From positions 1 through 33,353 of the forward strand of contig JALGYA010000003.1 of the NCBI GenBank assembly GCA_029824475.1: DNA of 33,353 nucleotides. The letters run 5' to 3'. The stretch comes from Fimbriimonadia bacterium. Its GTDB lineage: Bacteria; Armatimonadota; Fimbriimonadia; Fimbriimonadales; Fimbriimonadaceae. Below are positions 1-33,353 of the stretch, piece after piece. The translations under genes and the position numbers were made by a program. Numbering within the stretch: position 1 is the first letter of the stretch; every line of letters starts with the position of its first letter. The notes under the pieces were generated by a model. That model was not told the DNA's origin and ran no database searches. It saw nothing but the letters and a program-made list of their open reading frames with translations.

Positions 1-581
1 TCCTGAACGAGGGACCTGGCGAAGAGCCGCACACTACGAACATTGACGAGCTTGTCCTCGGTGCCGCCGATCACGAAGGCCGGGCGCTCCTCGCCCTTGT
101 AGCTCAGTGTGTTGCCCGCAGCACACGCGCCTGCTGCGGCAGCGACCTGTTCGGACCGCTGCGAGAGCAGCAGCCACGTGAACTTGCTTCCGTTTGAATG
201 TCCTGTGACATAGACGGGCCCATGGCCGATCTCCTTTGCGCTCCACTTGAGGATCTCATCAAAGAAGAGCAGATCTCGATCATCGTACGTTCCTGGCTCC
301 TTCTGCCATCCGCGACGCTCGCCTTCGGGATCTGTGACTCCGGCCACACCGGTCAGGCCATCCGGGTAGATCACAGCAGCCTCTGGCCACAGGTTGTGAG
401 TATTGAACTTGCGGGACGAACTGCGCGAGCTGCCGCCATGACCGTGATAGGCGATGACCAGCGGAGGATTCTCCGACTTGGCGGATGGTCTGTGAACCAC
501 CATTGTCCGCTGAATCTTGCCGACTTTGAGTTCAACCTTCTCAGGAGCCGCGAGGAGAGCGAGCAGAACGAGACCGGTCAT
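1..581 (-). CDS. Secreted alpha/beta-hydrolase esterase (PHB depolymerase / feruloyl esterase type), 3' end cut by window
   Basis: This frame is open from an ATG at 581 to the window edge (193 codons), so the C-terminus is missing. The protein starts with a short hydrophobic leader rich in Leu and Ala, which suggests export, although it lacks the usual basic N-terminus. It then shows the oxyanion-loop motif YHGHGGS at about residues 45-51 and the nucleophile elbow GHSNGS at about 132-137, matching G-x-S-x-G. Together these fit the LpqC / esterase_PHB family, which hydrolyses ester bonds in polyesters or plant phenolic esters; the substrate cannot be told. The catalytic Asp may be the D of GGTEDKLV near residue 178, and the His would lie beyond the window. 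The gene starts 32 bases after the AAA ATPase stop and is probably in the same operon. No clear Shine-Dalgarno sequence is visible. Confidence 0.82.
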   Translation of the reverse strand, partial: MTGLVLLALLAAPEKVELKVGKIQRTMVVHRPSAKSENPPLVIAYHGHGGSSRSSSRKFNTHNLWPEAAVIYPDGLTGVAGVTDPEGERRGWQKEPGTYDDRDLLFFDEILKWSAKEIGHGPVYVTGHSNGSKFTWLLLSQRSEQVAAAAGACAAGNTLSYKGEERPAFVIGGTEDKLVNVRSVRLFARSLVQ

Positions 582-613
582 ATCCAAGCTTAACGCCCAC
601 GAGGCTGCGAAGT

Positions 614-2266
614 TTAGACGACTCTTCCGAAGCCCTGTTCTGGCTGAGCGCGGATCGGTTTCACGGCAGCGACACTCTCAGGCTCAATATCGATCAGCTT
701 CAGCCAGTCTTCGAGCACATCGGATTTTGGGAAGATTTCGTTCTCTGCATACTCGGCATCGACTGCCGCTGTGAGGTCAGCAAGCCTGAGACCGTGGTCA
801 ACGTCTGGCTCAGAAATTGCGCGTCTGATCGCTGAATCTTTGGCTCGATCAACGACAGATTTCAGCAGGGCGCCGCTGACCAGATCTCGCCAATAGAGAG
901 TCTCTGACGAGCCGCTCCGACGCCGAACCGTTAGGTGCTCCGTGGCTTTATCCTCACGCCAAAGGTGCGCCAGGACGCCTTCAATCAGCGCGATCCGAGC
1001 GCAGCTTGGCTCGCCATCGTGCTTTTCAATTTCTGCCTTGTCGATCGGGAGGTTCTCGTCAAAGTGAATTGACAGGATATCCCGTGAACCGTCACGATTC
1101 GGTCGAGAAATCTTGATGCGACGGTCGATCCTTTCCGGCCGCAGGATCGCCGGGTCGATGTAGTCCGGGCGGTTGCTCGTGATGATCAGCACCACGTTTT
1201 TGAGCTCAACAAGCCCATCCATCTCCGCGCAGAACTGGGGAACGACCGTGTTGCTGATATTGAGCCACTTGCCACCGGAACGGGTGCGAAGAATCGACTC
1301 AGCCTCATCAATGAAGACAACCACGATGCGGCCCTCGGCAGACTTCTCTCTGGCCGCAGCGAATATATCGCGCACCATCCGCTCGGTCTCACCAAGCCAC
1401 ATGTTGAGGATTTTGGGGCCGGAGATGTGGAGGAAGCACTCCTTGACCTCTTCGCCCTTCCGCTCGGAGTATTCCTTGGCCAGACTGCTGGCGATCGCCT
1501 TGCCGATCAGGGTCTTGCCGCATCCGGGAGGACCGTAGAGAAGGATTCCCTTGACAGGCTTCTTGTCGAATTTCGAGTAGATTTCGGGATAGAGAATCGG
1601 CTGCTCGATCGAGTCGCGGATCATCCGCAGGGCGGACTCCTGCCCTCCCACATCCTGCCAGCCGGCGTCAGGCGTCTCCTCGATGAACAGCTCGGAGGCT
1701 TCTTTCTTGGGGAAATGCTCTCTAGCTATGCGTCCGCTGGGGTCGAGCATCACCTCATCACCGGCCTTGATTTTGTCAATCTGCAGGGATTCGGAGGCCG
1801 ATATCAACCTGGTCGGCGCGCCTGGGCTGTCGCCACCGACACGCAGACGACCATCATCCAGCACTTCCGCAATACGGATGAGACTGCCCGCATCTGAGTC
1901 CTCCATGACCCCGACAACGGCGTAGGCGTCGTTCAGCCGAACACGCGTTCCTGCTGCCAGATCCTCCGGCTTGTCCATGTTGGGATCGATCAAGGCGGCG
2001 TACTCCGTATCCCCGAGAGCGACCAAGGCCTGACCATCCTCCAACAGCTTCAGAACCACACCGATCCGGTTGGCAGGGGCGGTCAGCTTGTCATAAGCCT
2101 CTTTGTAAGAAGCAAGCTCCTGCTCCCGATCCTCGTCTGCAGAATCCCGGCTGGAAATCTCAGACTTGAGCGCAGCGAGATACGCCTGCGCCTTCTGATC
2201 CTGCGGGGAGAGGTCGGAAAGACGATCAATCAGCTCCTGAGCCTTATTGGGGTCGTGCGCGCCCAT
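614..2266 (-). CDS. Proteasome-type AAA ATPase (Mpa/ARC-like)
   Basis: This 550-residue protein has the layout of Mpa/ARC, the ring ATPase that unfolds tagged substrates for the 20S proteasome. There is a charged, coiled-coil-like N-terminal helix (about 1-62), an OB-like interdomain region (about 65-200) and one AAA module. Walker A (GPPGCGKT) is at 245-252, Walker B (VVVFIDEAES) ends around D320-E321, and a sensor-1 Asn and arginine-rich second region (LRPERIDRRI) follow. The C-terminal part has the ARC-like stretch LYWRDLVSGALLKSVVDRAK. Actinobacterial Mpa ends in a Tyr-containing gate-opening tail; here the last residues are GFGRVV, with no Tyr in the penultimate position. No proteasome subunit, Pup or UBact tag, or ligase gene lies in the window. 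Family assignment is firm; partnership with a 20S core is inferred. It shares its operon direction with the diguanylate cyclase 45 bases upstream. Confidence 0.85.
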   Translation of the reverse strand: MGAHDPNKAQELIDRLSDLSPQDQKAQAYLAALKSEISSRDSADEDREQELASYKEAYDKLTAPANRIGVVLKLLEDGQALVALGDTEYAALIDPNMDKPEDLAAGTRVRLNDAYAVVGVMEDSDAGSLIRIAEVLDDGRLRVGGDSPGAPTRLISASESLQIDKIKAGDEVMLDPSGRIAREHFPKKEASELFIEETPDAGWQDVGGQESALRMIRDSIEQPILYPEIYSKFDKKPVKGILLYGPPGCGKTLIGKAIASSLAKEYSERKGEEVKECFLHISGPKILNMWLGETERMVRDIFAAAREKSAEGRIVVVFIDEAESILRTRSGGKWLNISNTVVPQFCAEMDGLVELKNVVLIITSNRPDYIDPAILRPERIDRRIKISRPNRDGSRDILSIHFDENLPIDKAEIEKHDGEPSCARIALIEGVLAHLWREDKATEHLTVRRRSGSSETLYWRDLVSGALLKSVVDRAKDSAIRRAISEPDVDHGLRLADLTAAVDAEYAENEIFPKSDVLEDWLKLIDIEPESVAAVKPIRAQPEQGFGRVV

Positions 2267-2311
2267 CTACATCAGTCTACGGGCTTGAGCGGACGATTGA
2301 TGCCGGAAAAC

Positions 2312-3415
2312 CTAAGAGTCGTCGGCCACGAGCTTGCTGAGAGCCTCGGCGAGGGCTGTTTCAGCTTCTTTGTCGAGAGGTGCTGTCGCCTTGAGCGTTT
2401 TGGTGCCCGTATTGGTGGGCGTTGAGCCGAGAACGGTCACCGTCCTCTGGCCATCTTCATTCAACACGAAGACTGCGTCCTCAAGCGCGACTCCAGACTT
2501 ATCAGCCTTGAGACGCTTCCGGAGCCCTTCGATAATGCCGAGCTTCGATCCGTTCCCTTTCGACTGCTGCCCATTGCTTTGGCGCTCGGCAAAGTCGCGT
2601 TTGGCCTTCGTGGCGCGTTTGCCGTCAAGACAGTCTTTGCTGGCTAGATTGATCAGGTTGTCCAGAGTCGCCGCGTAGTGAACAGATAGCCTCTCCTTGG
2701 ATCGCTTACCGCCGCTGATTCCAATGGAAAACTCAACCGGAACATCGAGGTCTGGGATTCGGATCGGCTGAAGCTTGATCCGTTTGGCCAAGTCCTCTGC
2801 ATCGGACCGCAGGCGTGTCGTACCGAGAACAAACTCATCGCCTCCATACCGAACAAATGTGTCGGAATCAGGATCGATGAAGGCGTTCACCTGCTCAACA
2901 AAAGCCTTCAGCACACGGTCGCCCATGATGTGGCCGTACTGTTTGTTGTAGTGCCCAAAGTCGTTCAGATCGAAGAAGATGATTGTGATCTCGCGGCTCG
3001 CTGCGAGAGTCTGGGAGCCCCATTCACGCAGTCGATCGCTCCACGGAAGCCCTGTGAGCGGATCCCAGGAGCAGCTCAGCTCTTCGAGAAGCTGCTGGGG
3101 AGTGACGAGACCGATGATCTTGCCTTCCTGCTCGACGGGAGCAAAGGCACGGCCTTTGTCCACGAATTCTGCGGCGGCTTTGCGGACATCCTCATCCGCG
3201 GGAAGCGGCTCACCGAGCGGGCGGACAATTTCACGGACTTTGAGAGAGGCATTTGCAGCCGCGTCCGTTCGAGACAGGGCGCCGACGTATTCCCCTTCGT
3301 TCGCGACAAGGAGCGCCGACGAACCGAGCTCCAGCATCCACTGAAGCGCAAACTCGGCCGTATGCTTCTCGCTGACAGCTTGAGTTACCAGAGGCACTCT
3401 GTACAAGGGTCTCAT
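2312..3415 (-). CDS. CBS-domain pair plus GGDEF diguanylate cyclase
   Basis: The 367-residue product has two weak CBS motifs in the first 115 residues (for example the SALLVANEGEYVGALSR and GKIIGLVTPQQLLEEL stretches), then a GGDEF domain from about 118 to 270. The GGDEF signature is intact at 191-195, and the preceding DPLTGLPWSDRL and FFDLNDFGHYN motifs match active diguanylate cyclases, which make c-di-GMP from two GTP. The product-inhibition I-site RxxD is replaced by PDSD, so feedback inhibition is probably absent. No membrane segment is seen, so it should be cytoplasmic; CBS pairs usually bind adenine nucleotides, suggesting energy-state control. The C-terminal hundred residues are basic then acidic and match nothing I know. 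The start ATG has a purine-rich GAGAG sequence upstream. It sits between the DnaA-like gene and the AAA ATPase. Confidence 0.85.
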   Translation of the reverse strand: MRPLYRVPLVTQAVSEKHTAEFALQWMLELGSSALLVANEGEYVGALSRTDAAANASLKVREIVRPLGEPLPADEDVRKAAAEFVDKGRAFAPVEQEGKIIGLVTPQQLLEELSCSWDPLTGLPWSDRLREWGSQTLAASREITIIFFDLNDFGHYNKQYGHIMGDRVLKAFVEQVNAFIDPDSDTFVRYGGDEFVLGTTRLRSDAEDLAKRIKLQPIRIPDLDVPVEFSIGISGGKRSKERLSVHYAATLDNLINLASKDCLDGKRATKAKRDFAERQSNGQQSKGNGSKLGIIEGLRKRLKADKSGVALEDAVFVLNEDGQRTVTVLGSTPTNTGTKTLKATAPLDKEAETALAEALSKLVADDS

Positions 3416-3491
3416 CTTGCGCGTCTCTCACGTAATCTTCGGCGGATTCGCCCATTGACAATAGGGAAAATGCCGGGAAATGCTCCCAGTT

Positions 3492-4496
3492 TCAGACCAG
3501 CTGCAGACGGGCCATGGCTGCCGATTTGCATGCCGTGGCGATCTCAGCCTGATTCGATGATTCCATCGACCGCTTCGCCGAGGCCGCCTGCCTATAGACG
3601 CGGGACGGCGCTGACTTCATGAAAGCCGCGATTTCGTCCTCTGGCAAGCCCATCTCGTTCATCGCCATCCAGCAGAAAACCCTGTCTCTCAGCTTCGGGC
3701 AATCGAGGCCCTGCTGACTCAGTGTGTCACCGACGGCTTCGAACAGGACGTCTCTCAAGTCCCAACCGTCTGGTCCGCCTAAATGAGGCAAAAGCACGCC
3801 GCACGCAGGAATCAAGTCCTCCTCTCTCGACCAGTCTGCTTTCGCAAACCGAAGCCGCTTGAGAGCACCTCGAATCGATCGGCCATTGCCGCATAGGCGG
3901 ATCGCAGCCACCTGGGCGATCGAGGGGTGAATACACAGACCTTCTTCACCGGCCAGCTGGAGAATAATCCGGACCCGATCATCGACGGAGGGCTCGTTGA
4001 TGGAGACCGTTGACCAGAATCTTCGCGGCGAGAGCAGCTCTCTGGAGACCCTATCCGGACGATGCTGCGAGAAGCCTAAGAGGGTGGGGCGCCGAAGCCT
4101 TACGCGCCGCTCAATAGCCTGCCGGAAGCGCTGACGATGGCGAAGAGTTTTGCACGCATCCTGAACGTCATCCAAGATGAGAACATCGGCCTCGCCAGCA
4201 GAGCCTCCAGCTGCCAGCCAGTCGAGGGCGCTGCTGTGAATCAGTCTGCACTCAGGCCTGGCTTCGAACTTCTGCGCTGTGTGCGCAAGAAGCGTCGACT
4301 TGCCCCACCCGGACGGCCCGAAGACCGCGGCGAATCGGACCGTCCCGTCCGTGAACTGGTAGGCCGTTTCGATCGCCCTTATGTTGGAGGGGAGCACCGT
4401 GAGTGCTTGTGGAGCTGGATTCCTGCGAGCCCGACGAGCGGACATGGGCATACGCCCATCTCTGTGCTCTGAACCTCGCAAATCCAACTGGATCAT
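3492..4496 (-). CDS. DnaA-like AAA+ ATPase with a divergent DNA-binding domain
   Basis: About 334 residues. An AAA+ core shows Walker A (GPSGWGKST, 60-68), Walker B (VLILDDVQ, D109-D110), a sensor-1 region FSQHRPDRV that parallels SSDRPP of DnaA, an arginine-finger region SPRRFW, and a sensor-2 helix NGRSIRGALKRL that parallels NIRELEGALNRL. After a linker, residues about 269-313 resemble DnaA domain IV (LRDRVFCWMAMNEMGLPEDEIAAF), but the DnaA-box-reading GRDHSTV motif is replaced by KSAPSRV. It is too long for Hda, which lacks domain IV, and it lacks DnaA domains I and II. Function is unknown: a replication regulator or transcription factor of the DnaA family is likely. The start is uncertain: TTG 4556, ATG 4496 and ATG 4451 are all in frame and none has a good ribosome site; I chose ATG 4496. 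It is first of a four-gene minus-strand run. Confidence 0.72.
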   Translation of the reverse strand: MIQLDLRGSEHRDGRMPMSARRARRNPAPQALTVLPSNIRAIETAYQFTDGTVRFAAVFGPSGWGKSTLLAHTAQKFEARPECRLIHSSALDWLAAGGSAGEADVLILDDVQDACKTLRHRQRFRQAIERRVRLRRPTLLGFSQHRPDRVSRELLSPRRFWSTVSINEPSVDDRVRIILQLAGEEGLCIHPSIAQVAAIRLCGNGRSIRGALKRLRFAKADWSREEDLIPACGVLLPHLGGPDGWDLRDVLFEAVGDTLSQQGLDCPKLRDRVFCWMAMNEMGLPEDEIAAFMKSAPSRVYRQAASAKRSMESSNQAEIATACKSAAMARLQLV

Positions 4497-4513
4497 CCCA
4501 AAAACCCACTGCG

Positions 4514-4698
4514 CTCTCCACAGACCATTGTTCAGCAATCCACAACGTGTGTGCAAGTGGGCGTAGGCAGAGAATTACCAGGTTCAAGCCCTGCTCCAGT
4601 GTACAGGTTTGGGTGCTAAACCTGTATTTATAGATCAGAAATGGGAGTGTTCGATTTTCGTCTTTTCTTTCACAGACTTTTCCACGTCTAGTGGATAA
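4514..4698. other. Cluster of DnaA-box-like 9-mers in an AT-rich spacer
   Basis: Near matches to the DnaA box TTATCCACA occur at 4514-4522 (CTCTCCACA), 4536-4544 (CAATCCACA), 4666-4674 (TCTTTCACA), 4678-4686 (TTTTCCACG), and 4690-4698 on the minus strand (TTATCCACT). None is perfect and two differ at two positions, so this is suggestive only. The first two lie inside the upstream part of the DnaA-like reading frame if the earliest start is used, and the last overlaps the end of the cytochrome gene. It could be a titration site, an autoregulatory site, or chance. Confidence 0.3.
4602..4632 (-). promoter_or_regulatory. Candidate promoter -10 and operator-like inverted repeat upstream of the DnaA-like gene
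   Basis: Bases 4602-4626 form a perfect 9-bp inverted repeat (TACAGGTTT, 7-base loop, AAACCTGTA). On the minus strand it directly follows TATAAA (4632-4627), a good -10 hexamer; the -35 candidate (TCGAAC, 16-base spacer) is weak. The repeat would therefore cover the transcription start, an operator position. There is no T-run after it on either strand, so it is unlikely to be a terminator. The surrounding 4618-4680 stretch is about one third GC, far below the rest of the window. Confidence 0.45.
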
Positions 4699-5947
4699 TT
4701 CTGCGCCAGTACTCGGTGAAATCGAACTCTGGGCTATGGTCCGGCGTGTGGCAGTTGGCGCAGGCTTCCTGAGCGACTGCTGGAGTCCTGGACTGCACCG
4801 GATTGTCAGCGTGCTTCTTCGATGGCCCGTGACAGGATTCGCAGCCGACGTGCGCCAAAGCGGGGGTCTTCTCGAATGACTGGAAGCCCTCGGTCGAGTC
4901 GAGCCCGACAACATGGCATCCCACACAATCCGGGTCCTTGTCGTGGCCCGTTTTCCTCAGCGTAATCAGGGCTGCGGAGTGTGCGCTGCCCGACCAGGCC
5001 TTTGCAGCAGCCGGGTGACATGTCAGGCACGCCTCGGATCCTGCAAACGAGTCGGTTGCTGTCCTGGGGACGAGCTCGATCAGCCCCTCTTCCTCTACGC
5101 GCTGCTGATAGCTCATGTAGATCTCGGTGGCAGCAGAATCGTCCTTCCATTCCGGACCAAGATCGATGTCCGTATAGCCCACAACCTTCTTGCCGTCCCA
5201 CTCCATGCGGAGCATGTGCTTTCCATGGTCTCCAGGTGACACCAGGGCTGTTCCGCCATGCATGTCGAGGGTCTTCCTGGGAGCTGTATTTGAGCGGTAG
5301 ACGATGACCTTGATCGCGGAGTACTCGTCGGCAAAGGCGGCAGCCTCGGCGCGATTCCCATCGATCATCAGGATCGGGACAAGTTGGTCAGCTTCGGCCT
5401 GTTCGACTAGGTTATTGATCGCATTGGACTTGGCCACGGAGATGGTGCTGAGCGAATTCGCGGTCAACTCGGCCCTGCTGTCGATAGAACCGATCAGAAA
5501 CGGGCCTGAGCTCTTCCATTTTGGGAATCCGGCGAGGCCTCCCTCTTCAAGCCGCGAGGCGACCATCACACCGCCGCTCAAGCGATGGGCGGCTGCTGAC
5601 AGGCCTGGACCAAGCTGCGCTTCATCCCATGAGAATGAGGCCGCGCTGACATTCATCGACTTCATCGCCTCGGCCAAGGCTTCTAGCTTGAGCTCAGACT
5701 GCCTGCCAAATGCGCCAGCGAGCGGACCTGACTCCAAAACTGTCGTGTGGCCCTTTCTGTAGTGTGCTTTGACAGCGGCCGCTCTGCGTTTGATGCCGCC
5801 GCTCATCGGGGATGTGCAGCCGCAGGGAGCCAGGTAGCCGGCCGTGCCGCCGCCAATGATCAGGACATGGTTCTTTGACTCTGAGGGTGTGGCCCAGAGG
5901 CCAAATGCAGCAGTAAGCGCTGCGGCGGCCCAGAGGAGCAGCTTCAC
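4688..5947 (-). CDS. Secreted tetrahaem cytochrome c554-like protein with a degenerate 5'-nucleotidase/UshA-like N-terminal domain
   Basis: The 419-residue protein opens with a signal peptide (MKLLLWAAAALTAAFGLWA). Residues about 27-290 resemble the metallophosphoesterase-like domain that in other bacteria precedes cytochrome c554 modules; the hallmark APCGCTSPMSGGIKRRAA is present. Positions where relatives carry metal ligands read differently (GGGTAGYL near 32, LESGPLA near 71), so the fold is probably not catalytic. The C-terminal part carries four c-type haem motifs: CLTCH 307-311, CVGCH 341-345, CESCH 369-373, CANCH 396-400. It should be periplasmic or surface electron-transfer protein. 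It starts with GTG at 5947, overlapping the stop of the DUF1573 gene by GTGA, so the two are translationally coupled. The redox partner is unknown. Confidence 0.8.
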   Translation of the reverse strand: MKLLLWAAAALTAAFGLWATPSESKNHVLIIGGGTAGYLAPCGCTSPMSGGIKRRAAAVKAHYRKGHTTVLESGPLAGAFGRQSELKLEALAEAMKSMNVSAASFSWDEAQLGPGLSAAAHRLSGGVMVASRLEEGGLAGFPKWKSSGPFLIGSIDSRAELTANSLSTISVAKSNAINNLVEQAEADQLVPILMIDGNRAEAAAFADEYSAIKVIVYRSNTAPRKTLDMHGGTALVSPGDHGKHMLRMEWDGKKVVGYTDIDLGPEWKDDSAATEIYMSYQQRVEEEGLIELVPRTATDSFAGSEACLTCHPAAAKAWSGSAHSAALITLRKTGHDKDPDCVGCHVVGLDSTEGFQSFEKTPALAHVGCESCHGPSKKHADNPVQSRTPAVAQEACANCHTPDHSPEFDFTEYWRRIIH

Positions 5948-7539
5948 CTGATCATGCCCCGAAGCGGAATCCGAATGACCTTCTGTTTTGGATCATCCGT
6001 GTGGATCGTAAGTACGCCAGAAAGACTACCGAAGACGCCCGTTCCGTCGTACTCCACCGTGACTTTGATGCGATCACCGGTCTTCTTGCCGTCGATGCGG
6101 GCTTTGAATACTTTTGAGTCGACCTCGACCTTTGTGACCGTAAAGGGCGTGCCAGGCCGCGAGACGTAGGTAAACGCTCTCAGCGGTTCGTTCCTGGTCG
6201 TCCCGAAGTTGACAGTCGGCGGGTCCGCGATAATCCCCGTCTGGACGTTAAGCATGTGATAAATCTGCTTGAAGAGAGGGCTGTCTGTCTCCACCGTGAC
6301 GGTGATGGGAAGGCGGCCGGTTAGTGATGTTGGGAGAATGTGCACATCGAGCTTCCAGCCTCGCTTCTTCTCTTTCTGGCCGGGAATTACTCCAGCCCAC
6401 GGCTCCCACTGGACCTCTGCCGGCAGGCCCGAAGTGTCCGCCCTCTTGATTTTGAGGTCCGTATCAGGATGGACCGTCAAGTAGATCGTCTCCGTTTGGC
6501 CATCCTTCTGCAGCATGACCGCAGGAAGCTGAGATTCACGCTGGAACTGGTAGGCGTCCTCAACATTGCCGGTCACCGGAATCCTCTGCATCGCAAGAGT
6601 CGGGTCGTTGGTGTAGAGGTAGAGCGCCTTGTTCATCGGCCCCGGGAACTCCAAGGTTCGGATATCGATCGTGACCAGCTGTGACTGACCTGGCCCGACG
6701 ACGCCGTTGTAGCCAAGAATAAAGCATGAGCAGTCTGGAACGACGTGAAAGAGGAGCGGTCCATCACCACGGTTTGCCACCATGAATGACATCGGCATCC
6801 TTCCACCCTGCAGCGCGGTGCCGCCTTCGAGGCTCTTGACATCCACGAATGCCTCAGGAGAGCCGATCGAGATTTTCGTGTGGTCCTTGGCCGCCTTTCT
6901 CAGGAGGTCGCTGATGCGGATCACTTCCTGGACGAGGGCGCGCTCTGACGCGCTGACCGCAGGGGGCTTTGAATACATGCCCTCTGTCCTGGACATCGCA
7001 CTTCCTGGTCTCGGGCGTCTGGCGAGCCCCAGGGCCGCGCCTATCGCGTAGGCTGCTTCGCCTGCGGCATCGTAAGTTTCAGATGAGCGAGGAGGGTCGC
7101 CCTTTTTGAGCCCAAGTATTGCTTCACACTTCGGTTCGCCAAGAGCAAAGGAGGTGAAGTGGACCGCTGATCTCAGCTCGCCCGTCACCGGATCTTTGCC
7201 CAGGTTGTCCGTGAACGAGACCAGCACATCTGGCGTTCCTTCAGTGACGATTTCAAGGCCGATCCTTGCCTTCTCCCAGGAGTCCTTTGCGATGCCAAGC
7301 CCCCGCTTTAGGGTGCCTCGAGATGCGGGGTCTGCCGCTGTGTCATCCCACTTGACGACGACCTTTTTTGTGGGAAGCGCGGCTGCCTTTTCGGCAGCCT
7401 CCGTGAACTTGCCCGCATCGAGCAGCTCGACCGTCTCGATGACAGCGCGCTGGAACGACTCACTCACTCCGGGTGTGATCGCAAGGACAGTCGGCTCCTC
7501 CTGGAAGAGCATCGCTGCGGCTATGGCGAGGATTGTCAT
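5944..7539 (-). CDS. Exported DUF1573 protein with inactive matrixin-like metalloprotease domain
   Basis: This 531-residue protein begins with a short hydrophobic leader (MTILAIAAAMLFQ). Residues about 55-190 look like a matrixin (zinc metalloprotease) fold: a strand region ending VLVSFTDN, then EAAYAIGAALGLARRP, then a Met-turn-like GSAMSR around M182. In matrixins the helix reads HExxHxxGxxH; here Y164, A165, A168 and R174 occupy the two histidines, glutamate and third ligand, so the domain cannot bind zinc in the usual way. Residues about 225-335 form a DUF1573 immunoglobulin-like domain with PDCSCFILG, and a second Ig-like domain follows to the end. DUF1573 proteins are exported and of unknown role. 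It lies 11 bases after prfB and overlaps the cytochrome gene by four bases. Confidence 0.75.
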   Translation of the reverse strand: MTILAIAAAMLFQEEPTVLAITPGVSESFQRAVIETVELLDAGKFTEAAEKAAALPTKKVVVKWDDTAADPASRGTLKRGLGIAKDSWEKARIGLEIVTEGTPDVLVSFTDNLGKDPVTGELRSAVHFTSFALGEPKCEAILGLKKGDPPRSSETYDAAGEAAYAIGAALGLARRPRPGSAMSRTEGMYSKPPAVSASERALVQEVIRISDLLRKAAKDHTKISIGSPEAFVDVKSLEGGTALQGGRMPMSFMVANRGDGPLLFHVVPDCSCFILGYNGVVGPGQSQLVTIDIRTLEFPGPMNKALYLYTNDPTLAMQRIPVTGNVEDAYQFQRESQLPAVMLQKDGQTETIYLTVHPDTDLKIKRADTSGLPAEVQWEPWAGVIPGQKEKKRGWKLDVHILPTSLTGRLPITVTVETDSPLFKQIYHMLNVQTGIIADPPTVNFGTTRNEPLRAFTYVSRPGTPFTVTKVEVDSKVFKARIDGKKTGDRIKVTVEYDGTGVFGSLSGVLTIHTDDPKQKVIRIPLRGMIR

Positions 7540-7550
7540 CTGGTCTTCTG

Positions 7551-8667
7551 CTATTCGATGAATGTGCCTTCTTCAGGCGGCTGCCTGAGGAAAGCTTCGA
7601 CGAAACCGTCGATTTCTCCATCCATCACGGCCAAGACGTTTCCAGTCTCATGGCCGGTTCGGTGGTCCTTGACCATCGTGTAGGGCTGCATCACGTAGCT
7701 GCGAATCTGTCTGCCCCATTCCGCGGGACCTGTGTCGCCTTTAATAGCGTTCATCTTGTCCTGCTCAGAAAGCCGCTGAACTTCGGCAAGACGCGCGGCG
7801 AGGACGGTCATGGCCGACGCCCGGTTCTTGTGCTGACTGCGCTCGTTTTGGCAGTTCACAACGATTCCGGTCGGGATGTGCGTAATGCGCACCGCGCTTT
7901 CCGTCTTATTGACGTGCTGACCGCCTGCTCCGCCAGCTCTGAGCGTGTCGATCCTCAGGTCTTCTGGATCGATGTCGACCTCCTCCTGCTCAATTTCAGG
8001 GAGCACTTCGAGCTTTGCGAACGAAGTGTGCCTGCGTGACGCAGCATCGAATGGCGAGATTCTCACGAGACGATGGACACCGTGCTCGGCCTTGAAGTAG
8101 CCGTAGGCATTGGTGCCGCTGACCATGAAGTTGACGCGGCGGTAGCCGGTCACATCACCTGGCGTTTCGCTGAGAAGCTCAAGCTTCCAGCCTCGCTCTG
8201 CGACCCACCTGGTGTAGAGCCGAAAAAGCATCGCAGCCCAGTCGCAGGCTTCGGATCCTCCGGCGCCGGCGTTGATTTCAACGAGCGCATTTCTGTTGTC
8301 ATGCTCACCGTTCAGGAGAGTCTGGAGCTCGTATCGATCGATGGCCTGGACCATCGGTGCAATGAGGCCTTCGACCTCGGTCTGCAGTTCTTCGTTGGGC
8401 TCCATCTCGAGAAGTTCGAGATATTCGTCGATATCAGTGAGTCTTTTAGAGAGAATTTCGAAGGGCTGAATCACGTCCCGGAGTCGGGAGGCCTTCTGGA
8501 GTTGTTTCTGCGCAAATTGCGCGTTGGTCCAAAAATCGGGGTCGCCGGATTCATCTTCAAGCAGTTTCAGAAGCTGTTTTTTGCGATCCAGGTCAAAGAT
8601 GACCTCCGATAGCGTCCAACCGCCCCCGCGAATTGGACAGCGCCTGATGCTGTTCAGGAGTCAGCAT
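7551..8667 (-). CDS. prfB: Peptide chain release factor 2, with programmed +1 frameshift
   Basis: RF2 reads UGA and UAA stops and releases the peptide on the ribosome. The gene is in two frames: ATG at 8667, 24 codons to CTT (8598-8596), then an in-frame TGA (8595-8593); skipping the T at 8595 continues at GAC (8594) to the stop at 7551. Joined coordinates are complement(7551..8594, 8596..8667), giving 371 residues, the normal RF2 length. The stop-recognition motif SPF is at 204-206 and the catalytic GGQ at 248-250, almost exactly as in Escherichia coli. The sequence after the shift (DLDRKKQLLKLLED) matches RF2 N-termini, so the 307-residue open frame beginning at 8474 is only part of the gene. 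Synthesis is thus self-limiting: when RF2 is scarce, ribosomes pause at TGA and shift. Confidence 0.95.
8592..8607 (-). promoter_or_regulatory. prfB: prfB programmed frameshift site (SD-like GGAGGT, CTT TGA C)
   Basis: On the minus strand the order is GGAGGT (8607-8602), CAT, CTT, TGA, C. The internal Shine-Dalgarno-like hexamer ends three bases before the CTT slip codon, the same spacing as in Escherichia coli prfB, and the stop is UGA followed by C, the weak termination context. All elements of the classical RF2 autoregulatory shift are therefore present. Confidence 0.95.
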
Positions 8668-8692
8668 AGGCGCGAATCTACCAGATTAGAGG

Positions 8693-8722
8693 TGGACACC
8701 GCACGAAATAGACTGCTACAAT
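8693..8722 (+). promoter_or_regulatory. Sigma70-type promoter for the secreted protein gene
   Basis: TGGACA (8693-8698) matches the -35 consensus at five of six positions and TACAAT (8717-8722) the -10 at five of six, with an 18-base spacer. Transcription would start near 8729, leaving a leader of about 86 bases before the ATG at 8815. The prfB gene runs the other way from 8667, so this is a divergent intergenic region. Confidence 0.6.
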
Positions 8723-8814
8723 AGTCAGTAGAGATGGGACGGGTGTGCCAACTAGGCACTCCTGCCTTGACTGGGCACTCAGATGGACTCTGAATGCAAG
8801 AAGGAAAGATCGAT

Positions 8815-10866
8815 ATGATTGAGATCAATCGCAGGAGTGGAGCCGCTTTGCGGATCGGGGCGATGGCATGCCTAGCGGCATTGTCGCTGGCAGCATCAGC
8901 CCAACGGCCACCAATCCGGTTTAAAAGCAACGACGACGAGATTAAGCCTGTTCTTCAGTTTAGAACTGCCCCCGCAGTGCGGGACACGACTTTCAGGTTC
9001 TTCCCGCAAGTCGTTGATGCTGTTCGACAGAAGAGCGTGAAGCCAAGCCATCAGCCGACTGAGCTCGTTGTTGGCAAGATCATTGACCGAGGAATCCCCT
9101 CCGGAAAGATCGGCGGCGACACGTTTAACGACACTATGAGCCTGTTCCCAGGCATCGGATTCACAGGCTCCCTTCCGCCTGACCCCGATATTGCCGTCGG
9201 CCCGGACCACATCGTCCAGGTTGTGAACGGTGCAGTGGCATTCTTCACAAAAGATGGCACCAAGGTCTTCCAGCAGCCTGACACGCCAACCGCTTTCTGG
9301 TCTGGCATCGGCGCTGGCAACTTCATTTTCGACCCGAAGTGCTTCTACGATCACATCTCCCAGCGATTCTATATCGTTGAGCTGGATGTTGACTTCGGAG
9401 CAGAAACGAGTCACATGCTGATCGCCGTCTCCGATGACGACGACCCGAATGGCTCCTGGTTGAAGTACAAAATCGATACCAAGCTCAGCCCCGGAGGCAC
9501 CGCCTCTTGGATGGACTACCCCGGCTTTGGCTTCAGCAAAGACGGAGTCATCGTCACTGGCAACCTATTCGGATTCTCTTCCGGATACACCAAGACGGAA
9601 GTTCTCGCCATGAACAAGGCTGAACTGCTTTCCGGTGGAGCTGTCAACGTCACGGTATTCGAAGCGACTGAGTTCTCAATTCAGCCGTCCCGATCGATCG
9701 ACTCTGCAGATGCCGTATACGGCGCCAGCAGACCGAACGGTGGCGGATCAAACTTGACGCTCTTCGCGTTCGATGACTTCACAACGACGCCAACCATGCA
9801 GAAGACGGTTGTTGCAGTCCCTGTCTTCACCTATGGTGGCTATAACGCACCTGCAGGCGGCGGCAGCCACAATACACTCCCCTACCGCCTCATGAGCTCA
9901 TGCTCTGGTGACGGACACTTCTACACTGCGCACACAACGGGAGCTGACCTCGTCACGGACGGCAGAACCCAGGTGACGTGGTACGACTTCGATATGGGCA
10001 ACTGGCCCGCCAGTGGTTCACCCACACTTGTTCAGGCAGGCGATGTTAAAATGCCTGGCGACATCTGGGCTTACCAGCCTGGAATCGGAGTTAACTCTCT
10101 GAACGACGTCAGCATCTCATTCACAGCCTCCAGCTCCTCGGAGAAGGCGGCAGCAATGGCCACCTCAAGAAAGGTGACAGATGCTCCTGGTCAGATGAGC
10201 ACGCCGACCGTTCTCGATGTCAGTCCTGGCGTCTCAGTGAGCGGAAGCCGCTGGGGTGACTACTCTGATGTTGAAGTTGACCCGGCAGACGGCACGACCT
10301 TCTGGGGTGTCAACGAGTTGATGCAGGGCGGATTCGCCTGGCAGACAACAATCAACAGCTGGGAAGTCTCCAAGCCGACTGGTGGCGCAAACCTCCTTCG
10401 GCCCATCGCGATGGAAGTCCTGCTGGGCACACTGCTCGGCGGCGGTGGAACAGCTGAGGCCAGCGAGGTTGACGAAACCTACTACGACGTTCGAAGCGTG
10501 AAGAGCGGACGCAGCGGTCAGCTGTCGATCCTCACTGCGACATTCAACACCGAGATGCTCGGCGAAGATGTCCGCAAGATTCACGCTGAGTTCACAGCGA
10601 CGACAGCCTTTGGTCGACGTGTGAGCGCTTCGTTGTTCGCCTGGAACTACGACACTGAAGAGTGGGAATACCAGAGAAACTACAAGCTTCGATCTGGCCG
10701 AACCTCGCTTCAGGAGTACGACATGGAAGGAGATGTTGATCCGTTCGTCTCAGACGAAGGCAACATCAAGCTCCTGCTTCGAAGCCACGAGCCGCTTAGC
10801 CGCTGGTTCGGTGGTCCGAGGACTCACATCCTCCGCATCGACCAAGTGGTAATCCTCCCCTCCTAA
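8815..10866 (+). CDS. Large secreted protein, probable beta-propeller-like fold
   Basis: I chose ATG 8815 (683 residues) over ATG 8794 because AAGGAAAG lies six bases before it and the resulting N-terminus is a clean signal peptide: Arg-Arg, then hydrophobic residues ending AASAQ. The next 40 or so residues are low complexity, then from about 120 a motif SLPPDPDIAVGPDHIVQVVN begins. This, with FDPKCFYDHISQRFYIVEL and AVSDDDDPNGSWLKYKI, recalls a widespread class of secreted bacterial proteins that read like propeller blades (PDT-GAVGP-HYVQ, DP---YD---RW, D--GSW--Y). No catalytic motif is recognisable. The C-terminal 130 residues form a separate beta-rich segment. It is a single-gene unit with its own promoter and terminator. 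Function unknown. Confidence 0.8.
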   Translation: MIEINRRSGAALRIGAMACLAALSLAASAQRPPIRFKSNDDEIKPVLQFRTAPAVRDTTFRFFPQVVDAVRQKSVKPSHQPTELVVGKIIDRGIPSGKIGGDTFNDTMSLFPGIGFTGSLPPDPDIAVGPDHIVQVVNGAVAFFTKDGTKVFQQPDTPTAFWSGIGAGNFIFDPKCFYDHISQRFYIVELDVDFGAETSHMLIAVSDDDDPNGSWLKYKIDTKLSPGGTASWMDYPGFGFSKDGVIVTGNLFGFSSGYTKTEVLAMNKAELLSGGAVNVTVFEATEFSIQPSRSIDSADAVYGASRPNGGGSNLTLFAFDDFTTTPTMQKTVVAVPVFTYGGYNAPAGGGSHNTLPYRLMSSCSGDGHFYTAHTTGADLVTDGRTQVTWYDFDMGNWPASGSPTLVQAGDVKMPGDIWAYQPGIGVNSLNDVSISFTASSSSEKAAAMATSRKVTDAPGQMSTPTVLDVSPGVSVSGSRWGDYSDVEVDPADGTTFWGVNELMQGGFAWQTTINSWEVSKPTGGANLLRPIAMEVLLGTLLGGGGTAEASEVDETYYDVRSVKSGRSGQLSILTATFNTEMLGEDVRKIHAEFTATTAFGRRVSASLFAWNYDTEEWEYQRNYKLRSGRTSLQEYDMEGDVDPFVSDEGNIKLLLRSHEPLSRWFGGPRTHILRIDQVVILPS

Positions 10867-10886
10867 AAGAGGATCCTTTCCATCTC

Positions 10887-10927
10887 ACCGCCTCTCGCTC
10901 ATAAGAGCGGGGGGCGGTTTTCTGTTT
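10887..10927 (+). terminator. Rho-independent terminator after the secreted protein gene
   Basis: ACCGCC-TCT-CGCTC, loop ATAA, GAGCG-GGG-GGCGGT form a stem with a small internal mismatch, followed by TTTCTGTTT on the plus strand. It begins 21 bases after the stop. On the minus strand no U-tract follows, so it should not terminate the convergent membrane-protein gene. Confidence 0.8.
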
Positions 10928-10940
10928 AATGGAGCCGACT

Positions 10941-11420
10941 TCAGCGGTCGATCCGCTTTGCGAGATCAGAGGCCGGTGAGATTGAAGAGGAGAAGAGGCC
11001 GACGGTGGCTGCCACAAGGAGGAACACCAGAGGGAGCATCCAGGCCCAGCGGACGGGGTATTCAGGCGCCGGGAGATCGACGACGTCTTTGCCAATGGCG
11101 GTCTGAGCCAGCTTCAAGTACATGAATATCGCAGCGGTCATCGCTCCGCCAATCATTCCGGAGCTTCCGGCAAGGCCGAACCGATAGGCCACGATTCCTC
11201 CGAAAACTACAGCGGGCGTGAGGCCGAACAGGCTGATCTGCTTAAGCCCATCAACCGTATGCTCTTCAAAAGTGAAGAACGGCCATACAGCCAGACCCAA
11301 AACCAAAAATGACGAGATGCATATCACCATGCATCCCGTCATCAAATGTGCCTCAAAGTCGGTCTTCTTCTTGACCGGCTTCTCGAGCTTCTCGTCCGTT
11401 CGTATCGGGTCGAAGGGCAT
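10941..11420 (-). CDS. Small multi-pass membrane protein of unknown function
   Basis: The 159-residue product starts with a basic and acidic cytoplasmic-type segment (about 1-24) and then has four likely membrane helices: roughly 26-49, 62-85, 88-105 and 125-147. I recognise no family. It lies 29 bases downstream of gap in the same direction and is probably cotranscribed with it, but nothing in the sequence ties it to glycolysis. Confidence 0.7.
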   Translation of the reverse strand: MPFDPIRTDEKLEKPVKKKTDFEAHLMTGCMVICISSFLVLGLAVWPFFTFEEHTVDGLKQISLFGLTPAVVFGGIVAYRFGLAGSSGMIGGAMTAAIFMYLKLAQTAIGKDVVDLPAPEYPVRWAWMLPLVFLLVAATVGLFSSSISPASDLAKRIDR

Positions 11421-11449
11421 CTTGGGGTCCTTGTACCCCTAAAACGCGT

Positions 11450-12460
11450 TTAGAGGCCTTTGTTGCTTACGAAGTGAGCGAGGTCTGCGATGCGGCAGGA
11501 GTAGCCCCATTCGTTGTCGTACCAAGCGATGATCTTGACCATCTCACCCAAAACAACCGTATCGACGGCGCTGTAGATGGAGCTGTGCGTGGACTTTCGC
11601 AGGTCTGTGCTGACGAGCTCTTCGTCGCTGTACCGCAGGTAGCCCTTCATGGAGCCCTCTGCGTACTTCTTCATTGCAGCTGAGATCTCTTCGACCGTTG
11701 CTTCCTTGTTGAGGAGTGCTGTGAAGTCGACGACGGAGACGGTCGGAGTGGGTACTCGGAGAGCCATGCCCGTGAACTTGCCCACCAGCTCAGGAATAAC
11801 CAGGCCGACGGCCTTAGCTGCGCCTGTGGAGGCTGGAACGATGTTCTCAGCAGCTGCGCGCGAGTCTCGGAGACCCTTGGCGGCTGTATCGACGGTTCGC
11901 TGAGAGTTCGTATAGGCGTGGACTGTGGTCAGGAGGCCCTTGTTGATGCCGAACGTGTCGTGCATCACCTTGGCGACAGGTGCGAGGCCGTTGGTGGTGC
12001 AGCTGGCGTTCGAGATCACGTGGTGCTCATCAGCGTTGTACATCTCCTGGTTGACGCCGAGGACGATGGTGATGTCCTCGTTCTTTGCAGGCGCCGAGAT
12101 GATGACTTTCTTGACGCTGCCGCCCTTGTGTGCGACTGCCTTTGTTGCGTCGGTGAAGAAGCCGGTGCACTCGATGACAATGTCAACGTCCTGGCTTGTC
12201 CAGTCGATCGCTCCGGGATCTCTTTCTGAGAAGACCTTGATCGACTTGCCGCTGACCTTGATTTCGCCATCTGTGGCTTCGACTTCACCGTCAAACGGGC
12301 CGTAGCACGAGTCGTACTTGAAGAGGTGCGCGTTGGTCTTCGTATCTGCAAGATCGTTGATCGCGACGACCTCAAGATCGTTGGGGTATCGCTCGATGAT
12401 CGTGCGAAGAGAAAGGCGCCCAATGCGCCCGAAACCGTTGATTCCAATCCTTGTTGCCAT
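11450..12460 (-). CDS. gap: Glyceraldehyde-3-phosphate dehydrogenase, type I
   Basis: This enzyme oxidises and phosphorylates glyceraldehyde-3-phosphate to 1,3-bisphosphoglycerate with NAD in glycolysis. The Rossmann start RIGINGFGRIGRL and the active-site motif ASCTTNGLAP (catalytic C154) are intact, as are the HAYTNSQ and WYDNEWGYS motifs near residues 180 and 315. The AINDLAD segment after strand beta2 fits NAD preference. The ATG at 12460 gives 336 residues, the usual length; the frame stays open to 12511, but those extra residues are not typical. The Shine-Dalgarno sequence is weak. It heads a two-gene unit with the membrane protein. Confidence 0.97.
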   Translation of the reverse strand: MATRIGINGFGRIGRLSLRTIIERYPNDLEVVAINDLADTKTNAHLFKYDSCYGPFDGEVEATDGEIKVSGKSIKVFSERDPGAIDWTSQDVDIVIECTGFFTDATKAVAHKGGSVKKVIISAPAKNEDITIVLGVNQEMYNADEHHVISNASCTTNGLAPVAKVMHDTFGINKGLLTTVHAYTNSQRTVDTAAKGLRDSRAAAENIVPASTGAAKAVGLVIPELVGKFTGMALRVPTPTVSVVDFTALLNKEATVEEISAAMKKYAEGSMKGYLRYSDEELVSTDLRKSTHSSIYSAVDTVVLGEMVKIIAWYDNEWGYSCRIADLAHFVSNKGL

Positions 12461-12534
12461 GGTGCTCAAACCTGGAAATTGGCCGAGCTTCCATAGGCCA
12501 GCCGAACTCAATATTACCGGAGCTATTTAACAAC

Positions 12535-12568
12535 CAACGGGCCTGCCGGATAACCGGTAGGCCCGTTG
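12535..12568 (-). terminator. Strong hairpin terminating the ribosomal block
   Basis: CAACGGGCCTGCCGG, loop ATAA, CCGGTAGGCCCGTTG make a 15-bp stem with one G-U pair. It lies 22 bases after the rpsI stop. On the minus strand it is followed by GTTGTTAAAT, a poor but U-containing tail. The most likely role is the terminator of the 10-kb ribosomal transcript, insulating gap. Confidence 0.65.
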
Positions 12569-12589
12569 ATTGCAGAGGAGAACCTGGGT

Positions 12590-12985
12590 TCAACGTTTGA
12601 CGAACTGGAAGCCGCGTCGCGCCTTCTTGCGTCCGTACTTTTTGCGCTCTTTCACGCGTGCGTCGCGGGTCAGCAGACCAGCGTCGCGGAGGGGCTTTCG
12701 CATCGTCTCATCGTAGTCGACGAGAGCGCGAGCGATGCCGAGTCGAACTGCACCAGCCTGACCCGTGATTCCGCCGCCCTTTACGAGAGCCTTGACTGTG
12801 TACTTGCCTTCGGCTTCGAGAGCAACGAGCGGATCGTTGATGTGCATTTCAAGCACTTTTCGACCGAGATAGCTGTCGGCTTTCTTGCCGTTGATCTCGA
12901 TTCCGCCGTCGCCATTGTCGATCCAAACGCGTGCTACTGAGCACTTGCGTCGACCGGTTCCGTATCCAATGAATTTGTTCGCCAT
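12590..12985 (-). CDS. rpsI: 30S ribosomal protein S9
   Basis: The 131-residue protein has the S9 signature GTGRRKCSVARV near the N-terminus, the GGGITGQAGAVRLGIARAL motif, and the basic tail ending in Lys-Arg that reaches the P-site tRNA. It follows rplM by 12 bases, the standard rplM-rpsI pair, and is the last gene of the ribosomal block. Confidence 0.97.
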   Translation of the reverse strand: MANKFIGYGTGRRKCSVARVWIDNGDGGIEINGKKADSYLGRKVLEMHINDPLVALEAEGKYTVKALVKGGGITGQAGAVRLGIARALVDYDETMRKPLRDAGLLTRDARVKERKKYGRKKARRGFQFVKR

Positions 12986-12997
12986 TTGAATTCCTGT

Positions 12998-13441
12998 TTA
13001 CTTCTTCTTCTTAGAGATATCGAGCAGCTGAGGGTTCTGTGCCTCGTGGTCGTGCTCCGTGCCTTCGTAAACCTTAAGCTTCTTGATCATCGCTCGTCCG
13101 AGCTTGCCTTTCGGCATCATGCCCCAGACAGCCTTCTCGATGGCTCTGACTGGATTCTTCTCCATGAGATCGCCTCGCGAGATGTTGCGAATGCCACCCG
13201 GGAAGCCCGTGTGCCAGTAGACCAATTCGTCTTTCTTGTTGCCTGTCCAGACGCCTTTGGCTGCGTTGATGATCACCACGTAATCACCTTCGTCCGAACT
13301 GTAGTTGAACGTAGGCTTGTGCTTGCCGCGCAAAAGCGGAGCGACCTGAGCAGCGAGCCGGCCAACAGGCACGTTCGCGGCATCAACCAGGTGCCACTTT
13401 CGCTCGGTTCCACCGGGCGCTTGAAGTGTCGTTTTATTCAT
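12998..13441 (-). CDS. rplM: 50S ribosomal protein L13
   Basis: The 147-residue protein carries the L13 motifs WHLVDAANVPVGRLA, GDYVVIINA, and AVWGMMPKGKLGRAM. The ATG at 13441 has GAGGAAG about six bases upstream and overlaps the end of truA by eight bases, so translation is probably coupled. The lysine-rich C-terminal tail is slightly longer than usual. Confidence 0.97.
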   Translation of the reverse strand: MNKTTLQAPGGTERKWHLVDAANVPVGRLAAQVAPLLRGKHKPTFNYSSDEGDYVVIINAAKGVWTGNKKDELVYWHTGFPGGIRNISRGDLMEKNPVRAIEKAVWGMMPKGKLGRAMIKKLKVYEGTEHDHEAQNPQLLDISKKKK

Positions 13442-14279
13442 CTGAGTCTTCCTCTGCCAAAAATCTTTCTTTCTTATGGAGCTTCACTTGCGGTTTTGGA
13501 TGCCGCCCGTAGCTCACTTTCATCAAGCATAGGCCTCGTGCTGGAAGCACCGTTGGCCACTTGATCGTCCTCTTGTCTCTTTCCGTCAGGAGATTTGCGA
13601 TCTCCTCGACAGGTCGAGCTCCCCGGCCGATGTCCCATAAGGCTCCAGAGATTCGCCTCATCATGCCCCGCACGAATGCGGATCCCACGATGTCGATGCG
13701 TATCTCATCTCTCACCTGAGAGAGTTCAACCGTGTGGAGCCTTCTCACCGTGCTCTTCTTCGGGTCGACCAGCTGGCTGAACGCCAGGAAGTCGTGTGTT
13801 CCGGGAAGAGCTTTTGCCGCCTCCTTCATCGCTTCAAAATCGAGCGACTTGGGATAGCTGAAGACCTGTCGGTTTCTCAGAGGGTCTCGAACGCCTACTT
13901 GAATCCGGTACTGGTAGTACCGATGCAGGGCCCAGAATCTGCTGTGAAAGAGTGGATCTACTCGATCCGCCTTTACAACCGCCAAGTCGTGTGGAAGCTC
14001 CTGGTTGAGGACATGAACCCACTTCTCATCTGGAAATGGGGTCTCTGTGTCGAAATGACACACCTGACCTCTCGCATTGGCACCACTATCGGTTCGGCTG
14101 GCTCCAATGATCTCGATATCCTCGCCCGAGACCTGGCGAACTAATTCAGTCAACGTTCCGTGAACGGTTCTCCGTCCACGCTGCGGGGCCCACCCGCAGA
14201 AATCACATCCGTCATAAGCGACGGTCAGCTTGATCCTTCGCTTAGTCGACAAATTCCAACACAGCGGTCGGAGCGGCAT
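13434..14279 (-). CDS. truA: tRNA pseudouridine synthase A
   Basis: TruA converts uridines 38-40 of the tRNA anticodon arm to pseudouridine. The YDG-x3-GW start region, the catalytic motif SRTDSGANARGQV (D64 with the start at 14279), and the H-SRF-A---YYQYRI segment identify it; length about 281. The catalytic context is slightly divergent (Ser-Gly-Ala-Asn-Ala instead of Ala-Gly-Val-His-Ala). ATG 14279 lies inside rplQ, so the genes overlap by 38 bases; a TTG at 14252 would shorten the odd leading residues and is the main alternative. Between rplQ and rplM it follows the order seen in Bacillus. Confidence 0.92.
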   Translation of the reverse strand: MPLRPLCWNLSTKRRIKLTVAYDGCDFCGWAPQRGRRTVHGTLTELVRQVSGEDIEIIGASRTDSGANARGQVCHFDTETPFPDEKWVHVLNQELPHDLAVVKADRVDPLFHSRFWALHRYYQYRIQVGVRDPLRNRQVFSYPKSLDFEAMKEAAKALPGTHDFLAFSQLVDPKKSTVRRLHTVELSQVRDEIRIDIVGSAFVRGMMRRISGALWDIGRGARPVEEIANLLTERDKRTIKWPTVLPARGLCLMKVSYGRHPKPQVKLHKKERFLAEEDSDE

Positions 14280-14691
14280 CGCCTTTGCGGTTGCCGGTCT
14301 TCGTCAGCCGCGTGTAGCCGCCCGGTCGATCCTTGAACTGAGGGGAGACGTTGTCGAAAAGGTGCTTGACCAGATCTTCACCGTTAAGGAGGCTTCGCTC
14401 CTTCAGGATCGCCATCTTCTCGACGTCGGTCTTACCTGCAAGAATCTTTTCGGGTCGAGGGCTGCTGGAGGAATGTCCGACCAGGATCTTTCTCGCGGCT
14501 CGGCGTGAGCTGAGAGTGTCCTTCTTGCCCTGGGTCACGAGCTTTTCAACGATCCGCTGGAGCTCCTTTGCACGCCCGAGTGTGGTGTGCACGTAGCCAA
14601 CTCGCACCATCTGGCGGGCCAGATTGTGGAGGAGGTGGCGGCGTTGGTCGCTTGGCAGTCCAAGCTTTCTTCGATCAACCTTGTGGCGCAT
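14242..14691 (-). CDS. rplQ: 50S ribosomal protein L17
   Basis: The N-terminus (MRHKV, then LGLPSDQRRHLLHNLARQM) is the L17 signature and the YTRLTKTGNRKGDAAPTAVLEFV end is conserved. The 149 residues include a Ser/Lys-rich insertion around residues 70-90. GGAG sits six bases before the ATG, and the gene overlaps rpoA by 17 bases. Confidence 0.96.
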   Translation of the reverse strand: MRHKVDRRKLGLPSDQRRHLLHNLARQMVRVGYVHTTLGRAKELQRIVEKLVTQGKKDTLSSRRAARKILVGHSSSSPRPEKILAGKTDVEKMAILKERSLLNGEDLVKHLFDNVSPQFKDRPGGYTRLTKTGNRKGDAAPTAVLEFVD

Positions 14692-15691
14692 ATGAGTCTC
14701 CAGTTGGGCTTAGCCCGGCCTCTTCTTCGAGTGCGTCGATGGAAAAACCACCCTTAGAAGGCTTCAAATCAATGTCGTGCTCAGCGAGCTTGTCGCGAAC
14801 TTCAGTCAGCGACTTCTTGCCGAAGCCGCGGATGCTGACCAGATCTCCTTCGTTGGCCTTAGCCAGCTGTCGCAGGTTCAGGATGCCAGCGCGTCGCAGG
14901 CAATTGAACGTTCGCTGCGAGAAGTCCAGCTCTTCAATCTTGGTCTCAGGAATCTGCTCAGACTCGTCAACGATCTCAGGCTCAACTTCTTCGGACGGCT
15001 GGTAGCCAGCATCGCCCAGATCGAAGAACAGCTTGAATGATCGGTCCAGGATGTTTGCAGCCTGTGTGACAGCGTCGTTCGGAGTGACAGCGCCTGTGGT
15101 CTCCACGTCGAGGATCAGTCTCTCATAGTCGGTTCGTGTTCCGACGCGAGTCTGGTCGACCGTGTAATTGACCTTGCTGACAGGTGTGTACTGAGTGCCG
15201 GTCGGGATGATTCCGATGACGCCCTTGTACTTGTCGTTGTTGATCGGCAGAACGTATCCGCTTCCCCAGGAGACATAGAGCTCAGCCGTCAGGCTTTCGT
15301 TCTTGTCGCTGATCGTAGCGAGATAGCACTCAGGGTTGACGATCTCTGCGCCTTCGGGGCAGATCACGTCTGCGCCGGTGACGACGCCAGGTCCCTTGAT
15401 GTCGATCTTGAGGACGGTCTCCTCTGGAGGAGCTCCTTCAAATTCGAGGTTGATCGCGAGGTCCTTCAGGTTGAGCAGCAGTTCAGTGGTGTCTTCTTTG
15501 ACGCCGGGAATGGCCTGGAACTCGTGAAATACCTTGTCGACCTTGATGGCAGTGATGCCTGCACCCTGAATCGAGCTGAGCAGGACCCTGCGGAGAGAGT
15601 TGCCGATCGTCTGACCAAAGCCTCTTTCAAGAGGCTCAAGCACAAACTTGGCAGACCTATCGGTCAGGTTGAGAGTTTGAATCTGTGGCAT
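14675..15691 (-). CDS. rpoA: RNA polymerase subunit alpha
   Basis: The alpha subunit dimer seeds RNA polymerase assembly. The N-terminal domain (about 1-230) has the classic LEPLERGFGQTIGNSLRRVLL and KVDKVFHEF segments; the C-terminal domain (about 255-325), which contacts UP elements and activators, has SQRTFNCLRRAGILNLRQL and the helix-hairpin-helix RGFGKKSLTEV. The linker is acidic (EEVEPEIVDESEQ). Length 338 is normal. It follows rpsK by 18 bases; rpsD, which sits here in many bacteria, is absent. Confidence 0.97.
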   Translation of the reverse strand: MPQIQTLNLTDRSAKFVLEPLERGFGQTIGNSLRRVLLSSIQGAGITAIKVDKVFHEFQAIPGVKEDTTELLLNLKDLAINLEFEGAPPEETVLKIDIKGPGVVTGADVICPEGAEIVNPECYLATISDKNESLTAELYVSWGSGYVLPINNDKYKGVIGIIPTGTQYTPVSKVNYTVDQTRVGTRTDYERLILDVETTGAVTPNDAVTQAANILDRSFKLFFDLGDAGYQPSEEVEPEIVDESEQIPETKIEELDFSQRTFNCLRRAGILNLRQLAKANEGDLVSIRGFGKKSLTEVRDKLAEHDIDLKPSKGGFSIDALEEEAGLSPTGDSYAPQG

Positions 15692-15709
15692 GTGGCTTAA
15701 CTTCTGGTC

Positions 15710-16099
15710 TTAGACGCGGCGCTTCTTCGGAGGTCGGCAGCCGTTGTGCGGAACAGGTGTAATGTCTCGGATCGACTTGATGTTGAGTCCGCGTGCGCTG
15801 AGCGAGCGGATCGCCGTCTCTCGGCCTGAACCAGGTCCGGTGACGTAGACATCGATTGATTCGAGGCCGTACTCTCGTGACTTCTCGACAGCCTTTTCAG
15901 CTGCAAGCTGAGCTGCAAAAGGAGTGCTCTTTCTGCTGCCCTTGAATCCAACGCAGCCGGAGCTTGCCCAGCAGAGGGTGTCGCCTTTTGCGTCAGTGAT
16001 CGTCACGATCGTGTTGTTGAATGTCGCGTGGATGTACGCCCGGCCATGTGCGACCTGACGTGCGTCCTTCTTCTTTCCGCGAGTTGTTTTTCGTGCCAT
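15710..16099 (-). CDS. rpsK: 30S ribosomal protein S11
   Basis: The 129-residue protein shows S11 motifs: [18 protein letters not shown], then [17 protein letters not shown], and the basic end [13 protein letters not shown]. It helps form the platform that holds the Shine-Dalgarno helix. It lies 19 bases after rpsM. Confidence 0.97.
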
Positions 16100-16118
16100 A
16101 CGTTCGACCTAAATCCTC

Positions 16119-16496
16119 TTACTTCGTGACCTTCTTCTTGCCAGCAACAGTCTTCTTCTTGCCCTTTCGAGTTCGAGCGTTGGACCGTGTGTTCTGGCCA
16201 TGGACCGGCAGGCCTCGGCGATGCCGGATGCCGCGGTAGCAGTTGATCTCATAGAGACGTCGGATGTTGGAGTAGATCTCGCGTCGCAGATCACCTTCAA
16301 CGATGTAGTCGCTGTCGATGATGTTGCGAAGCTGTCCAACCTGCTCCTCGCTCATGTCACGGATTCTTGTCCGTGGGTCGAGCCCAGCCTTCTCAACAAT
16401 CTCAGATGCCTTCTTTGGGCCAACGCCAAAGATGGACTGGATGCCATATAGAACCGCCTTATCTCGCGGTAGATCAACACCGGCAATACGCGCCAT
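16119..16496 (-). CDS. rpsM: 30S ribosomal protein S13
   Basis: The 125 residues begin [13 protein letters not shown] and contain YGIGxGxxxA-type [16 protein letters not shown] and the [19 protein letters not shown] motif that contacts 16S rRNA and tRNA. AGGAG lies 11 bases upstream of the ATG, directly after the rpmJ stop. Confidence 0.97.
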
Positions 16497-16511
16497 TTAC
16501 TTCTGTTTCTC

Positions 16512-16625
16512 CTAACCCTGTCGCTGCTTGTGCTTCGGGTTCTCGCAGATCACTCTCACAACGCCTTTGCGCTTGATGATCTTGCACTTGTCACAAATCT
16601 TTTTTACACTTGCACGGACTTTCAT
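16512..16625 (-). CDS. rpmJ: 50S ribosomal protein L36
   Basis: The 37-residue protein starts [15 protein letters not shown] and holds the zinc ribbon C-x2-C-x12-C-x4-H, so this is the zinc-binding C+ form. The frame stays open upstream to 16730, but only the ATG at 16625 gives the family length; GGAG lies about 12 bases before it. It heads the rpmJ-rpsM-rpsK-rpoA-rplQ section and has a candidate internal promoter upstream. Confidence 0.95.
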
Positions 16626-16728
16626 CTCAGTGGCTCCAAATCTTGCGTCTTTTTCCCTCTGGCCGCCGTCTTGAGATTCAGCCGGAAGAGCCGCGCTTCG
16701 CACGAAGGGGCTCCAGACGCAAACCGGC

Positions 16729-16734
16729 ATTATA
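16729..16734 (-). promoter_or_regulatory. Candidate internal promoter -10 (TATAAT) upstream of rpmJ
   Basis: In the 189-base gap between infA and rpmJ, the minus strand carries a perfect TATAAT. I see no convincing TTGACA at the right spacing. A small AGCAG/CTGCT inverted repeat lies just upstream. The gap is the longest inside the ribosomal block, so an internal promoter that raises rpmJ to rpsI expression is reasonable. Confidence 0.45.
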
Positions 16735-16814
16735 CCGACCTCAATCCAGCAGTCCGGCTGCTTGGACCTATCAAGTGATTAACAGGCCAAGGATTGGGAC
16801 TTTTCTCGCCGCTC

Positions 16815-17141
16815 CTAATTTCTTCGGAACGGGGGTCGACCGTCTGGCCGATACCGATAGATAATGCGCGCGCGCTCAAGGTCGTAGGGTGAAAACTCAA
16901 CCTTTACCTTGTCGCCAACCAGGATCTTGATCCAATGCTTGCGCATCTTTCCGCTGATCGTGGCAAGTACAACGTTGTCCGCCTCTTCGAGCTGGACTCT
17001 AAACTGCGCGTTGGGAAGGTTTTCGATGACCTTTCCTTCGAGCACTAAGCCCTCTTCGTTGTTTTCCTTCGGCAGTGCGTTGCGGTCGTACCGCTTGCGC
17101 CGCCTCGGGCCGCCTCGCTTATTTCCTTTCGGTCTCGCCAT
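16815..17141 (-). CDS. infA: Translation initiation factor IF-1 with basic N-terminal extension
   Basis: IF-1 occupies the ribosomal A site during initiation. The OB-fold core (about residues 28-98) has the hallmark [41 protein letters not shown] and IIYRYR motifs. Ordinary bacterial IF-1 is about 72 residues; this one is 108, with an N-terminal arm of about 27 residues rich in Arg, Lys and Gly ([10 protein letters not shown]) and a short basic tail. AAGGAAA about nine bases before ATG 17141 supports the long start, and no other Met lies ahead of the core. The arm resembles the basic tail of eIF1A, probably by convergence. Confidence 0.92.
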
Positions 17142-17163
17142 AAAAGTGTTTCCTTTGAGTCTG

Positions 17164-17913
17164 CTACTCGGTGGTCAGGATCTTCGGCCCGTCCGCCATG
17201 ACAGCAACTGTGTGCTCAAAGTGAGCGGAGAGTTTACCGTCCTTGGTTACGATGGTCCAGTCATCCGGCAGGGTCCGAACCTTCCAAGTGCCCTGATTCA
17301 CCATCGGTTCGATGCAGATCGTCATCCCTTCGCGAAGAACAGGTCCCTTGCCGGCCCGGCCAAAATTAGGGACGCTCGGCTCTTCGTGCAGATCCCTGCC
17401 GATGCCGTGCCCAACCAGATCTCTCACCACCGAACAGCCGTTCCGCTCGACGTATTTCTGTACTGCCGCTGAAATGTCGCCGACCCGGAGGCCAGGCTTC
17501 GCCTTTGCGATGCCCTGCATCAAGCTCTCTTTGGCGACGCTGAGCAGCCTCTTTGTGCCAGCCGGAATCTCTCCCACCGGGAATGTCCAAGCGCTGTCTG
17601 CGTGCCAACCATCCAGGATCACGCCGAAATCGAGGCCGATGATATCGCCGACCTGCAGCGTTCGGTCATCAGGGATGCCATGAATGACAGCGTCGTTGAC
17701 TGAGATGCAGGCCGAGGCAGGAAAACCTCGGTAGCCCTTGAAGCTCGGAATCGCTCCGGCTCCTCGAATCAGCTCCTCTGCCATGGCATCGAGCTCGATC
17801 GGTGTCGACTGCCCGGGGACAATCGCATCAGAGACTTCACGCATCACGCGGGCAAGAATCCGCCCAGACTCCCGCATGGCGTCTATTTCACCTGGGGTCT
17901 TGATCCTGATCAT
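17164..17913 (-). CDS. map: Methionine aminopeptidase, type I
   Basis: This cytosolic metalloenzyme removes the initiator Met. Metal ligand motifs are all visible: [17 protein letters not shown] (two Asp), [12 protein letters not shown] (His), EPMVNQG (Glu) and FEHTVAV (Glu), with the [13 protein letters not shown] substrate segment. I prefer ATG 17913, which overlaps the adk stop by ATGA and gives 249 residues; a GTG at 17925 is possible but places GAGGA too close. It lies between adk and infA, the common order. Confidence 0.96.
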
Positions 17914-18470
17914 TGGCCGAGACACTCCTCGATGTCGCTGAACACGTTCTCAATGGTCTGGTCGGAATTGACCGGGCGATAGATCCCTTTTCCCTTATAG
18001 TGTTCGATCACTGGGGCGGTCTCTTCACGGAAAACCTGCAGCCTGCGCCGCACGGTTTCGATGTCATCATCCGCTCGACCACGTTCGGCCAAGCGCTGAA
18101 GAATGGTGTCATCAGAAGCTGTAAGCGAGACCACTCCCATGAGGGTTAGGTCAAGGTCTCCAAAATCGTCATCGAGTGCTTCCGCTTGTCGCACAGTGCG
18201 TGGGAAGCCATCAAGAATGAACCCGTTTCGCCGAACTTCACCCGTGCGCAGCCGCTTGGCCATCATCTCGATGGTAATGCCATTGGGCACCAAGCGCCCT
18301 TCGTCAATGTAGCGTTTAGCAAGACGGCCAAGGTCAGACTGGGAGGCAATCTCGGCTCGGAAAATATCTCCCGATGAGAGATGAACCAGGCCCCGCCTCT
18401 CGGTGAGAAGCTGGGCCTGGGTTCCTTTCCCAACGCCTGGCGGTCCAATGAGGATGATGCCGGCGCTCAT
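17910..18470 (-). CDS. adk: Adenylate kinase, short LID type
   Basis: Adk interconverts ATP plus AMP with two ADP. The P-loop GPPGVGKGT is at 9-17, and the AMP-binding LVPNGITIEMM and FILDGFPRTVRQAEAL motifs follow. The LID region is short (RLAERGRADDD, then VRRRLQVF) with no zinc Cys cluster, so this is the 186-residue short form. ATG 18470 is used because the longer frame to 18512 lies inside secY. The stop overlaps map. Confidence 0.96.
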   Translation of the reverse strand: MSAGIILIGPPGVGKGTQAQLLTERRGLVHLSSGDIFRAEIASQSDLGRLAKRYIDEGRLVPNGITIEMMAKRLRTGEVRRNGFILDGFPRTVRQAEALDDDFGDLDLTLMGVVSLTASDDTILQRLAERGRADDDIETVRRRLQVFREETAPVIEHYKGKGIYRPVNSDQTIENVFSDIEECLGQ

Positions 18471-18474
18471 ACAA

Positions 18475-19857
18475 TCAGCCTTCGTAGTTCTTGACGAGCA
18501 GATTGGCTTCAATCTGTCTCATCGTTTCTAGGGCAACGCTCACCATAATCAGCAGTGAAGTACCACCGAGGAGCGCAAGTCCGGGGACATTCGCGATCAG
18601 CGGGAAGATGTACTGAGTCAGCGCAGCAATCGCGAGGAATACCGCACCGACGAAGGTGACACGGCTGATGACCTGGTTCAGGAAGTTGGTGGTCTGCTTG
18701 CCCGGGCGAATGCCTGGGATGTAAGAGCCGCCCTTCTTGAGGTTGTCAGCAATGTCCTCGACGTTGTACATCATCGCGTTCCAGAAGTACGTGAACGCAA
18801 AGATCATGCCTGTATAGACCCCGACACCAACCCAACCCTTGGCGGATCGGAAGTCAGGACTGAAGAACTGCCCCACATAACTGAGGAAGTTGAACGGTGC
18901 TGAATCTGGCGGGAACATCTGAGCAAACTGCATCGGCATGTAGACCAGTGAGATTGCGAAGATGATCGGGATGACGCCAGCCATGTTGACTGAAATCGGA
19001 AGGTAGCTCGTCTGGCCGCCCTGCGTTTTCATGCCAAAGTTCCGGCGCATATGCTGAATGGGAATTCGCCGCTGGGCGACCGTAAACAGCACGATGAACC
19101 AGGTTGTGGCGCCAAATATCAGCGATACAAAGGCGATCTGCCACCAGGCGACAACGCCATCCTGAAGTGACTGAGCGATCGTGCCGATCAGGCCCGGAAT
19201 CGAGATGACGATACCGGCGAAGATCAGCAGCGAAACACCGTTGCCGATGCCGCGTTCGCTGACCTGTTCACCAAGCCAGAGAAGGAACATTGCACCTGCA
19301 GTCCACATTGTGATGATCATCACCTTCTCCATGCCGTTCAGCGGAAGAACCGCTGCGCCGCCTGCAGTAGATGAGGTCAACAGTGCGAGGATGCCTGCAC
19401 CCTGAAAACCACAGAGGATAAGAGTCAGCGTTCGCGTCCTCTTGTTCTGCTGCTTTCGGGCGTACTCGCCGCCTTCCTTCAGCTCCTTCTTCCATGCAGG
19501 CAGGCCCTGAGTCAGGACCTGCATGATGATCGAAGCGGTGATGTAGGGGCCGAGGCCAAGAGCAAAGATGGACAGCTTGGACAGCGCGCCGCCGCCAAAC
19601 ATGTTCATCAGTGCACCCACAGGCAGCTTTTCAATGGCTGCCTTGATGTCCTCAGGTGCTACGTTCGGCACGGGTACGGGGACCACAATGCCGAGCGCAT
19701 AAACAACGAAAATCAGCAGCACGAACGTAATGCGTGACCGGAGCTCTTCATCAGCCCAAGCCTGCCGCATTGTCTCCATCAAGGAGAGCTGGAGGCCCTG
19801 TTCTCTCGGTCCGCCACCTCCGCCACCGGCGCCGCCCATTGCTGCTGGTACGCTCAC
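18475..19857 (-). CDS. secY: Protein translocase subunit SecY
   Basis: SecY is the pore of the Sec translocon. The 460-residue protein has about ten membrane helices, the [22 protein letters not shown] plug-side and [12 protein letters not shown] motifs, and the [11 protein letters not shown] cytoplasmic loop that binds SecA and ribosomes. It starts with GTG at 19857, overlapping rplO by GTGA; an ATG at 19836 is an alternative. The first 20 residues hold an unusual Gly run before the first amphipathic helix. Confidence 0.96.
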
Positions 19858-20294
19858 AGGGTTTTAGCCTCTCCGCCTGCGGCGGTGATCGCCTCAGCTG
19901 CCTTCTTGCTGAACTTGTGAGCATTGACGGTCATCTTCTTGGTGATCTCGCCGAAAGCGAGGACCTTGAGGCCGTCTTCAATCTTCTTGATCAGCCTCTT
20001 TTCGAGTAGCATCTCAGGAGTGACATCGGCGCCCGCGTCAAAGTTGTTCTCCAGGTCATCAAGGTTGATGATGGCGAACGTCTTGTGATTCGGGTTTCGG
20101 AAGCCCTTCTTGACCGGAAGTCTTCGGTGCAGAGGAGTCTGTCCACCTTCAAATCCCGGCGGAAGGTTCCGCTTCGCCTTCTGGCCTTTGTGGCCTCGAG
20201 TCGAAGTCTTGCCTTTGCCGCTGCCGATCCCTCGGCCGATGCGCTTAATGCGCTTTGTGGAGCCTTCTGCAGGCTTCAATTCATGCAGACTCAT
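19854..20294 (-). CDS. rplO: 50S ribosomal protein L15
   Basis: The 146-residue protein has the Gly/Arg/Lys-rich start ([22 protein letters not shown]) and the [18 protein letters not shown] motif of L15. AAGGAG lies about 13 bases upstream. It is followed by secY with a four-base overlap. Confidence 0.96.
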
Positions 20295-20296
20295 CT

Positions 20297-20524
20297 TTAC
20301 GAATTCTCCTTCTTGACGCGCACAACTTTGCGGCGTCGGACTTCCTGCTTCTCGACTTCCTCAACGGTGACGAGATGCGTGATGTTGTGAATCATGCCGC
20401 GAATGTTCGGCGTGTCCTCAAACGTGTTGCTCTGACCCATCTTGCGCAGCCCGAGAGCGTACGCAGTCTTGCGATTTCTCGGGTGTGAGCCGATCAGGCT
20501 TCCTGTGAGAGTGACCTTAAGCAT
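20297..20524 (-). CDS. rpmD: 50S ribosomal protein L30
   Basis: ATG 20524 gives 75 residues starting [12 protein letters not shown] and containing the L30 motif [13 protein letters not shown] and the [13 protein letters not shown] segment. The frame extends upstream to 20626, but that part lies inside rpsE. It overlaps the rpsE stop by eight bases. The basic C-terminal tail is some 15 residues longer than in Escherichia coli. Confidence 0.94.
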
Positions 20525-21098
20525 TGTCGGTTTCCGCCTTTCGAACCTTGGCAAGCCATGGCACGAGCTCATTGACGTCCTTTCCACGTCGCGATGCGAT
20601 CTCTTCAGGCTGAGTGAGATTCTCAAACGCCTTGACCGTCGCGTGTGTTAGGTTGAGCGGGTTGCGGCTTCCGAGGCACTTTGCAATGACATCGTGAACA
20701 CCGGCAGCCTCGAGGCACTGTCGTACGGCTGAACCAGCCTTTACGCCAGAACCCGGGGAAGCCGGCTTCAGAACGACGGTTGCTGCGCCGACGGTAGCCC
20801 GCACTTCGTGAGGGATCGTGTTGCCGATCATCGGCACATCGAACATCTCTTTGCGTGCAGCCTCTTCACCCTTTCGGATTGCGTCCGGAATGCCGCGGGC
20901 TTTGCCCATGCCAATTCCGATTCGGCCTTTGTTGTCGCCAACAACGACGAGCATCGACCAGGACATGGTCTTGCCGCCCTTGTGGGTTTTGGAGACCTTG
21001 CTTGACTTGATTACTCTTACGTCAAGCTGGGGGCCTTCTTGCTGCTGATTGTGCCGGGTTGGTCGCCGGCCGACGATTTTTGGTCCGCGTCGTGCCAT
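20517..21098 (-). CDS. rpsE: 30S ribosomal protein S5
   Basis: The 193-residue protein contains the S5 double-stranded RNA-binding motif KTMSWSMLVVVGDNKGRIGIGMGKARGIPDAI at about 43-75 and the ASPGSGVKAGSAVRQCLEAAGV C-domain motif. It lies one base after rplR. Confidence 0.97.
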   Translation of the reverse strand: MARRGPKIVGRRPTRHNQQQEGPQLDVRVIKSSKVSKTHKGGKTMSWSMLVVVGDNKGRIGIGMGKARGIPDAIRKGEEAARKEMFDVPMIGNTIPHEVRATVGAATVVLKPASPGSGVKAGSAVRQCLEAAGVHDVIAKCLGSRNPLNLTHATVKAFENLTQPEEIASRRGKDVNELVPWLAKVRKAETDNA

Positions 21099-21099
21099 T

Positions 21100-21453
21100 T
21101 TAGAACTTTAGCCCTCCCTCTCGAGCACCGTCGGCCAGGCTTGCTACCCGTCCGTGGTACTTGGAGCCGCCTCGGTCAAAAACGACCGCCTCGATTCCTG
21201 CCTTCTTGGCTCGCTTCGCGATCTCTGCGCCGACTGCCTTAGCACCCTCGATGTTGCCGCCAGCGGTCGCGGATTTCTCCTGACTGCTTGCAGAGGCGAG
21301 GGTCACGCCTGTGGTGTCGTCGATGATCTGAACCGAGATGTTTCGGCTGCTGCGGTACACGGAGAGCCTGGGCCGATCCGGAGTACCTGTAACTGTTTTG
21401 CGGAGCCGCTTGTGACGGACGACCCGCATTTTGCTTCGTGTCTTCTGTGCCAT
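21100..21453 (-). CDS. rplR: 50S ribosomal protein L18
   Basis: ATG 21453, with AGGAG seven bases upstream, gives 117 residues; the TTG just before is not needed. The [12 protein letters not shown] basic start, [20 protein letters not shown] and the [14 protein letters not shown] motif identify L18, which binds 5S rRNA. Confidence 0.96.
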
Positions 21454-21465
21454 CAAAAAGCTCCT

Positions 21466-22020
21466 TTAGATGCCGGCCCTCTTGCCGGGTCGTAGTCGAA
21501 CAACTTCGCCCTGATAGCGAACGCCCTTGCCCTTGTACGGGTCAGGCTTTCGAACCTTGCGAATGTCGGCAGCGATCTGGCCTACGAGGGCCTTATCGAT
21601 GCCTGAAACAGTAACCGTGGCGGGAGCAACCTTCGTTGCTGCCTCGACCGCGATGGTGATGCCTTCCGGTGCCTCAATCGTCACCGGGTGCGAGTAGCCA
21701 ACGTTCAGCACGAGGCTCTTGCCCTTCAGCGCGGCTCGGTAGCCGACACCGTGGATTTCAAGCTTCTTGCTGTGGCCGTTGGTGACACCCTCAACCATGT
21801 TGCTGATCAGGCTGCGTGCCAGACCGTGCTGTGCTCGATTGCGTCGCTGGTTGTTGGGCCGCTCTACTGAGAGAGCTCCTTCGTCCTGCTTGACGCTCAA
21901 TTCTCGGGCGATATGCTGTGTCAGCTCGCCTTTGGGGCCCTTCACCTTCACCTCAGCGTGCTCAACCGTTACGGTGACGCCGCTGGGGACTGTGATCGGT
22001 TTCACTCCAATTCTTGACAT
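21466..22020 (-). CDS. rplF: 50S ribosomal protein L6
   Basis: The 184-residue protein has MSRIGVKPI at the start and the signature [22 protein letters not shown] near the end. A clear AAGGAG lies before the ATG at 22020. Confidence 0.97.
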
Positions 22021-22031
22021 TGTGTGACTCC

Positions 22032-22427
22032 TTACCAGACCTCACAGATCACTTCGCCGCCGATTCGTCGGCGTCGAGCTTCTCTGTCTGTCATGACTCC
22101 CTGACTTGTGGTCAGAATCTGTGTAGCAAGACCGCCTCGCACGGGGCGAAGGTCGGTTGCCTGCCGATAGACGCGAAGACCGGGCTTGCTCACACGCTTG
22201 ATCGCGTGGATGATCGGCTTCTTGCCTGAGTCGTACTTCAGGTGCACTCGAAGTGCTGGAAATTTCTCTTCTGTGATGACTTCCTGACTGGTCACATACC
22301 CGTCGGAGACGAGCACCTTGACAACTTCAGACTTGATCTTGCTGAAGGGGATGTCAACGTGGTTCTTGTGAGCCATCAGTCCGTTTCGTACCCGCGTGAG
22401 CAGGTCTGCAATAGGATCGCTATGCAT
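22032..22427 (-). CDS. rpsH: 30S ribosomal protein S8
   Basis: The 131-residue protein begins [16 protein letters not shown] and ends with the S8 signature [39 protein letters not shown] precedes the ATG. It follows rpsN by 18 bases. Confidence 0.97.
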
Positions 22428-22445
22428 GATAAACCTCTCGTTCAG

Positions 22446-22631
22446 CTACCAGCTGGACTTTTTGACTCCTGGCAGCAGTCCGCGGTGGGACAGTTCTCGG
22501 AAGCAGATTCGACAGACGCCGAAGTACCGGTTGTACCCCTTGGATCGTCCGCAGAGACTGCAGCGGCTGTACGCACGCACCTTGAATTTGGGCGCACGTC
22601 GTTGTTTAACTTTCAGACATTCTTTGGCCAT
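22446..22631 (-). CDS. rpsN: 30S ribosomal protein S14, zinc-binding type Z
   Basis: At 61 residues this is the short S14 with a CSLCGR and CRICFRE zinc ribbon. The basic start resembles MAKxxLxxKxxR of the family. It is the first gene of the ribosomal block here. In most bacteria rplE and rplX come directly before it; upstream there is instead a 250-base spacer and a divergent GH20 gene. The spacer has a TATGAT (minus strand, 22795-22790 region) but no good -35. Confidence 0.96.
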
Positions 22632-22846
22632 GTTTCACCCGCCGTTCCCGAACCGGTCTGCGTTGGTGGCCGTGCGCTGATTCTGTGGCTGAGGAGAGCT
22701 CCTCGTGCCGCCCAGATCACCGCGGGTCCATTGCACCTCGTTCGTGGCTAAGCTGTGGTGCCCGACCAATACAGGCCGAGCGACCCCGAATCATACCTTC
22801 GGCTTGAACCTGGACTGGGTCTAGGACGCTTTTGGAACCGGGCACC

Positions 22847-22874
22847 ATGACTGAAGGCCCATTAAGACTACAAT
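22847..22874 (+). promoter_or_regulatory. Promoter close to the GH20 start codon, possible leaderless transcript
   Basis: ATGACT (22847-22852) and TACAAT (22869-22874), spaced by 16 bases, form a promoter-like pair. The ATG begins at 22882, seven bases after the -10, which is where transcription should start. No Shine-Dalgarno sequence fits in between. Confidence 0.5.
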
Positions 22875-22881
22875 CGAAGCG

Positions 22882-24924
22882 ATGTTTCCGCTGATCTGTT
22901 TGACCGTGGCCGCCCCGACCCAGGCTGTGATCCACGAGCTCGTACCCGCTCCGAAATCTTACGCTGTCAGGGCTGACGCACCAGGCCTTGTGCCAAACGA
23001 CATTCCAGGAATCGTCCTGCTAGGTGGGGCTGAGAGGCCGATTCTCCCCCCAGAGCTGGACCACTTGCCGACACTTTCGAAGAGGGCAGATCAGGCTGTC
23101 GTGTTCGAGCTGACTCAGGACGCACCTGAGAATGAAGAAGGCTATGTCCTCGACATCCTGAACGGTGCTCACATCTCATCCCGTACTGCAACAGGGCTGT
23201 TTTATGGCGCACAAACGCTCGCACAGCTGATTCAGGACTCGGACAAGTCAGTCCGAAGCCTCACGATCAAGGATTGGCCCTCCATCTCCTACCGTGCTGT
23301 CCAGTTCGACACGAAGCATCACCTCGACACGATCGATCACTACTACGATACGATCGATCAGCTGGCCAGCTACAAGATCAACGCGATCATCTGGGAGATC
23401 GAAGACAAGCTTGACTACCGGCGACAGCCGAATGTTGGCGCTGACAACGCGATCAGCATCGAAGAGCTGCAGGCGATCACTCGCTACGCGGCGGCACGGA
23501 ACATCGAAATCAGCCCGCTCATCCAAGGTCTGGGGCACGCTTCGTTCATTCTCAAGCACGACGAATACGCGGACATCCGCGACAAAGAGGGCGACGACTG
23601 GGCGTTCTGCCCGATCAACGAGCGGACTTACGAAGTCCAGTTCGACCTGTACCGGGATGCAATTGAGGCATTCCCAGGCAGCCGGTATCTGCACATTGGC
23701 GGAGACGAAGTTCGGGTGGGCGAAAGCGAGCTGGCCAAAGCATCCGGCAAGACCGATCTTGAGCTCCACCTCCACTGGCTCAACAGAGTGAGTGATTTCC
23801 TGGTCGCGAACGGTCGAATCCCGATCATGTGGGACGATATGCCGCTCAAGCTTGCTGGCGTCTACAACACAACGCATCAGCGGCAGTTTGATGAAGCCAA
23901 GGCTAAAGCCAGGTGGGCAGAGAAAGGAGAAGAGCTTGAGGAGATGGCCGACATCTTCTCGAAAGACGCCGTCTACATGCGCTGGAACTACAGTGATCCA
24001 GGCCTGCCAGGCAACAAGCTGGCTCTCGACTACTACGCAGACAACGGCTTCAAAGCGATGGCTGCAACTGCCGCTCAGACTCGCTGGCCGGTCATGCCTC
24101 GCAACAACGGGAATGTTGCGCCAATCCATACCTTCTGCAAAATGACCGCCGACAGCGGCCTGGAAGGGATCCTCTGCACGGCATGGGATGACGACTCCCC
24201 GCACATGGAGCTCTACTGGCGCGGCTGGATGGCCTTTGCCGAGTTCTCCTGGTCGCCAGATATCCGCAGCGATGAAGAGTTTCAGGACATTTTTGTGCAG
24301 CGAATGACTGGAGTCAGGAACCCAGGCTCAATCAAGGGCAAGGGCACACATTTGCTCGACATGCTGGAGATGGGGATGAATTTCTGGGACACGGCGCTGC
24401 TCAAAAAGGGCGTTGGCCGGAACGTCTGCAACGAGAACACGCTCAAAGGGGGCATCAAGCTTCCAACAGCAGCGACTCGTGAAGAGTGGCAGAAAGAGCA
24501 CAACGACCGAATCACCAATGCGAAGGTCGCGCTGAACGCATCATTAGCCTTTCGAGTCAGATCCCGCCGAGTTGAGGACGGCGCAGCTCGCGGTCGGCAC
24601 TACGTTGAGCTGACGCAGGCTCTCAATGAGCTGCAGATGTGGAGCAGCGAGGTCATTTTCCAGCTCAGCGTCTGGTGTGGGGATCCATCTGACACCAATC
24701 TGGCAGCGCTCAAGGAGCTGGCGGACGGTTTTGAGGCCAGAAGGGACGCCTACCACGAGGTCTTCCAGCAGACTCGACACCTCAACAACCCGAAAGGCTA
24801 CAAGCTCGACATGAACCATCACACACACCAGGCCAACAGCTCAAACGGCCCGGACTGGATGACCAAGGTTGAAGAGATTTTTGCTGGCCGATTGAGCGAG
24901 TGGGTGCAGGAGCAGACTAAGTGA
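22882..24924 (+). CDS. Secreted GH20 beta-N-acetylhexosaminidase
   Basis: This 680-residue enzyme should release terminal N-acetylglucosamine or N-acetylgalactosamine by substrate-assisted catalysis. Residues 15-125 form the GH20 N-terminal domain (EGYVLDILNGAHISSRTATGLFYGAQTLAQL). The catalytic barrel follows from ISYRAVQFD (about 135), with the strand motif LHIGGDEV carrying the Asp-Glu pair D275-E276. Binding-site aromatic residues (W in MWDDMP and in ILCTAWDDD) are conserved. A helical C-terminal region of about 200 residues is not typical. The N-terminus is hydrophobic (MFPLICLTVAAPTQA) but lacks positive charges, so export is likely rather than certain. The stop overlaps the peptidase gene (GTGA). 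Confidence 0.85.
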   Translation: MFPLICLTVAAPTQAVIHELVPAPKSYAVRADAPGLVPNDIPGIVLLGGAERPILPPELDHLPTLSKRADQAVVFELTQDAPENEEGYVLDILNGAHISSRTATGLFYGAQTLAQLIQDSDKSVRSLTIKDWPSISYRAVQFDTKHHLDTIDHYYDTIDQLASYKINAIIWEIEDKLDYRRQPNVGADNAISIEELQAITRYAAARNIEISPLIQGLGHASFILKHDEYADIRDKEGDDWAFCPINERTYEVQFDLYRDAIEAFPGSRYLHIGGDEVRVGESELAKASGKTDLELHLHWLNRVSDFLVANGRIPIMWDDMPLKLAGVYNTTHQRQFDEAKAKARWAEKGEELEEMADIFSKDAVYMRWNYSDPGLPGNKLALDYYADNGFKAMAATAAQTRWPVMPRNNGNVAPIHTFCKMTADSGLEGILCTAWDDDSPHMELYWRGWMAFAEFSWSPDIRSDEEFQDIFVQRMTGVRNPGSIKGKGTHLLDMLEMGMNFWDTALLKKGVGRNVCNENTLKGGIKLPTAATREEWQKEHNDRITNAKVALNASLAFRVRSRRVEDGAARGRHYVELTQALNELQMWSSEVIFQLSVWCGDPSDTNLAALKELADGFEARRDAYHEVFQQTRHLNNPKGYKLDMNHHTHQANSSNGPDWMTKVEEIFAGRLSEWVQEQTK

Positions 24925-26687
24925 CCTCGGCGCTGCTTGCAGCGGCACTGCTTCAGCAAAATCTCAACCAGGTCCAGCTTGAGTCGGCCCTGAAGGCGAA
25001 CTCTGCTGCCCGGATCACCCCGCTGTTTTCTGATCCAACGGAGGCCGCAAAGCTCGTCCGCATGGGAGGCAGGAATCTCAGGGACCTGGATGTCTTTGTG
25101 ATCCCGGCCCCAGCTGGATGGGAGCAGAACGGCTCCCGCTGGGCGGTCTTCTCCAAGTTCCAACACATCCAGCAGGATCACGACCTCGTCTTCACCATCA
25201 ACGGATCGAAGCTGGGTGAGGAGGTGCCTGAATACGAGCTCGGCGGCTACAGCATCACCCACCTCAACTTGGATTCAAAGCTGCATCCGGCTGATCATAT
25301 GGTTGAAGTTGTTTCAGAGCTGAAGCTCGACGCGGAGGCTGGCTCCAAGTCGGTCGTGGCTCGGCTCAACGCACCGTATGCAATCAATGCAGCATGGGTT
25401 GACGGCAAGCCCGCAGCGATCGCTGGACCAGATGAGGTTCCTAACCAGCAGCCTTACGTGATGAAGGCTGGCGGTGTTGTCATCGTCAATTCTAACCAAA
25501 CGGTTAAGAGCCTTAGGCTCGCGTATTCCGGTGTGATCAACACCAGGGGCCACGACAAGATTACGACCGAATTGGCCCACGTCACCGCATGGTGGACCCC
25601 ATCCATTGGGCGGCTCTCACACACGACAGAGTCGGCTATCGTCGGCCCCAGCAGCTGGGTGATCAGAGGCGAGGGGTTTGAGAAGGAGAAGCTCAGCTTC
25701 ACATCTGCATTTCAGTCTGGTAGAGGCGAGAAGCAGGTCTTCTACAAGTGCGACATCCCGATCTCCTATCCCAAGATTCTGGCCGGCACGTACACGCTTG
25801 CACATGAGGTGATCAAGGACGGCAGAGCCTATCGGTCCTGGCAGATCAACCCTGTCGACAAGAAGCGGGCTCAGACTGACGTGAGAATCATGATGGACGC
25901 GATGGCGTTTTTTGAGAAGAACCTCACGCCCTTCCCTTTCGACCGATACGAGGTTTTTGACGCAGACACCTACTACGGGATCGAGAGCTATTCGCACACT
26001 CTGCTTCGCCGCAATGTCACCACGCGATTTGTCGCCCACGAGTTGGGCCATACGTGGTTCGGCGGCATCGCCCCCAGCGCCTACACGAAAGACACCTGGA
26101 ACGAGGGGATGACGCAGTACATCGACAGCGTCGCCTTTGGCGGAAACAGGGACCGGTCTCTCAACAACGGACTTAGAACGCTCTCTTACAAGAAGCCGCT
26201 GTCCAAGCTTCTTGGCTGGGAAGCCGGAAATGCGTCCTACATGCGTGGAGCCTACGTGCTGAACATGCTGGCCGAAGAGATCGGCCAAGAGAATGTGTTC
26301 AAAGGCATGCGGCTCATCCTCGAAGACCGTGTCGGCAAGGAGACGCTCTGGCCAGACCTCAGGGAATACTTCGAGCAGGCTTCCGGCGAAGAACTCAAGT
26401 GGTTCTGGGATCAATGGGTCACCGGTGCCGAGTTCCCTCAGTTTGGGATCACTGCCGTCCAGCGTCTGAAAGGCGGAGGCCACAACGTGGCTATCCGTCA
26501 AACCGGCTCAGCAAAGCCCTTGCGTGCCCGAATCGCCGTGATTTGGGATCGCGTTGGCGGTGTCGGCCCGGTCAAAGAGGTCGTAACCCTCACACAGCGA
26601 CAGCAGACGTTCGCCTTCTCTGGAACACCGGAAGGCCAGCCTCGGCTCGAGGTCTTCCCCTACACTCTCGGAACAGTAAAGAAATGA
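24921..26687 (+). CDS. M1-like (gluzincin) zinc metallopeptidase
   Basis: The 588-residue protein starts with GTG at 24921, overlapping the GH20 stop. Zinc ligands follow the gluzincin pattern: HELGH at 373-377 and the third ligand E396 in WNEGMTQY, with 18 residues between. The GAMEN exopeptidase motif of M1 enzymes is not present; the equivalent region reads YYGIESYSHTLLR, closer in form to M61-like sequences, so it may be an aminopeptidase or endopeptidase of unusual specificity. A short hydrophobic N-terminus (MTSALLAAALLQQ) suggests export. About 320 residues of beta-rich sequence precede the catalytic core and a beta-rich domain follows it. It is the middle gene of the hydrolase cassette. 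Confidence 0.83.
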   Translation: MTSALLAAALLQQNLNQVQLESALKANSAARITPLFSDPTEAAKLVRMGGRNLRDLDVFVIPAPAGWEQNGSRWAVFSKFQHIQQDHDLVFTINGSKLGEEVPEYELGGYSITHLNLDSKLHPADHMVEVVSELKLDAEAGSKSVVARLNAPYAINAAWVDGKPAAIAGPDEVPNQQPYVMKAGGVVIVNSNQTVKSLRLAYSGVINTRGHDKITTELAHVTAWWTPSIGRLSHTTESAIVGPSSWVIRGEGFEKEKLSFTSAFQSGRGEKQVFYKCDIPISYPKILAGTYTLAHEVIKDGRAYRSWQINPVDKKRAQTDVRIMMDAMAFFEKNLTPFPFDRYEVFDADTYYGIESYSHTLLRRNVTTRFVAHELGHTWFGGIAPSAYTKDTWNEGMTQYIDSVAFGGNRDRSLNNGLRTLSYKKPLSKLLGWEAGNASYMRGAYVLNMLAEEIGQENVFKGMRLILEDRVGKETLWPDLREYFEQASGEELKWFWDQWVTGAEFPQFGITAVQRLKGGGHNVAIRQTGSAKPLRARIAVIWDRVGGVGPVKEVVTLTQRQQTFAFSGTPEGQPRLEVFPYTLGTVKK

Positions 26688-28513
26688 TCGCAGCCGCAGC
26701 TATTGCCATGATGAACACGCAGGCAGACAAGCCAAACATTCTCTGGATTTCCAGCGAAGACAACGGCCCGCATCTGGGATGTTACGGCGACGATTACGCC
26801 GACACGCCGAACCTGGACGCGCTCGCAGCCAAGGGCATGATGTACGACGTCTGCTGGTCCAATGCGCCCGTCTGCGCGCCGGCCCGGACGACGATCATCA
26901 GCGGACTCTACGCCAACAGCACTGGATCACATCACATGCGCAGCTTCACAGAGCTGCCAGCGGGATTCCAGATGTTCCCGCAGATCCTGCGAGAGGCTGG
27001 CTACTTCACGACCAATCACACCAAAGAGGACTACAACCTTGATAAGCCTGGCAAGGTCTGGGATCAGTCCAGCAGGCAGGCGCATTGGCGAAACCGCTCT
27101 GAAGGCCAGCCATTCTTTACGGTCTTCAACCTCACGGTTTCACACGAGAGCCAGCTGAGAAGGCGGCCGCACAAGGCGATCCATGATCCGGACAAGGCTG
27201 TCCTGCCGCCCTACTTCCCGGATGTGCCGGAAGTGAGGCAGGACTGGGCGCAGTATTACGACAAGATCACCGAGATGGACACGCAGGCAGGCAGGCGGCT
27301 CAAAGAGCTCGCAGACGACGGCCTGACCGAAGATACGATCATCTTCTACTGGGGCGATCACGGTTCTGGAATGCCCCGCCACAAGCGGATGCCGTACAAC
27401 ACGGGCTTCCACGTCCCGCTGATCGTCTACGTGCCAGAAAAGCACCGAGATCTGGTGGGTGAAGCCTACGAGCCAGGCGCGACTGACCGTTTGGTTAGTT
27501 TTGTCGATTTCGGACCGACTGTATTAAGTCTAGCAGGCCTAGACGCCCCTGCTTTTTATCAGGGCAGCGCCTTCCTCGGCCCGAAGGCTGAAGCTGAGCG
27601 GGACTATATGTACGGCTTCCGAGGCCGGATGGACGAGCGGTACGACTGCGCCAGAACCGTCGGTGATGGCCGCTTCGTTTACGTGAGAAACTTCATGCCT
27701 CACCTCTCGCATGGCGAGCACAACAACTACATGTTCATCACGCCGACTACGCGTGTTTGGCGTGAGCTCTTTGAGGCACGTGCCCTCAACAGCGTGCAGA
27801 GTGCGTATTGGGAGCCGAGGCCTGCTGAAGAGCTGTTTGACCTTGAGGCCGACCCGCACGAGACTCGCAATCTTGCGAATCAGCCTGGCTACGAAGAGAC
27901 TCTAGAGCGTATGCGTGGAGCGCTGAGAGACTGGCAGCTCGAGATCCGCGACGTCGGCATGATCCCAGAGGCTCAGTTCCAGTCTAGAAAAGGCCTGGGC
28001 ACGCCCTATGAACTCGCGCGCAACGTCCCGTTGGAGGAGATTCTTGACATCGCCAACATCGCAGCTTCAAGGTCGATTGCGAACCTGGAAGACTTGACGG
28101 CAGCTTCAACGCATGAGGATCCTGCGATCCGCTACTGGGCAGCCACTGGATTCCACGTGAGGGGCGAACGAACGGTGCTGTGGGCCGCAGATCATCTCCG
28201 GCGTATGATGGATGACCCCGATCCCACAGTAAAGATCGCCGCTGCCGACGCAGTCGCAGAGCACGGCTCTGATGAAGACCTTGCCACGGCCCTGAAAGTG
28301 CTGCTGAGCGCCGCTGACCTGAACACTCATTCGCTCTACACCGTCATGCAGGCGATCAACGCCGTGGATAGAGCCGGAGATCGAAGCCAACCGATCTGGG
28401 CCGCTGTGTTAGCGCATCCGCATGCTGTCGACGAACTGCACCCCCGGATGAACAAAAACGTCGAGAAGCTGATGGAGGCGATCCAGGATCGTGTCGATCA
28501 GGCGGGCGGATAG
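26684..28513 (+). CDS. Type I sulfatase with C-terminal HEAT-like region
   Basis: ATG 26684 overlaps the peptidase stop by ATGA and gives 609 residues; the longer frame to 26399 lies inside the peptidase gene. The N-terminus MIAAAAIAMMNTQA may be a weak export signal. Sulfatase metal-binding motifs are NILWISSEDNGPHLGCYG at about 14-31 and YWGDHGSGMPRHKR near 223. The maturation motif CAPAR has its Cys at residue 64, so it is the Cys type needing formylglycine-generating enzyme, which is not in the window. After the catalytic domain (to about 445), residues 455-609 show helical repeats like HEAT repeats. With the hexosaminidase it suggests removal of sulfate from amino-sugar glycans. Its end overlaps the convergent isochorismatase by 16 bases. 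Confidence 0.88.
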   Translation: MIAAAAIAMMNTQADKPNILWISSEDNGPHLGCYGDDYADTPNLDALAAKGMMYDVCWSNAPVCAPARTTIISGLYANSTGSHHMRSFTELPAGFQMFPQILREAGYFTTNHTKEDYNLDKPGKVWDQSSRQAHWRNRSEGQPFFTVFNLTVSHESQLRRRPHKAIHDPDKAVLPPYFPDVPEVRQDWAQYYDKITEMDTQAGRRLKELADDGLTEDTIIFYWGDHGSGMPRHKRMPYNTGFHVPLIVYVPEKHRDLVGEAYEPGATDRLVSFVDFGPTVLSLAGLDAPAFYQGSAFLGPKAEAERDYMYGFRGRMDERYDCARTVGDGRFVYVRNFMPHLSHGEHNNYMFITPTTRVWRELFEARALNSVQSAYWEPRPAEELFDLEADPHETRNLANQPGYEETLERMRGALRDWQLEIRDVGMIPEAQFQSRKGLGTPYELARNVPLEEILDIANIAASRSIANLEDLTAASTHEDPAIRYWAATGFHVRGERTVLWAADHLRRMMDDPDPTVKIAAADAVAEHGSDEDLATALKVLLSAADLNTHSLYTVMQAINAVDRAGDRSQPIWAAVLAHPHAVDELHPRMNKNVEKLMEAIQDRVDQAGG

Positions 28514-29049
28514 GCCTTCACCAGCTTCAAGGCATCGCGGAACAAAGAGTGCTCCGCGGTGCCGAGCCATTGGTAGAGCAGGCTTTCCGTGTGGATGATG
28601 ACCAGCTCTTCGTCCCTCATCCGGTCGATGCCGCTCTGGTGAGCGGAGTCAGTCCTTGCTGCACAGGCGTCTGAGGCGACTTCAACGTCACTCAAGCCCT
28701 CGATAACGTCCAAGGCTGTCTGCAGGACACAGATGTGCGTCTCAACCCCGCAGACAACCGTGGAATCGCGGTCGTGACGCTCCAGCTCTTCGGTGAACTC
28801 GGGGCACTGGGCGCAGGAGAACGACATTTTCGGAATAACCGCAGTCGCGTTCTGAGATATGGCTGGCAGCGTCTTCCCTAACCGAGCTGGATTCTGCTCC
28901 GTGCAGATGATTGGAATATCCATCAGCCTGGCAGCTTTGGTCAGGAACTCGACGCGCTGGATGACCTCATCCTTGCGTTGGATCGACTCCAGGAACGCAT
29001 CCTGCATATCGACGACCACCAGAACCGAATCTTCAGCCTTGGAGAGCAT
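28498..29049 (-). CDS. Isochorismatase-family cysteine hydrolase
   Basis: This 183-residue cytoplasmic protein has the D-K-C catalytic triad of the family: D14 in VVVDMQD, K74 in VIPKMSFSC and C107 in GVETHICVLQTA. The VETHIC form is typical of the YcaC-like subgroup, whose substrates are mostly unknown amides. GGAG lies seven bases before the ATG. It stands alone on its strand, with no biosynthetic neighbour to name a substrate. Confidence 0.88.
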   Translation of the reverse strand: MLSKAEDSVLVVVDMQDAFLESIQRKDEVIQRVEFLTKAARLMDIPIICTEQNPARLGKTLPAISQNATAVIPKMSFSCAQCPEFTEELERHDRDSTVVCGVETHICVLQTALDVIEGLSDVEVASDACAARTDSAHQSGIDRMRDEELVIIHTESLLYQWLGTAEHSLFRDALKLVKAYPPA

Positions 29050-29283
29050 GGCTCCATTCTGCCAGACCTATCACGCTAAGTTTCACCTCAACTCAGTCTC
29101 GATCTGCCAATGGACATTCGCCCTTCGCTTAAAATCCAGCCGGATCGTGCATTTCCCGTGAAGAGTGGGAAGAGAAGGCCACCAATCAAGCTGCCCCTAA
29201 TGAAAGTTCGATGTGGAAGGCTCTCTGCGAAACCCTCAGCCAGACGATAAGACCGCTCGCTTCGCTCGCAGCCCCTCTCTTAA

Positions 29284-29308
29284 TCTCCCCCGCCCCAAGC
29301 GGGGGAGA
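29284..29308. repeat. Perfect palindromic hairpin, possible REP-like element
   Basis: TCTCCCCCGC, five-base loop CCCAA, GCGGGGGAGA: a perfect 10-bp stem. It lies 9 bases from the neighbouring terminator hairpin and shares the CCCCCTCTC/CCCCCGC style of sequence. Adjacent GC-rich palindromes of this type often belong to repeated extragenic families, but only one copy is visible here. Confidence 0.5.
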
Positions 29309-29317
29309 GGCCAGAAA

Positions 29318-29349
29318 AATCCCCCTCTCGCTTTCGCGGGAGGGGGATT
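29318..29349 (-). terminator. Strong rho-independent terminator of the NfeD-SPFH operon
   Basis: On the minus strand AATCCCCCTCCCGC, tetraloop GAAA, GCGAGAGGGGGATT form a 14-bp stem with one G-U pair, followed by TTTCTGG after an AT-rich stem base. It starts eight bases after the stop of the second SPFH gene. Confidence 0.85.
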
Positions 29350-29356
29350 CTGCTGA

Positions 29357-30676
29357 CTATTCTTGGTCAACTACGGGCGGTGCCGGAGGCTCCAGTGCAG
29401 GCTTCGGAGAGCCGCCAAGGTTCTGCAGCTTATCGACGATGTCGATGCCAAAGATCTCTTTGACCTGCTCAGAGAGGCCCACTAGCCGCTTTGGGTCAAA
29501 GCCGCTGCCACTTCCGCCGGAGTTCATCTGTGAGTCGATAACCGTCACCTTCTCGATCTTCGTGTCAGCGATGGTGTCAGTCAGCTTGTTGATGACCGGA
29601 ACCATCTTCTGAAGGATGAAGATCTCGCGGGCCTGGTCGCCTGCATTCGCCCATGACTCGGACAGGGCCGTCATTGCGTCGGCACGAGCTCGACCATCTT
29701 CAATGATGGGCGCAACCGTCGCTTTAGCAGCCTGCTCGGCAGCCTCGCATTGTGCTTTCGCCGGAGCGATCACGTCGGCTTCGAGCCGGCGTTTGACCTG
29801 CTCTAGCCTCGCGTTCTGGACTCCGATATCCGCTTCAGCCTGCACCAGAAGCGCAGCAACGGCGGCTTCTTCTTCAGCCACAACTGCGTGCCTTCTTGTT
29901 CGGGCATCAGTCAGTGCGCGCTCGGCATCAGCTTCCGCGATTGAGATCGCTGCGATGATCTGCGAATCAACCTCCTGCTCATTGTTCTCAGCCTCTCGGA
30001 CGTGAGAATCAGCGCGGGCGATTGCCTCAGCAACTCTGGCTGAACTGATCAGCTCAGCGTTCCTGATTCGCCCGATCGAGTCGAGGTATTTCACGTCGTC
30101 GGTGATGTTCTGAATCATCAGAGTATCGACGACGAGTCCGAGCGAGTTCATATCCTGCTCAGCCTCAACGACGAGCTGCTTGTCCAGCATCGCCCGGTCT
30201 TCGTTGAGCTGCTCAGGCGTTAGCGTGGCAAGAACGCCACGAAGCGCGCCCTCAAGGGTCGCTTTCGAAATCGCCATGATCTCTGATCGCGTCTTTCCGA
30301 GGAAGCGTTCAATCGCATTATTGAGCATCGGCTCATGGCTCGCGATCTTGACGTTCGCGATGCCTTGAACATGGACGGGGACACCGCCCTTGGCATACGC
30401 GTTGTGCGCGTGCACTTCGATAATCATGTTGGTGAGATCGAGCCTGTCCACCTGCTCAAGAAGAGGGATTCGGAGGCGGAAACCGCCGCCAGCAATCACC
30501 TTATAGCCGTAGCGTTCTGAACCAACCCTACTGGGAGGGCCGGAAAATACGAGCACTTCATTGGGTGCGCATCTGCAGAACACGTTCTTCGCGGCTGCGA
30601 CCAGCAGCAGGAAGAACACCACGAGTACAGCGCCAATTATTCCGCCTACGAAGGCGGCACTTGCAACAACAAACAT
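29357..30676 (-). CDS. SPFH/flotillin-like membrane protein (second of pair)
   Basis: The 439-residue protein has one N-terminal membrane helix (about 3-31), an SPFH domain (about 40-215: VIAGGGFRLRIPLLEQVDRLDL, ITKATLEGALRGVLATLTPEQL-like motif) and a long Ala/Glu-rich coiled coil (about 215-350). The tail is Gly then Pro rich. SPFH proteins form large oligomeric rings that organise membrane domains and work with NfeD-type partners. It overlaps the upstream SPFH gene by one base (TGATG) and is the last gene before the terminator. Specific role unknown. Confidence 0.85.
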   Translation of the reverse strand: MFVVASAAFVGGIIGAVLVVFFLLLVAAAKNVFCRCAPNEVLVFSGPPSRVGSERYGYKVIAGGGFRLRIPLLEQVDRLDLTNMIIEVHAHNAYAKGGVPVHVQGIANVKIASHEPMLNNAIERFLGKTRSEIMAISKATLEGALRGVLATLTPEQLNEDRAMLDKQLVVEAEQDMNSLGLVVDTLMIQNITDDVKYLDSIGRIRNAELISSARVAEAIARADSHVREAENNEQEVDSQIIAAISIAEADAERALTDARTRRHAVVAEEEAAVAALLVQAEADIGVQNARLEQVKRRLEADVIAPAKAQCEAAEQAAKATVAPIIEDGRARADAMTALSESWANAGDQAREIFILQKMVPVINKLTDTIADTKIEKVTVIDSQMNSGGSGSGFDPKRLVGLSEQVKEIFGIDIVDKLQNLGGSPKPALEPPAPPVVDQE

Positions 30677-31959
30677 CAGACTTTTTCCTCCTTGGGAGTG
30701 CGGCCTGAAAGAGCATCAGTGATGCTGATTCCGACCGTCTTGTCGACTGCATCGAACACAGAGTTGAGCATCTCAGGGTACGCAGAAATGTAGTTGGGGA
30801 GGGTCCTTCCGTCGCCACCATCGATCACTGTGATCTGGCCAACGTCAATCTTCTGCACGCCTTCAGCAGCCGCGCCTAGGATCTTCTCAAGGTCTTCTAT
30901 GATCGCAATCTGCATCGCGTTAGGACCGGCTTTTTGCCAAGCAGCATAGAGCAGGTCAAGCGTCTGGGAGACAGCCGCACCTCGCTCACGAATGATCGCT
31001 GCGCGGCCTCTGGCCCGATACTCCTCTGCGATCCTCTCTGCCTCAGCAGGCAGCACTTCATCCGCCTGGAGCCTGATTCCAGCCAGCTCAGCACGCACCT
31101 GCTGGAGCTTCTGCTCTGCAGTGGCGCGTGCCTCTCTGGCTGCGGCCGATGTTCTCTCTTCCTCAGATTGAACTTGGGCTGATAGATCAGCCTGAACTTT
31201 TCTCAGGTCGTTCTTAAGCTTTGCAATTTTGGCGTCAGCTTCTGAGCGCGTGACGCTTGCACGTCCGCGGTTTCTCGCTTCGCTCTGCTCTGCGCCTCGT
31301 TCGGCATCGGACTCTGCAATCTCCGCCGATCGAACGATATTGGCAATCGCCTTACGTCCGGTCGCATCGAGGTATCCCAAGTCATCGCTGACGTGCAGAA
31401 TCTTGAGCGTGTCGAGATGGAGGCCAAGCTTGTTGAGGTCTCGCTGTGACTCCTGCGCCAACGTGTCTGCAAACGCTAGCCTGTCCTCGTTCACCTGCTC
31501 TGGGGTCAAGTTCGCGATGACGCCTCGGAGGTGTCCTTCGAGGGTCTCTTTCGAAACCTGTCTGATCTCTTCAGACCTGTTGAGGAAGCGCTCGATCGCG
31601 TTTGAGATCAGCTCGGGTGAGCTGGCAATCTTCACGTTGGCCATGGCGTCCACGTTCATGGCGATTCCACCGCTTGAATATGCGTTGCGGACGCTGATTG
31701 GCACCTCCATGAGCGCCAAGGACATCCTGTTTACGTCTTGGAGAACCGGCAGCCGGAATGTCCTGCCACCAATCTTCTTTTTCGTCTTGCCGAAACCTGA
31801 AACGACCAGCACATGGTTGGCCTTACAGATCAGCAAGAACTGCTTGATTATTCCAATGAGGATGAAAAAACCGACGATCCCGCCGACGCCATACATGACG
31901 CCCTTGACGAGCTCTGTCGTTCCATCAACCCCTGGGAGTTGTGCAATTAATTGTGTCAT
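30676..31959 (-). CDS. SPFH/flotillin-like membrane protein (first of pair)
   Basis: At 427 residues it has the same plan as its neighbour: one membrane helix (about 19-42), an SPFH domain with VLVVSGFGKTKKKIGGRTF and SKETLEGHLRGVIANLTPEQV, and a coiled coil (about 215-340) rich in Arg and Glu. The two paralogues share the ERFL, TLEG-LRGV-A-LTPEQ-NEDR core but differ widely, so they may form a hetero-oligomer. It overlaps the NfeD-like gene by ATGA and is therefore probably made in step with it. Confidence 0.85.
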   Translation of the reverse strand: MTQLIAQLPGVDGTTELVKGVMYGVGGIVGFFILIGIIKQFLLICKANHVLVVSGFGKTKKKIGGRTFRLPVLQDVNRMSLALMEVPISVRNAYSSGGIAMNVDAMANVKIASSPELISNAIERFLNRSEEIRQVSKETLEGHLRGVIANLTPEQVNEDRLAFADTLAQESQRDLNKLGLHLDTLKILHVSDDLGYLDATGRKAIANIVRSAEIAESDAERGAEQSEARNRGRASVTRSEADAKIAKLKNDLRKVQADLSAQVQSEEERTSAAAREARATAEQKLQQVRAELAGIRLQADEVLPAEAERIAEEYRARGRAAIIRERGAAVSQTLDLLYAAWQKAGPNAMQIAIIEDLEKILGAAAEGVQKIDVGQITVIDGGDGRTLPNYISAYPEMLNSVFDAVDKTVGISITDALSGRTPKEEKV

Positions 31960-32708
31960 TTGTCTATTAGCTCCCCTCTTTTCACGACCTTCGCCTGACC
32001 GTTCTCCACGGCCACAACGAAGACCTCCTCACCTGAGTCGATGTGATTGCCGCTCTCAGAAAGAGCGAGCATATCGATTGTTCCTGTCTCGTGCCTGAGC
32101 CTGATTTTGCCCGCAGCGCCATCGTCGATCGCGACGAGAACTTCTGCGGTCTTGCCCATCAAGTCCTTCAGCCGCGCACCTTCACTGATCTCCTGCTTCT
32201 TCAGATATCTGAAGGCAGTTGCAGCGAGGGTCCCCATGAAGAGGCCCGTGACAAGCGCGTAGTAGAACGTGGCCGGCTCGATCGATGCCTTGAACATCGT
32301 CAGCAGCGCGCCGACGACTCCGAACACGGCTGAACCGTAGATCCAGAATCTCAGCGAGAAGAATGGCAGCCAGACACTGAAGCCTGTGTTGTCCATCGCT
32401 CCCACTTTGCTGACCACGGTGTCGGTCCCTCCATGAATCGCGTCCGCGATCCCGTGGAAGTCGTCGCCATGGTCGTGGCCGCCCACCGTGCCCAAGTCGA
32501 TCCCATCAACGTCTGCGTCAACATCAACGTCGATATCTGCATCGACATCGAAGTCAGCGTTGACGTCTGCCCCGAAGTCGTGGTCACCATCAAAGTGGAT
32601 TCCACCGTCGGTATCGTGGTCAAGTTCATGACCAAATATGCCCCCGAGAGCAGAGAGCAGGATCAGCCCGCTCCCTGCAATCCCCAGGGCGATGTAGAGC
32701 ATTAGCAT
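31956..32708 (-). CDS. NfeD-like membrane protein with Asp/His-rich extracytoplasmic segment
   Basis: The 250-residue protein has a membrane helix at about 3-25, then a segment (27-85) dominated by Asp and His with a repeated DVDAD pattern, two further membrane helices (about 108-139 and 148-169) and a C-terminal OB-fold-like domain (about 185-245: GKTAEVLVAIDDGAAGKIRL). The OB domain and pairing with SPFH genes are typical of NfeD/YqfA-type partners; the acidic segment is not, and resembles calcium- or zinc-binding repeats. It is first in the operon. An in-frame ATG at 32702 is an alternative start. Confidence 0.8.
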   Translation of the reverse strand: MLMLYIALGIAGSGLILLSALGGIFGHELDHDTDGGIHFDGDHDFGADVNADFDVDADIDVDVDADVDGIDLGTVGGHDHGDDFHGIADAIHGGTDTVVSKVGAMDNTGFSVWLPFFSLRFWIYGSAVFGVVGALLTMFKASIEPATFYYALVTGLFMGTLAATAFRYLKKQEISEGARLKDLMGKTAEVLVAIDDGAAGKIRLRHETGTIDMLALSESGNHIDSGEEVFVVAVENGQAKVVKRGELIDK

Positions 32709-32770
32709 CTCTAATGGTTAATATGCTGCAAATTCATCTTCGGTTGCGCAATCAAATCGAAGTCCCGGTC

Positions 32771-32793
32771 GAAGTTTCAACTTCTATTGAAAT
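32771..32793. promoter_or_regulatory. Overlapping small inverted repeats between nfeD-like and ubiE genes
   Basis: GAAGTT-TC-AACTTC (32771-32784) and TTTCAA-CTTCTA-TTGAAA (32776-32793) overlap in the 109-base divergent spacer. They could be an operator serving either direction. No clear promoter pair was found on either strand. Confidence 0.35.
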
Positions 32794-32817
32794 AAGTCAA
32801 ACTAGCGGTCGGAGCAG

Positions 32818-33353
32818 ATGGCGATCGAAGAGCAGCCCTGGCTAACGGAAGGCGAAGACAAAAGAGAAGCCGTAAAAGCGATGTTTGGCGACATCGCTCC
32901 CTCGTACGACCTTCTCAATTCGCTGATGTGTTTCCGCCTCCACCACCGGTGGCGACGGCTTGCCGTGGCACGTCTTGACCTCAAACCGGGCGACTCCGCG
33001 CTTGATATCTGCAGCGGAACTGGCGATTTTCTCTTCCCTCTCTTGGATGCTGTCGGGGCTGAGGGAAGAGCAGAAGGGATCGACTTTTGCCGGCCGATGC
33101 TCGACAAGGCTCAAGAGAAGCTCGGTGACAGAGCTGTCTTGACCGAAGGAGATGCCTGCGCGCTTCCTTATCAAGACAACCAGTTTGATGGAGCAGCGAT
33201 CGGCTGGGGGCTGCGCAACGTTCCCGACCAGCCCGAGGCCATCAGCGAGGCGTTCCGAGTGCTCAAGCCGGGTGCGAGGTTTGTCTGCCTCGATATGACG
33301 ACGCCAGGCAACAACCTCCAGGGTCGGGCAGCCAAATTCATGTTCCACAAGGT
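32818..33353 (+). CDS. ubiE: Demethylmenaquinone / ubiquinone methyltransferase, 3' end cut by window
   Basis: The open frame runs from ATG 32818 to the window edge (178 codons visible). The start MFGDIAPSYDLLNSLM and HHRWRR are the UbiE/MenG signature, and the SAM-binding motif LDICSGTGDFLF with GLRNVPD is conserved. The enzyme adds the ring methyl group in menaquinone or ubiquinone synthesis; in this presumed non-proteobacterial host menaquinone is more likely. GGAG lies just before the ATG. No neighbouring quinone gene is visible. Confidence 0.93.
   Translation, partial: MAIEEQPWLTEGEDKREAVKAMFGDIAPSYDLLNSLMCFRLHHRWRRLAVARLDLKPGDSALDICSGTGDFLFPLLDAVGAEGRAEGIDFCRPMLDKAQEKLGDRAVLTEGDACALPYQDNQFDGAAIGWGLRNVPDQPEAISEAFRVLKPGARFVCLDMTTPGNNLQGRAAKFMFHK

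Follow-up and report, generated by a model that had tools for sequence, protein, structure and literature searches.

A compact run of GH20 hexosaminidase, M1-like metallopeptidase and S1_8-like sulfatase genes in Fimbriimonadaceae as a possible operon for sulfated, protein-linked glycans

Three overlapping genes of a Fimbriimonadaceae genome (Armatimonadota; here G000), encoding a GH20 hexosaminidase, an M1-like metallopeptidase and a type I sulfatase, could quite possibly form an operon of exported hydrolases that salvages sulfated, protein-linked glycans, a reading that we hold tentatively. They adjoin rpsN-rpsH in the window, as we call the whole stretch of 33,353 nucleotides that was analysed. 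An earlier note on this DNA had described three hydrolase genes overlapping by GTGA and ATGA, and coordinates, order, strand and both overlaps proved exact. To our knowledge, it is rare for a single coupled unit to encode a sulfatase, a glycosidase and a peptidase. The features are the following:

22869..22874, + strand: TACAAT, -10 hexamer of a likely leaderless-type promoter of the trio, 7 nt 5' of the GH20 ATG and conserved in orthologs
22882..24924, + strand: GH20 beta-N-acetylhexosaminidase, 680 aa; PF00728, PF02838; Asp275-Glu276 pair; C-terminal region 460-680
24921..24924, + strand: GTGA stop/start overlap of GH20 and M1 genes, read from the sequence
24921..26687, + strand: M1-like zinc metallopeptidase, 588 aa, GTG start; PF01433; HELGH-x17-E, YYGIES replacing GAMEN, Tyr440
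26684..26687, + strand: ATGA stop/start overlap of M1 and sulfatase genes, read from the sequence
26684..28513, + strand: type I (formylglycine) sulfatase, S1_8-like, 609 aa; PF00884, SGSH_C, HEAT_2; CAPAR at residue 64; HEAT-like tail at about 431-609

Of 128 pairs of codirectional neighbours here, 28 overlap by 4 or 1 nt; such overlaps are common, so that those of the trio are a sign of tight packing and not of rarity. The hexamer TACAAT also stands ahead of the GH20 ortholog of G051, the other genome of the same genus searched, with 6 nt spacing, and the ortholog in G029, from another genus, has TAGAAT 6 nt ahead of its GTG start; in sampled contigs of the G000 genome, the pattern TANNNT peaks 6-7 nt ahead of starts. 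A promoter-like site was absent 6-7 nt ahead of the M1 and sulfatase starts. The overlaps, the single promoter-like site and the conservation in G051 lend indirect support to one transcript, and the trio is likely co-transcribed from one leaderless-type promoter. The N-termini of the three proteins, judged by eye, are short and hydrophobic and have no basic n-region, a pattern shared by many further sulfatases of the same genome, and export of the three hydrolases is predicted.

The trio recurs in G051 in the same order, its two junctions measuring 4 nt and 1 nt, with protein identities to the window of 72% (GH20), 56-57% (M1) and 55-57% (sulfatase). A search of the other 289 Armatimonadota genomes, in which at most four candidates per genome were scored, so that second copies may be missed, did not find it again. 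The conservation that the earlier note had proposed as a check therefore extends to order and tight junctions and stays confined to one genus (two genomes); the refuting case that the note had named, three genes neither co-occurring elsewhere nor cotranscribed, is countered by the trio in G051 and by the single conserved promoter-like site. The cassette is a genus-level assembly. In G029, the GH20 gene occupies the same rpsN-side slot without the other two genes, which makes it probable that the M1 and sulfatase genes came in later, behind the GH20 gene.

It is also possible, if somewhat doubtful, that three general scavenging hydrolases were accidentally packed in a compact genome and are co-expressed with no common substrate. 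The frequency of short overlaps is in keeping with this, as is the restriction of the trio to one genus, for which shared ancestry alone could account. M1 and GH20 orthologs are, moreover, mostly apart in other genomes. Twenty-one M1 neighbourhoods were read, with neighbours identified partly by Pfam and the rest by eye; in most of them no adjacent glycosidase was seen, and a gene named by eye as hrcA-like is the immediate M1 neighbour in seven. Against accidental packing, the M1 gene stands in a tight run with a glycosidase in 5 of the 21 (the two trio genomes included), namely with GH29 in two other lineages (G001 and G174) and with a GH20-like protein of lacto-N-biosidase type in G013. Order and both junctions have also been kept although the proteins are only 55-72% identical, and because they recur in G051 we rejected chance overlap as the full explanation.

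The first protein has the GH20b and TIM-barrel domains of its family (PF02838, E 6.5e-14; PF00728, E 8e-20; both above cut-offs) together with a D-E pair. D275/E276, which we take to be the catalytic pair, is invariant in the 3 GH20 orthologs. Among 291 genomes, residues 460-680, part of the C-terminus that the earlier note had described as long and helical, turned up in these orthologs alone. A fold model of the GH20 protein alone was too poor for fold search (mean pLDDT 33.9).

The third protein combines a PF00884 domain (E 2e-37, 129 bits) with the C-x-P-x-R motif of type I (S1) sulfatases (CAPAR), and further matches SGSH_C (9e-12) and HEAT_2 (1.8e-7). S1_8C, S1_8A and S1_8B head the list of its nearest solved sulfatases by sequence; the match to S1_8C (9bba) has E 4.8e-87 over query residues 12-487, and that to SGSH (4mhx) E 2e-25. 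As far as the accessible text of the sources goes, characterised S1_8 enzymes remove 2-O- or N-sulfate, with lambda-carrageenan, xylose-2-sulfate and heparan N-sulfate as substrates (PMC12549532; PMC10154612). By this kinship, the window sulfatase would be specific for an O- or N-sulfate at position 2. As GH20 substrates carry the acetamido group at that position, the two enzymes probably act on different residues. The earlier note had pointed to a sulfated glycoprotein or proteoglycan and to activity on sulfated GlcNAc/GalNAc glycopeptides: a sulfated glycoprotein or other glycoconjugate is plausible as the target, whereas sulfated GlcNAc/GalNAc misfits the closest sulfatase relatives. The HEAT-like tail, previously called unusual, is indeed present but is common among relatives, since 12 of the 22 related enzymes examined can be aligned with it along 155-179 positions, at 18-35% identity; being found in the wider sulfatase family, it was rejected as a trio-specific specialisation.

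Full-length relatives 50-54% identical to the window sulfatase occur in other Armatimonadota families. Over the catalytic part, the G000 and G051 sulfatases are 58% identical, no nearer to each other than the window enzyme is to those of family f43 (62%); this counts against the operon reading, and it led us to consider independent acquisition of the sulfatase by the two genomes. In a tree from which 3 of 23 rows were left out (fragments in G274 and G037, a truncated sequence in G268), the G000 and G051 sulfatases grouped together, but without strong support (only 76/94).

An improbable alternative is that sulfatase and GH20 serve a polysaccharide pathway, GAG-like or algal, in which the M1 protein is a passenger feeding on peptides. 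It draws on the S1_8 substrates in the accessible parts of the same two papers (PMC12549532; PMC10154612) and on S1_8-like relatives that adjoin heparinase II/III-like lyases in G265 and G266. The operon itself, however, has no lyase, the only heparinase II/III-type match of its genome lies on another contig, and the presence of sialidase-like genes close to other sulfatases speaks for glycans of glycoprotein type. Sulfated, protein-linked glycans as the target are in keeping with the rest of the genome, where we counted 47 PF00884 sulfatase matches, mostly scattered, single or paired, and 8 GH20 matches; genes of sialidase-like and sialate-esterase-like type lie close to sulfatases, as does a second GH20 gene. 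The formylglycine-generating enzyme that the earlier note had suggested searching for has FGE-like candidates (5 PF03781 matches, one strong). This gene content appears to suit sulfated glycoconjugates, and we also count the heparinase II/III-like neighbours of the S1_8-like relatives in G265 and G266 in favour of the operon reading.

The second protein is homologous in sequence to the M1 catalytic domain (PF01433, E 3.5e-13, 50 bits against a cut-off of 27.7; profile match to the catalytic part of aminopeptidase N, 8t41, E 8e-16). In the accessible part of PMC2241622, M1 is defined by an HEXXH-x18-E zinc site with GXMEN upstream, and Actinobacteria members are described that keep only the Glu of GXMEN. 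The window protein has an HEXXH-x17-E site instead (H373, E374, H377, E395) and YYGIES in place of GXMEN; the earlier statement that it lacks GAMEN is thus right for the motif as a whole and not for its Glu, which is kept (E355). All 45 distinct rows of M1 relatives (duplicates collapsed; L083, whose zinc motif is unreadable, left out) show the x17 spacing and the altered GXMEN with Glu kept. As a trait of the whole Armatimonadota M1 branch, the loss of GAMEN was rejected as a trio-specific specialisation. The earlier suggestion of three enzymes each specialised for the same target accordingly finds no support in the peptidase or in the sulfatase tail: their unusual traits are those of wider families. 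A fold model from 3 sequences was too poor for fold search (mean pLDDT 49.8, pTM 0.40). It is very improbable that the M1-like protein is non-catalytic or acts other than as a peptidase: it departs in spacing and in YGIES from the canonical motifs and from the signature in the accessible text of PMC2241622, but zinc ligands, general-base Glu, GXMEN-position Glu and Tyr440 are all invariant in 12 orthologs, as would not be expected of a decayed enzyme.

In the reading that we prefer, the operon would supply exported, mostly exo-acting hydrolases from one leaderless-type promoter. GH20 would take off terminal beta-HexNAc; the sulfatase, once formylglycine-matured, would remove 2-O- or N-sulfate from a terminal residue other than HexNAc (or from N-sulfoglucosamine); and the M1-like enzyme would trim N-terminal amino acids off the peptides left over. 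The joint outcome would be salvage of sulfated, protein-linked glycans, such as glycopeptide or proteoglycan-like remnants. A bolder proposal, which we regard as unlikely, is that proteins with x17 and [GA]-[ILV]-E-[ASC] form a separate Armatimonadota M1 branch that recognises N-termini in an altered way and has been placed next to glycosidases (GH20, GH20-like, GH29) time and again for glycopeptide trimming, the trio being its most elaborate form, a mini-cassette dismantling a sulfated glycopeptide with three enzymes, for glycan, sulfate and peptide, in fixed proportion. Sulfated glycoproteins and proteoglycans require sulfatases, glycosidases and peptidases. If the three act together, the operon would amount to a ready-made toolkit for sulfated glycopeptides, and one taken from a phylum of which few members have been cultured; the M1 branch would then be a natural test of the roles of GXMEN and zinc-site spacing in specificity; if they do not, this is an ordinary compact gene run.

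Each protein, and the trio as a whole, resembles known systems in part. Sulfatase-containing polysaccharide utilization loci of the heparin, mucin and carrageenan types likewise co-encode sulfatase and glycosidase for stepwise exo-degradation, but the trio has no transporter, SusC/D-like pair, lyase or regulator, and adds a peptidase. Our search of the open-licence literature found no paper on an Armatimonadota sulfatase with a glycoside hydrolase, and none containing 'HEXXHX17E'; the single one naming both Fimbriimonadaceae and sulfatase is, to go by its title, on another subject. With M1 aminopeptidases (PepN, ERAP, puromycin-sensitive aminopeptidase), the window M1 shares HEXXH...E, the upstream Glu and the Tyr; it differs in its 588 aa, in x17 rather than x18, in GXMEN reduced to Glu, and in having GG where the signature in the accessible part of PMC2241622 has G[DENQ]. 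Like GH20 beta-N-acetylhexosaminidases and lacto-N-biosidases, the window GH20 has GH20b and catalytic domains and a D-E pair (in HIGGDEV); it is only weakly similar to solved enzymes in the PDB (best E 9e-17), from which its lineage-specific C-terminal region (3 of 291 genomes) sets it apart. The sulfatase shares the C-x-P-x-R maturation motif with S1_8 enzymes (Pseudoalteromonas distincta S1_8C, PDB 9bba; Pedobacter heparinus Phep_2826; human SGSH) and a C-terminal extension with S1_8C (9bba, 651 aa chain). The window sulfatase differs in lying next to GH20 and M1 genes, in their predicted operon, and not in a carrageenan or heparin locus.

As a cassette the trio is real and genus-specific, its three hydrolases all fall into known families, and re-reading of the window gave exactly the open reading frames that the earlier note had placed. 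The genes and their flanks are as follows.

22882-24924, + strand: GH20 hexosaminidase, 680 aa, with PF02838 at 65-132 and PF00728 at 136-459 (Pfam scan)
24921-26687, + strand: M1-like metallopeptidase, 588 aa, GTG start overlapping the GH20 stop as GTGA
26684-28513, + strand: type I sulfatase, 609 aa, ATG start overlapping the M1 stop as ATGA, CAPAR at residue 64
Upstream, opposite strand: block of ribosomal protein genes, rpsN and rpsH among them (named by eye from ORFs)
Downstream, opposite strand: isochorismatase-family gene and two band-7 genes (Pfam scan)

The genome of the window (G000) comprises 3.08 Mb in 344 contigs and is 92% complete. The ribosomal block starting rpsN-rpsH (22032-22882, named by eye) has GH20 as its neighbor rather than rplE; across other genomes of the family this upstream neighbor is variable, an L5-like gene (by eye) standing there in one of the loci examined. 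Elsewhere in the window, a 690 aa ORF (8794-10866) has no Pfam match at 0.001.

Among the 291 phylum genomes searched, all three genes occur together only in G000 and in G051, the one other member of the genus in this set, where the order is identical, GH20 and M1 overlap by 4 nt and M1 and sulfatase by 1 nt, on a contig that stops within the sulfatase gene. Across 85 genomes of the family, the window's included, close GH20 orthologs were found only in G051 (72%) and G029, from another genus (55%), with weak matches (1e-20 to 1e-26) in seven further genomes; the phylum returned the same three full-length orthologs, with part-only matches (1e-40 to 1e-48) in 11 further genomes. In the family search at E <= 1e-40 the sulfatase has a match in G051 and a partial one (40%) in G037; weaker paralogs came up in G000 and G051, and relatives at 1e-45 occur in 37 phylum genomes. 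M1 is found in 11 other family genomes at E < 1e-100 and, at 1e-70, in 31 phylum genomes. Because the GH20 ortholog of G029 lies in the same slot by the rpsN-rpsH block with other genes behind it, GH20 was probably the earlier occupant, which M1 and the sulfatase joined later, in the window's genus.

A generic sigma-70 scan returned a single site, fewer than in shuffled sequence (mean 2.1), whose -10 hexamer, TACAAT, ends 7 nt upstream of the GH20 ATG. Its counterparts are TACAAT 6 nt before the ATG in G051 and TAGAAT 6 nt before the GTG in G029. Over 373 candidate starts in the window and 20 other pieces of its genome, TANNNT peaks at 6 and 7 nt (15/373 and 14/373), with 0-8 occurrences, typically about 2, at each remaining distance from 0 to 44 nt; such a position is described as a known mark of leaderless genes (PMC3160421). 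With 29 TANNNT at 6-7 nt over the 373 starts (window, L193-L212), leaderless-type promoters seem widespread in this genome. The motif was looked for 6-7 nt before the M1 and sulfatase starts and is absent at both; since it precedes GH20 only, the predicted promoter pattern fits one three-gene transcript, and the trio is probably co-transcribed, judging from sequence.

Among solved structures, the sulfatase is nearest to three enzymes of lambda-carrageenan breakdown, S1_8C, S1_8A and S1_8B, and then to human SGSH. The sulfohydrolase activities recorded for S1_8 are those on Gal-2-O, Xyl-2-O and N-sulfoglucosamine (PMC12549532; PMC10154612). The best solved relatives of GH20 are beta-N-acetylhexosaminidases (E about 1e-16), and D275 and E276 are invariant in the three orthologs. 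GH20 catalysis relies on the 2-acetamido group of the substrate; as the known S1_8 activities are on 2-O- or N-sulfate, the two enzymes should work on different residues.

The genome holds 47 PF00884 matches, some of them fragments or split (the window gene is counted twice), 8 GH20 matches and one heparinase II/III match, away from the trio. For the formylglycine-generating enzyme that the earlier note proposed to look for there are candidates: five FGE-sulfatase matches, one strong, adjoining two sulfatases. Tandem sulfatase pairs with 4-nt overlaps, recognized by eye and PF00884 matches, lie on L195, L194 and L198. Ten proteins near sulfatases of this genome, picked by eye and scanned, include two that are sialidase-like, one that is sialate-esterase-like, a GH16, a GH127, a second GH20 (carrying an F5/8-type domain) and a GH20-like protein that stays under the Pfam cut-off; another sulfatase and proteins with no obvious role in glycan metabolism are among the ten as well. 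Sulfatase relatives have heparinase II/III-like neighbors in G265 and G266, a DUF4185/FG-GAP protein in G267, and a DUF3604 protein and one protein without family in G271. Given these mixed neighbors, no single polymer is indicated as the target. The idea that the three enzymes share a sulfated, protein-linked glycan as their target is reasonable, and we give it slightly less than even credence. Conservation speaks both ways, G051 having the trio in the same order with tight junctions but the cassette being limited to one genus, and an accidental run of genes is nearly as likely as the shared target.

In 5 of the 21 neighborhoods read, M1 and a glycosidase gene belong to one closely packed run on the same strand: GH20 in G000 and G051, GH29 in G001 and G174, and in G013 a GH20-like protein (Pfam GH20b below the cut-off; lacto-N-biosidase E 8e-7). 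This may hint at a tie between M1 and glycosidases. An hrcA-like gene, named by eye, adjoins M1 in 7/21, G001 and G013 counting in both groups, and this looks like the ancestral place of M1. Two GH20-like proteins of 824-871 aa (L051:7282-9897 and L196:9753-12227), 36% identical to each other, fall below the Pfam cut-off, and one begins 3 bases behind an M1 gene.

The earlier note had suggested that the missing GAMEN, the sulfatase tail and the GH20 C-terminus may reflect specialization for one target; most such features belong to wider families, the M1 motif changes being present in 45/45 relatives, while the GH20 C-terminal region turned up in the three orthologs and in no other genome searched. 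Most interest attaches to the M1 branch, with its altered zinc-site spacing. Phmmer and profile searches with this protein lead to aminopeptidases, and 12 M1 orthologs all keep the YYGIES stretch, the residues H373, E374, H377 and E395, and Y440. Spacing of x17 and a Glu in [ILV]-E-[ASCG] context recur in every distinct relative with a readable motif, a set collected by similarity to the window protein and not a random M1 sample. In Armatimonadota the branch has HEXXH-x17-E, with G-A-L-E-A-Y or Y-G-I-E-S-Y replacing GAMEN (for example 24921-26687, L023-L040, L074-L091). L009 (JADLBU010000081.1), 3 kb long and labeled Phycisphaerales in its title, holds an M1 gene with 44% identity to that of the window and may be a misplaced Fimbriimonadales contig. 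The M1 signature is given as HEXXHX18E with GXMEN, and a subgroup keeping only the Glu of GXMEN is on record, in the same source (PMC2241622). Compared with that signature, the window protein has x17 instead of x18 and YYGIES where GXMEN is expected, with the Glu kept.
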